In this document: positions 1 through 64,000 of the stretch, in pieces
How the letters are laid out: every line of letters begins with the position of its first letter
How positions within the stretch are numbered: the first letter of the stretch is position 1
Source: Janthinobacterium lividum
GTDB lineage: Bacteria; Pseudomonadota; Gammaproteobacteria; Burkholderiales; Burkholderiaceae_D
Direction of reading: 5' to 3'
NCBI RefSeq assembly: GCF_023509035.1
Contig: NZ_CP075583.1
Span: 3,782,001 to 3,846,000, forward strand
Length of the DNA: 64,000 nucleotides
The notes under the pieces: generated by a model
What the model was told of the DNA's origin: nothing
Databases searched by the model: none
What the model saw: the letters and a program-made list of their open reading frames with translations, nothing else
Made by a program: the position numbers and the translations under genes

Positions 1-245
1 GCCCATGCCCAGCGAGATGAACGATTGGGACGCCATCTTTCGCGCCAATCCGGGCCAGGGAGAAGGGGCTGCGCCGGCTTGACGGCTGGCGCTACCTGGC
101 GCTGGGCGTCGTGACCCAGGTCGATCCCGTCATCTGCGACTGTGGCCTGGTGCAACTGGAAAACCCGTTTACGACGCATGACGTGCGCTGCGTGGGCGCC
201 CATGTCGGCGTCATCCTGGCGCGCCTGGATGCTTGCCTGGCGTAA
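1..245 (+). CDS. 3' end of an unrecognised protein, probably frameshifted
   Basis: Two consecutive reading frames appear to make one protein tail. One frame runs from the window edge to a stop at 80-82 and includes MPSEMNDWDAIFRANPGQG. The next frame gives RRLDGWRYLALGVVTQVDP and ends in ARLDACLA with TAA at 243-245. They join if one G is removed from the GGG/GGGG runs at about 59-68. I do not recognise the family; the tail is mostly hydrophobic beta-like sequence with two close Cys residues (CDC). It could also be two unrelated fragments. The start lies outside the window. Confidence 0.4.
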
Positions 246-319
246 AATCCGGCCCGCTTTGTTGCCCGCCCTATATACTTGCTGAAACGGATTTTCCGGC
301 ATCAGACAAGGTTATAAGC

Positions 320-2786
320 ATGGCATCAGGCATGGAGCAGTTTCAGGAAAAAGCACGGCAGGCATTAATATGGGCGCGCACGCAGGCCGTGCGCGTGGCG
401 GATGTGGCGAGGGTGAGGGCAGTGGCGCTGTACCGGCGCGGCCACGCGCACTTGATGACCTTGCCTCCCGTGCGGCGTGCGCTGGTGCTGGGCTTATGGT
501 CCTTCCTGGCCGTGCTGGCGCTGCTGACTTTATACATGCTGTTGCTGATTCCCCTGACGCCCAGCATCCACGATTTGCGCCAGGCGCGCGCGGCCGCACC
601 GAGCACCATGGTCAGCGCCGACGGCAAGGAACTGGCCCGCTTCGATCAGGGCTTGCAGGAGCGGGTCACCCTGAAGCAGATTTCGCCGAACGTTATCAGC
701 GCGCTGATCTCGACGGAAGACCACCGTTTCTATGAACACCACGGCATCGACTTCACGCGCACGGCGGGCGCCGTCTTGCACACTGCGGGAGGCAACCCCC
801 AGGGCGGCTCCACCATCACGCAGCAGCTGGCGCGCAATATGTTCCCCGAGGAAATCGGCCGCTCGCGCAACCTGAACCGCAAGCTGAAGGAACTGATCAC
901 GGCCCTCAAAATCGAGGCCACCTACAGCAAGACGGAAATCTTGGAAGCCTACCTGAACACGGTGCCTTTCCTGTATAACACCTACGGCATTGAAATGGCG
1001 GCCCGTACGTATTTCGACAAGCCGGCGTCGCGCCTCGATATCCTGGAAAGCGCCACCCTGGTCGGCATGCTCAAGGGCACGAATTACTATAATCCCGTCG
1101 GTAATCCCGAGCGTTCCCTGCAGCGCCGCAACGTGGTGCTGGGGCAGATGCGCAAGCACGATGTCATTGACGAGGCGCGCTACAAACAGTTGATCAAACG
1201 GCCGCTGCGCCTGCATTTCGAGCGCCAGAGCGAACGGGCGCAGTCGGACAGCCATTTCACGGCCTATGTGCGCAAGTGGCTGATCGAGTGGGCCGATGAA
1301 AATGACTACAACCTGGAACTCGATGCCCTGGTGGTGCACACCACGCTCGACTACGATTTGCAGCAGGCGGCCGAGCGCGCCGTCGAACGCCAGGCGAATG
1401 CCTTGCAGGCGATTGCCGACGTGGAATGGAGCCGCGCGGGCGTGCCGTCGTCCACTTCGACCGGCATGTACGCGGGCATGCAGGGCGGCAGCGTGCCGTT
1501 CGATTATTTCTGGAAATCGCATCCTGCCCTGCTCGAGGCCTTCGTGCGCGAGTCGGGCGACTACCGCAAGCTGACGGCCGCCGGCGGCACGCCCGAGGCA
1601 GCGCTGGCGCAACTGAAGGGCGACCGCGTTTTCATGGCGGCCCTGCGCAAGTCGAAGACGCGTTTGGAAGCAGGCTTTACGGCCATGGACCCGTCCACGG
1701 GCGCCGTGCGCGCCTGGGTGGGCAGCCGCGACTTTGCGCGCGAGCAATTCGACCACGTGTCGCAGGCGGCGCGCCAGCCCGGTTCCACCTTCAAACCTAT
1801 CGTGTATGGCGCGGCGCTGGAGAAGGGCCTCAGCCCTGAACACGTCTATCGCGATGAAGTGATGGATATCAAGGCGGCCGACGGCACTAAATGGCGCCCG
1901 ACGGACATGAGCGGCACCACGGGACGCGACATGACCATGCGCGACGGCCTCGTCTACTCGAAAAACACCATCACGGCGCAAGTGATGCAGGATGTCGGCT
2001 TGCCTCCGATCATCAAGCTGGCGCGCGCGCTGGGCATCCGCGACAGCAAGCTGGAAAAAGTGCCATCGCTGGCGCTGGGCACCAGTCCCGTCACTTTATT
2101 GGAAATGGTCAACGCCTACGCCAGCATCGCGGCCCAGGGCGAAGCGCGCCTGCCATTCGTCGTCACGCACATTACCGACCGCGAAGGCAAGGTCATCGCC
2201 CGCTTCGGTGAAGACAAGCCCAAGCGCGCCATGCAGGCAGCATCGGCCGCCACGCTGACGGACATGATGCGCGGCGTCATCGACCGCGGCACGGGCACGG
2301 CCATCCGCAGCCGCTTCGGCATCCGCTCCGACGTGGCCGGCAAGAGCGGCACCACGCAAAACAATGCGGACGGCTGGTTTATCCTGATGCATCCGGAACT
2401 GGTGGGCGGCGCCTGGGTAGGTTTCAATGACGCCAGGGTCACCATGCGCAGCAACTACTGGGGCCAGGGCGGCCACAACGCCGTGCTGGTGGTGGGCGAC
2501 TTCTTCAAGACGGCGCTCGACACGGGCAAGCTGTCGCGCGATGCCATCTTCCCCGGCGGCAAGCCGCCACCGCCGCTGCGCCATGTGGAGCCGGTCGAGG
2601 AGCCACAGGACGAAGCGGTGGAAGAGCCCGGGAGATATGCTGCAGGAGGGCGCGCCGCCGGCGCCGCTGGCCATGCCGGCCGAAGGCGACGGCGGACAGG
2701 AAGCGCATGGCAAGGCGGTACAGGAGCCGGCGCCATTCCCGGCACCGCAGCCCGCTCCTGCACCGCAGCCGGCGCCGCAAGGATAA
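320..2786 (+). CDS. Class A penicillin-binding protein (PBP1-type transglycosylase/transpeptidase), frameshifted near the C-terminus
   Basis: A bifunctional peptidoglycan synthase anchored in the inner membrane. A cytoplasmic N-terminus is followed by one membrane segment (about residues 51-75). The GT51 glycosyltransferase shows motif EDHRFYEHHGID with catalytic Glu near residue 133, then GGSTITQQLARNMF and an ILEAYLNT box. The transpeptidase has SxxK as STFK (Ser about 488), SxN as SKN and KSGTT (Lys about 675). I chose ATG 320 because it starts the conserved N-terminus; the frame opens further upstream without a good site. In the frame as read the protein runs to 2911, overlapping the next gene with low-complexity Arg/Ala/Gly sequence. 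Removing one G from GGG at 2630-2632 gives GDMLQEGAPPAPL and a Pro/Ala/Gln tail ending at 2786, which fits the family better. Confidence 0.9.
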
Positions 2787-2828
2787 GCGCCGCCATCATG
2801 GCGAATTCACCCATTGCAAAGAATAATC

Positions 2829-4370
2829 ATGACCTCACCAAAGCCCACACTGCGCCTGATACTCGGCGACCAGCTCAATGCGCAGCACCGCTGGTTCACC
2901 GAAGTCGATGACGCCACCATCTATGTCTTGATGGAAGTGCGGCAAGAAACCGATTATGTGCTGCATCATGCGCAGAAAATCCTGGCGATCTTCGCTGCCA
3001 TGCGTGAGCTGGCGCGCCAGCTGCGCCAGCTCGGCCACACCGTGCATTACATCGCTATCGACGAGGTGGAAAGCACGCGCTCGATAGCGGAGAATATCGA
3101 AGCCCTGCTTGGCCACTATGACGCCGGCGCCTTCGAATACCAGGCACCCGACGAGTGGCGCCTCGACCAGCAGCTCTACCAGGCGGGGCGACGCTCGAGC
3201 ATCCCCTGGCTGATGGTCGACAGCGACCATTTCTATACGGCCCGCCATGAGGCAGCCGATATTTTCGCCGGACGCAAGCAATGGCTGATGGAGTTTTTCT
3301 ACCGCCAGATGCGCAGCGCGCATCAGGTGCTGATGGAAGACGCGAAAAAACCCGTCGGCGGCCAATGGAATTTTGACCACGATAACCGCAAGCCCTGGCG
3401 CGGCACGCCCGCCGAGCCGCAGGATACGCGCACCATGCATGACCACTCTCGACTATGGCAAAGCATCGTCGCCGCAGGCGTGAAAAGCTTCGGTGCGCCG
3501 CATGCCGACCGGCTGGCGTGGGCGCTGAACCGGGTTGAGGCGCTGCAGCAGCTCGATGCCTTCATCGAGCGGGCCTTGCCGCATTTTGGTGATTTCCAGG
3601 ATGCGATGAGTGTCAAGGCCTGGCGTTTGTTTCATTCCCTGCTGTCGTTCGCGCTGAACGTGAAAATGCTCAACCCGCGTGAAGTCGTCGCCAGGGCGCA
3701 AGCGGCGTATCAGGCGGGCCATGCCCCCTTAGCGGCGGTCGAGGGTTTTATACGCCAGATACTGGGATGGCGCGAATATGTGCGCGGCGTCTACTGGGCC
3801 CATATGCCTGGGTATGCCGAGAAGAATTTCTTTGGCCACACGCGCCCGTTGCCAGCATGGTTTTGGGATGGCAAGACGAAGATGCATTGCCTGTCGCAGG
3901 CGATTACCCAGTCGCTGGAACAGGCCCATGCGCATCACATCCAGCGCCTGATGGTGATCGGCAACTTCGCGCTGTTGGCGGGCCTCGACCCGGCCAAGGT
4001 GCATGGCTGGTACTTGGGCATTTATATCGATGCTTTCGAGTGGGTGGAACTGCCCAATACCGTCGGCATGAGCCAGTTCGCCGATGGCGGGCTGCTGGCC
4101 ACCAAGCCGTATGTCTCCAGCGCAGCGTATATCGACCGCATGGGTGATTATTGCAAAGGCTGCCATTACGATAAAAAGGCGCGCATCGGCGAGCGCGCCT
4201 GTCCCTTCAATGCCTTGTACTGGGATTTTTTCCATCGCAACGCGGACACCTTGGAACGTAATCCCCGCATAGGCATGGCGTACCGCCAGCTGGAGAAAAT
4301 GGACGAGGCGACAATCGCGGCTTTCCGGCAGCAGGCCGCCACGATGCTGGCCAGGCTCGATTCCCTGTAA
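2829..4370 (+). CDS. phrB: Iron-sulfur bacterial cryptochrome/photolyase (FeS-BCP, PhrB-like (6-4) photolyase)
   Basis: A 513-residue flavoprotein of the cryptochrome/photolyase-related family. It opens with LRLILGDQLNAQHRWF, typical of this branch. Four cysteines at residues 354, 442, 445 and 458 (MHCLSQ, YCKGCHYD, RACPF) match the spacing of the [4Fe-4S] ligands known in Agrobacterium PhrB. Members bind FAD and a lumazine antenna and repair (6-4) UV photoproducts; this assignment is from family knowledge. ATG 2829 is preferred over the TTG at 2814 because it begins the conserved strand. It lies 42 bp after the corrected PBP stop and converges on the exported unknown gene downstream. Confidence 0.92.
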   Translation: MTSPKPTLRLILGDQLNAQHRWFTEVDDATIYVLMEVRQETDYVLHHAQKILAIFAAMRELARQLRQLGHTVHYIAIDEVESTRSIAENIEALLGHYDAGAFEYQAPDEWRLDQQLYQAGRRSSIPWLMVDSDHFYTARHEAADIFAGRKQWLMEFFYRQMRSAHQVLMEDAKKPVGGQWNFDHDNRKPWRGTPAEPQDTRTMHDHSRLWQSIVAAGVKSFGAPHADRLAWALNRVEALQQLDAFIERALPHFGDFQDAMSVKAWRLFHSLLSFALNVKMLNPREVVARAQAAYQAGHAPLAAVEGFIRQILGWREYVRGVYWAHMPGYAEKNFFGHTRPLPAWFWDGKTKMHCLSQAITQSLEQAHAHHIQRLMVIGNFALLAGLDPAKVHGWYLGIYIDAFEWVELPNTVGMSQFADGGLLATKPYVSSAAYIDRMGDYCKGCHYDKKARIGERACPFNALYWDFFHRNADTLERNPRIGMAYRQLEKMDEATIAAFRQQAATMLARLDSL

Positions 4371-4397
4371 TCCAGGACAATCTGGCCCGGCACGCGC

Positions 4398-5132
4398 TTA
4401 GAGGGTATTGCGTCGCAAGCCCGCTTCCCGCACGAACACTTGCAGCGCGGGCATGGTTTGCCGGTGCAGCATTTTCATTTCCGCTTGCAGCTTGGGTGTG
4501 ATCGCCAGGCTGCCGTCCGCTTGCTGGCGCACGGGCAAGCCCAGCCCCTTCGCCATTTCCACCGGGTAATTCGTGAAATCGCCGTACGGGCGCTTGCCGT
4601 CGACGGACGGGGTGGGCCAGTAGCCTTCGGCCAAGTAATCTTCCGCGCCAATGCCCAGCATTTCCAGCGTCATCCACGACTGTTGCCGCAGCAGCGTCAG
4701 ATGCCGGGTCGTCAAGGTGAAGGGCGCCTTGGCGTAGACATAGCTGCCCGGTCTCAGGTCGGCCATCTGCACGAAGTGGGGTAGCAACAGCGCCGCTTCC
4801 ATCAGGCGCTGTGCGGCCAGCGCCGCATCCTTGCTGGCGATGGCCTGCATGGCCAGTTGCAGTGTATCGCCTTTGCCCAGCGGGTACGCCGGATTGAGCA
4901 TGGGTGCGCCGCTTTCCACGGGCGACCAGCCGATGTTGAAACGCCGTATCAGCGCCAGATGGTGCACATTGAGCACCTTGGGCAGCGGCGAGTCGAGGGT
5001 GGCCAGGATGCGCTGGCGCACGGCGTTGGGCAGGTCGCCGTCGGCCGCGTGCGCGAGCACGGGCGAACACAGCAGGGCGCCGGCGAGGCGCAGCAACTGG
5101 CGGCGCAGGGGCTGGATCAGGCGCGGCATCAT
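4398..5132 (-). CDS. Exported protein of unknown function
   Basis: About 244 residues from the ATG at 5132. An N-terminal signal peptide is visible: an Arg-rich n-region (LIQPLRRQLLRL), hydrophobic AGALLCSPVL and an AHAADG cleavage area, so the product is probably periplasmic. The mature part is helical, with no catalytic motif I recognise. The start codon overlaps the stop of the upstream gene as ATGA (5129-5132), which indicates translational coupling and favours this start over the longer 5186 frame. Together with the next gene upstream it forms a two-gene operon of exported unknowns, convergent with the photolyase. Confidence 0.7.
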   Translation of the reverse strand: MMPRLIQPLRRQLLRLAGALLCSPVLAHAADGDLPNAVRQRILATLDSPLPKVLNVHHLALIRRFNIGWSPVESGAPMLNPAYPLGKGDTLQLAMQAIASKDAALAAQRLMEAALLLPHFVQMADLRPGSYVYAKAPFTLTTRHLTLLRQQSWMTLEMLGIGAEDYLAEGYWPTPSVDGKRPYGDFTNYPVEMAKGLGLPVRQQADGSLAITPKLQAEMKMLHRQTMPALQVFVREAGLRRNTL

Positions 5133-5703
5133 GGCGTCGTCAAGTCCTGGCGCTGAAACTCGATGCGGTTTTCCTGGTAGACCCACTTGGTGTAGGGCCC
5201 GAACACGCGCCGGTTTTCCTTGCTGTCGGCATTCGACAGCTCGCGCTTCATGCGCCGCACGAGGGCGGGGTCCGTGAGCGGCGCGGTCGTGGCGGCGAAC
5301 ACGTCATGCCGCACGCTCTGTTTGGCGTCGGCGCCGCGCGAGATGATGGTGAGCTTGCGTGAGGCGGGATCGAAGTACAGGCGCATAGCGAAGGTATTCA
5401 TGTCCTGCAGATACAGGCCGTCGTCGCGTTGCTGGGCATAGAAGTAATCGCCGCAGACGGCCTTGGGCTCGCGTTTCCATTCGCAGGACAGGGCGATCAG
5501 CAGATGCCGGTCATCGAGTTGCTTGACCGAAATGCGTCCTTTGGAATAGCCCCAGGTGCTGGCCGGCACGGTCGCCGACGAGGCAAGATTGTATTCGCCT
5601 ACCAGCTTGGTCAGGGAGCTTGCGCCGAGGCGCCGGCGCAGAAAATCAAGGCGGCTGCCGCTGCGGCGCCGCGTATCTTGGAAAATGGTGTCATGATGGC
5701 CAT
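5129..5703 (-). CDS. Exported protein of unknown function, frameshifted just after the signal peptide
   Basis: The mature part reads in one frame from SLTKLVGEYNL to RQDLTTP, stopping at 5129. A convincing signal peptide sits in a different frame from ATG 5703 or 5694: TPFSKIRGAAAAAALIFCAG followed by ASAQA, with an immediate TGA at 5611-5613. Adding one C to the CCC at about 5614-5616 fuses them as ASAQAP-LTKLVGEY. The alternative continuous frame (start 5719, ATFFYGHHDT...) gives an implausible Arg-rich N-terminus. The mature domain (about 165 residues) has two Cys and is beta-rich; family unknown. It is translationally coupled to the following gene by ATGA. Confidence 0.65.
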
Positions 5704-5760
5704 AAAAAAAAGTTGCCATATTATAGATGGCAACTTTCCAATATGGCCACGCGCTTGCCC

Positions 5761-6048
5761 TTATTTCAGCTTGCTCAGTTCCGCTATGTCGATCTTGACG
5801 ACCTTGTCGCCCACGGCGGCGACCAGCGCCTTGAAGTGGGGCGTCGCGTCATGCGCCGTCAGCGCGGCTTTGTCGGCCCACTCTTCCAGCATGATGAAGC
5901 GCGTGGGAATCTTATTGTCGACGTGCAGCTCGTAGCGCAGGCAGCCGCTTTCGGTGCGGCTGGGTGCTACGACGGCTTCCAGGGCGGCGCGCACGGCGTC
6001 GATATGGTCAGCTTGGGCATCGATGGTGGCGACGACGATCAGGGTCAT
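5761..6048 (-). CDS. Antibiotic biosynthesis monooxygenase (ABM) family protein, YgiN-like
   Basis: A 95-residue cytoplasmic protein with the ABM dimeric alpha/beta-barrel pattern: MTLIVVATIDAQ strand, SGCLRYELHVD strand, FIMLEEWADKAALTAHDATPHF helix and a C-terminal strand. Relatives oxidise quinols or act as small redox monooxygenases; the substrate cannot be read here. It stands alone, 110 bp after azoR in the same direction, so it may be read through from azoR, which would fit shared quinone/redox chemistry (inference). Confidence 0.85.
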   Translation of the reverse strand: MTLIVVATIDAQADHIDAVRAALEAVVAPSRTESGCLRYELHVDNKIPTRFIMLEEWADKAALTAHDATPHFKALVAAVGDKVVKIDIAELSKLK

Positions 6049-6157
6049 GGTGGTCCTTGTGGTTGGGATTCCAGCAGCTTAGCGCATCTGGCGCTTCCTT
6101 GCCGGCCGGTCACCCTGGGGCTGCGCCGAAACAGCTTGCGGCGCAGCAGGCAATCGC

Positions 6158-6730
6158 TTACGCCGCTTGCAGCGCGCCGATCTGCTCGAAAGCGCCCGTC
6201 AACGCCTGCGCCCTGGCTGCATCGCTGACCTTGACGCCTTCGGCGCGCACGATCTCGAGCTGCGTGATGCCAAGGAAGCCGAGGAAGGCGCGCAGATGGC
6301 TTTCCTGGTGTTCCAGGCTGGCCATCGGCGTGTCGGCGCCGTAATAACCGCCGCGCGTCGAGGCGATGATCACGCGCTTGCTGCCCAACAAGCCTTCGGG
6401 GCCATTGGCGCCGTACTGGAAGGTTTTGCCGGGTACTGCCAGCGCGTCTAGCCACGATTTGAGCTGGCTGGGGATGGCGAAGTTGTACATGGGCGCGCCG
6501 ATGACGATGACGTCAGCGGCCAGCACCTGCTCCAGCGCGCCGGCCAGCGCTGCGCCGTCGGCGTCGCTGGGGGCGGCCGTAAATTGCGGCAAGGGGTGCG
6601 CGGCCAGGTCGCGGTAGTGGGCGGTGGCGCCCGGCGCGGCCGCTTGCAGGCGCGCGACGATGGCGGCGGACAATTGGCGGCTGACGGAATGTTCGCCGAG
6701 GACGCTAGAATCGATATGCAGGATGTTCAT
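6158..6730 (-). CDS. azoR: FMN-dependent NADH-azoreductase / quinone reductase
   Basis: A 190-residue flavodoxin-like protein. It has the family start [20 protein letters not shown], the FMN-binding [16 protein letters not shown] motif and the STRGGYYG loop. AzoR enzymes use NADH to reduce azo compounds and quinones by two-electron transfer and protect against thiol and quinone stress. ATG 6730 is chosen as the conserved start; the open frame continues far upstream through the neighbouring regulator without homology. It is divergent from an HxlR-type regulator with a 69-bp shared gap, the usual azoR/HxlR arrangement, so that regulator probably controls it. Confidence 0.93.
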
Positions 6731-6799
6731 GGTAGCCTTCTTGAATGGTATGATCGGGTGGTATGTTTTTGTAACCGAGGTAAATATAGTGACTATCAA

Positions 6800-7288
6800 A
6801 TGAACGCACAAGAAGGCACTTTTTCCACACTGGGGCACACGGATGTGACTATTGGCGACGTCGCCGCGCAAGGGGCCGCGCTGGAACGGCGCATGCGCGA
6901 CGCGGGGGGCCATGCGGGTGTGGCGGACTCGTGCCGCCCGATCACGGACATCCTCACGCGGGTGGGCGATAAATGGAGCGTGATGGTGGTGATGTTGCTC
7001 GGCAATGGCACCAAGCGCTTCAACGAGATGCGCCGTCTGATCGGCGGCATTTCGCAGCGCATGCTGACCCTGACCCTGCGCGGACTGGAACGCGATGGTC
7101 TCGTGACGCGCACCGTGTTCCCCACCGTGCCGCCGCGCGTCGATTACGCCTTGACGGACCTGGGGCGCTCGCTGTTGATCCCCATCAGCGCGCTGAGCGC
7201 CTGGGCGTACGGCCACCGCGACGCCATCGATGCGGCGCGGCTGGTGTTTGATGCCAGGAGCGCCGCTCAACCGCTCTCAGGCGATTAG
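6800..7288 (+). CDS. HxlR-family winged-helix transcriptional regulator
   Basis: About 162 residues from ATG 6800. The core is a classic HxlR/MarR-like winged helix: [56 protein letters not shown], then the wing [12 protein letters not shown]. The first core Cys is the position used as a redox switch in many HxlR proteins sensing quinones or aldehydes. It is divergent from azoR across 69 bp, implying it represses azoR and probably itself. The longer upstream frame overlaps azoR and is not expected. Confidence 0.9.
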
Positions 7289-7345
7289 ATCGGCTCAAAT
7301 GGCGGCGCGGGAAAGGCCGGATGCATCAGTTCCTCTAAAACCTTC

Positions 7346-8386
7346 CTATAAGCTGCCTTGCATGTCGTGCCGGTAGCGCGCCGGCGGCAGCTCGAACTGG
7401 GTCTTGAAGAAGCGGGTGAACGCGCTTTGCGAGGAAAAGCCCAGGCGCTCGCTGATTTCCACCACGCTCAGGCTCGTTTCGCGCAGCAAACGGCGTGATT
7501 CGCGGCTCTTGGCGCGCAGTTCCAGCGCGCGGAACGAGGTCTGCTCCTGCTGCAGCTGGCGCTGCAAGGTCCAGCGGTTCATCGCCAGGCCATCGCACAG
7601 GGCCGGCAGCAGCGAGGCGCCGTCGGCATCGCCTGCACCTTGCTGGCCGAGTAAATCGATGATGGCTTGCTCCACGCGGGCCGAAAACAACTGCGCTCCC
7701 TGTAACTGCTGCAATTGCCCCTGCGCGTGCCGCAGTGCATGCGGCGCCAGCATGGCGTTGAACTGGGCGAAAGGCCGGTCCAGCGCGGGCGCGTCAAATG
7801 TCAGCGTGTTGCGCGCCTGGCCAAAGGTGGCCTTGGCGCCGAAGCACTCGGCAATGGCCTGCGCGAACCACGGCGCCTTGCCCTGGAAGCCGGCGTGGAA
7901 GGCGGTGGCCGCGCCATCGTCATAGGCGCGCGCCACCAGCGACAGCATGCGGAAATTGGCCAGCGCCTGCATGGCGCCCCCTAGCGGGCAAAACTCGGAC
8001 AGGTATTCGATCTCGATGCGTGTGCCATTCTCGCTCATCAGCATGAAGTCGAATTCACCGATCAGGCCCCGCAAGTGCAGCAGCTCGTGCAGCGCGCTGC
8101 GCAGGGTGGGGCGGTTGAAGCAGACGTGGGCGATGCCCGAGTAATGCGCGAACCAGTGCGTCACGTCGAGGTCGAGAATGGCCCGGTGCTGGGGCAGTTG
8201 CTGGGCGTAGGCCGTCATGCGGCGGTGCCGCTCGGCGTTGATGCGGCCACCCGGCTCGTCCAGCTGCGCCGGTGTGATGCCTGTGTAGCGGAAAAAGTCG
8301 GCGGGGTCGTGGCCGTCGGCTTGCATGGCGCGCGCGCATTGCTGCGCGATCCGGTTCGAAACCGTGCGCGTATCGGGTTTGTGCAA
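7346..8386 (-). CDS. AraC-family transcriptional regulator
   Basis: About 346 residues. The C-terminal 100 residues hold two helix-turn-helix motifs (LLRETSLSVVEISERLGFSS, then QSAFTRFFKTQFELPPARYR), the AraC DNA-binding signature. The N-terminal part (about 1-240) resembles the OruR/ArgR-like effector domain (Arabinose_bd family). I prefer the TTG at 8386 because AGGAGA lies about 7 bases upstream; a GTG at 8431 in the same frame is the alternative. It is divergent from a GH3 lipoprotein, so control of that gene is likely but not shown. Confidence 0.88.
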   Translation of the reverse strand: MHKPDTRTVSNRIAQQCARAMQADGHDPADFFRYTGITPAQLDEPGGRINAERHRRMTAYAQQLPQHRAILDLDVTHWFAHYSGIAHVCFNRPTLRSALHELLHLRGLIGEFDFMLMSENGTRIEIEYLSEFCPLGGAMQALANFRMLSLVARAYDDGAATAFHAGFQGKAPWFAQAIAECFGAKATFGQARNTLTFDAPALDRPFAQFNAMLAPHALRHAQGQLQQLQGAQLFSARVEQAIIDLLGQQGAGDADGASLLPALCDGLAMNRWTLQRQLQQEQTSFRALELRAKSRESRRLLRETSLSVVEISERLGFSSQSAFTRFFKTQFELPPARYRHDMQGSL

Positions 8387-8596
8387 GGGTGTCTCCTGCT
8401 TGTTGTAGTAATTTTTCACAAATATTAGCACTTTGTAGGAGATTGTTGGTTGTCGTGCCGTCTAACCAAAAATTGTTCTCGCGGGTATAAAACGCGTGCT
8501 GTGCGGTCAAGAAACTCACGCATTCTCACGCTATATTGATTTCGGGCTGGCCCTGATGCCACCCGGATACCTACAAAAACAGTCTTGGAGATAATG

Positions 8597-10600
8597 ATGA
8601 ATTGCACTATGAAACCGATGGCCCGCATGGTCGCGGGCTGCGTCGCCACGCTTGCCCTGGCCGCCTGCGGCAATAACGACAGCGAGCAATACACGCAGCC
8701 CGTATTCGGCGCCACCACCTACAGCCAGCTCAAGGTCGACGGCTATACCTACAAGGATATGAACCGCAACGGCAAGATCGACCGCTACGAAGACTGGCGC
8801 CTGCCGGCCGAGGTGCGCGCCGACGATTTGCTGTCGCGCATGAGCCTCGATGAAAAAGCGGGCCTGATGATGCACGGCACGGCGCCCACCGTGGCCGACC
8901 CCACCGGCATCGGCCAGGGCGGCGCGTATGACTTGACGGCGCTGCAAGACCTGATCGTCAAGCAGTACGTGAATACCTTCATCACGCGTATGGCGGGCGA
9001 CACGGCCAATATGGCTACGCAGTACAACAAGGTGCAGGAACTCAGCGAAACGTCGCGCCACGGCATTCCCGTGTCCATCAGCACGGATCCGCGCCACCAT
9101 TTCCAGTACACGGTCGGCGCCAGCGCCGGCACCAAGGGTTTTTCCCAGTGGCCGGAAACCTTGGGCCTGGCCGCCATCGGCGACGATGCGCTGGTGCGCC
9201 GCTTCGGCGACATCGCGCGCCAGGAATATCTGGCCGTCGGCATCACGCAGGCGCTGTCGCCGCAGGCGGATCTGGCCACCGAGCCGCGCTGGTCGCGCAT
9301 CAACGGCACCTTTGGCGAAGACGCCGACCTGGCCAAGCGCATGGTGCAGCACTATATCGAGGGCTTCCAGGATGGCAATACCGGCTTGCATGACGGCAGC
9401 GTGGTGGCCGTCGTCAAGCACTGGGTCGGCTACGGCGCCACGAAAGAGGGCTTCGACGGCCACAATTACTACGGCCGCTACATGACTTACCCGGGCAATA
9501 ACTTCGCTTACCACGTGAAACCGTTCGAAGGCGCCTTCACGGCCAAGGCGGCCTCCGTGATGCCCACCTACGCTTTGCCGGATGGCAATATCACGATCGA
9601 CGGCATCACCCTGGAACAAGTGGCGGCCGGTTTCAGCAAGACCATGCTGACGGATCTGCTGCGCGGCAAATATGGCTTCGAGGGCGTGATCCTGTCCGAC
9701 TGGGGCATCACTTCCGACTGCGACGCCAACTGCCGCAACGGCACGGCGCCGGGCGTGGCGCCTTCCTTCATCGGCTTCGGCACGCCGTGGGGCATGGAAA
9801 ACGCCACCAAGGCCGAGCGTTATGTCAAAGCCGTCACGGCGGGGATGGACCAGTTTGGCGGCGTGACGGAAGCGCCGTACCTGACGCAAGCCGTGCAGCG
9901 GGGCCAACTGACGGAAGCGCGCATCAACGCCTCGGCGCGGCGCATCCTGATCCAGAAATTCAAGCAAGGCCTGTTCGAGCATCCGTTCGTCGATGCGGCC
10001 AAGGCGGCCACCACGGTGGGCAAGGCGGACTTCATCGAGGCGGGCCTGGACGCCCAGCGCCGTTCGCTGGTCCTGCTGGAAAACAAGGACAAGGTCTTGC
10101 CGCTGGCGACTAGCGTGAAGAAGGTCTATTTGTACGGCATCGACGCGGCCGTGGCGAAGCAGTACGGCTACACGGTGGTCGCCACGCCACAGGAAGCGGA
10201 CGTGGCCCTGCTGCGCGTGGCCGCGCCATATGAAATCCTGCATCCGAACTACATCTTCGGCAGCATGCAGCACGAAGGACGCCTGAACTATGTCGATGGC
10301 GACGCCGACTACGAGGCGATCAAGAACGCGGCGAAGTACGCGCCGAAGACGGTGGTGACGGTCTACCTGGACCGCCCGGCCATCCTCGGCAACGTGCAGG
10401 ACAAGGCCAGCGCCATACTCGCCAACTTCGGCGTGAGCGACGGCGCGCTGTTCGATGTCCTGACGGGCAAGGCCAAGCCGCAAGGCAAGCTGCCGTTCGA
10501 ACTGCCATCGTCGATGGCCGAAGTGCAGGTGCAGAAATCGGACGTGCCATATGACACGGCCCATCCGCTGTACAAGTTCGGCTACGGTCTGGGGTATTGA
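8597..10600 (+). CDS. Lipoprotein glycoside hydrolase family 3 (beta-glucosidase-type)
   Basis: A 667-residue exported lipoprotein: signal VAGCVATLALAAC with lipobox LAAC. Next is a DMNRNGKIDRYEDW segment, the EF-hand-like element common in GH3 enzymes. The GH3 N-terminal barrel has MSLDEKAGLMMHG, KHWVGYGATKEGFDGHNYYG and nucleophile strand GVILSDWG (Asp). The C-terminal alpha/beta sandwich has SLVLLENKDKVLPL. Likely role: releasing glucose or related sugars from beta-glycosides in the periplasm or at the outer membrane. ATG 8597 is chosen because GGAG (8587-8590) is correctly spaced for it but too close to the ATG at 8594. It faces the AraC regulator. Confidence 0.9.
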   Translation: MNCTMKPMARMVAGCVATLALAACGNNDSEQYTQPVFGATTYSQLKVDGYTYKDMNRNGKIDRYEDWRLPAEVRADDLLSRMSLDEKAGLMMHGTAPTVADPTGIGQGGAYDLTALQDLIVKQYVNTFITRMAGDTANMATQYNKVQELSETSRHGIPVSISTDPRHHFQYTVGASAGTKGFSQWPETLGLAAIGDDALVRRFGDIARQEYLAVGITQALSPQADLATEPRWSRINGTFGEDADLAKRMVQHYIEGFQDGNTGLHDGSVVAVVKHWVGYGATKEGFDGHNYYGRYMTYPGNNFAYHVKPFEGAFTAKAASVMPTYALPDGNITIDGITLEQVAAGFSKTMLTDLLRGKYGFEGVILSDWGITSDCDANCRNGTAPGVAPSFIGFGTPWGMENATKAERYVKAVTAGMDQFGGVTEAPYLTQAVQRGQLTEARINASARRILIQKFKQGLFEHPFVDAAKAATTVGKADFIEAGLDAQRRSLVLLENKDKVLPLATSVKKVYLYGIDAAVAKQYGYTVVATPQEADVALLRVAAPYEILHPNYIFGSMQHEGRLNYVDGDADYEAIKNAAKYAPKTVVTVYLDRPAILGNVQDKASAILANFGVSDGALFDVLTGKAKPQGKLPFELPSSMAEVQVQKSDVPYDTAHPLYKFGYGLGY

Positions 10601-10713
10601 CAGGAGCGGGACGGGCCGCCCGGCGCGGCCTGTCCCCGCCCGATTGACAGTACCGGGATGCTCGCCGATACTGGCCGCTTCGTTCGCCGATTCTGCCAGG
10701 AAGGAAACCCCCG

Positions 10714-12522
10714 ATGTCCGTCATACCGAAACTGCACCAGACCGTGCTTGCCGCGGCACTCTCCATCGCATTTGCCATGCCCGCCATGGCCGCCGCCCCT
10801 GCAGCGCCCAATGCGGCATCGGCCTGGGTCGAGGCCAGCAACCGCAACGCGGCCATCGTGCTGGCGGCGCAGGCGCAGTTTTCGCCCGAAAACGCTTCCG
10901 ACACTGGCCTGGCGCAGTACGACGGCCTGGCCGCCGACCTGGGGCCGAAGATCACGGAACGTTATGTGACGGCCATGCAGCAGGCGCGCGCGCAATTGCA
11001 GCAAAAGCTGGCGGCGGAAAAAGATGAACGCATCCGCCAGGATCTGCAAATCCTGACGCAAGCCGTCGACCAGGAAATCGCCGGCGCCCGGCTGGACGCC
11101 AAGTACACCTTGCCGTGGGTCGATGTGCCGCAAATGGTCTTTGGCAGCATGCAAAGCCTGCTGCAGGAACAGCGTCCGGTCGCGCGCCGCGCCAAGGCGC
11201 TCGAACGCCTGCAGCGCTACGTGGGCCAGTTCCCGGGCAGCACGCCGATCACGCAGCAGGCCAAGGCGCGCTTCACGGAAAAGATCGGCAAGCCTGGCCT
11301 GGCCGGACCCGTGCGGCTGCAGGTGGAGCAGTCGCTGGAAAACGTGCCGACGTATATCGCCGGCATCCGCAAGCTGTTCGCCGACATGCAGATCACGGGC
11401 GCGGAAAGCGCGCTGGCCGCCATGGAGCAGCAGTTGAACGCGTATGCGGCGTGGGAAAAGCAAGTAGTGCTGCCCCTGTCGCGCACGGATTTCCGCATGG
11501 CGCCCGAGCTGTATGCATTTCGCCTGAAGCAGGTGGGTATCGATATCGAGCCACGCATACTTGTCGAACGGGCGCAAGTGGCTTACCTGGAAACGCGCGC
11601 CGCCATGCAGGCGCTGGCGCCCGTGGTGGCGGCCAAACTGGCCTTGACGGGCGTCGACGGCAGCGACTACCGCCAGGTGCTGCGCGCCCTCAAAGTGGAC
11701 GCCATTCCGAACGAGCAGCTTGAAGCGCACTACAAGGGCGTCAATACGCAGCTGGAAGAGCGCATCGCACGGCAGCGCGTGGTCGATATTCCCGCGCGCG
11801 CCATGACCATGCGCCTGGCGTCAGACGCGGAATCGGCGGCCCAGCCGGCGCCGCATATGCGTCCGCCTCCGCTGATCGGCAATACGGGAGAACACGGCCA
11901 GTTCGTCCTCCCCGTCAGCAATCCGGCTGCCAGCGGCAAGGGCGAGGCCTATGACGATTTCAATTTCGCGGGCGCCGCCTGGACCCTGAGCGCGCACGAG
12001 GGCCGTCCTGGCCACGAGCTGCAATTTAGCGCCATGGTGGAGCGGGGCGTGTCGCAGGCGCGCAGCCTGTACGCGTTCAACAGCGTCAACGTGGAAGGCT
12101 GGGCCCTGTACGCGGAAGCGGAGATGATTCCCTACGAGCCGGCCGAAGGCCAGTTCATCGCGCTGCAGTTCCGCATGCTGCGCGCGGCGCGCGCCATGCT
12201 CGACCCGCTGCTGAACCTGGGGCAAGTCACGCGCGAGGAAGCGGGCCGTATCCTGACGGATGAAGTGATGTTGTCGGCGCCGATGGCACGCCAGGAGCTG
12301 GACCGCTACACCTTCAACATGCCGGGCCAGGCGGGCAGCTATTTCTATGGCTATACGCGCATCCTGCAGTTGCGCGCGGAAACGGAGCTGGCGCTGGGCG
12401 CGCAATTCGACCGCCTGGCCTTCAATAACTTCCTGCTGGGGCAGGGTTTGCTGCCGCCTGACTTGCTGGCCAAGGCCGTGCGCGAACACTTCATCCCCGC
12501 GCAGAGAAAAGCCAGGGGCTGA
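10714..12522 (+). CDS. DUF885 family exported protein (putative metallopeptidase)
   Basis: A 602-residue protein with a signal peptide (LAAALSIAFAMPAMAAAP). The DUF885 hallmark HEGRPGHELQ lies near residue 428, equivalent to the HExxH-like zinc motif proposed for this family. A later EGWALYAEAEM motif is also typical. Family members are predicted zinc peptidases of uncertain substrate. It lies 113 bp after the GH3 gene in the same direction and may share its transcript. The start is supported by AGGAAGG shortly upstream of ATG 10714. Confidence 0.88.
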   Translation: MSVIPKLHQTVLAAALSIAFAMPAMAAAPAAPNAASAWVEASNRNAAIVLAAQAQFSPENASDTGLAQYDGLAADLGPKITERYVTAMQQARAQLQQKLAAEKDERIRQDLQILTQAVDQEIAGARLDAKYTLPWVDVPQMVFGSMQSLLQEQRPVARRAKALERLQRYVGQFPGSTPITQQAKARFTEKIGKPGLAGPVRLQVEQSLENVPTYIAGIRKLFADMQITGAESALAAMEQQLNAYAAWEKQVVLPLSRTDFRMAPELYAFRLKQVGIDIEPRILVERAQVAYLETRAAMQALAPVVAAKLALTGVDGSDYRQVLRALKVDAIPNEQLEAHYKGVNTQLEERIARQRVVDIPARAMTMRLASDAESAAQPAPHMRPPPLIGNTGEHGQFVLPVSNPAASGKGEAYDDFNFAGAAWTLSAHEGRPGHELQFSAMVERGVSQARSLYAFNSVNVEGWALYAEAEMIPYEPAEGQFIALQFRMLRAARAMLDPLLNLGQVTREEAGRILTDEVMLSAPMARQELDRYTFNMPGQAGSYFYGYTRILQLRAETELALGAQFDRLAFNNFLLGQGLLPPDLLAKAVREHFIPAQRKARG

Positions 12523-12624
12523 CGCCATGGCATCAAGCGCGCCAGGGAAGGGGAATTTTGCCGCTATTGTCCTCGGGCGAGTCGTATAATTACGCTAATT
12601 GTGCTGGCCACCCTGGAGTTCCAC

Positions 12625-13080
12625 TTGCAGCTACCGATCCGTTATCCGAACATGCCGCAACTGCTGCTGAAGGCCCGCGACAGCCTGCTGCAGCATTTCC
12701 GTCCCATCCTCAATCACTTCGGCGTGACGGAGCAGCAGTGGCGCATCATGCGCGCGCTGAACGAAAGCCCGACCCTGGAACCGCGTGAGCTGTGCGAGAT
12801 CTGCCAGATTTCCAGTCCCAGCATGAGCGGCATCCTGGCGCGCATGGAAGAAATCGGCTTGATCGGGCGCAGCAAGTTCGAAGGCGACCAGCGCCGCCGC
12901 AAGGTGCACCTGTCGGAAGCGGGCGCCAGCCTGCTGCTGCAGATGGGTAAGCTGATCGACCTGCAGTATGCACATCTGGAAGCGGCCTACGGCAAGCAAG
13001 TGTTCGAAGACATGCGCCGCACCCTGGAAGCTTTTATTGCCCTCGAAACCCTGCCAGTGGCGCCCGCCATCCTGCGCTGA
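12625..13080 (+). CDS. MarR-family regulator, HpaR-like
   Basis: About 151 residues. Strong similarity in pattern to HpaR, the homoprotocatechuate operon repressor: LLLKARDSLLQHFRPILNHF, then GVTEQQWRIMRALNE, recognition region ISSPSMSGILARMEEIGLI and wing DQRRRKVHLSEAG. I chose TTG 12625 because GGAG (12614-12617) precedes it by 7 bases and the frame then begins just before the conserved first helix; GTG 12601 and ATG 12652 are alternatives. No 4-hydroxyphenylacetate genes are adjacent, so its target is unclear. Confidence 0.85.
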   Translation: MQLPIRYPNMPQLLLKARDSLLQHFRPILNHFGVTEQQWRIMRALNESPTLEPRELCEICQISSPSMSGILARMEEIGLIGRSKFEGDQRRRKVHLSEAGASLLLQMGKLIDLQYAHLEAAYGKQVFEDMRRTLEAFIALETLPVAPAILR

Positions 13081-13217
13081 ACCCCTGTCCCGCACACCAC
13101 TTCTCCTTGCCTGAGCATCGACCGGGCGCGTGTTTTTCGACACGCGCGGCCGCTGCTTTCCCCATGCCTGTTCCGTGCATTTCCGCAGTCTGCCGGGCAT
13201 GTGCCCGCGCGCCTGTC

Positions 13218-13256
13218 AGTTTTGCTATAAGACACAAGAAAGTTTTGCTATAAGAC
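13218..13256. repeat. Tandem 16-base direct repeat upstream of the porin
   Basis: AGTTTTGCTATAAGAC occurs exactly at 13218-13233 and again at 13241-13256, 23 bases start to start, about two helical turns. Such phased repeats are often binding sites for a dimeric activator. The protein that binds is unknown. Confidence 0.7.
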
Positions 13257-13312
13257 TACGCCTTACAGTCAATCACTTACATGTGAGTAAATAAGCGTAT
13301 AATTTGCTTCAC

Positions 13313-13326
13313 TTGATCCAAATCAA
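13313..13326. promoter_or_regulatory. FNR/Anr-type binding site in the porin leader
   Basis: TTGATCCAAATCAA is a perfect TTGAT-N4-ATCAA match to the FNR/CRP-family anaerobic consensus. The nearest good -10 (TATAAT, 13298-13303) is upstream, so the site would lie just after that start point, a position expected for repression rather than activation. Confidence 0.6.
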
Positions 13327-13443
13327 GAAGAACAGCGGACGCCCCATCAGTGGATGGGGCGGCAACGCGGCGCCACGCCTGTATTTCGCCGTCACGGCGG
13401 CAATACTGACCGGGCGTACAATAAAACAGGAAAGTCAGGAAAA

Positions 13444-14610
13444 ATGAACACACCATGCATGCGCGCTGCGGCGCTGGCCGTCTCCACACTCATCGGCGCA
13501 AACGTTTGCGCCCAAAGCAATGTCACCATCTACGGCGTGGTCGACGCGGCTACCGCCTACGCGAGCAATCAGGGCGGCAAGTCGAATACCTACATGCGCA
13601 GCGGTAACTTATCCGCCAGCAAGATCGGTTTCCAGGGCGTGGAAGACCTGGGCGGCGACCTGAAGGCGCTGTTCTTGCTGGAAAATGGCTTTGAAAGCGA
13701 TACGGGCGCGCAAAGTTCGGCCAGTTCCCTGTTCAACCGCCAGGCCTACGTGGGCTTGCAATCGAAGGCCTACGGCACCTTGACGGCCGGACGCCAGTAC
13801 ACGCCGTACTACCTGCTGGTGGGTTCGCTGGCGTCGAGCAACGTCTTGACGGGCGCCACCGGTGCGCACCCGGGCGATATCGACGGCCTCGATACGACCG
13901 TGCGCATCAGCAATTCCCTGACCTACAGCATGCCCGCCTGGCGCGGCCTGCAGGCCAGCGCGCAATACGGCTTTGGTGAAGCGGCCGACGGCAATGCCGC
14001 GGGCAGCAGTTTCAGCGCCGCCGTCAAGTACAGCACCTCGCCGGCCGAATTCGCGCTCGGCTATCTGAAACTGAAAAATGGACAGAATGGCGCCGGCTGG
14101 AGCGATAATGCATCCAGCAGCTTCGGCATCTCCGCCCTCAACCGGGGCTATGCCACGGCGGACAGCATAGCGCTCATCGCCGCCAGCGCGCGCTACACCA
14201 TGGGCAAGTGGATGGTGGGCGCCAATGCCAGCAACGTGCAATACCAGCCGGGCAGCCGCTCGGCCTTCCGCGACACGGCCATCTTCAACACGGCGGGCCT
14301 GATCTCGAGCTACCAGCTGACGCCGCAGTGGTTCCTGGCCGCTGGCTACAGCGACACCTTTGCCAGCCACGCCAACGGCGTGTCGGACCGCGCGCGCTAC
14401 CGCCAGCTGTCGTTCGAACAGAATTACGCGCTGTCGAAGCGCACCGCGATCTACCTGATCGAAGCGCGCCAGCTGGCGCGCGGCCAGACCCTGGGCCAGG
14501 ACGGCGCCATCGTCAAGGCCGTTGCCTCGGTCGGCGATTCGCAAAACGGCACGCCATCGTCGAATGGCGGCCAGATGGTGGTCATGGTCGGTCTCAAGCA
14601 TTCTTTCTGA
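13444..14610 (+). CDS. Gram-negative outer-membrane porin
   Basis: A 388-residue betaproteobacterial porin (Porin_4/OmpC-like). A signal peptide (ALAVSTLIGANVCAQ) is followed by the diagnostic SNVTIYGVVDAATAYASN first strand, the SASKIGFQGVEDLGGDLKA segment and the LFNRQAYVGLQSKAYGTLTAGRQYTP strand and loop. It ends in LKHSF, the C-terminal Phe recognised by the BAM machinery. A trimeric channel for small hydrophilic solutes is expected. ATG 13444 has AGGAAA upstream. It lies just ahead of the sugar dehydrogenase genes, so it may supply their substrate to the periplasm (inference). Confidence 0.94.
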   Translation: MNTPCMRAAALAVSTLIGANVCAQSNVTIYGVVDAATAYASNQGGKSNTYMRSGNLSASKIGFQGVEDLGGDLKALFLLENGFESDTGAQSSASSLFNRQAYVGLQSKAYGTLTAGRQYTPYYLLVGSLASSNVLTGATGAHPGDIDGLDTTVRISNSLTYSMPAWRGLQASAQYGFGEAADGNAAGSSFSAAVKYSTSPAEFALGYLKLKNGQNGAGWSDNASSSFGISALNRGYATADSIALIAASARYTMGKWMVGANASNVQYQPGSRSAFRDTAIFNTAGLISSYQLTPQWFLAAGYSDTFASHANGVSDRARYRQLSFEQNYALSKRTAIYLIEARQLARGQTLGQDGAIVKAVASVGDSQNGTPSSNGGQMVVMVGLKHSF

Positions 14611-14638
14611 ACGGTTGCTGAACTCACGGGAGCTTCAA

Positions 14639-15163
14639 TTGGACGCTACACATCACAAGGAGGGCCGTGGCCCTCTGAACCCCGGCCGCCGCATGGTGCT
14701 GGCCGGCTTGCTGTCGGCTTCGGCCGCGGCGCTGATTCCCTGGGCGCTGGCCGAACCGGTCGCCAATGCGGAGCAGGGCGCTTTCCTGGGCGTGTCGGCC
14801 ATGCTGGTCGGGCGGCAAGTGCTCGACCCCGTGCTGGCCAGGCGCCTGTATGACGCGCTGGTGGCGCAGGATGCCGCCTTTCCCGCCAAGGTGCGCGCGC
14901 TGCTGGTCCTGATCAATGCGCAGGGCTTGCAGGCGGCCGGCCTGCAGGAAGCGCTCGATGCGCTCGAGCCGGCCCAGGCGCCGCTGGCGGCCCTGCCGCG
15001 CCAGATCGCCAGCGCCTGGTACCTGGGCATCGTCGGCACGGGCGAGGCGGCCGTTTGCGTCGCCTACGAGCAGGCTTTGAATGCGGCCGTCGTGGCCGAC
15101 GTGCTGAAGCCTCCCACGTATTCCTACGGCGCTTACGGCAGCTGGGCCAGAAAACCAATTTAA
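14639..15163 (+). CDS. FAD-dependent glucose/sorbitol dehydrogenase small (gamma) subunit, Tat-type export partner
   Basis: About 174 residues. An N-terminal GRRMVLAGLLSASAAALIPW segment resembles a Tat signal, followed by a helical domain typical of the FAD-SLDH small subunit family (LVGRQVLDPVLARRLYDAL, IASAWYLGIVGTG, YSYGAYGSW). In Burkholderia FAD-GDH the gamma subunit carries the signal that co-exports the cofactor-bearing alpha subunit. The frame has no ATG in a sensible place; TTG 14639 has GGGAG 6 bases upstream and starts just before the signal. It lies 28 bp after the porin, 9 bp before the alpha subunit. Confidence 0.85.
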   Translation: MDATHHKEGRGPLNPGRRMVLAGLLSASAAALIPWALAEPVANAEQGAFLGVSAMLVGRQVLDPVLARRLYDALVAQDAAFPAKVRALLVLINAQGLQAAGLQEALDALEPAQAPLAALPRQIASAWYLGIVGTGEAAVCVAYEQALNAAVVADVLKPPTYSYGAYGSWARKPI

Positions 15164-15172
15164 GGAGCCATC

Positions 15173-16783
15173 ATGGCTGAAGAACTCTCCGCCGATTACC
15201 TCGTGATCGGTTCCGGCATCATCGGCTCCCTGGCCGCGCGCAAGCTGGCGCTGGCGGGCGCCTCGGTACTGATCCTGGAAGCGGGTCCGCGCGTGTCGCG
15301 CGGCGAAATCGTCGCCCGCTTCCGCAACACGACGCGCCGCAGCGACTGGATGTCGCCGTATCCCTCGGTGGCCACGGCGCCGCACCCGATCTACCAGCCG
15401 AAGGATAACGGCTACCTGGTGCAGGCCGGCCCGTATCCCTACCCGGCCGAATACATCCGCCAGTTCGGCGGCACCTCGTGGCACTGGGCCGCGCAGGCGT
15501 GGCGCAATGTGCCGAACGACTTCCGCATCCATACCCTGTACGGCGTGGGCGTGGACTGGCCGATCAGCTATGCAGACCTGGAGCCGTTCTACCAGGAAGC
15601 GGAAGACATCATGGGCGTTTCCGGTGCGGACAACACGGGTTCGCCGCGCAAGCAGGCCTTCCCGATGGACCCCGTGACGGAGCCGTACGCCATGCGCCGC
15701 ATCCGCGAACGCCTCGACCCGTCGTTCAAGGTGGTCGGCAACACGGTGGCGCGCAACAGCGTCAGCTACGATGGCCGCCCGGCCTGCTGCGGCAACAACA
15801 GCTGCCAGCCGATCTGTCCCATCGACGCGCAATACCATGGCGGCATCGCCGCGCAGCAGGCGGAAGACGCCGGCGTCAAGATCCTGTGCAATGCCAACGT
15901 CTACAAGCTGGAACACGATGCGCAGGGCCGCATCACGGCTGCCCTGTACTATGACGTGGATAAAAAAAGCCACAGGGTCACGGCCAAGACCTTCATCCTG
16001 GCCGCCAATGGCATCGAAAGCCCCCGTTTGCTGCTCGTTTCCGCCTCGGACAAATACCCGAACGGCCTGGCCAACAGCAGCGACATGGTGGGCCGCAACC
16101 TGATGGACCACCCGAGCACCTCGATCACCTTCGACGCCGATGAAGACCTGTGGCTGGGCCGGGGCCCGCAAAGCCCCAATTCGATCAACACCATGCGCGA
16201 TGGCGATTTCCGCAGCCAGCATTCGCCATACCGACTGGACTTCACGAACATTTCGCGCGTGGATGGCGCCTCGAAAGAACTGATCGGCAAGGGGGTGTTT
16301 GGCGAAGCCTTCGAACAGCAACTGCGTTTCCGCTCGGCGCGTGAAATGAGCTTGAAAAACGTGCTGGAAGTGTTGCCGAACCCGGAAAACCGCATCGCCC
16401 TCAGCAGCGAAAAGGACGCCATGGGCATCCCCAAGCCGCAGGCGCATTACTCGATCGACGACTACACGAAGCGTGGCCACGAGCGTTCGAAGCAGGACTT
16501 CGAGCAGATCGCCAAACTGATGGGCGGCACCAATCTGCGCCACAGCAAGGAAGGCGTGTTCGCCAACAACCAGCACATCTGCGGCACCCTGTCGATGGGT
16601 TCCGACCCGGCCAAGGCCGTGTGCGACCAGTGGGGCCGCACCTTCGACCATGCCAACCTGTTCCTGTGCAGCACCGGCGTGCTGCCCACGTCCGGCACCT
16701 GCAACTCGACGGAAAACGGTCTGGCCGTCGCACTGCGCACCGTCAAGCACATCCTCGACGAACAACAGGGAGGAATAGCATGA
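15173..16783 (+). CDS. FAD-dependent glucose/polyol dehydrogenase alpha subunit (GMC oxidoreductase)
   Basis: A 536-residue GMC flavoprotein. The Rossmann motif is VIGSGIIGSLAARKLALAGA, ending in an acidic LILEAGP strand. Conserved GGTSWHW and GRNLMDHPS follow, and a CCGNNSCQPICP cluster gives the ligands for the [3Fe-4S] centre of this subfamily. The C-terminal active-site region has NNQHICGTLSMG and SGTCNSTENGLAVALR. It has no signal of its own, consistent with export together with the gamma subunit. It oxidises a sugar or polyol in the periplasm and passes electrons to the cytochrome subunit. AGGAG lies just upstream of ATG 15173. Confidence 0.93.
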   Translation: MAEELSADYLVIGSGIIGSLAARKLALAGASVLILEAGPRVSRGEIVARFRNTTRRSDWMSPYPSVATAPHPIYQPKDNGYLVQAGPYPYPAEYIRQFGGTSWHWAAQAWRNVPNDFRIHTLYGVGVDWPISYADLEPFYQEAEDIMGVSGADNTGSPRKQAFPMDPVTEPYAMRRIRERLDPSFKVVGNTVARNSVSYDGRPACCGNNSCQPICPIDAQYHGGIAAQQAEDAGVKILCNANVYKLEHDAQGRITAALYYDVDKKSHRVTAKTFILAANGIESPRLLLVSASDKYPNGLANSSDMVGRNLMDHPSTSITFDADEDLWLGRGPQSPNSINTMRDGDFRSQHSPYRLDFTNISRVDGASKELIGKGVFGEAFEQQLRFRSAREMSLKNVLEVLPNPENRIALSSEKDAMGIPKPQAHYSIDDYTKRGHERSKQDFEQIAKLMGGTNLRHSKEGVFANNQHICGTLSMGSDPAKAVCDQWGRTFDHANLFLCSTGVLPTSGTCNSTENGLAVALRTVKHILDEQQGGIA

Positions 16784-18171
16784 TGGCGACCTTCAGAATG
16801 GCGACCGGCGCCGCCTTGCTGTCACTTTTCAGCCTGCCAGTGCTGGCGGCGCAAGCACCGGGCGCCGACGTGCAAGCGATCGAGCGTGGCCGCTACCTGG
16901 CCACGGCCGGCGACTGCATCGCCTGCCATAGCGTGCCTGGCGGTAAACCGATGGCGGGCGGGCTGTCCCTGGCCACGCCGCTGGGCGCCATCATCGCCAC
17001 CAACATCACGCCGTCGAAAACGCATGGCATCGGTAACTACACGCTGGCGCAGTTTTCCGATGCCGTGCGCCACGGCGTGCGGGCCGACGGCGCGCACCTG
17101 TATCCGGCCATGCCCTACACGGCCTACGCCAAGGTGACCGATGACGACACGGCCGCTCTGTACGCCTATTTCATGCATGGCGTGGCGGCGGTCGATACGG
17201 CGCCGGCAAAACAGACGGACTTGCCATTCCCGTTCAATATCCGCCTGTCGATGGCGGGCTGGAATTGGCTGTTCCTCGACAAAAAACCGTTCGTGGCCGA
17301 TACGTCGAAAAGCATGGAGTGGAACCGGGGCGCCTATCTGGCGCAAGGGCTGGCCCACTGCACCACTTGCCACACGCCGCGCAATGCGCTGATGGCCGAG
17401 CAGTTGTCGAAAGAGCTGGGCGGGGCCGATCTGGGCACGTGGTACGCGCCGAACATCACGTCGGACGTCAACAGCGGCATCGGCAACTGGAGCCAGCAGG
17501 AGCTGGCCGGCTACCTGCGTACGGGCCGCGCGGCCAACAAGGCGCAGGCTGCCGGACCCATGGCCGAAGCGATCGACCATAGCCTGAAGCACCTGAGCGA
17601 TGCGGATTTGAACGCCATCGCGCACTACATCAAGAGCGTGCCCGCCATCCGCGACAAGGCGGATACGCAAGCGGTGACGCAATGGGGACAAGCGGGCGAC
17701 GAGTTGAGTGCCATCCGCGGCGTGCCGCTGCCGCAAAACCTGAACAAGATGTCGGGTGCGCAGCTGTACGATGCGCAGTGTGCCAGCTGCCACCAGGCCA
17801 GGGGCGAGGGCAGTTTCGACGGCAGCTTGCCGCCCCTGTTCCACAATTCGGTGACGGGCCGCAGCAACAGCAATAACCTGGTGATGGCGATCCTCGATGG
17901 GGTGGAGCGCCAAGACGGTGGCAGTGGCCATCTGATGCCTGCCTTCCGCCAGACCCTGTCGGACGAGCAGATCGTCACCCTGGGCAATTACGTGCAGAAG
18001 ATGTACGGCAATCCCGATGTCAAGGTGACGGCGGAACAGGTGACGACCCTGCGCAACGGCGGCGCGCCGTCAAACCTGATCGGCCTGGCACGCGCGGCCA
18101 TCATCGTCGGCGTGCTGGTGCTGCTGGCTTTGCTGGTGTGGTGGCGGGGACGGCGGCGCAAGCCGGTGTAA
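16780..18171 (+). CDS. FAD-dependent glucose/polyol dehydrogenase cytochrome c (beta) subunit
   Basis: A 463-residue tri-haem cytochrome c. A signal peptide is followed by three CxxCH sites (CIACH, CTTCH, CASCH), each in its own cytochrome domain, and a C-terminal membrane anchor (IGLARAAIIVGVLVLLALLV) then an Arg-rich tail. It takes electrons from the alpha subunit and delivers them to ubiquinone. Its ATG overlaps the alpha stop (ATGA, 16780-16783) behind AGGGAGGAAT, so synthesis is coupled. The gamma-alpha-beta order is that of Burkholderia cepacia FAD-GDH. A strong terminator follows. Confidence 0.93.
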   Translation: MMATFRMATGAALLSLFSLPVLAAQAPGADVQAIERGRYLATAGDCIACHSVPGGKPMAGGLSLATPLGAIIATNITPSKTHGIGNYTLAQFSDAVRHGVRADGAHLYPAMPYTAYAKVTDDDTAALYAYFMHGVAAVDTAPAKQTDLPFPFNIRLSMAGWNWLFLDKKPFVADTSKSMEWNRGAYLAQGLAHCTTCHTPRNALMAEQLSKELGGADLGTWYAPNITSDVNSGIGNWSQQELAGYLRTGRAANKAQAAGPMAEAIDHSLKHLSDADLNAIAHYIKSVPAIRDKADTQAVTQWGQAGDELSAIRGVPLPQNLNKMSGAQLYDAQCASCHQARGEGSFDGSLPPLFHNSVTGRSNSNNLVMAILDGVERQDGGSGHLMPAFRQTLSDEQIVTLGNYVQKMYGNPDVKVTAEQVTTLRNGGAPSNLIGLARAAIIVGVLVLLALLVWWRGRRRKPV

Positions 18172-18192
18172 GCCTGAAGTCATGGCAAAGGC

Positions 18193-18229
18193 GGGGGGGC
18201 AGACCTGACAGGGTCTGGCCCCTTTTTTA
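18193..18229 (+). terminator. Rho-independent terminator after the dehydrogenase operon
   Basis: A GC-rich hairpin (GGGGGCAGACC paired with GGGTCTGGCCCC around a short TGACA loop) is followed directly by six T residues. Confidence 0.88.
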
Positions 18230-18286
18230 TGCCTCATGATTGCAACTCGTTTGCATGTGCGATGAATATGTACTATCATTAGTTAC

Positions 18287-18739
18287 ATGAGACGCGACAG
18301 CAAACTATCATCGATCCTCCATGTGCTGCTGCACATGGCCCACGCGGGACGCCCGATGACGTCCGAGGAACTCTCCGGTTACCTGGACACCAATCCCGTG
18401 CTGGTGCGGCGCGTGATGGCCGGCTTGCGCGAGCGCGGCTACGTGGTGTCGGTCAAGGGCCATGGCGGTGGCTGGCGCATCGTCTGCGACTTGCACAGCG
18501 TGACCCTGCAAGACATTTACGTGGCCGTGGGGTCTCCCACCATCTTCGCCATGGGCAATCGCGTCGATCAGCCGGGCTGCCTGGTGGAGCAAGTGGTCAA
18601 CCAGTCGCTGGCCGGCGCCTTTGACGAAGCCGAGGCGCTGCTGATCCAGCGCTTCGGCGCCGTCACCCTGGCCGACCTGGCCGAACGTTTCAGCCAACAA
18701 TACGCCATACACCGAGGAGCACCCCATGCACATTCCTGA
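18287..18739 (+). CDS. Rrf2-family transcriptional regulator
   Basis: A 150-residue winged-helix protein: SKLSSILHVLLHMAHAG, MTSEELSGYLDTNPVLVRRV, then the wing VSVKGHGGGWRIV and effector helix. It lacks the three-Cys [Fe-S] cluster motif of IscR/NsrR. Two Cys remain (VCDLH, QPGCLVEQ), so it may belong to the YwnA/CymR-like branch without a cluster. Its end overlaps the start of the flavoprotein gene by 14 bases, so it probably controls that pair. Confidence 0.9.
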   Translation: MRRDSKLSSILHVLLHMAHAGRPMTSEELSGYLDTNPVLVRRVMAGLRERGYVVSVKGHGGGWRIVCDLHSVTLQDIYVAVGSPTIFAMGNRVDQPGCLVEQVVNQSLAGAFDEAEALLIQRFGAVTLADLAERFSQQYAIHRGAPHAHS

Positions 18740-19649
18740 GCCCCGGGGCGCGGACAGCGCCACGATCTCCGCTCCGTTCGACGCCATCATCGTCGGCGGC
18801 AGCTACGCCGGCCTGTCCGCCGCCACGCAACTGGCGCGCGCCCGCCGCCGCGTGCTGGTGATCGACGGCGGCCAGCGCCGCAACCGCTACGCCAGCCATT
18901 CCCACGGCTTCCTGACCCGCGACGGCAGCGGGACGGCCGCCATCGCCGAAAAGGGCAAGGCGCAACTGCTGGCGTATGCCACCGTGACATGGCTGGAAGG
19001 CACGGCCGCGCAGGCGGCAGCCTGCAGCGATGGCGATGGCTTCAACGTGACCCTGGCGGACGGCAGTGTCGTGCACGGTCGCCGCCTGGTGCTGGCCACC
19101 GGCGTGATCGACGAACTGCCGCCCGTGGAAGGCCTGGCCGCGCGTTGGGGCAGCAGCGTCTTTCACTGCCCGTATTGCCACGGCTATGAACTGGAGCAGG
19201 GCGCCATCGGCGTGCTGGCCACCGGCCCACTGTCCATGCACCATGCGCTGATGCTGCCCGACTGGGGCACGGTCACCTTTTTCCTGAATGGCGCCTTCGA
19301 GCCCGATGCGGCGCAACTGGCGCAACTGGACGCGCGCGGCGTGACGGTGGTGCGCACGCCCGTGGCGCAGATTGACGGGGTGGCCGATGTAGTCTTGGCG
19401 GACGGCAGCCGCCATGCGATGGCCGGCCTGTTCGTGGCGACCCGCACCCGCCTGGCCAGTTCCCTGGCTGGCGAATTGGGCTGCTTGCTGGAACAGGGCG
19501 CCATGGGTCCGTTCGTGCGCACCGACGAGCAAAAGGCCAGCAGCGTGCCCGGCGTCTTTTGCTGCGGCGACGCGGGGCGCATGGCTGGCAGCGTGGCGTT
19601 CGCGGTGGCCGATGGCCCATGGCGGGCGTGGCAGCGCACCGCTCGCTGA
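18726..19649 (+). CDS. NAD(P)/FAD-dependent oxidoreductase, thioredoxin-reductase-like
   Basis: A 307-residue two-dinucleotide-fold flavoprotein: FAD motif VGGSYAGLSAATQLARARRR, the CPYCHGYE redox-active CxxC of thioredoxin reductase, and a C-terminal FAD motif GVFCCGDAGRMAGS. The second nucleotide-binding segment is atypical (GVLATGPLSMHH, without a clear GxGxxA). It likely reduces a small disulfide protein or acts as a low-molecular-weight oxidoreductase; the partner is unknown. It is translationally coupled to the Rrf2 regulator. Confidence 0.88.
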   Translation: MHIPEPRGADSATISAPFDAIIVGGSYAGLSAATQLARARRRVLVIDGGQRRNRYASHSHGFLTRDGSGTAAIAEKGKAQLLAYATVTWLEGTAAQAAACSDGDGFNVTLADGSVVHGRRLVLATGVIDELPPVEGLAARWGSSVFHCPYCHGYELEQGAIGVLATGPLSMHHALMLPDWGTVTFFLNGAFEPDAAQLAQLDARGVTVVRTPVAQIDGVADVVLADGSRHAMAGLFVATRTRLASSLAGELGCLLEQGAMGPFVRTDEQKASSVPGVFCCGDAGRMAGSVAFAVADGPWRAWQRTAR

Positions 19650-19662
19650 TGTTCGGACTGGA

Positions 19663-20430
19663 TCAGGCGGCAAAACCGCCGTCGATTTTCAGCCCGGCGC
19701 CCGTGACGAATGCCGCCTCCGCGCTGGCCAAATAGGCCACCATGCCGGCGATTTCATCGGCCGTGCCGTGGCGGGGCAGGGCCATCAGACCGTGCATCAG
19801 ATCCGCGAAGTCGCCCGTCGGCGGGTTCATGTCGGTGGCGACGGGGCCCGGCTCCACATTGTTGATGGTGATGCCGCGCGGGCCCAGGTCGCGCGACAGG
19901 CCTTGCGTCAGGCCGCTCAGCGCCGATTTGCTCATGGCGTAGGCGGCCGCGCCGCCAAATGGCATGCGGTGCGCATTCGTGCTGCCGATGTTGATGATGC
20001 GCCCGCCCGTCTGCATGTGCGCCACGGCCGCCTTGATGGCGACGAACACGGCGCGCACATTGACGTTCAAGGTCTTGTCGAAGTCTGCCAGCGAAAAGTC
20101 GTCGATGGCGCCGGGCAGGAACACGCCCGCGTTGTTGACGAGGATATCGAGACGGCCAAACTGCGCCGCTACCTTGTCGATGGCCGCCGTCAGGGCGGTG
20201 GCGTCGGCCGCATCGGCCTGCACGCCATGCGCCTTGCCGCCGCTTGCCTCCACCGTGGCGGCCAGTGCCTGCGCTTCGGCGGTGGAGCTTTGATACGTGA
20301 AGACGACGTTGGCGCCCTGGCTGGCAAGGCGGCGCACGATGGCGGCGCCGATGCCGCGCGAGCCGCCCGTCACAAACGCGATCTTGTCTTGCAGTGGCAG
20401 GGAGGTGCTGGTGGTGGCTTGGGTTTGCAT
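19663..20430 (-). CDS. SDR-family oxidoreductase
   Basis: A 255-residue classical short-chain dehydrogenase: cofactor motif TGGSRGIGAA, NNAG motif, Ser of INIGSTN, catalytic YAMSK, and a PG-containing segment VEPGPVATDMNPP. It reduces or oxidises a carbonyl/alcohol using NAD(P)H; substrate unknown. It is divergent from the LysR gene across 123 bp, the typical arrangement of a LysR regulator and its target. Confidence 0.92.
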   Translation of the reverse strand: MQTQATTSTSLPLQDKIAFVTGGSRGIGAAIVRRLASQGANVVFTYQSSTAEAQALAATVEASGGKAHGVQADAADATALTAAIDKVAAQFGRLDILVNNAGVFLPGAIDDFSLADFDKTLNVNVRAVFVAIKAAVAHMQTGGRIINIGSTNAHRMPFGGAAAYAMSKSALSGLTQGLSRDLGPRGITINNVEPGPVATDMNPPTGDFADLMHGLMALPRHGTADEIAGMVAYLASAEAAFVTGAGLKIDGGFAA

Positions 20431-20553
20431 GATGGGCTTTCTGTGTGAGGAGTCGAGGAAGCCAGTATCTGCCTTTCATTCCTGCCGCGCTAGCCATGAA
20501 TCATGACAATCAATTTCAACTATAAGTATCAGATGAGCGGGTAGAATAGGCGC

Positions 20554-21477
20554 ATGGACGCCCTCAATCACTTGCAATCCTTCGTGCTGTCTGCCGAACT
20601 GGGCAGCTTTTCGGCGGCCGCGCGCCGTCTGGGGCTGACGCCGGCCGCCGTCAGCAAGAACGTGGCGCGGCTGGAAGCGAGCCTGGGACTGCGGCTGTTC
20701 CAGCGCAGCACGCGCCGCCTGACCTTGACGGAAGGGGGCGAGCGTTTCCTGCAGCAGATAGGCGGCGCCCTGTCCACCTTGCGCGAAGCGATCGCCGGCG
20801 TGGCCGAAGAGGGCGGCCAGCCGGCCGGCATACTGAAAATCAGCATGGCGCCGTCATTCGGGCGCAGCTATGTGGTACCGCTGCTGGGCGACTTCATCGC
20901 GCGCTACCCGGGCGTGGTTCCCGACTGCCATTTCGACAACCGCCAGGTGGACTTGATCGGCGAAGGGTTTGACGTGGCCATCGGCGGCGGCATCGAGCTG
21001 ACGCCTGGCGTGGTGGCGCGCGAACTGGGCCACGCCCACATCGTCGCCACGGCGTCGCCCGCCTTCATGCAGGGCAAGGCCATGCCCGTGCATCCGTCGG
21101 ACCTGGCGCACCTTGACGGCGTGGCGCGCCGCTCGGCCGGCAGCGGCAGACTGCGCAGCTGGATATTGCGCAATGGCTCGGGCGGCGAAGGCGTTGCCGA
21201 ATGTCGCCCGCGCGCCATCTTCGACGATCCGGAAGCGATGGCGCAGGCAGCCATCCTGGGCGTCGGCGTGGCGCTGCTGCCCATGCCGCACGCGCTGGCC
21301 CATTTGCGTAGCGGCGCCCTGGTCCGCTTGCTGCCCGGCTGGCATGCCGACTCCGGTCCTCTATCTGTTTACTATCCCAGCAAGAAGCTCTTGCCCGCGA
21401 AGACGCGCGTATTCGTCGACTTTTTGCTGGAGCAGTTCCGCCAGCGCGATTTCGCCGCGCAGATACGGCCCGGTTAA
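20554..21477 (+). CDS. LysR-family transcriptional regulator
   Basis: A 307-residue LTTR. N-terminal helix-turn-helix: FVLSAELGSFSAAARRLGLT, PAAVSKNVARLEASLGLRLF. The periplasmic-binding-like effector domain follows from about residue 90. It sits divergent to the SDR gene and probably regulates it. Only 3 bp separate its stop from the DUF4303 gene, so the two are likely co-transcribed. Confidence 0.92.
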   Translation: MDALNHLQSFVLSAELGSFSAAARRLGLTPAAVSKNVARLEASLGLRLFQRSTRRLTLTEGGERFLQQIGGALSTLREAIAGVAEEGGQPAGILKISMAPSFGRSYVVPLLGDFIARYPGVVPDCHFDNRQVDLIGEGFDVAIGGGIELTPGVVARELGHAHIVATASPAFMQGKAMPVHPSDLAHLDGVARRSAGSGRLRSWILRNGSGGEGVAECRPRAIFDDPEAMAQAAILGVGVALLPMPHALAHLRSGALVRLLPGWHADSGPLSVYYPSKKLLPAKTRVFVDFLLEQFRQRDFAAQIRPG

Positions 21478-21480
21478 ACA

Positions 21481-22245
21481 ATGAAAAATCTCATGCCTAG
21501 TAATTACAGCCTGTTTTACACCTTTGACGGCGATCAGCCGGCCCGCTTCCAGGAAACCCGCGTGTTCGGCACGACCGTGTGGACAGCCGCCGGCGTGGCC
21601 ATGACCTGGGGCGAAGAGAGGCGCAAGGACTACGCCAGCGAAGCGCAAGCGCACGCCGCCTACCTGGCCCAGTGCCATGCCGCTCTCACGGATAGCTATA
21701 CCTTGGCGCGCGCCATGCTCATCGACCCGGCCGTATTTGATTTCGCGCTGCTGCAAACGCTGGTGGCGGACGCCGCGCGCCTGGCTTTCGACGCCGTGCG
21801 CCGTGCGCATCCCGAGCAGCACATCAACGCTTTCGCGCTGGTGAGCGACGACAGCGCCATGACCATCGGCCCGATGGCCAACAGCCGCGAAGCGCTGGCC
21901 GCCTCGGAATATGGTGAAGAGATGCTGTGGAATCCGGCCGAATGGGCGTTCGACGAAGGTGGCGCGTACTTCGACAGCGCCTACCGTTTGCTCTTGCAGG
22001 CGCACCGCGGGCTGCCGTTCGACGTCGATTTCGACACCTTCCGCAGCGGTGTGTTTGACGCTTGCATCGCGGCGCTGGCGCAGCTTGACGCCGAAGGGGT
22101 ATTCGGTACGGGCGCGCAGCGCGACGAGGGCGTGCTGCTGTTCGACGTCAGCGACAGCGAGCCGGTGGAAGGCGCGATGGCACGCCTGAATCCGCCAGCC
22201 GTGGTGGCGCGTTTCGAGGCGTGGATGGCCAGCTGGGCGGAGTGA
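21481..22245 (+). CDS. DUF4303 family protein with a WGR-like N-terminal segment
   Basis: A 254-residue cytoplasmic protein. The C-terminal two thirds match the DUF4303 pattern (LLQTLVADAARLAFDAVRRA, INAFALVSDDSAMTIGPMANS, NPAEWAF). The first 70 residues look like a degenerate WGR domain (ARFQETRVFGTTVWTAAGVA, DYASEAQAHAAYLAQCHAAL), a fold usually tied to poly-ADP-ribosylation or molybdate-regulator partners. That link is an inference from pattern. It follows the LysR gene by 3 bp and converges on the phosphoesterase. Confidence 0.75.
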   Translation: MKNLMPSNYSLFYTFDGDQPARFQETRVFGTTVWTAAGVAMTWGEERRKDYASEAQAHAAYLAQCHAALTDSYTLARAMLIDPAVFDFALLQTLVADAARLAFDAVRRAHPEQHINAFALVSDDSAMTIGPMANSREALAASEYGEEMLWNPAEWAFDEGGAYFDSAYRLLLQAHRGLPFDVDFDTFRSGVFDACIAALAQLDAEGVFGTGAQRDEGVLLFDVSDSEPVEGAMARLNPPAVVARFEAWMASWAE

Positions 22246-22255
22246 TGAGTGATGC

Positions 22256-23377
22256 TTACGCCGCCACCAGCCTGAGTCTCGTAATCTCCGCCGGCGCGCC
22301 GATGCGTTTGGGCGGGCCCCAGTAACCGGTGCCGCGGCTGACGTAAATCCACAGGCGGCCGCGCCGGTGAAGGCCCGCCACGTACGGCTGCTGCAGCGGC
22401 ACGAACAAATTCCATGGCCAGAACTGGCCGCCGTGCGTATGGCCCGACAGTTGCAGGTCGTAGCCGGCCGCTTCGGCCTCGGGCGCGCTGCGCGGCTGGT
22501 GCGCCAGCAGGATGCGGGGGATATCGGCGGGTGCGCCGGCGATGGCTGCTTGCGGGTCGCTTTTCTGGGCGGGATCGAAGGCGGCGGCGTTGAAATCGGT
22601 CACGCCGGCCAGCGCCAGGCGCGCACCATCGTGCTCAAGCACAGTGTGTTCGTTCATCAGCACGCGCAAGCCCAGGCGGCGAAATTCCGCCACCCAGGGC
22701 GCGGCGCCCGAATAGTACTCATGGTTGCCCGTGACGAGGAAGACGCCATGGCGCGCGCGCAGCTCGCCCAGCGGCGCCGTATGGCTGCCCAGTTGCGCCA
22801 CCGTGCCATCGACCACGTCGCCCGTGATGGCGATGAGGTCCGCCTGCAGGCCGTTGGCGCGCGCGACGATGGCCTCCACGTAGGCACGCTTGATGGTGGC
22901 GCCCACGTGGATGTCGCTCAGCTGCACGATGGTGTAGCCCTGCAGTGCCGGCGGCAGGCCGGCGATGGGCACGTCGACTTCGCGCACGCGCGCCACCCGG
23001 CGGGCGTTGATGAAGCCAACGACGGTGGCCAGCAGCGCCAGAAGCAGCACGGCCACGGCGGACGCCTGAGCGTGCAGGCGGGTGGCGGGAATCAGCATCA
23101 GCAGTTCACGCAGCACGGTGAGTATGAACAGCGAGGAAAAAAAGCCCATGCACAGCGAGCCGGCCCAGCTCAGACGGTCGGCCAGGCGCGCATCGTTGGT
23201 GACGGCACGGGCGAAGATCGTCATCGGCATCAGCATGGTCGACGCCAGCAAGACCAGGCCGCCCAGCAGCCAGCCGGCCAGGCCGACGGGGACCGAAGGC
23301 AGCAGCAGCCAGCCCAGCAGGGCGTGCAGGGCGCCCAGTATCATGGTGATGCGCAGCAGTGGCGTGCGGGTTGTCAT
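22256..23377 (-). CDS. Membrane-anchored metallophosphoesterase
   Basis: 373 residues. The first 130 contain three to four hydrophobic segments (ALHALLGWLLLPS, AGWLLGGLVLLASTMLM, AVAVLLLALLATVVGF). The rest is a calcineurin-like phosphoesterase with the metal motifs QLSDIHVG, TGDVVDG, GNHEYY and GHTHGGQFWPW. The family resembles YkuE-type or lipid-pyrophosphate hydrolases acting at the membrane; substrate unknown. It lies 70 bp after the last stressosome-operon gene in the same direction and may be a distal part of that transcript. Confidence 0.9.
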   Translation of the reverse strand: MTTRTPLLRITMILGALHALLGWLLLPSVPVGLAGWLLGGLVLLASTMLMPMTIFARAVTNDARLADRLSWAGSLCMGFFSSLFILTVLRELLMLIPATRLHAQASAVAVLLLALLATVVGFINARRVARVREVDVPIAGLPPALQGYTIVQLSDIHVGATIKRAYVEAIVARANGLQADLIAITGDVVDGTVAQLGSHTAPLGELRARHGVFLVTGNHEYYSGAAPWVAEFRRLGLRVLMNEHTVLEHDGARLALAGVTDFNAAAFDPAQKSDPQAAIAGAPADIPRILLAHQPRSAPEAEAAGYDLQLSGHTHGGQFWPWNLFVPLQQPYVAGLHRRGRLWIYVSRGTGYWGPPKRIGAPAEITRLRLVAA

Positions 23378-23447
23378 GTCATGGTTCCAGTGGTGAGGCG
23401 GCCGCCGATTATAGCCGACGCCCTGGGACCAGGCAGCCGCGGCCCGC

Positions 23448-24969
23448 TCAGGGTGCTATATGCAGTCCCAGCATGGCCAGCTTGCCGAAATCGACGGGTT
23501 TGGCGAAGTGTTCGTTGAAGCCTGCCTGCAGGGCGGTCTGGCGGTCGTGTTCCTGGCCATAGCCGGTCAGCGCGACGAGCAGGAATTGCTGGGGTATCGG
23601 CAACTGGCGCAACTGGACGGCTACGTCGTAGCCGCTCATGTCGGGCAGGCCGATGTCGAGAAAGACGATGTCGGGCTTGAATTCCAGGGTGCGCTCGATG
23701 GCTTGCGCCCCCGTGTAGGCCGTGCGCACCGTGTGACCGTACATTTCCAGCAGTTCGGCCAGGGTGTCGGCCGCATCGCAGTTGTCGTCGACGACGAGGA
23801 TGCGCTGGCTGCCGCCGGGCGCTGCCTGCGGCGCTGGCGCGGCCGGCAGCGGCACGTTGGCGTCGAGCGGCAGGATGACTTCGAAGGTGCTGCCCAGCCC
23901 CACGCCGGGGCTGCGCACGCTGACCTGGCCGCCATGCAAGGTCACGAGCTTGCGCACCAGCGACAGGCCGATGCCCAGGCCATCCTGCACCCGGTCGGGC
24001 GAGTGGCCGCTTTGCTCGAACAGGCCGAAGATGCTGTCGATGCTGGCGGCGGCGATGCCGATGCCGTTGTCGCTCAGGCTTATGCGTACGTTGTCGCCTT
24101 CGCGCACGGCGGTAATCACGATGCGCCCGCCCGGCGCCGTGAACTTGGCCGCGTTGAGCAGCAGATTGGCGACGATCTGCGACAGGCGCACGGCGTCGCC
24201 GCAGACCCACAGTTCTTCCAGAGGCAAGTGCACGTCCAGTGCATGGCCGCGCGCTTCGACGCTATGCGAGCTCGTTTCCAGCGCACTGCGGATGACGCTG
24301 GCCAGGCTAACGCTTTCCCATTGCAGCGAGATTTTGCCCTGCGAAATGCGCGACACGTCGAGCAGGTCGTCCACCAGCCGCACGAGATGATCGGTATGGC
24401 GCCCTATGGTGCGGCGCGCATTGTCCTGCACTGCTGGCACGACAGGGTCGAGCTTGCACAGCAGGGCCAGCGCCGTGCGGATGGGGCCCAGCGGGTTGCG
24501 CAATTCGTGCGCGAGAGTAGCCAGGAATTCATCCTTGCGGCGGTCCACGTCGCGCAGCGCGCGCTCGACCCGGCCCAGGCGCAGCAGCGCCTTGACGTTG
24601 GCGATCAGTTCATCCGCCTCGATCGGCTCGACCAGGTAATTGTCGGCGCCGCCGTCCAGGGCGCGGATCTTGTCGGCCGTGCCGATGCAGGAGGCCGACG
24701 TCTGCAGCACCAGGATGGTGTTCGTTTCGGCGCCGCCCTTCAACTGGCGGCACACTTCCAGGCCGTTGATGTCGGGCAGCTTGACGTCGAGGAGGATCAG
24801 GTTGGGGGTGGTCCTGGCGGGCGCGCAGCAGCGCGTCGCCCCCGTTCGAGGCTTCGATGACCTTGAATCCGGCACGTTTGAGGATGTGCGACTTGGCGTA
24901 GCGAGCGCCATCGCTATCATCGACGTTCAGGATCAGAGCATCGCTGTTGTTATCCGGTAGCATGCGCAT
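23448..24969 (-). CDS. REC-histidine kinase-REC hybrid protein, frameshifted in the first receiver
   Basis: Reading order is an N-terminal receiver (NVDDSDGARYAKSHILKRAG, LILLDVKLPDINGLEV), HisKA with HELRNPLGPIRTAL, HATPase (DNGIGI, GLGIGLSLVRKL) and a C-terminal receiver (RILVVDDNCDAADTLAELL, VFLDIGLPDMSG). The receiver start (ATG 24969 or 24963) is in a different frame from the rest. Removing one base from the G5 run at 24804-24808 (C5 on the coding strand) restores RARQDHPNLILLDVKLPD, so this is probably a sequencing indel. It overlaps the upstream kinase gene by about 20 bases and ends the stressosome operon, a likely phosphorelay partner. Confidence 0.88.
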
Positions 24970-26779
24970 TGTCCCATGTGGTTGTGCCTTGCGGCGGAAC
25001 CGGCTCTTGCCGGTGGTGTGGATTGCCGATCAGCGCGCGCAGGGTCGCCAGCAATTGCTGGCGCGACAGCGGCTTGACGTAGTAGGCGTCGGCGCCCAGG
25101 GCCAGGCCCTTGCGCACGTCGTCGATCTCGGTGGCGACGATGACGGGCACCTGGCGCCGCAGCGGGTCGTTTTTCAGCTCGGCCAGCCAATGCCAGGCCG
25201 TTTCGCCATGCAGCATGATGTCGAGAATGACGGCGGCGGGACGCTGTTGTTCCCAGTGTTCCTGTGCCTCACGCACGCTGCGCGCCGGGACCACGCGAAA
25301 TTCGCTGCCGGCCAAAAATTTTTCATACAGCAGGCGGATGGGCGGGTTGTCTTCCACCACCAGCACGGGTATGCGCTGGTCGTTGCCATTGTCGTTGGCC
25401 GGCGCACACGGCGGCAGGCTGCCCTCGGGCGCATGATAGCTGGCTGGCAGCACCACGGAAAACAGCGATCCGTGGCCCGGCGTGCTTTCCACGGACACCG
25501 TGCCATTGAGCAGGGTGGCCAGGTTGCGGCACAGGGGCAGGCCCAGGCCTGTGCCCTTGACCTTGCGCTGCAGGTGGTTTTCCACCTGGCTGAATTCCTC
25601 GAAGATCAGCTGCACGTCTTCGGCGGCGATGCCCAGGCCCGTGTCGGAGACGGAAAAACGGATGGCGTCCTGCTCCGGCAAGGGCGTGGCGCTGACGATG
25701 ATGGCGCCCGCTTCCGTGAATTTGAGGGCGTTGGCGATGAAGTTGCGCAGGATTTGCGACAGCTTGCCTTCATCCGTGTGGATGTGCAGCGCCGGATCGG
25801 GATCGATGAAAGTGAGCGTGAGCGAATCGGACACCAGCAGCGGGCGCAGCATGCCGCGCAGGGCGCTGAACAGGTCGGTCACCTGGAAGCTGTTGGCGTG
25901 CACGTCGACCTTGCCCGCCTCGATCTTGGCCAGGTCCAGCAAGTCGTTCACCAGGTCGCTCAGGCCGACGGCGCTTTGCAGGATGAACAGCACCTGCTTT
26001 TCCTGTTCCTCGGACAGCTCGCCGTCGATGCGGTCGAGCAGCAGCTTGGACAGGGCGCGGATGGAGCTGAGCGGTGTGCGGAATTCATGGCTCATGTTCG
26101 ACAAGAAGCGCGATTTCATCTGGTCGGCGCGGCGCAGGTGGTCGGCTTTTTCATCCAGTTCCGCGAACAGCGCCACCACGCCCCGGTTGGTGTCTTCCAG
26201 TTCGCGCGTCAGCTGCAGCAGGTCGTCCTGGCGCGTTTTCAGTTCGGCCAGGGTGCTCAGCAGCTCGCGATTCTGCTGCTGCACTTCCGAGAGTGTGATA
26301 TCCGGAGGCAGCGCCTGCAGGCTGCCGGACAGCACGCCGATCGTGCCTCCGTCGAGCAGGGGTGCGTCGCGAGGGAACAGTTTGTGCAGCGTGATGTGCG
26401 TGCCGTCGCCTGGCGTGCTGTGGATGTGGCAGCGGTCCATCAGGCGCTGGGCGCCGAGGATGCCCAGTCCCATGCCCGTACGCGAGCGGTAGGTGCCGTC
26501 CAGGATGTGCTGCAACTGCTGCGGCGCGATGCCAGGGCCCTGGTCCTCGATGCGGATGCTGAGCACCTGCGGCGCCGTCTGGCCATCGATGGCAAAATGC
26601 ACCTTGCCGCTGCCGGCATAGTTATAGACGTTGCGCGCCAGTTCCGACACGGCCGTGGCGATGCGCACCTGATCCTGCACGCCGAAGCCGCACAGGGCGG
26701 CGATTTGCCGCGCGCGCTGGCGTGCCCCCACCACATCGAGTTCGCTGCCGATATGGGCTGTCAATATGCGTTGTGTCAT
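24950..26779 (-). CDS. RsbT-like HATPase fused to a hybrid histidine kinase (HATPase-HisKA-HATPase-REC)
   Basis: 609 residues with two GHKL ATPase domains. Residues 1-140 are an RsbT/RsbW-like domain: SELARNVYNYAGSGK N-box, DQGPGI and GMGLGILGAQRL. A coiled-coil-like linker follows (about 165-230), then HisKA (NMSHEFRTPLSSIRALS), a second HATPase (ILRNFIANALKFTE, DTGLGI, GTGLGLPLCRNL) and a C-terminal receiver (VLVVEDNPPIRLLYE, VILDIMLHG, VKPLS). The RsbT-like head suggests direct docking on the stressosome, making it the kinase that passes the signal into phosphotransfer (inference). Its ATG overlaps the previous stop (ATGA at 26776-26779). Confidence 0.9.
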   Translation of the reverse strand: MTQRILTAHIGSELDVVGARQRARQIAALCGFGVQDQVRIATAVSELARNVYNYAGSGKVHFAIDGQTAPQVLSIRIEDQGPGIAPQQLQHILDGTYRSRTGMGLGILGAQRLMDRCHIHSTPGDGTHITLHKLFPRDAPLLDGGTIGVLSGSLQALPPDITLSEVQQQNRELLSTLAELKTRQDDLLQLTRELEDTNRGVVALFAELDEKADHLRRADQMKSRFLSNMSHEFRTPLSSIRALSKLLLDRIDGELSEEQEKQVLFILQSAVGLSDLVNDLLDLAKIEAGKVDVHANSFQVTDLFSALRGMLRPLLVSDSLTLTFIDPDPALHIHTDEGKLSQILRNFIANALKFTEAGAIIVSATPLPEQDAIRFSVSDTGLGIAAEDVQLIFEEFSQVENHLQRKVKGTGLGLPLCRNLATLLNGTVSVESTPGHGSLFSVVLPASYHAPEGSLPPCAPANDNGNDQRIPVLVVEDNPPIRLLYEKFLAGSEFRVVPARSVREAQEHWEQQRPAAVILDIMLHGETAWHWLAELKNDPLRRQVPVIVATEIDDVRKGLALGADAYYVKPLSRQQLLATLRALIGNPHHRQEPVPPQGTTTWDNAHATG

Positions 26780-27882
26780 GCCGCACCTGTTCCTTCTGCT
26801 GTTTTTGCTGTTGTAGCCTGGTGTTCCTCATGTTCGCGCAGCACCACTACCGTGACGTCGTCGCGTCCGCGCGCAAAATCGCGGTACAGCACGGCGGCGA
26901 CGAGGCTGGGGTGGCAGTGCGCCAGGCCCGGGTACTGCTCCAGGTCCCAGCGCGTGTGCAGGCCGTCCGAGTGCATGATCAACGTCGTGCCCGGCAGCCA
27001 TGGATAGCAAAATTCCTGCACCTTGCGCAGATTGCTGCCGACGATGCCGTTATGCGACAGCAAATGCCGGCGCTGCTGCGCATCGAAGGCGCAGGCGGCG
27101 ATGTTGCCCACGCCGGCATAGCGCAATTCGCGGCGCGCGCTGTCGATATGCGCCACGGCCATGGCCGCGCCGCGCGTGGCGCGCAGGGCGCCGTGGGCCA
27201 GCTCGATGAAGGGGGCGGGCAGCGGCGGCAAGCCGGGCGTATCGTCTTCCAGCAGCGCGCTGGCGCGTTCCGACGCGCGTGCCGCCAGGGGGCCGTGGCC
27301 CAGGCCATCGGCCACCATCAGACTCAGTTCATGGCCTTCGCAGACCACGTTCCAGGCGTCGCCGCACACCTGTTCCGAGGCCAGCGGCAGGCATACTGCA
27401 CCGATCCGCCAGTTCGGATGGGCGGGAATGGCGCTGCTGGCGTGCTGCCCCCAAACCACCATCATCAGTACCGTGCCCTTGCCGGGCGCCGTGTACAGGT
27501 CGAATTCCTGGCTCAAGCGACGTATCGCGCCCAGTCCCACGCCGTAGGTGCCTGTGGTGGAATGGCCATCCTGCATGTGCTGGCGCACATTGGCCATGCC
27601 GGGGCCGTTGTCGATGGCCAGCACTTCGATGCCGCTGGTGCCGCCGCGCAGCACCTTGCGCAGTAGGATTTCACCGCGCTGTGCGTGCTTGACGATGTTG
27701 GTGGCCGCCTCGCTGATGATGATGGCCAGCTGGCCCGTGCGCACGTCGTCGAAACCGATGCGGCGCGCCAGTTCGTTGCCGGCGCGGCGGGCCGCGGCGA
27801 TCTCGCTCGGTTCGCCGATGGGAAAACTGCGTTGCCTGGCAATGTCAGGGGACGGCTCTTGGTGGTTCAAAACAACTTCCAT
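26776..27882 (-). CDS. RsbT-like HATPase fused to RsbX-type PP2C phosphatase
   Basis: 368 residues. The N-terminal 140 residues form a GHKL ATPase like RsbT/RsbW (SEAATNIVKHAQRGEI, DNGPGM, GVGLGAIRRL). The C-terminal half is a SpoIIE/RsbX-type PP2C phosphatase with metal-binding GDAW, ADGLGHG, SDG and RDDVTVV. RsbX dephosphorylates RsbR and RsbS to reset the stressosome in Bacillus; the same role is inferred here. It overlaps rsbT by 16 bases and the following kinase by 4, indicating tight co-translation. Confidence 0.92.
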   Translation of the reverse strand: MEVVLNHQEPSPDIARQRSFPIGEPSEIAAARRAGNELARRIGFDDVRTGQLAIIISEAATNIVKHAQRGEILLRKVLRGGTSGIEVLAIDNGPGMANVRQHMQDGHSTTGTYGVGLGAIRRLSQEFDLYTAPGKGTVLMMVVWGQHASSAIPAHPNWRIGAVCLPLASEQVCGDAWNVVCEGHELSLMVADGLGHGPLAARASERASALLEDDTPGLPPLPAPFIELAHGALRATRGAAMAVAHIDSARRELRYAGVGNIAACAFDAQQRRHLLSHNGIVGSNLRKVQEFCYPWLPGTTLIMHSDGLHTRWDLEQYPGLAHCHPSLVAAVLYRDFARGRDDVTVVVLREHEEHQATTAKTAEGTGAA

Positions 27883-28289
27883 TTCGCGATAGTGACGGTG
27901 GTGCCCACGCCGGGCGCCGTGTCGATGTGAAAGGCGTCTGCCAGGCGCTTGGCGCCACCCAGCCCCAGTCCCAGCCCGCCGCCGCTGGTATAGCCATCGG
28001 TCAGCGCCAGGGCGATATCTTCGATGCCCGGCCCCGCGTCGACAAAACGCAGTTCCAGTCCCTGGCGCGCGCCATCGCAGACGTGCGCAATGCTTGCTTC
28101 GCCGCCGCCGCCGTAGCGCAGGGTGTTGCGCGCCAGTTCGCTCGCCGCCGTGATGATCTTGGTCTGTTCGATCAGGCCAAAACCCATGGCGACCATGCTG
28201 TCGCGCACCTGTTTGCGCAAACGCACGACGTCTTGATCGCTGTGCAAGGGCAGGATCTGCGCGCGTTCCTGTGCCTGCGCGCCTAGCAC
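27867..28289 (-). CDS. rsbT: RsbT-type serine/threonine kinase (switch kinase of the stressosome)
   Basis: A 140-residue GHKL kinase with N-box ASELARNTLRYGGGG, G1 DAGPGI and G2 LGLGLGGAKRLAD, the length and motif order of RsbT. In characterised stressosomes RsbT phosphorylates RsbR and RsbS and is released on stress to act on a downstream target. There is no sigma-B system in this window, so the target is more likely one of the linked kinases. The start overlaps no neighbour; rsbS ends 10 bp upstream. Confidence 0.93.
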   Translation of the reverse strand: MLGAQAQERAQILPLHSDQDVVRLRKQVRDSMVAMGFGLIEQTKIITAASELARNTLRYGGGGEASIAHVCDGARQGLELRFVDAGPGIEDIALALTDGYTSGGGLGLGLGGAKRLADAFHIDTAPGVGTTVTIAKWKLF

Positions 28290-28299
28290 GGCGCTCCCG

Positions 28300-28662
28300 T
28301 CATGCGCATGCGCCGCCCCGTTCCAGCAGTTTGATGCCCAGTTCCACGTTGAGCGCCGTGCTCACGCCTTCCAAGGTCAGGCCCAGTTCCACCAGGGTGA
28401 TGGCGACGGCCGGCTGCATGCCCACGACCACGGTGTGTGCGTCGAGGATTTTCGCCATCGCCGCCGTGTTGCTGATCATGCGGCCGATGAAGGAATCGAC
28501 GATGTCGAGCGCGGAAATGTCGATCAGCACACCCGTGGCGCGGTCGGTCACGATGCGCGTGGTCAGATCGTCCTGCAAGGTCATCGCCAGGCGGTCATGC
28601 ATGTCCACCTGTATGGTCACGAGCAGCAGCCGGCCCATGCGTAAAATCGGGATTCTTTCCAT
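28300..28662 (-). CDS. rsbS: RsbS-type STAS-domain scaffold protein
   Basis: A 120-residue single STAS domain. VLIDISALDIVDSFIGRM carries the conserved Ser (residue 57) equivalent to the RsbT-phosphorylated Ser59 of Bacillus RsbS. VVVGMQPAVAITLVELG also matches the family. It forms the stressosome core together with RsbR. It sits 7 bp after rsbR and 10 bp before rsbT. Confidence 0.94.
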   Translation of the reverse strand: MERIPILRMGRLLLVTIQVDMHDRLAMTLQDDLTTRIVTDRATGVLIDISALDIVDSFIGRMISNTAAMAKILDAHTVVVGMQPAVAITLVELGLTLEGVSTALNVELGIKLLERGGACA

Positions 28663-28669
28663 AGGCGCC

Positions 28670-29563
28670 TCAGTGTGGTTGCTGCTGGTAGGTGATGCTG
28701 GAACCCGTGCGTTTCAGGGCTACGACGAAGGCGTCTGCCAGGGTGGCCTTGGTCATGACGTCTTCCAGGTTCACGCCCAGGTGCACGATGGTTTGCGCGA
28801 TCTGCGGGCGGATGCCGCTGATGATGCAGTCGGCGCCCATCAGGCGCGCGGCGGCGATGGTTTTCAGCAGGTGCTGCGCCACCAAGGTGTCGACTGTAGG
28901 CACGCCCGTGATGTCGATGATGGCGATCAAGGCGCCTGTGTCGACGATCTTTTGCAACAGGCTTTCCATCACCACTTGCGTGCGGGCACTGTCGAGGGTG
29001 CCGATCAGGGGCAGGGCCAGCACGTTTTGCCACAGTTGCACCACGGGCGTGGACAGTTCCAGCAATTCCTGCTGCTGGCGCAAAATCACCTGTTCGCGCG
29101 CCTTCTGGTAAATGGCAATGGTCAGCAAACCCAGCTCGTCGAACAATTTGCTGGTGCTGACGATGGCGTCGCCCAGTTCCTGCGGCTGCGCCGTGATTTC
29201 CTTGCGCAGATAGGCGAACAGCGGCTCCTTGAGGGCGAACATGAAACTGGCCGTGTCGATCGGCGAATAGCCCTGGCGCACGCGCGATTGCGATATTTCC
29301 GCGATCAGCTGGCGCGTATCGTCCCAGGCGCCGCCTTCGATGTCGAAAGAGTCGCCGCTTTCCAGCGCGCTGGCCAGCAGCGGCAAAAATTGCGATGCCT
29401 GCTGGCGCAGCTCGTTTTCCGCGATCTTGTCGCGCCGCACCAGGCGGGCGATCAGGCCGGCCATCCAGCCGTCCAGCAGTTCCGTGTGGTGCTCGTTGAT
29501 GATGCTGGCCAGTTGTTGCGCCTGGCCCAGGCCCGTCTTGATCGTGTCCGTCTTCATTCTCAT
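28670..29563 (-). CDS. rsbR: RsbR-type stressosome sensor/scaffold
   Basis: About 297 residues. The N-terminal 160 residues are an all-helical RsbRD-like sensor domain (LLDGWMAGLIARLVRRDKI, SPIDTASFMFALKEPLFAYL). The C-terminal STAS domain has IAIIDITGVPTVDTLVAQHL and ISGIRPQIAQTIVHLG, holding the Thr positions phosphorylated by RsbT in relatives. ATG 29563 is preferred because AAGG lies 6 bases upstream; 29557 and 29569 are nearby alternatives. It is the first gene of the operon and divergent from the nitric-oxide module. The sensed signal is unknown. Confidence 0.93.
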   Translation of the reverse strand: MRMKTDTIKTGLGQAQQLASIINEHHTELLDGWMAGLIARLVRRDKIAENELRQQASQFLPLLASALESGDSFDIEGGAWDDTRQLIAEISQSRVRQGYSPIDTASFMFALKEPLFAYLRKEITAQPQELGDAIVSTSKLFDELGLLTIAIYQKAREQVILRQQQELLELSTPVVQLWQNVLALPLIGTLDSARTQVVMESLLQKIVDTGALIAIIDITGVPTVDTLVAQHLLKTIAAARLMGADCIISGIRPQIAQTIVHLGVNLEDVMTKATLADAFVVALKRTGSSITYQQQPH

Positions 29564-29627
29564 GCTCATCCTTGGCTGGAGTGGAGGGTGCGGCACGGTC
29601 GAAACGGACCCGCGCTGTGATGAATAA

Positions 29628-29633
29628 ATTATA
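29628..29633 (-). promoter_or_regulatory. Candidate -10 element of the stressosome operon
   Basis: On the minus strand this reads TATAAT, a perfect -10. The predicted start near 29621 leaves a leader of about 58 bases before rsbR. No good -35 is present at 16-18 bases, so the promoter may need an activator. Confidence 0.45.
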
Positions 29634-29718
29634 GGCAGACGTGGCCGTAGCCTGTGTTCTGTGCCGCACATAGTGGCGCATGTCGATCCAGATTCCCGCA
29701 GGAAACACTTACGCCTTA

Positions 29719-29741
29719 AAGATGCATCTAATTTGCATGTT
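29719..29741. promoter_or_regulatory. NsrR-type operator
   Basis: AAGATGCATCT-A-ATTTGCATGTT follows the 11-1-11 inverted-repeat layout of the NsrR consensus (AAGATGCATTT-N-AAATGCATCTT) with few mismatches. It overlaps the -35 of the promoter for the hemerythrin-hmp genes, and nsrR lies about 4 kb away. Repression relieved by nitric oxide is expected. Confidence 0.75.
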
Positions 29742-29761
29742 TAAGCGAATTCCGCTACACT
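29733..29761 (+). promoter_or_regulatory. Sigma-70 promoter for the hemerythrin-hmp genes
   Basis: -35 TTGCAT (29733-29738) and -10 TACACT (29756-29761) are separated by 17 bases. The transcript would start about 20 bases before ATG 29789. The NsrR-type operator covers the -35. Confidence 0.65.
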
Positions 29762-29788
29762 GGCAACACTCAACAAGAGAAACACGCC

Positions 29789-30202
29789 ATGAATATTGAT
29801 AAATTCAAACAACAGCACCTGGCCATCCTGTCCGCCATCGACGATTTGCGCCAGCTGGCGCGCGGCGGTGTCGCCGCGCAGGCGCAGGCCATTGCCGAAC
29901 AAATCATCGCCATGAGCGGCTTGATCAAGCTGCATCTGGCCGTCGAGCAGCGCTACCTGTATCCGGCCGCGCAAGCGTCCGGCGTGGCCGAGGTGGCCCA
30001 GTTGGGTCGCCAGTACGAAAACGAGATGCAGGGCATCGCCGGCGCCTACCTGGATTTTGCGGGCCGCTGGAATACGCCCGTGCGCCTGGAAGCCGAACCG
30101 GAAGCCTTCCGCAGCGAAGCCAATATCGTGCTGCACGCGCTGTTCCAGCGCATGCGGCGCGAAGACCATGAGTTATATCCAGCCGTTGAAACGCTGGCCT
30201 GA
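29789..30202 (+). CDS. Hemerythrin-domain protein
   Basis: A 137-residue four-helix protein with hemerythrin-type iron ligands: HLAILSAIDDL on helix 1, LIKLHLAVEQRYLYP on helix 2, and HALFQRMRREDHELYP on the last helix (His, His/Glu, His/Glu). It lacks the N-terminal ScdA domain of full-length YtfE. Its place directly ahead of hmp under an NsrR-type operator suggests a role in nitric-oxide sensing, storage or repair of iron centres (inference). AAGAG lies upstream of ATG 29789. Confidence 0.88.
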   Translation: MNIDKFKQQHLAILSAIDDLRQLARGGVAAQAQAIAEQIIAMSGLIKLHLAVEQRYLYPAAQASGVAEVAQLGRQYENEMQGIAGAYLDFAGRWNTPVRLEAEPEAFRSEANIVLHALFQRMRREDHELYPAVETLA

Positions 30203-30233
30203 TACCGCTTACTAATCTACACAGGAGTTTTAC

Positions 30234-31415
30234 ATGCTGACCCAAGAACAACGCGCCATCATCACTGCCACCGTCCCCATCCTCGAGCAGGGCGGCGAAG
30301 CGCTGACGCGCCACTTCTACAAGAATCTGTTCCGCGACCATCCCGAAGTGCTGCCGTACTTTAACCAGGCGCACCAGCACAGCGGCGACCAGCAGCGCGC
30401 GCTGGCCAATGGCGTGCTGATGTATGCTAAGAACATCGACAAGCTTGCCGCGCTGGGCGACCTGGTGGCCACCATCGTCAACAAGCACGTGGCCCTGCAG
30501 ATCCGCGCCGAGCACTATCCGCTGGTGGGCGCCAGCCTGCTGCAAGCGATCCGCGAAGTGCTGGGCGCCGAGGTGGCCAGCGACGCCGTCATCGATGCCT
30601 GGGGCGCGGCTTACGGCCAGCTGGCCGACATCCTGGCCGGCGAAGAAGGGCGCATCTACAAGGCGCAGGCCGCCGCGCCTGGCGGCTGGACCGGCGCGCG
30701 CGATTTTTTAGTGCGTAGCAAGACGGTGGAAAGCGCGGAGATTACCTCCTTCCTGATGGCGCCCACCGATGGCCAGCCCGTGCTCGACTTTGCGCCAGGC
30801 CAGTATATTGGCGTGCTGGCCAGCGTCGATGGCGTGCCCATGCGCCGCCAGTATTCCCTGTCCGCCGCCAGCAATGGCCAGACTTACCGCATCAGCGTCA
30901 AGCGCGAAGAGGGCGGCAAGGTATCCAATTTCTTCCACGACCATGTGCAGGCGGGCGACACCGTGCAACTGACGCCGCCCTCGGGCGATTTCGTGCTGCG
31001 CGACAGCGACAAGCCGCTGGTGCTGATCAGCGGCGGCGTGGGCATCACGCCCACCCTGGCGATGCTGACGGCGGCCCTGCGCGGCAAGCGTCCCGTGCAT
31101 TTCATCCACGCGGCGCGCAACCACGGCGTGCATGCGTTTCGCGCGCAGATCGACGCACTGGCGGCGCAGCACCCGCAGCTGCAGCGTTATTACTGCTACG
31201 CGGAACATGGCGGCGAACAAGATGCGCCGGACGCCGTCGGCTTGCTCAATAAAGAGCAGCTCGGTCACTGGCTGCCGGCCTCGCGCGATGTCGATGCCTA
31301 CTTCCTGGGGCCACAGCCGTTCATGCGCGCCGTCAAGCAATACTTGCGCGAACTGGGCGTGCCGGAACAGCAGACGCACCATGAGTTCTTCGGACCGGCA
31401 GCCGCCTTGAACTGA
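30234..31415 (+). CDS. hmp: Flavohemoglobin, nitric oxide dioxygenase
   Basis: 393 residues, the normal Hmp length. A globin domain (LTQEQRAIITATVPILEQGG, HYPLVGASLLQAIREVLG with the proximal His) is followed by a ferredoxin-reductase-like FAD domain (RQYSLSAAS) and an NAD domain (ISGGVGITPTLAML, FLGPQPFMRAVKQYL). It converts NO and O2 to nitrate using NAD(P)H. ACAGGAG precedes ATG 30234. It lies 31 bp after the hemerythrin gene and shares its NsrR-type promoter. Confidence 0.96.
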   Translation: MLTQEQRAIITATVPILEQGGEALTRHFYKNLFRDHPEVLPYFNQAHQHSGDQQRALANGVLMYAKNIDKLAALGDLVATIVNKHVALQIRAEHYPLVGASLLQAIREVLGAEVASDAVIDAWGAAYGQLADILAGEEGRIYKAQAAAPGGWTGARDFLVRSKTVESAEITSFLMAPTDGQPVLDFAPGQYIGVLASVDGVPMRRQYSLSAASNGQTYRISVKREEGGKVSNFFHDHVQAGDTVQLTPPSGDFVLRDSDKPLVLISGGVGITPTLAMLTAALRGKRPVHFIHAARNHGVHAFRAQIDALAAQHPQLQRYYCYAEHGGEQDAPDAVGLLNKEQLGHWLPASRDVDAYFLGPQPFMRAVKQYLRELGVPEQQTHHEFFGPAAALN

Positions 31416-31549
31416 TCTTGCCGCAAGCCTGCCTGGTGTTGCTCCTGCGAGAAAAAATCGCTGCCGTAAGGGGCGGGTAAGTCTCGCGCCGTATTGTGAA
31501 TGCAAGCTCGCACAAAAGAGCACGCTTTTACATAACAGGAGGCAATATC

Positions 31550-31858
31550 ATGCATGACGATCTGGTTCAAAAAATCAAGGGCGACCCCAACTATCATCAG
31601 TTGGTCAAGGTGCGCTCGCGCTTCGGCTGGGCACTGACGGGCCTGATGATGCTGGTGTACTACGGCTACATCCTGCTCATCGCCTTCAACAAGGAATTTC
31701 TTGCCACTAAAACGGGCGCCGGTGTCATGACGTGGGGTATGCCGATCGGCCTGTTCGTCATCGTCTTTACCGTGGTGATCACCGGCATTTATGTGCGCCG
31801 CGCCAACAAGCAATTCGACGACCTGACCAGCGCCATCCAGGCACGGGTGCAAGCATGA
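31550..31858 (+). CDS. DUF485 small inner-membrane protein (YjcH-like)
   Basis: 102 residues with two membrane segments ([39 protein letters not shown]). This is the small protein that almost always precedes actP; its function is unclear, perhaps assembly or modulation of the transporter. A strong AGGAGG lies before ATG 31550. The stop overlaps the actP start as ATGA at 31855-31858. Confidence 0.93.
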
Positions 31859-33540
31859 ACCGCAGCCCATCGACGCAACGCAAATTTTCCTGCCTGGCAG
31901 CCCTGACCTTGCTGGCGAGCGCCAGCAACAGCGTGCTGGCGGCCGGCGCTGATCTGGGCCAGGCAGTCAAGCAGCCCACCAACTGGACGGCGATCACCAT
32001 GTTCGCCGCCTTCGTCATCTTCACCCTGTTCGTCACCAAATGGGCGGCCGCGAAGACCAAGTCGGCCTCCGATTTCTACACGGCCGGCGGCGGCATCACG
32101 GGCTTCCAGAATGGCCTGGCCATTGCGGGCGACTATATGTCGGCCGCCTCCTTCCTCGGCATTTCCGCCGCCGTCTTCCTGAATGGCTACGATGGCCTGA
32201 TCTATGCCATCGGCTTTCTCGTTGGCTGGCCCGTCATCACCTTCCTGATGGCCGAGCGCCTGCGCAACCTGGGCCGCTATACTTTTGCCGATGTGGCCGC
32301 CTATCGCTTCAAGCAGGCGCCGATCCGCATTTTCTCGGCTTCCGGCACCCTCGTCGTGGTGGCGTTCTACCTGATTGCGCAGATGGTGGGCGCGGGCCAG
32401 CTGATCAAGCTGCTGTTCGGCCTCGAGTACTGGATCGCCGTCGTCCTGGTCGGTACACTGATGATGATCTACGTGCTGTTTGGCGGCATGACGGCCACCA
32501 CCTGGGTGCAGATCATCAAGGCCGTGATGTTGCTGGGCGGCGCCACCTTCATGGCCGTGGCCGTGCTGGCACAATTCAATTTCAGCCCGGAAGCGCTGTT
32601 CGCCAAGTCGGTAGACGTGCACGCCGCCAAGGAAGCCATCATGGCCCCCGGTTCCTTCATCAAGGACCCGATCTCGGCCATCTCGTTTGGCATGGCGCTG
32701 ATGTTCGGTACGGCTGGCTTGCCGCACATTCTGATGCGTTTCTTCACGGTGCCGAGCGCCAAGGAAGCGCGTAAATCCGTGTTCTGGGCCACCACCTGGA
32801 TCGCCTACTTCTACATCCTGACCTTCATCATCGGCTTTGGCGCCATCGTGCTGGTGAGCACCAATCCCGAGTTCAAGGATGCTGCAGGCAAGTTGCTGGG
32901 CGGTAATAACATGGCGGCCGTGCATCTGGCCAAGGCCGTGGGCGGTAATGTCTTCCTCGGTTTCATGTCGGCTGTCGCGTTTGCCACCATCCTGGCCGTC
33001 GTGGCGGGTTTGACCCTGTCGGGCGCGTCGGCCGTGTCGCACGATCTGTATGCTACCGTCATCAAGAAGGGCAAGGCCACGGGCGCCAACGAATTGAAAG
33101 TGTCGCGCGTGACGACGATCGTGCTGGGCATTATTGCCGTGGTGCTGGGTATCGCCTTTGAAAAGCAGAACATCGCATTCATGGTCTCGCTGGCCTTCGC
33201 CATCGCCGCTTCGGCCAACTTCCCCGTGCTGTTCATGTCGGTGCTGTGGAAGGATTGCACCACGCGGGGCGCCACCATCGGCGGCTTCCTGGGCTTGACC
33301 ACGGCTGTCGCGCTGACGGTAGTGTCGAAGTCCGTGTGGGTCGACGTGCTCGGTCATCCGGAGGCGCTGTTCCCGTATGCTTCGCCGGCGCTGTTCTCGA
33401 TGACGGCCGGGTTCGTTGGTATCTGGCTGTTCTCGGTGCTCGACAAGAGCCCCCGCGCGCGCATCGACCGCGCCGGCTACGAAGCGCAGCAAATGCGTTC
33501 GGAGACGGGCATCGGCGCCTCTGGTGCCAGCGCGCATTGA
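31855..33540 (+). CDS. actP: Cation/acetate symporter
   Basis: 561 residues of the sodium:solute symporter family. An N-terminal signal-like segment ([18 protein letters not shown]) is followed by about 13 membrane helices, including the conserved [33 protein letters not shown] region. It imports acetate and related short-chain acids, driven by a cation. Coupled to the DUF485 gene by a 4-base overlap. A strong terminator follows. Confidence 0.95.
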
Positions 33541-33564
33541 CGGATTAGTTCGTTACTGAAGGAA

Positions 33565-33597
33565 ACAATGCCCGGTTCGCCGGGCATTGTCGTTTTT
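33565..33597 (+). terminator. Rho-independent terminator after actP
   Basis: A perfect 11-bp stem (ACAATGCCCGG / CCGGGCATTGT) with a TTCG loop is followed by CGTTTTT. It lies between actP and the convergent nsrR and may serve both. Confidence 0.92.
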
Positions 33598-33616
33598 AGC
33601 GCACGGTGTAACGCGC

Positions 33617-34072
33617 TTACTTGGCCAGGTGCAGGGGAATCACGCCCGCCGCCAGCGCGGGCACATTGCCTGCGGGCTCAAGGATGGCTGCCAGGGTCAC
33701 CGTGTCGAGCACGGCCAGGAAGGCGCCTGTGGCCTGGCCCAGCTTGGCTTTCAGCAGGCAATCCGGCGTCAGCGGGCAAGTATTGTGTTCCTTGTTAAAA
33801 CACTCCGCCATGAAAAAATCGTTCTCCGTTTCGCGCACCACCGTACCGATATTGATCTCGGCCGGGTCGCGCGCCAGGCGCAGGCCGCCGTTGCGTCCAC
33901 GCACCGTTTCCACGATGCCTGACAGGCCCAGCTGGTGCACCACCTTCATCAGGTGATTCTTCGAAATGGTATGCAGGTCGGCGATGTCCTGGATGGTCAC
34001 GAGCCGGTCGCGGTGCACGCCCAGGTACATCAGGGTGCGCAGGGTGTAGTCGGTATAGGCAGTCAGTCGCAT
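33617..34072 (-). CDS. nsrR: NsrR-type Rrf2 repressor with Fe-S cluster
   Basis: A 151-residue Rrf2 protein: LTAYTDYTLRTLMYLGVH, helix-turn-helix IQDIADLHTISKNHLMKVVH, wing GRNGGLRLARDP, then three cluster cysteines in ECFNKEHNTCPLTPDC. This is the NsrR signature; NO destroys the cluster and lifts repression. Targets in this window are likely the hemerythrin-hmp genes, through the operator at 29719-29741, and possibly itself, since a related imperfect palindrome lies just upstream (34087-34107). Confidence 0.94.
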   Translation of the reverse strand: MRLTAYTDYTLRTLMYLGVHRDRLVTIQDIADLHTISKNHLMKVVHQLGLSGIVETVRGRNGGLRLARDPAEINIGTVVRETENDFFMAECFNKEHNTCPLTPDCLLKAKLGQATGAFLAVLDTVTLAAILEPAGNVPALAAGVIPLHLAK

Positions 34073-34407
34073 GGGGTATCGTTTCTAAAGATGTGGATTA
34101 CATCCTTGTTTCAGCCGCCAGCATACAGCAGAGCGCCTGGCCATGTGTGTTGTGCCGTCACTTTTCAGCCTCGAAAGACAAAAGTTGGTTGCCTTTCGCT
34201 TAAATGCGTAGTAAATTTTCATATTGTTGCCCTGGCAAACAGCTCGCAAGCCCTTTGTGGCCCTTTTGGCGTGGATTTTATTGATGAAAATCAAGAGGAT
34301 GGTGAGACAATAAGGTAAATTTACTACAAAATGGATGATGGGCGTTTCCCGGGCCGGGAAGCGCGTACTACGCAATCTGTGCGGTGCCGCCGTGGCCGCC
34401 CCAGGAA
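34073..34407. other. Intergenic region between nsrR and ppc
   Basis: No gene seen. On the nsrR side it holds an imperfect NsrR-like palindrome AAAGATGTGGATTACATCCTT (34087-34107). On the ppc side it holds a perfect FNR/Anr site (34281-34294) and a -10-like TAAATT (34316-34321). The stretch is AT-richer than its surroundings, as expected for a promoter region. Confidence 0.6.
34281..34294. promoter_or_regulatory. FNR/Anr-type site upstream of ppc
   Basis: TTGATGAAAATCAA is a perfect TTGAT-N4-ATCAA palindrome. Its centre lies about 41 bases before the start predicted from the -10-like TAAATT at 34316-34321, the standard class II activation position. Confidence 0.65.
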
Positions 34408-37170
34408 ATGAATACCATGCAAATGAATGAAGTGAAAGACGAGCTGCTGAGCAGCGATATCCGCCAGCTGGGCCGTCTGCTGGGCGACGCCATCCGCAAC
34501 CACCTGGGCGACCCCGCCTTCGAGCGCATCGAACATGTGCGCCAGCTGGCCATCCGTTTCCGCCGCGACAATGATGAAGTGGCGCGCGCGCAGCTGTCGG
34601 ACGCCTTGCAAGCGCTGTCGCAGGAAGAAACCACGCAGTTGACGCGCGCTTTCAGCTATTTCTCGCTGCTGGCCAATATTGCGGAAGATCAACACCACAT
34701 CCGCCGCACGCGCGCCCATTTGATCGCCGGTTCGCCGCCGCGCCAGGGTAGCCTCAGCCATGCCGTCGGCAACGTGTTTGACGCGGGCAAGGCCGATGCG
34801 CTGGCGTCGTTCTTTGAAGATGCCTTCGTCAGTCCCGTCTTCACGGCGCATCCGACGGAAGTGCAGCGCAAGAGCATCCAGAATTGCCAGATGGCCATCG
34901 CGCGCCTGTTGAGCGACCGCGACCGCGTGCAAATGACGCCGGAAGAGGCCGAGCAAAATGAGGAAGCGCTGGGCCGGGGCATCGTCACGTTGTGGCAGAC
35001 GCGTCTGTTGCGCACCAGCAAACTGTCCGTCATGGATGAAGTGGCCAATGGCCTGTCGTTCTACGACCACACCATCCTGCGTGAACTGCCGAAACTGTAT
35101 TCCTCGCTGGAAACCATGCTGGCCCAGCGCGATGCCCGCTGGGAAGATGCGGAATTGCCCAATTTCATGAAAGTTGGCAGCTGGATAGGCGGCGACCGCG
35201 ACGGCAATCCCTTTGTCACGGCCGACATCCTGCGCAGCACCCTGCAGACGCAGGCAGACAAGGTACTCGACTTTTACCTCGGCGAATTGCGCAAGCTCGC
35301 CTCGCAGCTGTCGCTTGCGCAAATACTCAATGCATGCAGCGAGCCGCTGCGCGCGCTGGCCGAACGCTCGGCCGATGCGTCGCCGCACCGCGTCGACGAG
35401 CCGTACCGCCGCGCCCTGCATGGTATCCATGCGCGCCTGGAAGCCACGCGCGTCGTGCTCTCCAACAAGGGCAAGCAAGCCGAAGGCGTGCAGCCCTACG
35501 CCGCGGCGGCCGAACTGCTGGCCGACCTGGACGTGGTCCAGCATTCGCTCGTCAGCAATGGCTTGCGCGCGCTGGCGCGTGGCCGGCTGCGCCAGCTGCG
35601 CCGCGCCGTCAAGGTCTTCGGCTTTTCGCTGGCGCCGCTCGATCTGCGCCAGAATTCCGACGTGCATGAGCGTGTCGTGGGTGAACTGTTCGCCGGCGCC
35701 CAGCCGGGCCTCGTCTATCTGGACCTCGATGAAGAGCAGCGCATCGCCGTGCTGCTGGCCGAGCTGGAGTCGCCACGCTTGCTGACGTCGCCGTATGCGC
35801 AGTACTCGGAGGAAACCACCTCCGAACTCGACATCTTCCGCGCCGTGCGCGAAGCCCACCTCAAATACGGCCGCGAATCGGTACCGAACTGCATCATCTC
35901 GAAGGCGGCCAGCGTCTCGGACTTGCTGGAAGTGGCGTTGCTGCTGAAAGAAGTGGGCTTGCTGCGCCAGGACAGCCGCGAAGTCGATGTCAACATCATC
36001 CCCCTGTTCGAGACCATCGACGACCTGCGCGCCGGCCCGGCCATCATGGCGCGTGCGTTTGGCTTGCCGTTCTACCGTGGCTTGCTCGCGTCGCGCGCGG
36101 ACCAGCAGGAAGTCATGCTCGGTTATTCGGACAGCAACAAGGACGGCGGTTTCTTGACCTCCGGCTGGGAACTCTACAAGGCCGAGATCGAGCTGGTGAC
36201 GGTCTTCAAGCAAGAACAGATCAAGCTGCGCTTGTTCCACGGCCGCGGCGGCTCCGTCGGCCGCGGCGGGGGACCCAGCTACGAAGCCATCCTGGCCCAG
36301 CCGGCGGGCGCCGTGCAGGGGCAGATCCGCCTGACGGAGCAGGGCGAAGTCATCACGGCCAAGTATGCGAACCCGGAAGTGGGGCGCCGCAACTTGGAAG
36401 TGCTGGTGGCCGCCACCATCCAGTCGACCCTGCTGCCGCAGGCACAGCTGCAACCGAAGGCTTCGGCCGGCGCGGGCCACCTGGCCGCGATGGAAGAACT
36501 TTCGGGCACGGCCCTGAACGCTTACCGCGACCTCGTGTATGGCACGGAGGGCTTCGAACAGTATTTCTGGGAATCGACGGTGATCGCGGAGATTGCCGCG
36601 CTGAACATCGGCAGCCGTCCCGCGTCGCGCAAGAAATCCACGTCCATCGAGGATTTGCGCGCCATTCCCTGGGTCTTGAGCTGGGCGCAATGTCGCTTGA
36701 TGCTGCCGGGCTGGTTCGGTTTCGGTTCCGCTGTGCAAGCCTACCTGGCCGCCCATCCCACCGATGGCGCGGACGTGCTGCGCGGCATGTACACGGACTG
36801 GCCATTCTTCACCTCCCTGCTGTCGAACATGGATATGGTTCTGGCCAAGAGCGACATCGCCATTGCCGGCAAGTATGCTGAACTGGTCAAGGACAAGGCC
36901 TTGCGCGACGCCATTTTTACACGCATCCGCGCCGAATACGCGGCCACCCTGGATGCCTTGAAGCTGATCACGGGCCAGGAAGAGTTGCAGCAAGCCAATC
37001 CGCTGATGCAGCGCTCGATACGCAACCGTTTCCCATATATCGACCCGCTCAATCACGTGCAGCTGGAGTTGTTGAAACGTTTCCGAGAAGGCAAGCAGGA
37101 TGCGGCGGCGCGCACGGGCATCCATTTGTCGATCAACGGCATCGCGGCCGGGTTACGCAACAGCGGTTAA
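34408..37170 (+). CDS. ppc: Phosphoenolpyruvate carboxylase
   Basis: About 920 residues, normal for the family. It carries the catalytic [12 protein letters not shown] motif, [38 protein letters not shown] and LTEQGEVI, and ends in [10 protein letters not shown]. It carboxylates PEP to oxaloacetate to refill the citric acid cycle. The frame opens at a GTG (34384), but ATG 34408 or 34417 after AGGA is more natural. A possible FNR-type activation site lies upstream. The next gene, gap, starts 28 bp after the stop. Confidence 0.96.
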
Positions 37171-37198
37171 TTCATTCAAACAATATCAAGGAGATAGC

Positions 37199-38209
37199 AT
37201 GACCATCAAAGTTGCCATCAATGGCTATGGCCGCATCGGCCGCAATGTCTTGCGCGCGTTTTATGAAGGCGGCAAGCAGCAGGATATCGAAATCGTCGCC
37301 ATCAACGACCTGGGCGACGCCAAGTCGAATGCGCATCTGACGCGCTACGACACGGTGCACGGCAAGTTTCCCGGCGTCGTCACCATCGATGGCGACAACA
37401 TGCTCGTCAATGGCGACCGCATCCGCGTCTTCGCGCAGCGCGACCCGGCCCTGATACCCTGGGGCGAACTGGGCGTCGACGTGGTGCTTGAATGCACGGG
37501 TTTCTTCACCACCAAGGAAAAAGCGTCGGCCCACCTGAAGGGCGGGGCGAAAAAAGTCATCATTTCGGCCCCTGGTGGCAAGGACGTGGACGCCACCATC
37601 GTATTCGGCGTCAACCAGCATGTGTTGAAGGCATCCGATACGGTCATTTCGAACGCTTCGTGCACGACGAATTGCCTGGCGCCATTGGTAAAGCCGCTGA
37701 ACGACGCCATCGGCATCGAATCGGGCCTGATGACCACCGTGCACGCCTACACGAACGACCAGGTGCTGTCCGACGTGATGCATGAAGACTTGCGCCGCGC
37801 CCGCTCGGCCACGCATTCGATGATCCCCACCAAGACGGGCGCGGCCGCGGCTGTCGGCCTCGTCTTGCCGGAACTGAATGGCAAGCTGGACGGCTTTGCC
37901 ATCCGCGTGCCGACGATTAACGTGTCGCTGGTCGACCTGTCCTTCATCGCCAAGCGCGACACCAGCGTCGAGGAAGTCAACGCCTTGCTGAAAACGGCGT
38001 CGGAAGGCGCGCTGAAGGGCATTTTGACGTACCAGACGGAACCGCTCGTTTCCATCGATTTCAATCACAACCCGGCCTCGTCGAACTTCGATTCGACCCT
38101 GACCAAGGTCTCGGGGCGCCTCGTGAAAGTGTCGTCGTGGTACGACAACGAGTGGGGCTTCTCGAACCGCATGTTGGACACCACGGTCGCCCTGATGGCG
38201 GCCAAGTAA
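37199..38209 (+). CDS. gap: Glyceraldehyde-3-phosphate dehydrogenase, type I
   Basis: 336 residues. NAD-binding [16 protein letters not shown], catalytic [13 protein letters not shown] with the active-site Cys, HAYTNDQ and the C-terminal [14 protein letters not shown]. It acts in glycolysis and gluconeogenesis. AAGGAG precedes ATG 37199. It sits between ppc and pyk, forming a central-carbon block around PEP and pyruvate. Confidence 0.97.
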
Positions 38210-38296
38210 GAAAGAACCACCGCTGATCCAGCGCACCAGGACGGCCGGCCCACAAGGCTGGCCCTTGTAGTAACTCATTATAGAAAGCAGCACACC

Positions 38297-39757
38297 ATGA
38301 CCATGCAAGTACAGCAACGCGCCACCAAGATCGTTTCCACCATCGGCCCCGCTTCGAACGATATCGATACCCTCGTGCGCATGTTCAAGGCCGGCGTCGA
38401 TGTCGTGCGCCTGAACTTTTCGCATGGCAAGGCGCAAGACCATATCGACCGCGCCCGCATGGTGCGCGAAGCGGCAGCCCTGTGCGGCCGCGAAGTGGCC
38501 ATCATGGCCGACTTGCAAGGCCCGAAGATTCGCGTCGGCAAGTTTGAAGAGGGCAAGATTTTCCTGGAAAACGGCGCCAAGTTCATCCTCGACGCGAAGT
38601 GGGGTGAAAACGGTGAACTGGGCAACATCGAGCGCTGCGGCCTCGACTACAAGGAATTGCCGCGCGACTTACGCACGGCCGACGTGCTGCTGCTCAACGA
38701 CGGTCTCATCGTGCTGACGGTCGATAAAGTCGTCGGCAGCGAAATCCACACCACCGTCAAGATCGGCGGCGAATTGTCGAACAACAAGGGCATCAACCGC
38801 CAGGGCGGCGGCCTGTCCGCGCCGGCCTTGACAGCCAAGGACATGGAAGACGTGAAAACGGCGATGAGCTTCCAGGCCGATTACGTGGCCGTATCCTTCC
38901 CGAAAAACGCCACCGACATGGTGATGGCGCGCCAGCTGGCCAATATCGCCGGCGAAGCGTGGGACCACAAGCCGATGATGATCGCCAAGATCGAGCGGGC
39001 GGAAGCCATTCCTGCGCTGCAAGAAATTCTCGACGCTTCCGACGGCATCATGGTGGCGCGCGGCGATTTGGCCGTGGAAGTGGGTAATGCGGCCGTGCCG
39101 GCCTTGCAAAAGCGCATGATCAAGATGGCGCGCGCGTCGAACAAACTGGCGATCACGGCCACGCAGATGATGGAATCGATGATCGTCAACGCCGTGCCTA
39201 CCCGCGCGGAAGTGTCCGACGTGGCCAATGCCGTGCTCGATGGCACGGATGCCGTCATGACATCGGCGGAAACGGCCTCGGGCCGCTACCCGATCGAGAC
39301 GGTGGAAGCGATGGCCGCCATCTGCCTGGACGCGGAAAAATGGGATACCTGCAAGCTGGACGCCGACTTCCTCAACGCCACGTTCTCGCGCATCGACCAG
39401 TCGATCGCCTACGGCGCGCTGTTTACAGCCCATCACCTGCGCGTGAAAGCCATTGCCACCCTGACGGAATCGGGTTCCACGGCCTTGTGGATGAGCCGTT
39501 GCAACATCGACATCCCCATCGTCGCGCTGACCCCGAGCGTGGGTACGCGCCGCAAGCTGGCCCTGTACCGCAACGTCAGCACCCTGGAGCTGACGTCGGG
39601 CACCGACCGCGACAAGGTCTTGCAACAGGCGGAAGACTTGCTGCTGGAACATAAAGTCGTGGCCAAGGGCGACACCGTCGTGCTGACCTGGGGCGAGCCG
39701 ATGGGCAAGGTCGGTGGCACGAACGCCTTGAAAATCATGAAGATCGGCCAGCACTGA
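38297..39757 (+). CDS. pyk: Pyruvate kinase
   Basis: 486 residues. Start ATKIVSTIGPAS, substrate motif VVRLNFSHG, MIAKIERAEAIPALQEIL, the metal-binding MVARGDLAVEVG, and TATQMMESM. It converts PEP and ADP to pyruvate and ATP. A second ATG at 38303 is possible. It follows gap by 87 bp in the same direction; the gap holds no strong terminator, so read-through is likely. Confidence 0.97.
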   Translation: MTMQVQQRATKIVSTIGPASNDIDTLVRMFKAGVDVVRLNFSHGKAQDHIDRARMVREAAALCGREVAIMADLQGPKIRVGKFEEGKIFLENGAKFILDAKWGENGELGNIERCGLDYKELPRDLRTADVLLLNDGLIVLTVDKVVGSEIHTTVKIGGELSNNKGINRQGGGLSAPALTAKDMEDVKTAMSFQADYVAVSFPKNATDMVMARQLANIAGEAWDHKPMMIAKIERAEAIPALQEILDASDGIMVARGDLAVEVGNAAVPALQKRMIKMARASNKLAITATQMMESMIVNAVPTRAEVSDVANAVLDGTDAVMTSAETASGRYPIETVEAMAAICLDAEKWDTCKLDADFLNATFSRIDQSIAYGALFTAHHLRVKAIATLTESGSTALWMSRCNIDIPIVALTPSVGTRRKLALYRNVSTLELTSGTDRDKVLQQAEDLLLEHKVVAKGDTVVLTWGEPMGKVGGTNALKIMKIGQH

Positions 39758-39865
39758 TCCAGTTAAGCCGCAGCCCGCCCCAAGCGGGTTGGCTCTCTGC
39801 TACTATCGGAATGAACAAAGCAGCAATGCGACATTGCAATGAGGCGTACATTCCGGGAGTGGTAC

Positions 39866-40303
39866 ATGTCGAAATGGCATCGGTTGTTGGCATTATGTGT
39901 GGGCTTCGTGGCGCTCGCGGGCATGGCGGTCGCGGCACCGCAGAATGCGTCCGTTTGGTCACTGGCTACCTCGCTCGCCGGCTTGCCGCCGGAAGTGAGC
40001 ACCTATTTGAGCGACAGCACGGGACTGGCGGATCAGGGTGGCAGCTATAATGACAGCTGCAAGGTGGAGTACGACCTGCCGTCAACGCGCTTTGTAATGG
40101 GTGCCATTAGCGCTGACGAGACGATCGTGGCGATCGAGTACGGTGGCCGTGGTCATGGCATCAGAACCTGGGCATTTCGTCGGGAGAACAGTCACTGGAA
40201 ACCCATGGAGCAGGGCAGTGTCGCGTATAACGTGACGCTGATGACGGCCAGGATACTGGTCGAGCAGCACCAGAAATCATCGCATCGCCTGCCGTCTTCT
40301 TAG
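39866..40303 (+). CDS. Small exported protein of unknown function
   Basis: About 145 residues. A clear signal peptide (LLALCVGFVALAGMAVAAPQ) follows ATG 39866, which has GGGAG 6 bases upstream; the longer frame from 39839 adds only a charged stretch. The mature protein has a single Cys, a Gly-rich YGGRGHG segment and no motif I know. It stands alone after pyk. Confidence 0.7.
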   Translation: MSKWHRLLALCVGFVALAGMAVAAPQNASVWSLATSLAGLPPEVSTYLSDSTGLADQGGSYNDSCKVEYDLPSTRFVMGAISADETIVAIEYGGRGHGIRTWAFRRENSHWKPMEQGSVAYNVTLMTARILVEQHQKSSHRLPSS

Positions 40304-40635
40304 CGCCACTGCTGCCTGCGCGTTCAAATCCTGTGCGGACAAGCGCCGCCATCTTCCCCTTGAAGTGGACCCATGCATTGCTGAGTATCTTGCCGGTCCG
40401 CTTGCCGGGTCCGCCTCCAATTCTTCCGGTGTTGGCCGCAATGGCTGCAGCACCCCATCCACCCTGAACCTGCAAGCTGAGCAAATGGACTGGCGCGTCA
40501 AGCGCATGACAGGCGCACTGTCACCGCGCCACCATGCTTGAAACAACAGTTTCCAGACATGGTGGCCACGGGCATTGACGCCGAAGGCAATGATTTGTGA
40601 TAATGAGAATTATTATCAATTAGCAGCGCCTTGCC
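40304..40635. other. Intergenic region ending in the Fur-controlled promoter
   Basis: The only clear signal is the Fur box at 40599-40617 just before the sigma-factor gene. Minus-strand open frames cross 40161-40546 and one (with GRIGGGPGKRTGKILSNAW) has a somewhat protein-like composition, but it has no start signal and overlaps the exported gene; it may be a relic. Confidence 0.5.
40599..40617. promoter_or_regulatory. Fur box
   Basis: GATAATGAGAATTATTATC matches the 19-base Fur consensus (GATAATGATAATCATTATC) at 17 of 19 positions. It lies 19 bases before the sigma-factor ATG, so iron-replete Fur would block transcription of the sigma/anti-sigma genes. Confidence 0.85.
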
Positions 40636-41163
40636 ATGAGCGCATCGGAGTCCCTAGTGAACATTGCGCAGTCCAGCGAGTCGATAGCAGGCATCTACAG
40701 CAGCCACCACGGCTGGCTGATGCGCTGGCTGCGCGCCAAGCTGCAGTGCGCCGACCATGCGGCCGATCTGGCGCAGGATACCTTCGTGCGCCTGCTGACG
40801 GCGCCGCCGGAAGGCCGGCAGACCTTGCGCGAACCGCGCGCTTACCTGACGACTGTGGCGCAGCGCCTGCTGATCGACCATTACCGCCGCCTGTCGCTGG
40901 AGCAGGCGTGGCTGGAAACCCTGGCGCAGCAGCCTGATCTGCTGATGCAGTCGCCGGAAGAGCGTTTGCTGGTGCGCGAAGCCCTGCAGCGCATCGACGC
41001 CATGCTCGACGGCTTGCCGCCACTGGTACGCAACGCCTTCCTGCTGGCGCATGTGGACGGCCTCGCTTATGGGGAAATCGCCCGGCGCCTGGCCGTGAGC
41101 GAGCGCAGCATCAAGCGCTACATGGTGCAGGCGTTTGAGCGCTGCATCCTGCTGATCCTGTGA
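40636..41163 (+). CDS. FecI-type ECF sigma factor
   Basis: 175 residues. Region 2 (GWLMRWLRAKLQCADHAADL, AQDTFVRLL, YLTTVAQRLLIDHYRR) and region 4 (LPPLVRNAFLLAHVDGLAYG, EIARRLAVSERSIKRYMVQA) are intact, as in iron-starvation sigma factors. It directs transcription of the linked TonB receptor when released by the FecR-like regulator. The Fur box lies directly upstream. Its stop overlaps the GTG start of the next gene (GTGA, 41160-41163). Confidence 0.94.
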   Translation: MSASESLVNIAQSSESIAGIYSSHHGWLMRWLRAKLQCADHAADLAQDTFVRLLTAPPEGRQTLREPRAYLTTVAQRLLIDHYRRLSLEQAWLETLAQQPDLLMQSPEERLLVREALQRIDAMLDGLPPLVRNAFLLAHVDGLAYGEIARRLAVSERSIKRYMVQAFERCILLIL

Positions 41164-42144
41164 GCGCGAACACGGCTTCCATCGATCCCCGCGCCGCGCG
41201 GGGGCGGCGCAATGGCTGGTGCGTTTGCGCGGGGGCGCCTTGACCCCCGACGAGCAGCAAGCTTTCCAGGCCTGGCGCGCCAGCGATCCCGCGCACGAAA
41301 CGGCGTGGAAGCGGGCCGAGCTGGTGTGCAGCACCCTGGCCAGCGTGCCGCCCGCGCTGCGCCAGACGGCGGACGCCGCGCCGCAGTCGCCGCACCGGCG
41401 TGCCGTGCTCTACGGCATGGCCGGACTGATCGCGGCCGGGCCGGCCCTGTGGCTGGGCAGCCGGTCGTTGCCGTGGCAAGGGTGGCAAGCGTGGCGCGCC
41501 GCCATCCGCACGGCCAGGGGGAAATCCGCCATATGGCATTACCTGACGGCACGCAACTGGTGCTCAATACGGACACGGCCATCGACGTGCGCTTTGACGA
41601 CGCGGCGCGGCGCGTGATATTGCATGCGGGCGAACTCCATGTCGCCACGGCGCACGACGGGGCCGTGCCGGCGCGTCCGTTCCTCGTGCGCAGCAGCAAT
41701 GGCGCCGTGCGTGCGCTGGGCACACACTTCAGCGTGCGCCACGCTGGCACCGTGCTGGCGCCGCGTACGCAGGTGAGCGTCAGCGAAGGCGCCGTCGAGA
41801 TACAGCCAAGTGAAGCGCCCGGCGCCTTGCGCAGGGTCGATGCGGGCCAGCAGGGCAGTTTCGACGATCGTGCCGTTTCTGCCTTGACGCCGCTGGCGCC
41901 GCACGCTGCCGGCTGGCTGCAGGGCGTGCTGATCGCCGAGCGCATGCCGCTGGGCGAGCTGCTCGAGCAGGTGGCGCGCTATCGCTACGGCGTGCTGCGC
42001 TGCGATCCGGCGCTGGCTGCCATGCCCGTGGACGGCATCTTCCAGCTGAGCGACCCGGACAACATCCTGCTCTTGCTGCAGCGCTCCTTGCCGATCCGGC
42101 TGGCGCGCCGCACGCGCTACTGGATCAGTGTCGAGGCGGCTTGA
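41160..42144 (+). CDS. FecR-type anti-sigma/transmembrane regulator, two apparent frameshifts
   Basis: Three frames assemble into one FecR: GTG 41160 SANTASIDPRAAR, then AAQWLVRLRGGALTPDEQQA, then EIRHMALPDGTQLVLNTDTA to the stop at 42144. Each join falls in a G5 run (41200-41204 and 41517-41521) and each is fixed by adding one G. The rebuilt protein (about 328 residues) has the DUF4880 head with FQAWRASDPAHETAWKR, a membrane helix (VLYGMAGLIAAGPALWLG), the FecR domain (VRALGTHFSVR) and a C-terminal STN-like region (DGIFQLSDPDNIL). It passes the receptor signal to the sigma factor. It may be intact in the cell. Confidence 0.85.
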
Positions 42145-42242
42145 CGCAACTTGCAAAATTTGCCGTTTGCCTGTCCCTTTTTTCAGATTGCTCCGTCATA
42201 CAAGGTAGAGAACGAACAATCCGAACCATCGAAAGGGCTTAC

Positions 42243-44747
42243 ATGGCTTTGCAGCACCGCATCCTTGCACCATTTTCATCAGCGCGACTGACGCTTCATC
42301 CCACCACCGGCGCCGTGCGCGCCGCGCTGGTCCTGCTGCTCGCCGTGGGCGCCGCCGGCACCGGCTTGCCGCAGGTGGCGGTGGCTGCCGAGTCCAGCCC
42401 GGCTGCCACTGTACGCGACTACAGCATTCCCGCCGGCAGCCTGCGCGATGCGCTGTCCACGTTTGCCATCGCCGCCGGGATCAACCTGTCCACCCAGGGC
42501 GTGGCGCTCGACGGCCTGGCGACGCGGGGCTTGCAGGGGCGCCATGGCGTCTCCGCCGGCCTGCAGAAACTGCTGCAGGGCAGCGGCCTGGAAGTGACGG
42601 ACGGTGGCAATGGCAATTATCTGTTGCGCAAGATCAATACCAGCACGGCTGATGGCGGCCTGGCCAGCATGCCCGCCGTGGTCGTCAGCGCCGAGGCGGA
42701 CCGTGCCACGGAAGGCACGGGTTTATATACGGCACGCGCCATGTCGACGGCCACGGGCTTGAACCTGTCGCAGCGCCACACGCCGCAAACGGTCAGCGTG
42801 ATTTCGCGCCAGCAAATGGAAGATTTCGACCTGACCACCTTGCAGGACGTGGCGCGCGCCACGCCCGGCCTGTATGGCAAGACGCAAGGCGTGTCCGACC
42901 AGGAAACCACGTATTTCGCGCGGGGCTTCGCCTTGAGCCACGTGAATGTCGATGGCTTGCCGCTCGATGTCACGGGTTTTAACGAGCGCAACGTCGCCGC
43001 CGACATGCTGATGTACGACCGCGTGGAAGTGGTGCGCGGCGCCACCGGCCTGATGGAAGGGGCGGGCGCGCCGTCGGGCAGCATCAATATGATACGCAAG
43101 CGCCCCACGGCCACGCCCTTGCTGGACGCCTCGGCCCACCTGGGCAGCTGGAAGGACCGGCAATTGACGGTGGACGCCAGCAATGCCCTGAACGCCTCGG
43201 GCAGCGTGCGCGGCAGGGTGGCGGCCAGCTGGCGCGACAGCGAAAGTTTCGTCGACGTGGTCAACAACACCAACGGCACCGTGTATGCGATCGTGGAAGC
43301 GGACCTGACGCCGTCGACCACGGCCGGCATCGGTTTCTCGCGCCAGCACAGCCGCACCGACGGCGTGTTTGTCGGCTTGCCGACCTTGCCCGATGGCCGT
43401 CACATGGACTTGCCACGCTCGACTTTCCTGAACAACGCCGATTCTTTCCAGAAACGCGACAACAACGTGGTCTTCGCCGACCTGGAAACAAAGCTGGAGA
43501 AGGGCTGGCGCAGCCGCTTCGCCATCACGCGCATCGATGCCTCGTCGAGCACGCGCAATACCACCAACAGCCGGGTCGCTGGCGAAACGTTTCTGCTGGA
43601 ACAGTCGGAAACGGGCTGGAAGTACAACACGCAACAAGTGGTGGCGGACTGGCGCTTGAGCGGCCCCGTCACCTGGTTCGGCCGCCAGCATGACGTCATC
43701 GTCGGCGCCAGCTACCGCCATGACGATTCGGAAGCGGCGCAGAGCTGGGAAGGCGCGGAGAAGCGCGTGATCGATATCCGCCACTGGAATCCCCGCGCCT
43801 ACCGCATGACTGGGGCGCCGTTCGAGCCCTACAACTGGGGCCGCAAGACGGACGAGAAGGGTATTTATGCGGCCGGCAACTTCAGCCTGGCCGATCCGTT
43901 GCGCCTGGTGCTGGGCGGGCGCTTCGGCTGGTATGCGCAGGATGTCACGGGCTGGTATGCCACCAACCCCACATGGCGCCGCGACCTGACGGAAAACGCG
44001 AAGTTCACGCCGTATGCGGGCCTGGTCTACGACCTGGACCAGCATCACTCCATGTATGCGAGCGGCACGCAGATATTCCAGCCGCAAAGCGTGCTCGATG
44101 TAAAGGGCAATACCTTGCCGCCTTTGAGCGGCACCAATCTGGAAGTGGGCGTCAAGGGCGAGTATTTCGGCGGCAGGCTCAATGCCAGCGGCGCCTTGTT
44201 CCGCATCAGGCAAAACAACCGCGCCATGGCCGATGAAGTCAATTGCCCGACGGGCGGCGCCATCTATTGCGCCCGCGCGGCCGGACAGGTGCAGAGCGAA
44301 GGCGTCGATCTGCAATTGTCGGGCTCGCCTTTGCCGGGTTGGCAGATCGCGGGCGGCTACACCTATGTATTGGCGAAGTACACGAAGGACAGCGTGGCTG
44401 CCAACATCGGCCAGCGCATCGCCACCGATGAGCCGAAGCAATTGTTCAAGCTGTATACGAATGTGCAGCTGAGCGGCAGCCTGGCGCAATGGAATCTGGG
44501 CGCCTCTGTGACTGCGCAGGACAAGATTTACCGCCGCGACAAGGCTTACCTGACGCAGCAGGGCGGCTACGCCATCTTCGGGCTGACGGCCGGCTACCGT
44601 CTCAGCGAACAGCTGCAGCTGCGCGTGAATGTCGACAACGTGCTCGACCGCCGCTACTACCAGGGACTCGGCTACTCCTGGTCGGGCGGGCTGGAACGCT
44701 ACGGCGCGCCGCGCAGCGTACTTGTCTCGCTGAACTACAAGATGTAA
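42243..44747 (+). CDS. TonB-dependent siderophore receptor with signalling (STN) domain
   Basis: 834 residues. A long signal region (ALVLLLAVGAAGTGLPQVAVA) is followed by the STN domain (YSIPAGSLRDALSTFAIAAG), which contacts FecR-type proteins in cell-surface signalling. The plug has RHTPQTVSVISRQQMEDFDL and RVEVVRGATGLMEGAGAPSG; a 22-strand barrel of the FpvA/FhuE-type siderophore class ends in SVLVSLNYKM. Substrate is probably a ferric hydroxamate or mixed siderophore (inference). It is the third gene after sigma and FecR-type genes and should be their target. Confidence 0.94.
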   Translation: MALQHRILAPFSSARLTLHPTTGAVRAALVLLLAVGAAGTGLPQVAVAAESSPAATVRDYSIPAGSLRDALSTFAIAAGINLSTQGVALDGLATRGLQGRHGVSAGLQKLLQGSGLEVTDGGNGNYLLRKINTSTADGGLASMPAVVVSAEADRATEGTGLYTARAMSTATGLNLSQRHTPQTVSVISRQQMEDFDLTTLQDVARATPGLYGKTQGVSDQETTYFARGFALSHVNVDGLPLDVTGFNERNVAADMLMYDRVEVVRGATGLMEGAGAPSGSINMIRKRPTATPLLDASAHLGSWKDRQLTVDASNALNASGSVRGRVAASWRDSESFVDVVNNTNGTVYAIVEADLTPSTTAGIGFSRQHSRTDGVFVGLPTLPDGRHMDLPRSTFLNNADSFQKRDNNVVFADLETKLEKGWRSRFAITRIDASSSTRNTTNSRVAGETFLLEQSETGWKYNTQQVVADWRLSGPVTWFGRQHDVIVGASYRHDDSEAAQSWEGAEKRVIDIRHWNPRAYRMTGAPFEPYNWGRKTDEKGIYAAGNFSLADPLRLVLGGRFGWYAQDVTGWYATNPTWRRDLTENAKFTPYAGLVYDLDQHHSMYASGTQIFQPQSVLDVKGNTLPPLSGTNLEVGVKGEYFGGRLNASGALFRIRQNNRAMADEVNCPTGGAIYCARAAGQVQSEGVDLQLSGSPLPGWQIAGGYTYVLAKYTKDSVAANIGQRIATDEPKQLFKLYTNVQLSGSLAQWNLGASVTAQDKIYRRDKAYLTQQGGYAIFGLTAGYRLSEQLQLRVNVDNVLDRRYYQGLGYSWSGGLERYGAPRSVLVSLNYKM

Positions 44748-44821
44748 AGGCTGTGCTTGCAGAGCGCGTCCCTCGCGGCGCCTCTGTTACACTGCCGCCG
44801 TCTCCATTTTTTACTGTTCCC

Positions 44822-45190
44822 ATGTCCGCCACACCAGTCCTCACGCCCCTGAAAAGCGCTTTCCAGCAATCGCGCGCCGAGAATAACATCGAGCTGATCC
44901 TGCCCGAACTGCTGGGGGCTCAATTGCACGTCGTCATCGGCGGGCAAAGCGAGCAGATCGACCTGTTCCTCGTGCCGTCGCCCAATCCCGAGCGCCAGTG
45001 CGTGACGGTGGCGGAAGACCCGGCTTTCCTGGCCGGCATCGCGTTCCCCAAGATTCCCGTCACGGGCGCGCAACTGGTCGCTTCGATTCCGCCCGAGATC
45101 GAGATCGTCATCCTGCATGGCGATGGCGCCAATTACCTGACGCGCGAGCAGCTGGCGTGGTTCCGCGGCATGCTGGCGCCAGCCGCTTGA
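44822..45190 (+). CDS. Small protein of unknown function, possibly SseB-like
   Basis: 122 residues, cytoplasmic. It begins TPLKSAFQQSRAENNIELIL, has a strand IDLFLVPSPNPE and an acidic loop, and ends YLTREQLAWFRGML. The layout recalls the SseB N-terminal domain, but I cannot confirm it. It precedes the next gene by 8 bp and is probably co-transcribed. Confidence 0.7.
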   Translation: MSATPVLTPLKSAFQQSRAENNIELILPELLGAQLHVVIGGQSEQIDLFLVPSPNPERQCVTVAEDPAFLAGIAFPKIPVTGAQLVASIPPEIEIVILHGDGANYLTREQLAWFRGMLAPAA

Positions 45191-45198
45191 GCGGAGAT

Positions 45199-45843
45199 AT
45201 GGCGCGCAAGCTGAAAGGGGCGCGCGCGGAGTGGATATGCTTTGCACCAGCCGAGGATGCGGCTGCCCAGGCGGCGTTGATGGCGCATATGCGTCCCGTG
45301 CTGTCGCGCAGCGTGCTGCTGGGCGGCTGCGCCCTGATCCTCGCCTTTATCGGGCAAGCCGTCTGGCGCGACGTGCCGTATGCGGGCGAGGCAGTGTTGT
45401 TCGGTCCGCTGGCGCTGGCCGCCTGGATTGCAGGCCTGGTACTGTTTCCCGGACGCAGTCTGCTCTTTCATGTGGAACTTGACGATGCGGGCCTGTTGCT
45501 GCGGCGCCATGCGCGGCGCCTGCCGGGCTGGGATAAAAGCGTACAGCTGGAGCTGGCGCAGATGCAGCGGGTGGAAGTGGTCAGGTATGGAGGCGCGCTG
45601 CAGGTCTACCGGGCTGCGCCACCGCTTGCGCGCGTGGAGCTGCTGCTCTACACGACCCTCACGGACTGTCCGCTGATCCGCGTGGTGGGCCTGGACTTGC
45701 CCGTGCCGCAGCGCTGGTCGCTGTGCCAGATCAAGGACGAACTCAGCAGCCGCTGTAGACTGGCCGGTATCCCTGTCAGCGAGACTGCTGGCCCGATCAG
45801 CCAGCAATCCGATGCCATCCGCGCGCACTGGCCGCAGGCATAG
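45199..45843 (+). CDS. Membrane protein of unknown function
   Basis: 214 residues. Two adjacent hydrophobic segments (SVLLGGCALILAFIGQAVW; AVLFGPLALAAWIAGLVLF) make a hairpin in the membrane, followed by a soluble beta-rich domain (SLLFHVELDDAGLLLRRHAR) resembling PH-like membrane proteins. CGGAG precedes ATG 45199. It is probably in an operon with the gene before it. Confidence 0.75.
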   Translation: MARKLKGARAEWICFAPAEDAAAQAALMAHMRPVLSRSVLLGGCALILAFIGQAVWRDVPYAGEAVLFGPLALAAWIAGLVLFPGRSLLFHVELDDAGLLLRRHARRLPGWDKSVQLELAQMQRVEVVRYGGALQVYRAAPPLARVELLLYTTLTDCPLIRVVGLDLPVPQRWSLCQIKDELSSRCRLAGIPVSETAGPISQQSDAIRAHWPQA

Positions 45844-46196
45844 GCGGGCCATTGTCGCATCGCCGCCGCAATAACTATCATTTTTGATAACTTTATTGCT
45901 GAAGTCCTATGAATATGTTCGCAAAGCAACTATACTCATGGCTCTTTAAAAAATCATCGTCACGCTGGCGGCCAGACATCCGCGCCAGAGTTCGTACGCA
46001 TTCCGCTTTTTCTCTCTGAACAAGCACTTTTCCCCCGCGCGGCAGGCGCGGGCGTGATGACCGAGCCTTGCCCTGGTCGATTGCTGCCGTTGTCATTTTC
46101 GCTGTGTTGCCGCTTTAGTAAAAGGCGTGGCGCCGGCGCGCGGTGCGCCGTCATGTTTTGCGACGTCACGTTTCACTCACCTTATGCCACGACAGT
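45844..46196. other. Intergenic region before the MHYT hybrid kinase
   Basis: No gene seen. It contains an interrupted hairpin GCAATAA...TATCA-TTTT-TGATA...TTATTGC (45868-45899) that may terminate the upstream gene although no T-run follows, a -10-like TATACT (45931-45936) without a clear -35, and a GC-rich hairpin CCCGCGC-GGCAG-GCGCGGG (46034-46052) that would lie in the leader RNA. Confidence 0.45.
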
Positions 46197-49100
46197 ATGT
46201 TTAGTTCCATGTTTGATGTATCGGACAACACGCTTGCCTATATCTATGGCACGCACAATGTCTGGCTGGTGCTGTTTTCCATCGGCATCGCCATTTTCGC
46301 CTCGTTCATGGCCCTGCAGATCGCCGGCATGGCGCGTAGCAGCGAGCGCGGCTTCCAGCGCCAGACGGCCATCATCACGGGCGCCATCGCGCTCGGCGGC
46401 GGCATCTGGTCGATGCACTTCATCGGCATGCTGGCCTTCGATATCTGCACGCGAGTTTCCTTCGACCCCGGCCTGACCCTGCTGTCCATGCTGCCCGGCG
46501 TGGCCGCTTCGTGGGTGGCGCTGCACTTGCTGGCGCGTCCGCGCATCAACTGGCGGCAACTGGTGGTGGGTGGCGTGCTGGTGGGCGTGGGCATCGGTTC
46601 CATGCATTACAGCGGCATGGCCGCCATGCTAACTTCGCTGACCCTGCATTACCAGCCGTGGCTGTTCGCGCTGTCGCTGGTGGTGGCCGTCACCATGGCC
46701 ATGCTGGCGCTGTGGATACGCTTCGGCCTGAACGCCATGCGCCAGCGCTTGAGCCCCCTGGCATCCTTGCTGGTCAGCAGCGTCGTCATGGGCCTGGCCA
46801 TTTCCGGCATGCATTACACGGGCATGCTGGCGGCGCGCTTTTCCGGTACGCCCACGGCAGGCGAGAATACGATTACGGTTCAGGCCTCGTTCGTGGCCCT
46901 GGCCGTGGCCCTGATCACCGTCACCCTGACCGTCTTCGTGGCCGCCGCGAACGGCTTGCTGCGTTACCGCCAGCTGCTGGGCCACGCCAGCGTCAGCGAA
47001 TCGCGCCTGCGCGCCATCGTCGACACGGCGGCCGATGGTCTGATCACCATCGATGGTCAGGGCAAGGTACGTTCCTTCAATCCCGCCGCGGAAAGCCTGT
47101 TTGGCTGGCGCGAAGCTGACATCGTGGGGCGCGACGCCAGCGTGCTGCTGCAGCCGGCCGACGCGGTCGAATACGAGGGCTATCTGCGCGATTACCTGGA
47201 GACGGGCGCCTCGCGCATCCTCGACAGCGGACGCGAACTCGATGGCTGCCACAAGGATGGCGCCGTGCTGCCCATGCGCGTGGCGATCGGCAAGATCGAC
47301 ACGCCGGGCCAGCCCCTGTTCGTGGCTTTTGTCACGGACATGCGTTCGTCGCGCAGCATGGAGCAGGCGCTGAAGGACAGCGAGCGTCAGTACCGCACCC
47401 TGATCCGCAATATCCCCGGCGTGTCCTTCCACTGCAGCTACGCGCCCGCATGGCAGATGATTTTCATCAGCGATGCCGTTTTCAACCTGACGGGCTGGAT
47501 GCCGCAGGATTTCATCGAAGGGCGGGTCAGGCTGTTCGACCTCGTGCATCCGGACGACCGCCAGCGCGTCAACGACACCTGCGTGCAGGCGGCTGGCGAG
47601 AAGCGCGATTTCGAGAACGTCTACCGCATGATTCACCGCGACGGGCGCGAACGCTGGGTGCGCGAAAGCAGCGGCCCCGTGCTCGATAACGATGGCGTGG
47701 TGCGCTGGGTCGATGGTGTCATCCTCGACATCACGGAAAGCGAATTGCGCAACGCCGAATACGAAGGCAAGGTGACGGCCATCTCGCGCGCGATGGCCGT
47801 CATCGAGTTCGACCTGCAGGGACGCATCCTGGCGGCCAACGAGAACTTCCTCAACCTGGTCGGCTACCGGCTCGACGACGTGCTGGGCCTGCACCACAGC
47901 ATCTTCTGCGAACCGGGTTACGTGACTTCGCCGGACTATATGGCGTTCTGGCAGCACCTGGCGCAGGGTGAATTCAATACCGGCGAGTACAAGCGCATCG
48001 ACAAATATGGCCAGGAAGTGTGGATACAGGCCTCGTACAACCCGATCTTCAACACGGACGGCAAGCCGTTCAAGGTGGTCAAGCTGGCCACCGACGTCAG
48101 CGAACGGCGCGCCATGCAGGAAAACCTGCGCGCGGCTAAAGACCGCGCCGAGCTGGCCGCCGAATCGAAGACCAGCTTCCTGGCCAATATGAGCCATGAA
48201 ATCCGCACGCCGATGAACGCCATCATCGGTTTTACGGAAGTGCTGCTGGGGACCGCCCTGGACAGCCTGCAGCGCCGCCACCTGGGCACGGTGCGCCAGT
48301 CCGCCCGTTCTCTGCTCGAGCTGCTTAACGACATCCTCGACATGGCCAAGCTGGAAAAAGGCGCCACCGAACTGGAACTGGTGGACTTTTCGCTGCCTGA
48401 CTTGGTCGACCACGTGGCCGCGTCGCTGCGCATCACGGCGCATGCGCGCGACCTGGTGCTGCATGTGGATGTCGATCCCGGCATGGGCCAGTTCTTCCTG
48501 GGCGACGCGCGCCGGGTACAGCAGGTACTGACGAATCTGATCGGCAACGCCGTCAAGTTCACGGAAGTGGGCCATGTGCGCGTGGCCGTCGGCACGCAGG
48601 GCGAGCAGGTGCATATCGCCGTGCACGACACGGGCATCGGCATCCCCGCCGACCGCCTGGATAAAATCTTTGCTCCCTTTACGCAAGCCGATTCCTCGAT
48701 GAGCCGCCGCTTTGGCGGCACGGGCCTGGGCACGACGATTTCACTGCAATTGGTCGAACTGATGGGGGGCACCATCACGGTGGAAAGCACCCTGGGCGTG
48801 GGCAGCGTGTTCCACGTGCTGCTGCCGCTGGCGCCGGGCAAGGCCGTGGCGCGCCGCAGCGAGCAGCCCGTGGTGGCCTTGCCTCCGCTGCGCATCCTGG
48901 CGGCCGACGACGTGCCGCAGAATGTGGAGTTGCTCCTGATCAGCCTGGGCGCGGCCGGCCACCAGGTGATCGCCGCCAGCGATGGCGAGAGCGCCGTGCG
49001 TGAGTTCAGCAAGGGCAGCTTCGATATCGTCCTGATGGACGTGCAGATGCCGCGCATGGATGGCCTGGAAGCGACGCGCCTGATCCGCGTGCACGAGCGC

Positions 49101-49907
49101 GAACAGGGCCTGAAGGCGACGCCCATCATCGCCCTGACGGCCAGCGTGCTGGAACAGGACCGGCGCGCCGCGCAGACGGCCGGCATGAACGGCTTTGCTT
49201 CGAAGCCGCTGGAGATGCACAAGCTGACGGCGGAAATCGCCCGCCTGCTCGATATCGCCGTGGTCATGCCGCCGCCGGCGGCCGGCGCGGCGGCGCGTGC
49301 CGCCGCTGGCCAGGTGGACTGGCAGCGCGGCGTCGCCCTGTGGGGCGGCCGCGAGGCCTTGCAGCGCGCCATTGCGCGCTTCGTGCAGGCCAATGGCGAC
49401 TGCGCCGCCATGCTGGCGGCGGAACTGGAACGCGGCGGCAGCAGCGTGGCGGGCCATTTGCTGCACCGTATCAAGGGCGCGGCGGGCAATCTGTGCCTGG
49501 TGCAGGTCGAAAGCCTGCTGGGGCGCATCGAGCAAGCCATCGCGCGCCAGCTGCCGGTGACCGAATTACTGGTGCAACTGGCGGCCGCCTTCATGGCCCT
49601 GGCCGGCGAGCTGGAGGCGGGCGCCGAGGCGCCTTTGGTGCCGGCGGCCGAGGCACTCGCCAGCGCGTCGCTCGATGCCTCCGCCTTTGGTGCCTTGCTG
49701 CGGCAAGCCATCGCCAGCCTGGAAGGCGGGCAGCTGGACGACGCCTTGATGGCGCAGATCGCCGCCATGCTGGCGCCGCACGGCCAACAGCAGCGACTGC
49801 AGGCGCTGGCCAGTGCCATCGACGACTTTGAATTTGCGCGCGCCGCGGGCGTGCTGCGCCAGTTGCTGGCGTGGCTGGATGCGCCGGCGCCCGCCGACCT
49901 TTCCTGA
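46197..49907 (+). CDS. MHYT-PAS hybrid histidine kinase with receiver and HPt domains
   Basis: About 1236 residues. The N-terminal 270 residues are a seven-helix MHYT sensor with repeats SMHFIGMLAF, SMHYSGMAAM and GMHYTGMLAARF, proposed to bind copper and sense O2, CO or NO. Three PAS domains follow (IVDTAADGLITIDGQG; LIRNIPGVSFHC; AMAVIEFDLQGRILAANENF). Then HisKA NMSHEIRTPMNAIIGF, HATPase (DTGIGI, GTGLGTTISLQL), a receiver (IVLMDVQMPRMDGLEA) and a C-terminal HPt (HLLHRIKGAAGN). All steps of a phosphorelay are in one chain. ATG 46197 or 46209 starts it. The HD-GYP gene starts 13 bp after its stop. Confidence 0.92.
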   Translation: MFSSMFDVSDNTLAYIYGTHNVWLVLFSIGIAIFASFMALQIAGMARSSERGFQRQTAIITGAIALGGGIWSMHFIGMLAFDICTRVSFDPGLTLLSMLPGVAASWVALHLLARPRINWRQLVVGGVLVGVGIGSMHYSGMAAMLTSLTLHYQPWLFALSLVVAVTMAMLALWIRFGLNAMRQRLSPLASLLVSSVVMGLAISGMHYTGMLAARFSGTPTAGENTITVQASFVALAVALITVTLTVFVAAANGLLRYRQLLGHASVSESRLRAIVDTAADGLITIDGQGKVRSFNPAAESLFGWREADIVGRDASVLLQPADAVEYEGYLRDYLETGASRILDSGRELDGCHKDGAVLPMRVAIGKIDTPGQPLFVAFVTDMRSSRSMEQALKDSERQYRTLIRNIPGVSFHCSYAPAWQMIFISDAVFNLTGWMPQDFIEGRVRLFDLVHPDDRQRVNDTCVQAAGEKRDFENVYRMIHRDGRERWVRESSGPVLDNDGVVRWVDGVILDITESELRNAEYEGKVTAISRAMAVIEFDLQGRILAANENFLNLVGYRLDDVLGLHHSIFCEPGYVTSPDYMAFWQHLAQGEFNTGEYKRIDKYGQEVWIQASYNPIFNTDGKPFKVVKLATDVSERRAMQENLRAAKDRAELAAESKTSFLANMSHEIRTPMNAIIGFTEVLLGTALDSLQRRHLGTVRQSARSLLELLNDILDMAKLEKGATELELVDFSLPDLVDHVAASLRITAHARDLVLHVDVDPGMGQFFLGDARRVQQVLTNLIGNAVKFTEVGHVRVAVGTQGEQVHIAVHDTGIGIPADRLDKIFAPFTQADSSMSRRFGGTGLGTTISLQLVELMGGTITVESTLGVGSVFHVLLPLAPGKAVARRSEQPVVALPPLRILAADDVPQNVELLLISLGAAGHQVIAASDGESAVREFSKGSFDIVLMDVQMPRMDGLEATRLIRVHEREQGLKATPIIALTASVLEQDRRAAQTAGMNGFASKPLEMHKLTAEIARLLDIAVVMPPPAAGAAARAAAGQVDWQRGVALWGGREALQRAIARFVQANGDCAAMLAAELERGGSSVAGHLLHRIKGAAGNLCLVQVESLLGRIEQAIARQLPVTELLVQLAAAFMALAGELEAGAEAPLVPAAEALASASLDASAFGALLRQAIASLEGGQLDDALMAQIAAMLAPHGQQQRLQALASAIDDFEFARAAGVLRQLLAWLDAPAPADLS

Positions 49908-49920
49908 TATTGGGCTACAG

Positions 49921-50916
49921 ATGACCTTACACGAAGACAAACCGATCCTGCTGCTGGTCGATGATGAAGCGACGAATCTGCAGGTGCTGCGCCAGATTCT
50001 GCAGGACGACTACCGCCTGCTGTATGCGAAGGACGGCGAGAAGGCGCTGGAACTGGCGCAGAACAACCCCGTCGAACTGATCCTGCTCGACATTATGATG
50101 CCCGCCATGACGGGCTATGAAGTGTGTCGCCAGCTCAAGGCCATGCCGGTCACGGCTCCGATTCCCGTCATTTTCGTCACCGCCCTGTGCGACGTGAAGG
50201 ACGAGGCGGACGGTTTTGACGCGGGCGCCGTCGACTACATCACGAAACCCGTCAGCCCGCCCATCGTGCGCGCACGCGTGCGCACGCATTTGTCGCTGGT
50301 CGACGCCGAGGAATTGCGCCGCTCGCGCCTGCAGGTGATCCAGACCCTTGGGCAGGCGGCCGAATACAAGGATAACGAAACGGGCATGCACGTCATCCGC
50401 ATGAGCTATTACGCGCGCCAACTGGCGCTGGCGGCCGGCTACAGCGCGGGCAGGGCGGAAGACCTGCTCAACGCGGCACCGATGCACGACGTGGGCAAGA
50501 TCGGCATTCCCGACGCCATCCTGCAAAAGCCGGGCAAGCTCGATGCGGACGAATGGCAAGTCATGCGCAGCCATGCGGAAATCGGCGCGGCCATCATCGG
50601 CGAGCATGCGGGCGGCCTGCTGAAAATGGCGCGCACCATCGCCCTCACGCATCACGAGAAATGGGATGGCAGCGGCTATCCGCAAGGCTTGAAAGGCGAG
50701 GAAATCCCCCATGAGGGCCGCATCGTCGCCATCGCCGACGTCTTCGACGCGCTCACCAGCGAACGCCCGTACAAGCCCGCCTGGACGGTGTCGGACGCGA
50801 TCGCCACCATGCAGCGCGACAGTGGCACGCATTTCGACCCGGACCTGCTGGCGTTGTTTGTCGAACACTTGCCGGCCATGCTGGAGATCAAGGACAAGTG
50901 GCGCGAGCCGGTGTAG
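49921..50916 (+). CDS. HD-GYP response regulator (RpfG-like c-di-GMP phosphodiesterase)
   Basis: 331 residues. Receiver domain first (ILLLVDDEATNLQVLRQIL, ILLDIMMPAMTG with the phospho-Asp, ITKPVSP), then an HD-GYP domain with MHDVGKIGIPDAIL and HHEKWDGSGYPQGLKGEEIP. HD-GYP proteins hydrolyse cyclic di-GMP and lower biofilm-promoting signals. Directly following the MHYT hybrid kinase, it is the expected output of that kinase, possibly through the HPt domain. Confidence 0.94.
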   Translation: MTLHEDKPILLLVDDEATNLQVLRQILQDDYRLLYAKDGEKALELAQNNPVELILLDIMMPAMTGYEVCRQLKAMPVTAPIPVIFVTALCDVKDEADGFDAGAVDYITKPVSPPIVRARVRTHLSLVDAEELRRSRLQVIQTLGQAAEYKDNETGMHVIRMSYYARQLALAAGYSAGRAEDLLNAAPMHDVGKIGIPDAILQKPGKLDADEWQVMRSHAEIGAAIIGEHAGGLLKMARTIALTHHEKWDGSGYPQGLKGEEIPHEGRIVAIADVFDALTSERPYKPAWTVSDAIATMQRDSGTHFDPDLLALFVEHLPAMLEIKDKWREPV

Positions 50917-50927
50917 GGAGTATCAGG

Positions 50928-51608
50928 TCAGGGTGGGTTTACGCGCAGGCGATCGGCCAGCAACTGTGCATACACAGGGCTGTCGCCGAATGCCAGCTGT
51001 GAGCACGCCATGGCCTGGCCCAAGGTTGCCATGTGGCGCGAGGAAAGGGCATATGCAAGTTTGCCGGGCTGGCGGCGCGATGGATACATGAAGCCGTGAA
51101 TCGCGCCTGCCTCTTGCGCAATGATCTGATCCAGTTGCCAGCCCAGCCATTGGCACCAGTCGTGATCAGGGCTGTGCAATTGGTCAAAAATGCCCAGCCG
51201 GCTGGCGGCCAGCCCTGTCAGGTCGAGCAATTGCAGCGGGGCGCTGAATGACAAGGTTGCGATCAGCGCTTGTTCCGCCTTGTGCGCGATGTGAAACGTG
51301 CCCGCGCGCGTGGCGTCGTTGCAGCAAAGCCGGGCTTCCCAGGCAGCCGTGTAGGCATCGTCCGCAATATATACCCAGTGATAGGGGAAACCGTCCGGGC
51401 CATCCAGCTCGGCAGGTGGGCCGAAGCGATAGGTGCGTTCAACCTTCGCCGGCCAGATGGATGCCTCGTTCCACGCTGCGCGTATCAGGGCCTGGCCCGA
51501 TTGAATGGTGACAATATTGCTTAATAATTCCGTGCGCAGCGATTCGAGCGCTGGCAGATGTGCCGCCATTTCTGGCGGGACGGGTGTTGCTATCAGATGA
51601 TGCGCCAT
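50928..51608 (-). CDS. RES-domain toxin (NAD+-depleting family)
   Basis: 226 residues with RES-type features: TYRFGPPAELDGP, HWVYIADDAYTAAWEARL (the Tyr/Glu segment), strand ALIATLSFSAPLQLLDLTG and IHGFMYPSRRQPG (Arg-Ser region). RES proteins with an Xre-type partner degrade NAD+ and stop growth. The ATG at 51608 follows the preceding gene's stop by one base. The N-terminal 60 residues are longer than in minimal RES toxins. Distant from canonical members, so this is a motif-level call. Confidence 0.8.
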   Translation of the reverse strand: MAHHLIATPVPPEMAAHLPALESLRTELLSNIVTIQSGQALIRAAWNEASIWPAKVERTYRFGPPAELDGPDGFPYHWVYIADDAYTAAWEARLCCNDATRAGTFHIAHKAEQALIATLSFSAPLQLLDLTGLAASRLGIFDQLHSPDHDWCQWLGWQLDQIIAQEAGAIHGFMYPSRRQPGKLAYALSSRHMATLGQAMACSQLAFGDSPVYAQLLADRLRVNPP

Positions 51609-51609
51609 G

Positions 51610-52254
51610 CTAGCCTATGATATCGGCCATGCCCCTGTGCTGCCACGTTGCCGCCGCAATAACCTTGCGGACCCTCTCGCGTGCCGGCAGATCCAGCAGC
51701 GCTTGCTGACTGGGATGTATCTCGGCCCGCGTTTCAAACGATTTGCCTGCAAGCATTTCTGCCGGGGACAGTTCGTTGAATTCATCGGCACTGCTGATCC
51801 AGAAGGCATGGATTTCACTACTCGGCTGGTCGGCAAGAATAGCCAGCGCCGGCGCAATCAGTTCCGGCACCGGCTGGACAAATTGCCAAGCCGGAAACTC
51901 CTTGCCGATACTGCGCCCTTTTGGTGTCACGCAATAAAACCGCTTGCTTTCCACCGCGCGATACAGTGACGCCTGCGAAAGCGCCACCCATCCCTGTTCG
52001 ATCACATCCGAAACCTTGAGTTTTGACACGGGAAGCTGGACCGGTATGGCTGACGGTGCGGCGCCCAGAGAGGCGCGTGCTTCACTCAGCGCACGCCTGG
52101 CCAGATCGATCATGTGGCTACGCTCGGGACCTTGCGCCAGAATATCGAGGCGCGCGGCCACGAGCTGCGAGAATTGCTCAACCACCCGAAGGTCGTTGTC
52201 TGTCAATTTCCGATGCTCGGGCGCCAGAACGTCATGATCCAGATTCGGTGTCAT
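51610..52254 (-). CDS. Xre/MbcA/ParS-type antitoxin, divergent long form
   Basis: 214 residues. The middle and C-terminal part resemble antitoxins paired with RES toxins (WQFVQPVPELIAPALAILAD, IHAFWISSADEFNELSPAEM). A helical region with a possible HTH (VSDVIEQGWVALSQASLYRA) precedes it. At 214 residues it is longer than the usual 130-150. AGGAAG precedes ATG 52254. The stop lies one base before the RES start, so the two are tightly coupled; the unknown gene upstream ends 9 bases away. Expected to bind and neutralise the toxin and repress the operon. Confidence 0.78.
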   Translation of the reverse strand: MTPNLDHDVLAPEHRKLTDNDLRVVEQFSQLVAARLDILAQGPERSHMIDLARRALSEARASLGAAPSAIPVQLPVSKLKVSDVIEQGWVALSQASLYRAVESKRFYCVTPKGRSIGKEFPAWQFVQPVPELIAPALAILADQPSSEIHAFWISSADEFNELSPAEMLAGKSFETRAEIHPSQQALLDLPARERVRKVIAAATWQHRGMADIIG

Positions 52255-52263
52255 CTTGCTTCC

Positions 52264-52677
52264 TCAGGCAAAGGCGGGTGGTGCGATCGAAGGATGCGTT
52301 GCTGTAATTTGCCGAACCCGCCCGGAGAGAACCAGGCCTTGAGCCGGTACGCAATGTAGTAGTTTTTGCAATGTCGCCACGAGCAAGCGGTCGTTGTCGC
52401 GCTTGATTAACAGCCGCATATAGTACTTCTGCACCGCATGCTTGAGCTGCGACCTTCCCAGCGCCATCCTGGCATTTGCTACTGCCTCAAAAAACCGCAG
52501 ATAGGTCTCGCGTAAGCGCTGCATCGATTGCCCTGCGCGCAAACGTGCCTGCCTGATCTGATCCAGGATGCCACTTTCCTGGCCGATAGCCTCGAGTGCA
52601 CGCAAGTGCTCGAAAGCATTTTTCAATGCCTGGCGCTCAAAGGCGGAGAACAGTTCGGATGGCGGCAATACAGTCAT
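52264..52677 (-). CDS. Unrecognised helical protein, first gene of the RES toxin-antitoxin operon
   Basis: 137 residues, nearly all helical and basic (LKNAFEHLRALEAIGQESGI, LRAGQSMQRLRETYLRFFEA, KHAVQKYYMRLLIKRDNDRL). It has no signal peptide, no membrane segment and no motif I know. CAGGGG lies upstream of ATG 52677, and a promoter (TTGCGA, 17 bases, TATGAT) lies a little further up. RES/Xre pairs normally have only two genes, so this third member may be an accessory, a second regulator or the target adaptor. Confidence 0.7.
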   Translation of the reverse strand: MTVLPPSELFSAFERQALKNAFEHLRALEAIGQESGILDQIRQARLRAGQSMQRLRETYLRFFEAVANARMALGRSQLKHAVQKYYMRLLIKRDNDRLLVATLQKLLHCVPAQGLVLSGRVRQITATHPSIAPPAFA

Positions 52678-52709
52678 GATGACCCCTGTGCGTAAGCGTG
52701 GTAAAGAAC

Positions 52710-52738
52710 ATCATATACAAGATTCTCATGTTTCGCAA
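52710..52738 (-). promoter_or_regulatory. Sigma-70 promoter of the three-gene toxin-antitoxin operon
   Basis: On the minus strand, -35 TTGCGA (52738-52733) and -10 TATGAT (52715-52710) are separated by 17 bases. The stretch is AT-rich compared with the flanks. Confidence 0.55.
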
Positions 52739-52851
52739 CTTTATCATCGGCAAAATTCTTGGCTACCCGGCGACTATCCGCACGGGCTGATCTGTCCTCG
52801 CTTGTGCGTCTCCCGTATAGTGTCGTCCCGACTGTCATCGCAGGATTACCC

Positions 52852-53216
52852 ATGGATTACCAGAGCCGCATTGCCGACTATCTTCGGCAATGGTCATTGC
52901 AAGCCGATGGCGTGCCCGTGCACACGCACGCCGCATGCCTGCTGCCCGTGCTGTAGGGCGGCCAGTCGGCCATGCTGAAGCTGTCGACTGGCGATGATGA
53001 GCGGCGCGCTGGCGCCGTGCTGCGCTGGTGGGATGGTGACGGCGCCGTGCGCGTGCGGCGCTGATCGCCGATGCGGCGCGCCTCGTTCCGGCGCGGCTGC
53101 TGGCATGGGGCGCCGCGTGGGCGGGCCTGTCAGCGGCGTGGCACCTGGAAGACGGTACGTCGCCGGAGACGGCGCTGGCCGTGGCCGCTACTGCGCTGGC
53201 GGCCTTGCGGGCGTGA
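52852..53216 (+). pseudogene. Relic of an aminoglycoside/streptomycin 6-phosphotransferase (APH(6)-like)
   Basis: Three pieces match the family in order. An N-terminal piece from ATG 52852 (DYQSRIADYLRQWSL) ends at an in-frame TAG (52954-52956). It continues in the same frame with SAMLKLSTGDDERRAGAVLR then WWDGDGAVRV. A C-terminal piece in another frame (RLIADAARLVPARLLAWG, WAGLSAAWHLEDG) stops at 53214-53216. The central part, including the catalytic HGD loop and metal-binding site, is missing, so no kinase is made. Normal relatives have about 270-310 residues; under 125 codons remain. This is decay, not a single sequencing error. Confidence 0.8.
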
Positions 53217-53222
53217 CGGGGC

Positions 53223-55106
53223 CTAAGGCAGGCTGTCGGGCAGCCGCAAAATCCGCCGTATCTCCAAAATCGCCTGCGGGCTTTCCTGCACGCTGTGCCA
53301 CGAGGGGATGACTTTCTCCGACAACGCGCCATCGAGGTGGGCGCTGGCGTAGGGCACCACGCCGTCGCTCGATTCAAGCAGGGGCAGGTCCGGCGTGTCG
53401 TTGCCCATGATGGAGTAGTAGCGCACTTTCGGGCTGATGGGCAGGTCCGCCACCAGGCGCACGAACGGGTCCTTGTCGCTGAGGTTATCGATGCTGTTGG
53501 GGATGCGCAGTGGCTCGCTGCTGCCCGTGTCCAGCTGCGCCAGGCTGCCGGCCGCGTCGGACAACTGGTCGAGCATGTTGATGGGCAGTGTGATCAGGTT
53601 GGCGATCCAGCGCGCCACCTTGTGGTTGGCGAACGAGGTGCCTCGGTGCGGCGCGGCGATGAAGATGGCGCGGTTCACCTGCGGCATGGCCGTGAAATTC
53701 AGGTAGGGCGCCAGGCCGGCGCGCACCTTTTCCGCCTTCTTTCCCTTCAAATTGTATTCTTCGGTGATGGCGTCGAGCAGGGTGTTGCTGGCATCGGATA
53801 CCATCAGGCGGGCCAGCACGCCGCCCATGCTGTGGCCGATCAAGACCATGTCGTTCGCGGCGTCGGCCTTGGCCGAAGGGTCGAATTGCGCCAGCGTCGC
53901 GTTCAGCGCCTGGCGGATGGCGACGTTGTTGGCCGCCAGCGGCGCATTGCTCGGGTAGTACACCTGCCAAATCTGGTAGCGGCGGCGCAGCTGTTCGTCG
54001 CCCATTAGTTCATTCGCCACATTGATCCACGCTTCCGGGCTGCTGGCCAGGCCGTGCAGCATGACGATGGTGCGCTTGTTCGGGTCGTAGGGCTGCATCA
54101 GGTGCACCTGCGGGCGCGAAATGCCGTCGGCGCGGCCGAACAGGGTGCGCAGCGCCTGCACGCCAAAGCCGGAACGGGCCAGCCACAAGCCATAGCCGGC
54201 CGTGAAATTGGCGGCAACGGGCAGTTCCTGGCCCGCCATGCGCGTCGATTCGCTGCGTGTCGGGTCGACCAGCATCACCAGCAGCTGCTGCGTGGCGAGC
54301 ACTTCCTGCAGGCTGTTGCCGTCGAAGCGGATCAGCGCCGTGACGACGGGGAAGCGGGTTTCCTGGTAGGGCACATACTCGCCTTTCGACGCCTGGGGCT
54401 TGGGCATGACGGCCACCAGGTCGGCGCCGAAGCCGTCGCGCCGGTACACATTGCGCAGGCCGGAAAACGACAGCGAGGTGGCCGGCAGCAGTTCCTCGGG
54501 CAGGGTGCCGTCGTCGGGCAGGCGCAGGGCCGACAATTCGCTGTCGATCTGCCAGCCGGCGACGCGGATCACATGGCCGTCGGGACGGTATTCGCCGCGG
54601 TGGCGGAACAGATTGCCGACGGCTTTTTGCACGGCGTAGTTATAGTAGTCGCGGATTTGCGTCTGGCGTTCCTCGAAGGCGCGCTGGCCCGGCGTGCGCG
54701 TCGTGTAAAACAGGTAGGCATACGCATAGCGGGCCGATTCGAGCCAGGCGGCCAGCCGTTCGGCGCTCGGATGGCCGCCCTGTTTTTCCTCCGCCAGGGC
54801 GCTTTCGAGCCACAATTCGGACAGTGTGGCCAGGCGCTGCTCGTCGCTGAGCAGCTCGGAGCGGGCCAGGTCGGCGCGGCAACTGCCCGTATTGGCTTCG
54901 CATGCGGCGATGTCGCTGCCGATGATGCGCAGCACTTCGCTGGCAGAGGCACTGAGCTTGCCCGTGGTGAGGATGTCGCCGCGCCGCTGCTGCAGGTAGT
55001 CGGCCGGCGAGATCGCGCTGACGGTGACGGCGGCGCAGCCGCTCAGCAGCGCCGCGGCGCACAGGAGGGCGCCCAGGCGCAGTCGCCGCATCAGCGTGGC
55101 CGGCAT
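53223..55106 (-). CDS. Alpha/beta-hydrolase lipoprotein (lipase/esterase-like)
   Basis: 627 residues. Signal with lipobox (LLCAAALLSGC) marks a lipoprotein. The C-terminal half is an alpha/beta hydrolase: oxyanion region IVMLHGLASSPEAW, nucleophile elbow VLIGHSMGGVLARL, an Asp region and a final His (LDGALSEKVIPSWHSVQ). The N-terminal 300 residues are an uncharacterised extension. It probably hydrolyses an ester or lipid at the envelope. ATG 55106 lies one base after the upstream stop; 55091 is an alternative. Co-transcribed with the DUF481 gene. Confidence 0.88.
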   Translation of the reverse strand: MPATLMRRLRLGALLCAAALLSGCAAVTVSAISPADYLQQRRGDILTTGKLSASASEVLRIIGSDIAACEANTGSCRADLARSELLSDEQRLATLSELWLESALAEEKQGGHPSAERLAAWLESARYAYAYLFYTTRTPGQRAFEERQTQIRDYYNYAVQKAVGNLFRHRGEYRPDGHVIRVAGWQIDSELSALRLPDDGTLPEELLPATSLSFSGLRNVYRRDGFGADLVAVMPKPQASKGEYVPYQETRFPVVTALIRFDGNSLQEVLATQQLLVMLVDPTRSESTRMAGQELPVAANFTAGYGLWLARSGFGVQALRTLFGRADGISRPQVHLMQPYDPNKRTIVMLHGLASSPEAWINVANELMGDEQLRRRYQIWQVYYPSNAPLAANNVAIRQALNATLAQFDPSAKADAANDMVLIGHSMGGVLARLMVSDASNTLLDAITEEYNLKGKKAEKVRAGLAPYLNFTAMPQVNRAIFIAAPHRGTSFANHKVARWIANLITLPINMLDQLSDAAGSLAQLDTGSSEPLRIPNSIDNLSDKDPFVRLVADLPISPKVRYYSIMGNDTPDLPLLESSDGVVPYASAHLDGALSEKVIPSWHSVQESPQAILEIRRILRLPDSLP

Positions 55107-55107
55107 C

Positions 55108-55884
55108 TCAGAACGAGTAGACCAGGGTCAGCGACGTTTGCGTATCCGTGTTCTTCTTGTCGTCGGGTACGCGCGTATCGTTACGGGCGCTGAAGGCGGC
55201 CTTCATCTGCATGGTGCCGTTGATTTTCGTGCTGAGGGCCGTTTCGGCGATCGAGTGGGTGTTCGAGGTGCCCCTTTCCACGCTGATCGTTTGCGTAAAC
55301 ATGGCCGACTGGCTGATCTTCCATTTCATGGCGGCCGCGCCGCGTACCGTCAGGCCGTGTTCCGATTCGCCTGCATCATTGGTGCCGCTGAAATAGCCAG
55401 GACCGACTTCCACGTCGACGCTCTTGTCGTTCGACTGGTACCAACGTGAGCCATGACCGACGGCCAGGGTCGAGTACTTGGTGTAGGCGCCGAACTTGTC
55501 GTTCACGTGCGAGGCCAGCACGAACAGTTTTTCATGGTCGGCCATCAGCTTGTAAGCGGCCTTGGCGGAGGCGGAAAAGCGTTCGGCCGAGCGTTCGCGC
55601 ACTTTCTCGCCGTCGTCGTTGGTCGTTTCGTCTTCCTTGAAGTAGCCGCTGAAGATGTACTGGTTGCTCCAGTCATCGAGTTCCTGGCGTGCGTCGATCT
55701 TGCCGGTGACGGAGGTGCCGACCGTGTTGCCCGAGGTGGTGATGGCGCCCAGTTCAGCGGAAGTGCTCCAGCTGCCGATGGGGATTTCATCGAACAGCAT
55801 GCTTTGCTTGGTGTCTTTGGCGGCGGCGCTGCCGCAGGTGATGGCCATGGCCAGCGCCAGTGCGAGAGAGTGGGTCGATTTCAT
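55108..55884 (-). CDS. DUF481 family outer-membrane protein (YdiY-like)
   Basis: 258 residues. A signal peptide (ALALAMAITCGSAAAK) is followed by a beta-barrel rich in alternating strands (SWSTSAELGAITTSGNTVGT, QYIFSGYFKEDETTND) and a final LTLVYSF ending in Phe, as in outer-membrane proteins. DUF481 proteins are predicted barrels induced by stress or acid; function unknown. One base separates it from the lipase-like gene. Confidence 0.9.
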   Translation of the reverse strand: MKSTHSLALALAMAITCGSAAAKDTKQSMLFDEIPIGSWSTSAELGAITTSGNTVGTSVTGKIDARQELDDWSNQYIFSGYFKEDETTNDDGEKVRERSAERFSASAKAAYKLMADHEKLFVLASHVNDKFGAYTKYSTLAVGHGSRWYQSNDKSVDVEVGPGYFSGTNDAGESEHGLTVRGAAAMKWKISQSAMFTQTISVERGTSNTHSIAETALSTKINGTMQMKAAFSARNDTRVPDDKKNTDTQTSLTLVYSF

Positions 55885-56139
55885 GGCTGTATTTGTCTGT
55901 GGCGCGCGTCAGGCGTGCCTGCTGTTCGTTAATGGCAGTGGTGGATATGCAGGCCGCGGCAAGCCGCGAGGCGCCGATAAAACCTGCGCACATGCGCGCG
56001 CGGGCGCGGAGAAAAATTGTCGAGGCTGTATTGTACCCGACCCTGTCATCGTTCGCCGCACGTGGCGGCGCGTTGCAAGCGGCCCGTGCCTGGCGTATGC
56101 TGCGCGTATCTGCTGCCCTGACTTTTACAAGGAACCTCC

Positions 56140-56826
56140 GTGCGCTGCCTGGTCATCGAAGACGAAGCTGAAACTTCCCGCTATATCTGTGCCGGCCTGC
56201 GTGAGGCGGGCCACGACGTCACCGCCTGCGACAATGGCATCGACGGCATGCGCCTGGCCTGCGGCGAAGACTGGGATGCGCTGGTGCTCGACCGCCTGTT
56301 GCCCGGCGAGATCGATGGCCTGGCCATCGTCGCGCGCCTGCGCGGCATGGGCAGCAACACGCCCGTGCTGGTGCTGTCGGCCCTGTCCAGCGTCGACGAG
56401 CGCGTGCGCGGCCTGCGCAGCGGCGGCGACGATTATCTGTCGAAACCGTTCGCCATCGCCGAACTGCTGGCGCGCATCGAGGCGCTGCTGCGGCGCGCCG
56501 CGCCCGTGCCCGAAGCGACGCAGCTGCAGGTGGCCGACCTGGTGCTCGACATGCGCACCATGCGCGTGACGCGCGCCAACCGGCAAATCGCCCTGCAGCC
56601 GCGCGAGTTCCGCCTGCTGGAATACCTGATGCGCCACCAGGGCCAGTCCGTCACGCGCGCCATGCTGCTCGAAGCCGTATGGGACTACCATTTCGACCCG
56701 CAGACGAACGTCATCGACGTGCAGGTGAGCCGTTTGCGCACCAAGGTGGACAAGGAGTTTTCGCCGCCGCTGATCCACACGGTGCGCGGCGTCGGCTACA
56801 CCCTGGGCGTGATCGATAGTGCGTAA
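56140..56826 (+). CDS. OmpR-family response regulator
   Basis: 228 residues from a GTG start. Receiver with acidic pocket (CLVIEDEAETSRYICAGL), phospho-Asp at residue 51 (LVLDRLLPGEIDG) and Lys in LSKPF; C-terminal winged helix (LQPREFRLLEYLMRHQGQSV, NVIDVQVSRLRTKVD). The order and sequence resemble the copper/envelope-stress type (IrlR/CusR-like), but the stimulus is unknown. Overlaps the kinase gene by 8 bases. Confidence 0.94.
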   Translation: MRCLVIEDEAETSRYICAGLREAGHDVTACDNGIDGMRLACGEDWDALVLDRLLPGEIDGLAIVARLRGMGSNTPVLVLSALSSVDERVRGLRSGGDDYLSKPFAIAELLARIEALLRRAAPVPEATQLQVADLVLDMRTMRVTRANRQIALQPREFRLLEYLMRHQGQSVTRAMLLEAVWDYHFDPQTNVIDVQVSRLRTKVDKEFSPPLIHTVRGVGYTLGVIDSA

Positions 56827-58172
56827 CTGGCACCGCTCGATCGCGGCCCGCCTGGCGCTCGGCTATGGCGTGCTGGTGGTCGTCTCGATCAGCATTGTCT
56901 GCGCCGTGTTCTATTTCGGCACCATCGGCGTGCTGGACCGCAGCGTGGACCGCAAGCTGACCTTGCTCTCGGAGCGCCTTGCCGCGCTGTACGAGCAAGG
57001 CGGCAGCAGCCGCACGACGGCGGAAATCGCCCATTTGCTCACAGACCGCACCGACAGCGACACGGAGATTTTTTTGCTGGTGGACGCCGATGGCAGCCGC
57101 GTGGCCGGCAATCTGTCTTCTTGGCCCGACCTTGGCAGCCCCGTGGACCGCTTGCTGCACCGCGACGTCACGCGCGAAGGACGCAGGGTGCCCGCGCGCA
57201 TGCTGATCCGCGACCTGGCGGGTGGTGCGCGCCTGTTCGTCGGACGCGACATGGAGGAGGGCAAGTCGATCCGCACTCTGGTGCTGCGCTCGCTGGCCTA
57301 TGGCGGCGGGGTGGCCATCCTGCTGGTAGTGGCGGGCGCGTGGCTGTTCCGGCGCCAGCTCGAAGCGCGTATCGGGCAGATCCGCCGCACGGCGGGGGAA
57401 ATCGAGGCGGGAGACCTGAGCCGGCGCATTCCCGTCTCCAGCGAAGATGAATTCGGCTTGCTGAGTCGCGATATCAACCGCATGCTCGACCGCATCGAGC
57501 ATTTGATGGAAGGCGTGCGCCACGTGTCGAACGCCATCGCGCACGACTTGCGCACGCCGCTGGGCCGCATCCGCAACAAGCTCGATGGCGCCTTGCGCCA
57601 GCAGCAGGGCGTGGCCGGCTACGAGAGCGCTGCGCAGGCAGCCATCGACGATATCGACGACCTGACGCGCGTGTTCGACAAGCTGCTGCAGATCGCGGCG
57701 GCCGAATCGGGCATGCGCCCGGAGAATTTCGACGACATCGACCTGCAGCAGATCGGCGCCGACATCGTGGAAATGTACGAAGCGACGGCCGACGAGCAGG
57801 GCGTGCTGCTGGTGCAGATGTATGGCGAGGGCGTGCCGGCGCGCGGCGACCGCAACCTGCTGGGCAGCGCCCTGGCCAGCCTGGTCGACAACGCCATCAA
57901 ATACGCGGGGCGGGGGCGCCACGGTGGAAGTGTTGGCCGGCAGCGATGAACAGGGCAACTGGCTGGCCGTACGCGACAACGGCCCTGGCGTGCCAGCGGA
58001 GGAACTGCCGAAGCTGACGCAGCGTTTTTACCGGCTCGACAAGAGCCGCCATTTGCCCGGCAATGGCCTGGGCCTGTCCATCGTGGCGGCCATCGCCGCT
58101 CTGCATGGCGGTAGCCTGGAGATCGAAGATGCGGCGCCGGGCTTGCGCCTGCGATTGCGGCTGCTGTGCTAG
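56819..58172 (+). CDS. Sensor histidine kinase with HAMP domain, frameshifted in the ATPase domain
   Basis: Two membrane segments (ARLALGYGVLVVVSISIVCA; YGGGVAILLVVAGAWLF) flank a periplasmic sensor of about 130 residues. A HAMP domain follows (about 180-235), then HisKA (SNAIAHDLRTPLGRIRNKL). The HATPase is split: the first frame reads LVDNAIKYAGRG and then drifts to a stop at 57949, while the next frame resumes GATVEVLAGSDEQGNW with DNGPGV and GNGLGLSIVAAI to 58172. Removing one G from the G5 run at 57912-57916 restores one protein of about 450 residues. It partners with the OmpR-type regulator just upstream. Confidence 0.9.
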
Positions 58173-58234
58173 CCGGGCCGCACATTACCAACTTGTAACC
58201 CCCTTCATTTTCGCCTCCCCTATCATCCGCTCTA

Positions 58235-58276
58235 CCCGGAACAGGCGGCTGCATGCGCGCAGCCGCCTGTTCCGGG
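58235..58276. repeat. Perfect 18-bp inverted repeat upstream of the DUF535 gene
   Basis: CCCGGAACAGGCGGCTGC (58235-58252) pairs perfectly with 58259-58276 around the loop ATGCGC. No T-run follows, so it is not a standard terminator. It ends 54 bases before ATG 58331 and would form a very stable hairpin in the leader RNA or block read-through from the kinase gene. Confidence 0.85.
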
Positions 58277-58330
58277 CTGCCCGCGGCCTGCCGCGGCTTG
58301 CCTGTCCCGACCCGTCGCAGAGCCGTTTTC

Positions 58331-59233
58331 ATGCATACTTTTACCGCTACCGGCGACAACGCCGCGCCGCAGCAGGCGCCACTGCGCCAGCAAGGGCACC
58401 GCCTCAAGGCCGCCTTGGGCGCCATCGTCTTTCCCCTGCAGCGCGCGCGCTGGCAAGCGTTCATCGCCGGCACACCGGGCCTGGCGGCGCTGACGCAGGC
58501 CCATCCCAGCCTGCGGTACAAGATTTATCGTCCCTATGCCAACCGCCGGTTTGGCTGCGCGGCGAGGGTTGACCTGCTGTGCGGGCATTACCGCTTCCTG
58601 TGGCAGGCTGGCGCGCGGCCGCTGGTGGAATACGCGGCGCGGCGCGCGCTGGTGCTGGCCACTATCGAGGGTAAGGATGGCGCCAGCTACCGCTTGCAGC
58701 TGACGGCCATCCATGACAGCCACCGCGAAGGGGAACTGTGCCTGCGCCTGACGCGCGACGGCGTTCCGCTATACCTGGCCAGTTTCCTGTTCCGTCCCCA
58801 GCCTGGCGGCACCGTCATCCAGCTGGGCGCCTTGCAGGGCTTGCGCTCGCCCGCCGGTGCGCAGGCGGTGAAAGAGGCCACGCGGGCACTGCACGGCTGC
58901 CGGCCGAAAAACCTGATGGTCGCCGCCTTGCGTGATCTGGGCGACTTTTTCGGCTGCGGCCATCTTGACCTGGTCAGCAACGCCAACCGCATCGCGCTGA
59001 ACTGGCGCCGGCGCCGCCACATCTCCTGCGATTACGACCTGGCGTGGAAGGAGCTGCATGCGGTGGCCACCAACGACGGCAATTTCCGCCTGCCATGCGG
59101 CCCTTGCCGGATGCCGGACCTGGAGCTTGTGCCGTCGAAAAAGCGCGCCGATGCGCGCCGCCGCGGCGCCATGCTGGTGCAGCTGGCGGCCGACATGCGC
59201 TGGCAAGTGGCGGCCCTGCTGCACGCGCAATGA
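58331..59233 (+). CDS. VirK/YbjX family protein (DUF535)
   Basis: About 300 residues. It has the DUF535 pattern: HPSLRYKIYRPYANRRFGCA, LVEYAARRALVLATIEGKDG, IQLGALQGLRS, and the C-terminal CDYDLAWKELHA. Members are linked to virulence or resistance to envelope-active peptides in enterobacteria; the mechanism is not established. ATG 58331 is preferred over the in-frame 58253 start because the latter begins inside the stem-loop. Confidence 0.88.
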   Translation: MHTFTATGDNAAPQQAPLRQQGHRLKAALGAIVFPLQRARWQAFIAGTPGLAALTQAHPSLRYKIYRPYANRRFGCAARVDLLCGHYRFLWQAGARPLVEYAARRALVLATIEGKDGASYRLQLTAIHDSHREGELCLRLTRDGVPLYLASFLFRPQPGGTVIQLGALQGLRSPAGAQAVKEATRALHGCRPKNLMVAALRDLGDFFGCGHLDLVSNANRIALNWRRRRHISCDYDLAWKELHAVATNDGNFRLPCGPCRMPDLELVPSKKRADARRRGAMLVQLAADMRWQVAALLHAQ

Positions 59234-59345
59234 AGGTAGACGGAAGCGTTTCTTGACCTGCGCGGCTTTTTTGCCGGCCAGCCCGGCGCAATCGACGCGA
59301 TCGGCGTATACTTGCTGGCGTTCTTAACCTGAAGCCAGTCACCCC

Positions 59346-60320
59346 ATGCCAGCACAATTCCCCACTTCGCGCATGCGCCGCCTGCGCGCGACCCCGCAAC
59401 TGCGCGAGTTGTTCCGCGAAACCGAAATCAATCCGCGCGACCTGGTCCTGCCGATCTTCGTCGATGAAGGGTCCAGCGATTTCATCGACATCAAGTCCAT
59501 GCCCGGCGTGCGCCGCATTCCCGAAGCGAAGCTGGCGCAGGAAGTCGAGCGGTACGCGCGCGCCGGCCTGCGCTCCGTCATGACCTTCGGCATTTCACAC
59601 CACAAGGATAGCCATGGTACGGACACCCTGAACCCGGACGGCCTGGTGGCGCGCATGTCGCGCATCATCAAGGACGCCGTACCGGAAATGGTCGTCATGT
59701 CCGACACCTGCTTCTGCGAATACACGGACCACGGCCACTGCGGCATCCTGCATGGCGACACGGTCGACAATGACAGCACGGTGCTGAACCTGGGCAAGCA
59801 GGCCGTCATCGCGGCCCAGGCGGGCGCCGACATCATCGCCCCATCGGCCGCCATGGATGGCCAGGTGGCGGCGATCCGCAGCGCGCTCGACGCAGCCGGT
59901 TTCCACGACACGCCCGTGATGGCGTATTCGACCAAGTTCGCCTCCGGCCTGTACGGCCCTTTCCGCGACGCCGCCGGCAGCACCCTCAAGGGCGACCGCA
60001 AAACGTACCAGATGGACCCGATGAACCGCCGCGAAGCGATCCGCGAGTCGCTGATCGACGAAGCCGAAGGCGCCGACGCGCTGATGGTGAAACCGGCCGG
60101 TGCCTACCTGGACATCATCCGCGACCTGCGTGAAGTGACGCGTTTGCCGATCGGCGCCTACCAGGTCAGCGGCGAGTACGCGATGATCAAGTTCGCCGCA
60201 CAGGCGGGCGCCATTGACGAGCGCCGTGTGGTGCAGGAAACCCTGGGCGCCATCAAGCGCGCGGGCGCGGACATGATCTTTACTTACTTCGCGATGGATG
60301 TGCTGAATAATCCGTACTAA
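59346..60320 (+). CDS. hemB: Delta-aminolevulinic acid dehydratase (porphobilinogen synthase)
   Basis: 324 residues. Family start [20 protein letters not shown], a Cys-rich metal site ([13 protein letters not shown]), [16 protein letters not shown] with the first active-site Lys and [13 protein letters not shown] with the second. It joins two 5-aminolevulinate molecules into porphobilinogen for haem synthesis. The three-Cys zinc-type site is present. Confidence 0.97.
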
Positions 60321-60397
60321 GTAAACATGGGGCAGTGCGGCCGCCTTTTCAGCTATCATGGCGCGCTGCCCAATCGGGTCTTATTTGTAGCTTGTTT

Positions 60398-61741
60398 ATG
60401 CCCCTGAAAATCTCCCGCATCCTGCACGCCGGCTATGTCTTCGAATACGAAGGCACGGCCATCGCCTTCGACCCCATCGTCGAAAACCCGTTCAGCCGCA
60501 ATTGCCACGCCTTTCCGTCCGTGCGCTTCGACCTTGACGCCGTACGCCGGCTGCGCTGGGATGCCGTCTTCATCTCGCACTTCCACGACGACCACTGTTC
60601 GCTCGACAGCCTTGATGTGCTCGACCGCGCCACGCCCATCTACCTGTACTGCGTCTTTGACGAACTGTTCACCATGCTGCGTGCGCTGGGTTTTACCGCC
60701 GTCGAGCGGCTGCACGTGGACGCGCCCGTGCGGGTGGGCGCCATCGAGGTGATCCCGCGCCGGGCGCTGGACGACGATGTCGATTCCCTGTTCCAGGTGC
60801 GAGCGGCGGGACTGAACGTGCTCAACGTCGTCGATTCCTGGATCGGCCCGGAGACTTTGGCGCAGCTGGCCGCCTTTGCGCCCTGGGACATGGTGCTGTG
60901 GCCATTTCAGACTATGCGCGAAATCGCCGTCATCGCGCCGTCGCTGGCAGCGCGAGGACCAGTGGATTTGCCAGACGACTGGGTGCCGCAGCTGCGCGCG
61001 CTGGCGCCCCGTTACCTCGTGCCCAGCTCTTGCCAGTTCGTGCAGGAAGACTGGTCCTGGTACAACCACGCGATGTTCCCGATCACTTACCGCCGGTTTG
61101 CCGATGAAATCGGCGCCGCGCTGCCGGACGCGCACATCTTCCGCCTCGACCCATCCACGGCCGTGCTGCTCGACGCGCACGGTTTGCAGACGGCCGCGCC
61201 GCTGCCGTGGGTCATTCCCGTGGGCCCGCAGGACGTGGATTTCGACTACCGCCCCGAGGCGCCGCCGCCCGCCACGGCGGACATCGCCCGGCGTTTCGCG
61301 CCCTTGCATGCCGACGACATGGCGCTGGTGCTCGATTTTTGCCGGAACGGCTTGCTCGAGCGCTACCGCGACATGGAATTGCCCGAGGATAGCTATTTCC
61401 AGGCGCCGCGTTTGTGGCGGCTGTCGCTGTACGGCCAGGATGGCGCCGCCACAGTCCTGCATTACCGTACGCATGGCGATTTGATCGACCTTGTGCCGGA
61501 CACGGGCGAAGCGCCGGGCTGGACCACCGAGGTGCCGTTGGTGAAATGCCATGCGGCGCTGGTGCTGGGCGAATCGCTGACGTCGATGTACATGCGCATC
61601 AACGATGGTCCTTTCGATGCCGAGGCGCGGGCCGAACTGGAGGAGGCCGACATCGTCGACGATCCCTTGATCCGCTGCCTGTTCAACGACGCCATCGGCG
61701 CCTACCAGGCGGCGCAGCTCAAACGCTTGCTGGCCCGCTGA
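60398..61741 (+). CDS. MBL-fold metallohydrolase
   Basis: 447 residues. A metallo-beta-lactamase fold in the first 230 residues with the zinc motif HFHDDHC (HxHxDH). The sequence ILHAGYVFEYEGTAIAFDPI recalls the UlaG/RomA-like branch. The C-terminal 200 residues are a separate uncharacterised region. Substrate unknown. It lies between hemB and msrA with no obvious functional link. Confidence 0.85.
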   Translation: MPLKISRILHAGYVFEYEGTAIAFDPIVENPFSRNCHAFPSVRFDLDAVRRLRWDAVFISHFHDDHCSLDSLDVLDRATPIYLYCVFDELFTMLRALGFTAVERLHVDAPVRVGAIEVIPRRALDDDVDSLFQVRAAGLNVLNVVDSWIGPETLAQLAAFAPWDMVLWPFQTMREIAVIAPSLAARGPVDLPDDWVPQLRALAPRYLVPSSCQFVQEDWSWYNHAMFPITYRRFADEIGAALPDAHIFRLDPSTAVLLDAHGLQTAAPLPWVIPVGPQDVDFDYRPEAPPPATADIARRFAPLHADDMALVLDFCRNGLLERYRDMELPEDSYFQAPRLWRLSLYGQDGAATVLHYRTHGDLIDLVPDTGEAPGWTTEVPLVKCHAALVLGESLTSMYMRINDGPFDAEARAELEEADIVDDPLIRCLFNDAIGAYQAAQLKRLLAR

Positions 61742-61797
61742 AGAAAGTCGCGCGACAGAGTAAGATAGCTGCTTCTGACTAGAACGGGAAAGACACC

Positions 61798-62307
61798 ATG
61801 GCACAAGACAAGGAAACCGCGATCCTGGCGGGCGGCTGTTTCTGGGGCGTGCAAGACTTGCTGCGCCGTTATCCGGGCGTGATCGCCACGCGCGTGGGCT
61901 ACAGCGGCGGCGACGTGGCCAACGCCACCTACCGCAACCACGGCACGCATGCGGAAGCCATCGAGATCATTTTCGACCCGAACACCATCAGCTACCGTAA
62001 GATCCTGGAATTTTTCTTCCAGATCCATGACCCCAGCACGCCGGACCGCCAGGGCAATGACCGCGGCACGAGCTACCGCTCGGCCATCTTCTACACGAAC
62101 GAAAAGCAAAGACTGGTCGCCGAAGACACCATCCGCGACGTCGACGCCTCCGGCCTGTGGCCCGGCAAGGTGGTGACGGAAGTGGCGCCGGCCGGCCCGT
62201 TCTGGGAAGCGGAACCGGAGCACCAGGATTATTTGCAGCGCTTGCCACACGGCTATACCTGCCACTACATCCGGCCGGACTGGGTCTTGCCGCAGCGCGC
62301 GCAGTAA
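61798..62307 (+). CDS. msrA: Peptide-methionine (S)-S-oxide reductase
   Basis: 169 residues with catalytic GGCFWG (Cys 14), [30 protein letters not shown] and [16 protein letters not shown]. It reduces methionine-S-sulfoxide in oxidised proteins using thioredoxin. Single-domain form, no MsrB fusion. Confidence 0.96.
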
Positions 62308-62333
62308 GCGAAGAGGTTGAGGGGGGAGCGGGC

Positions 62334-63152
62334 ATGCGTTACTGGCGCGTCGAGCGGCGGCAGGCGGAAGGGCAGCTGGACTTCGGGCGTGCCCTGGAGT
62401 TGATGGCGGCCATCGGCCATGCCGACGTGAATGCCGTCGCCGGGGCCATCCTGAAAACGGTCAGCACGGTCGCGCCCATTGCCCAGTGCACGATCTTTGC
62501 CTATGAATTTGGCAACCGCCCCCGCACTGTCGCCGTGGCCGACCGGCGCGGCGGCCGTTTCCTGCAAGACATTGCCGAGAGCTACGCGCGCCACTATTAC
62601 GCGCTCGATGGCAACCAGCGCGTGATTGCGCCGGCGCCGGGGCGGAAACTCGATCCCGCCATCGTGCTGCACCAGCAGGCCAGCGACGAGATCGATCATC
62701 CCGGCTACCGCGCCGTTTGCTACCAGAAACCGAATGTCTCGGACCGTTTATCCCTGCTGGTGCAGCCAGCCGGTGACATCTGGCTGTCCGTCAATTTCTA
62801 CCGCGACAGCAGCCAGGGCCAGTTCTTGCCCGGCGAAATCGCCGCCGTCGAAACCCTGTCGCCGCTGCTGGCGTATGCGGCGAAACACCACTACAGCCTG
62901 AAGGGCCAGCCCGCGCAGGGCGTCTCGCCCATGATGCTGGCCCGGTTGCGCCAGCATGGTCCGCAATTGAGCAAGCGCGAACTCGATGTGCTGCGCGGCG
63001 TGCTCGAAGGGCTGACGGCCGTGGAGATTGCCGACAGCATGGGCGTGCAGCCTTCCAGCGTCATCACCTATCAAAAGCGCGCGTATAAGCGCCTGGGCAT
63101 TTCCAGCCAGCGTCAATTGTTTGCGCTATGTCTGGGGCCGCCAGCGATATAG
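62334..63152 (+). CDS. LuxR-type transcriptional regulator
   Basis: About 272 residues. The C-terminal 65 residues are a LuxR HTH (LSKRELDVLRGVLEGLTAVE, IADSMGVQPSSVITYQKRAY). The N-terminal 190 residues look like a GAF-type or related sensing domain without the acyl-homoserine-lactone residues I would expect, so it is not a clear quorum-sensing receptor, and no luxI lies nearby. ATG 62334 follows GGGGAGC. Confidence 0.88.
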   Translation: MRYWRVERRQAEGQLDFGRALELMAAIGHADVNAVAGAILKTVSTVAPIAQCTIFAYEFGNRPRTVAVADRRGGRFLQDIAESYARHYYALDGNQRVIAPAPGRKLDPAIVLHQQASDEIDHPGYRAVCYQKPNVSDRLSLLVQPAGDIWLSVNFYRDSSQGQFLPGEIAAVETLSPLLAYAAKHHYSLKGQPAQGVSPMMLARLRQHGPQLSKRELDVLRGVLEGLTAVEIADSMGVQPSSVITYQKRAYKRLGISSQRQLFALCLGPPAI

Positions 63153-63369
63153 ATCGCTGGCTAAGCCCGCATGGCGTGTACAGCACAAAATTGCTGAAAT
63201 TCAAGGCAATAATGTGAGCATATTGGCACGAAAATAAGGGCTATGCTGTCGGCAGAGTGTTGATGCGCCGCTAAGTAACGGCCATCGGCAAGGCTGATAG
63301 CCAGTGCCTGTCGCCGCGTGCGATCTCGCCTTTTCATGGCTCAGGAATCATTCCCCGAAGGAGTCCATT

Positions 63370-63768
63370 GTGTCCTCAACTGAACTGAATGCGGTAGAAC
63401 ACGTCTATCTGATCGCCGGCAATCTCGGCCTGCCTGGCGCACCCATCCTGAATCTGGCCCTGTTTTACAATCCCGCTGACGGCAGCGTCAGCGGCGAAGC
63501 CCTGATCACGCAGTCGATCGCACCACCGAATGGCCGCGTGGTGATCCGTCCCGTCAGCGGTCCCGTGCACGGCCTGGGCATCGGCGGCGCCACGCGCGTC
63601 TTCAGCCTGAGCGGCGAATACGTGGTGTCCGTACCGCCACCGGCCATCGGCAGCTACCTTGCCAAGTTCGAGGCGACCTTTGTGACCGACAACAACTGGA
63701 GCGGCCACGGCTCCTTCATCTATGGCAACCAGAAGATCGACAACGTGCCCATCAAGAAACGCGGCTAG
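63370..63768 (+). CDS. DUF1842 family protein
   Basis: 132 residues from a GTG start with AAGGAG (63357-63362) 7 bases upstream. It shows the DUF1842 pattern: VYLIAGNLGLPGAPILNLAL, FYNPADGSVSGEALITQSIA and PPNGRVVIRPVSGPVHGLG. No signal peptide. The function of the family is unknown; members usually sit next to DUF1843 and related small proteins in Burkholderiales, and the gene after it here is cut by the window end. Confidence 0.85.
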   Translation: MSSTELNAVEHVYLIAGNLGLPGAPILNLALFYNPADGSVSGEALITQSIAPPNGRVVIRPVSGPVHGLGIGGATRVFSLSGEYVVSVPPPAIGSYLAKFEATFVTDNNWSGHGSFIYGNQKIDNVPIKKRG

Positions 63769-63789
63769 GCACGCTGGCTAGTTCTTTTG

Positions 63790-63826
63790 GCCAAAGGCTG
63801 TCCCTAAAATGGGGACAGTCTTTGGC
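63790..63826. terminator. Hairpin after the DUF1842 gene, possible terminator
   Basis: GCCAAAGGCTGTCCC (63790-63804) pairs with GGGACAGTCTTTGGC (63812-63826) with one G-T wobble. A TTCTTTT run precedes it rather than follows, so it would act better for minus-strand transcripts or as an attenuator. Confidence 0.5.
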
Positions 63827-63922
63827 GTAGTCGTCTGCATACTGTGTTGCAAGCCGGGATCACCCGGCAGCTCTTACCCAAGAACAACAACAAGGGGAGG
63901 GCGACACCTTATGGAGACAAGC

Positions 63923-64000
63923 ATGACCATCACCCAGGCGGCTCCCCCGCCATTTCCGCTACTACTGCGCCCGTTCCTGACGCGGCCACCGTCCAACTTG
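63923..64000 (+). CDS. 5' end of a gene cut by the window edge, probably frameshifted
   Basis: ATG 63923 has GGAG 6 bases upstream (an in-frame ATG at 63911 is an alternative). As read, the start is MTITQAAPPPFPLLLRPFL. Adding one C to the C5 run at 63944-63948 gives MTITQAAPPAISATTAPVPD, a more natural composition. Too short to name. Confidence 0.35.
   Translation, partial: MTITQAAPPPFPLLLRPFLTRPPSNL

Follow-up and report, generated by a model that had tools for sequence, protein, structure and literature searches.

Genes of the locus

The window, a stretch of 64,000 nucleotides of DNA from the soil bacterium Janthinobacterium lividum, contains six genes on its minus strand that run from 29563 to 23448 in the order rsbR, rsbS, rsbT, TX, K1, and K2. 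From rsbR to K2, the intergenic gaps are 7, 10, -16, -4, and -20 bp, and these distances, together with Pfam domains that fit the assignments, uphold the preliminary description of the region as a tight six-gene operon.

The first of these genes, rsbR (28670..29563, 297 aa), specifies an RsbRD_N sensor domain and a STAS domain (Pfam); the STAS part matches RsbR of Vibrio vulnificus (4e-36, solved structures), and the D-T of its VDT motif is invariant in all 24 aligned RsbR proteins. The product of rsbS (28300..28662, 120 aa) is a single STAS domain (Pfam) that matches solved RsbS chains (best 7.6e-29) and carries the motif VDSF, which is present in 25 of the 25 loci looked at and whose Ser we take to be the phospho-site. 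A kinase of the SpoIIAB/RsbT type (Pfam HATPase) is encoded by rsbT (27867..28289, 140 aa, GTG start). RsbT was found in 78 of 81 loci; the sequences of L089 and L126 begin within the operon, and the RsbT of L111 is listed at its locus but was left out of the count by a distance filter. The Ser-kinase residues Glu, Asn, and the G1 Asp and Gly are intact in 78/78. The sensor and STAS domain of RsbR with its conserved Thr region, the Ser of RsbS, and the kinase residues of RsbT are those of a stressosome-type core. The sensor part of RsbR has a globin-like fold in a structure model, with 5ohf among the structure matches. Pfam places RsbRD_N rather than a globin family on RsbR, and there is no invariant or nearly invariant His in the sensor part of the 24 RsbR proteins; haem sensing by RsbR is consequently unsupported and, judging from these alignments, the sensor is probably without haem.

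TX (26776..27882, 368 aa) joins an RsbT-like head to an RsbX/SpoIIE-type phosphatase (Pfam HATPase_c_2 and SpoIIE). Its phosphatase part matches the SpoIIE-type chain 3zt9 and Bacillus RsbX (3w40), as befits a feedback phosphatase of the RsbX type, though one fused to a head. K1 (24950..26779, 609 aa) consists of an RsbT-like head, a long helical linker, HisKA, HATPase, and REC (Pfam HATPase_c_2, HisKA, HATPase_c, and REC). Pfam domains and structure matches agree in making TX an RsbT-RsbX fusion and K1 an RsbT-headed hybrid kinase, as had been described. The phosphorelay domains HisKA, HATPase, and REC are present on both K1 and K2 (Pfam), the latter being divided between two frames in this assembly.

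Conservation, heads, and linker

The order of the six genes is the same in 26/26 same-genus loci, the outcome of a gene-order comparison that had been proposed for the Oxalobacteraceae. The arrangement reaches far beyond that family, a point missed in the preliminary description: loci belonging to nine phyla show the RST-TX-kinase order as well, as judged from a wider set made up of the best 80 of 102 loci. Variants do occur. In one locus (L188), no kinase lies near RST and TX, and K2 is absent from two of the eight operons sampled outside the genus (L194 and L195). The same 27 of the 37 genomes of the genus contain both K1 and RsbS, and the five unbroken genes of the operon are under purifying selection, with median dN/dS values of 0.08-0.18 against 11 relatives. 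Chance neighbours or a private oddity are ruled out by this conservation of order, spread, and dN/dS.

The heads are of the SpoIIAB/RsbT type. Their N-box starts with the Glu of Ser kinases (78/78 RsbT, 80/81 X heads, and 65/65 K heads), whereas histidine kinase domains have Asn at this position (78/78), so that the head of K1 is not a second histidine kinase catalytic domain. In the structure model of K1, the head, whose top six fold matches are all SpoIIAB, is followed by one helix (residues 158-243) that runs into HisKA (pLDDT 90.7). In eight of the 65 K heads, distributed over four taxonomic groups, the ATP-site residues have been lost, and all eight keep the helix-1 Arg and Glu, which in RsbW/SpoIIAB touch the STAS partners. 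Compared with 43 intact heads (14 Janthinobacterium near-copies being left out), these ATP-dead heads keep 0.59-0.93 of the consensus in the half comprising helices 1-2, versus 0.10-0.49 in the rest. The available part of one report has the equivalent RsbW residues binding RsbV (PMC7340262). The N-box Asn is kept in 57/65 K heads, and docking alone would consequently leave the heads unexplained. In a sample of 249 Pseudomonadota genomes, in which up to 10 first-look candidates were scored per genome, the full heads found, at least six, all lay beside RST (6/6); 15 of the 17 other genomes with a match were examined, G163 and G280 being left out. Further outputs bearing this head, which the first description had missed, are of the GGDEF, HisKA_2, and GAF-HisKA types.

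The linker of K1 (26099..26299) carries the signature TNRGVVALFAEL here and mostly TNRGVVALYAEL in relatives. The latter signature marks K1-type kinases, including headless ones. The kinase in the K1 slot is headless in 16 of 81 cases; thus, a head in cis is dispensable in some loci. In L190, the kinase next to TX likewise has no head by Pfam. The linker was matched in at least 9 of the 249 sampled genomes, once in each and in all nine within an RST operon; up to 24 first-look candidates were scored per genome, and absences are therefore incomplete. The signature offers a means of finding such kinases.

Output and its competing explanations

None of the 12 SigBFG matches in the genome exceeds the family cut-off. 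A SigB-type output is thus rejected, and the earlier claim that there is no sigma-B partner holds. The same description had the stressosome "wired straight into" phosphorelay kinases. Gene order, co-occurrence, and domains support a stressosome-type RST module joined to histidine kinases without SigB, while the direct wiring is something that we infer; it is strengthened by the ATP-dead heads, the head swaps, and the restricted linker and weakened by the occurrence of headless kinases.

Taken together, these results have led to a model to which we give an even chance, namely, that this stressosome belongs to a widespread class in which RsbT occurs both free and as a head on the phosphatase that resets the system and on the kinase that provides the output. 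In this model, the STAS core would consist of RsbS and RsbR, whose globin-like sensor probably lacks haem, and free RsbT would phosphorylate this core under stress. TX would dock via its own head and dephosphorylate the core, thus resetting it. K1 would likewise dock via its head, and once the core is phosphorylated, the head would leave; in this direction of switching, its departure would be relayed along the long linker helix and alter histidine kinase activity. The signal may then pass from K1 to K2, to an Hpt protein, and to a response regulator encoded elsewhere. That RsbT-like heads let the effectors dock on the STAS core, with the kinase switched through its linker helix, is a proposal drawn from the sequences and, in our judgment, evenly balanced. 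The genome contains 20 Hpt matches, none of them in the operon, which counts against the model, as do the loci with a headless kinase, without a nearby kinase, or without K2. Furthermore, the usual Lys is missing from the first receiver of K2 in all 67 aligned proteins, a point overlooked previously that makes a plain receiver step from K1 to K2 uncertain.

Headless kinases bear on another explanation. Here, the linker of K1 would respond in trans to free RsbT or to the TX head, as the RsbU linker responds to RsbT in Bacillus, and the head of K1 would itself serve chiefly as an additional Ser kinase returning phosphate to RsbS/RsbR. In its favour, 15 of the 16 headless kinases keep the linker signature and adjoin RST, and most K heads, as noted above, retain the N-box Asn. 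However, a feedback kinase does not explain ATP-dead heads that keep the STAS-contact residues in four taxonomic groups, and Pfam finds no RsbU_N on K1 at E 0.01. We regard this explanation as unlikely, though it deserves serious weight.

The state of K2 also has to be considered. K2 had been described as one REC-HK-REC gene. Its domains and its place in the operon stand, but it is not one frame in this assembly: a one-base length difference near 24804-24809, relative to all four aligned relatives, falls within the first receiver. About the first 54 residues, comprising the start and the first part of that receiver, lie in an upstream piece (24804..24969) whose frame opens at 24969, and the remainder lies in a downstream piece (23448..24809) whose frame, ending at 23448, contains two REC stretches, HisKA, and HATPase_c (Pfam). 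Because K2 spans two frames, the listed open reading frame 23448-24920 opens with out-of-frame residues. The K2 step in this assembly is thus either broken or misread. If it is broken, the pathway could be decaying in this strain, with K2 a pseudogene and the module without output. The frame shift is private to this genome among 27 loci, K2 being unbroken in 26/26 same-genus loci; in another genome of the genus (G007, L051), K1 is spread over two frames; and 10 of the 37 same-genus genomes lack the module, three of those 10 being less than 90% complete. However, the break lies within a short C run, where base-calling errors are common, and purifying selection acts on the remaining five genes, so that decay appears quite improbable. 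Among relatives, the median dN/dS of K2 is 0.18. Finally, a role for the K1 head in sensing ATP/ADP or energy on behalf of the kinase, with no STAS contact, is highly improbable, since the ATP-site residues, intact in most heads, are lost in others that keep the putative docking face, and the full heads found in the genome sample all lie beside RST (6/6).

Relation to known systems

RST modules near two-component genes have been published previously, as the preliminary description had noted. According to the available portions of two reports (PMC9237108, PMC10014275), the RSTX-D1-D2 locus of Vibrio vulnificus likewise combines RsbR, RsbS, RsbT, and a phosphatase of the RsbX type with two-component genes downstream, without SigB, and loss of RSTX or of D1 gave similar phenotypes. 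There, however, RsbR carries a haem globin and RsbX is a single domain, whereas the present locus has an RsbRD_N sensor and heads on the phosphatase and the kinase. In the accessible text of the first of these (PMC9237108), most of the downstream proteins under consideration are without RsbU_N, and no RsbT-D1 interaction was detected. With the Bacillus RsbRST-RsbU-RsbV-RsbW-SigB system, the locus shares the RsbR/RsbS/RsbT core and the RsbX-type phosphatase; it differs in having no SigB-type sigma over the cut-off, no RsbU_N on the output kinase, and effectors that themselves bear RsbT-like heads. Where RST genes adjoin histidine kinases or cyclases headed by RsbU_N, as far as the available excerpt describes them (PMC12143880), these proteins similarly place an N-terminal stressosome-interaction domain and a helical linker before HK or GGDEF, but those effectors carry a receptor for RsbT, whereas here the effector carries a copy of RsbT itself. 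The anti-sigma kinases SpoIIAB/RsbW (1th8, 1til, and 6m36) share the head fold, the general-base Glu, and the helix-1 Arg; in contrast to them, the heads here are fused to a phosphatase or a histidine kinase, and no sigma partner was found.

What these results add is a candidate coupling part, an RsbT-like head plus linker, rather than the placing of RST beside two-component genes. A literature search found no paper on stressosomes and Janthinobacterium together, and the literature searched, in the parts available, contains no description of RsbT-headed kinases, the 2005 RST survey (Pane-Farre et al.) and a 2017 review lying outside its scope. An RsbT copy on the enzyme would be a concrete answer to how Gram-negative stressosomes reach two-component outputs, and the natural ATP-dead and headless variants separate docking from catalysis. 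A broader proposal, which we put forward tentatively and at slightly less than an even chance, is that RsbT paralogues fused to effectors constitute a distinct class, in which sites on one STAS core would be contested by free RsbT on the one hand and by phosphatases, histidine kinases, and cyclases on the other. If so, the output enzymes would themselves be the partners in a partner switch, some heads would be pseudokinase docks, and the linker helix would mark output kinases across phyla. In a quick tree of the head class (33/81 loci, with 67 of 124 inner branches open and the HK outgroup on a long branch), X heads and HK domains each fall on one side of a branch, and RsbT and K heads need two changes each.

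Operon layout and conservation in Janthinobacterium

In the 6.26-Mb, single-contig genome, the window (G000:C1:3782001-3846000) contains a minus-strand block at 29563-23448 whose six genes are, by domain content, rsbR, rsbS, rsbT, TX, K1, and K2. TX is a phosphatase of the RsbX/SpoIIE type with a fused RsbT-like head, K1 is HisKA-HATPase-REC with such a head, and K2 is REC-HisKA-HATPase-REC. The preliminary description had reported an RsbT-RsbX fusion and an RsbT-like-headed hybrid kinase among genes that overlap or lie within 10 bp of each other; both domain sets were found, and the successive gaps are 7, 10, -16, -4, and -20 bp. More hybrid kinase and REC/HK genes lie outside the operon at 46143-49907, which also holds an Hpt match, and at 56140-57949.

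The comparison of gene order suggested in that description was run on 26 same-genus loci, and the six-gene order is identical in 26/26 fetched relatives. K1 is present in 27/37 same-genus genomes (own counted) and RsbS in those same 27; both are absent from the other 10, 3 of which are <90% complete. The flanks are also kept, with a metallophosphoesterase on one side in 25/26 loci and, on the other, flavohaemoglobin, a DUF485 protein, and ActP in 25/26 and hemerythrin in 24/26. In the window, hemerythrin, flavohaemoglobin (Hmp), the DUF485 protein, and ActP (29789-33540) are divergent from rsbR, and a link with stress from nitric oxide or oxygen is possible. Of the 10 genomes without the module, 4 have a metallophosphoesterase match; in 2 of these, flavohaemoglobin lies ~1.1 kb from it, with no match to any module gene between the two. 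Median dN/dS against 11 relatives each is 0.13 for rsbR, 0.08 for rsbS, 0.17 for rsbT, 0.18 for TX, 0.17 for K1, and 0.18 for the K1 head alone; among relatives (10 pairs), it is 0.18 for K2.

Spread of the module and its outputs

In outline, this operon type is known from three papers. RSTX modules adjoining HisKA/REC, GGDEF, or PP2C genes have been described [PMC9237108], in agreement with the earlier statement that RST modules linked to two-component genes are in print, and RsbU_N is absent from most of the downstream proteins considered there. In Vibrio vulnificus, RSTX loss and downstream-kinase loss give similar phenotypes [PMC10014275], and RsbT acts on RsbU, with RsbU_N-headed kinases mentioned [PMC12143880]. 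Relative to literature other than a 2005 survey, the present analysis adds the class with RsbT-like heads and how widely it is distributed, together with the ATP-dead variants of the head and a signature in the linker.

A genome scan with TX as query gave 102 relatives, the best 80 of which were taken as loci (L-numbers). Since TX is present in all by selection, the result lies in its neighbours, detected with profiles built in this analysis. RsbR was found in 77/80 loci and RsbS in 78/80; the sequence of L089 and L126 begins inside the operon and that of L097 at RsbS. Janthinobacterium provides the closest named TX relatives among these 80, at 89-96% over the best segment, and record titles place the loci in Pseudomonadota, Cyanobacteria, Planctomycetes, Acidobacteriota, and Actinomycetota and, as metagenome bins only, in Gemmatimonadota, Verrucomicrobiota, Chloroflexi, and Bdellovibrionota.

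With the window included, the slot after TX (the K1 slot) holds a headed protein in 65/81 cases and a headless kinase in 16/81. A REC-containing gene comes next in 67/80 loci (52 REC.HK.REC, 7 REC.HK, 8 REC); three of the other 13 (L081, L098, L125) have <1 kb of contig remaining. The same head is found on other outputs, namely GGDEF in L092, which L093 resembles by sequence, HisKA_2 in L185, and GAF-HisKA in L128. The actinobacterial versions L111 and L127 have REC-SpoIIE in place of K2, so their output may lead back to a partner switch. Separate genes for the phosphatase (PP2C) and a second RsbT-like protein occur in L187 and L199, possibly the unfused form of TX.

The RsbT-like head and the linker

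The heads of these proteins are portable copies of RsbT. RsbT itself (78/78), the TX heads (80/81), and the K1-slot heads (65/65) retain the general-base Glu; the true HK domain has Asn at this position in 78/78. SpoIIAB is the best match for the RsbT and TX-head profiles. For the head part of K1, a SpoIIAB chain is best (1.5e-10) and histidine kinases are next (3e-9), the top overall match in that search being on the kinase part. The predicted model of the K1 head and linker (pLDDT 90.7, pTM 0.66) has a GHKL head followed by a single helix (158-243), and all six of its best Foldseek matches are SpoIIAB.

In 8/65 K1-slot heads (L078, L081, L085, L087, L090, L104, L111, L127), spanning four taxonomic groups as counted by eye from record titles, the N-box Asn or G1 Asp is missing. 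Nevertheless, every one of them retains the helix-1 Arg and the general-base Glu, which align to SpoIIAB Arg20 and Glu46. RsbW Arg23 and Glu49 bind RsbV [PMC7340262]. In SpoIIAB, Glu46 acts as catalytic base and Mg is held by Asn50; Arg20, which is close to the SpoIIAA site, makes contact with sigma as well [PMC10345196]. The eight heads retain 0.59-0.93 of the consensus over the helix 1-2 half and 0.10-0.49 elsewhere, the second figure being lowered for L081 and L111 by short slices; the means for 43 intact heads are 0.88 and 0.84. We read this pattern as selection acting on a protein-protein face that makes no use of ATP.

The linker motif, a signature in the long helical linker between head and HisKA, is present in 77/81 K1-slot proteins, of which 62 have a head and 15 do not. 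It is missing from L081, which a contig end cuts short, from the cyclases L092 and L093, and from L125, a kinase that looks unrelated. Beyond K1, the best-scoring place for the linker profile in the own genome has an E of 0.44. With at most 24 candidates scored per genome, 9 of 249 Pseudomonadota genomes matched, once each, and every match lies in K1 of an RST operon, with a head in 6 and none in 3. In 16 genomes behind diverse loci, the linker lies in one place in 15/16, the two actinobacterial genomes having two tandem matches there, and the Terriglobus genome with the cyclase gave no match; because many of these loci fed the profile, only the absence of extra copies is informative here.

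The best reading is that TX and K1 would dock on RsbS/RsbR, each by its own head, that phosphorylation of this core under stress would release them, and that K1 would then be switched via the linker helix. The main rival, in which free RsbT works in trans on the K1 linker, is favoured by the headless kinases. Both readings may hold: a fused head would act on its linker in cis, and where there is no fusion RsbT would do so in trans.

K2: atypical receiver and frame break

The first receiver of K2 has the acceptor Asp in 66/67 aligned loci. Its switch position is Lys in 0/67 and holds Glu (36), His (14), Gln (9), Asp (3), Ala (2), Arg (2), or a gap (1); by sequence, it is an atypical receiver. 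The REC-HK-REC domain order of the preliminary description holds, but in this assembly it is not in a single reading frame. The first ~54 residues come from a frame opening at 24969 and the remainder from one closing at 23448. Comparison with four relatives places a one-base length difference in a short C run at 24804-24809; by our reading, the remaining coding differences from these relatives in the operon genes sum to multiples of three. K2 is unbroken in 26/26 same-genus loci, and the break is either a base-calling error or a recent lesion. Locus L051 (genome G007) is the mirror image of the window, with K1 in two frames and K2 intact.
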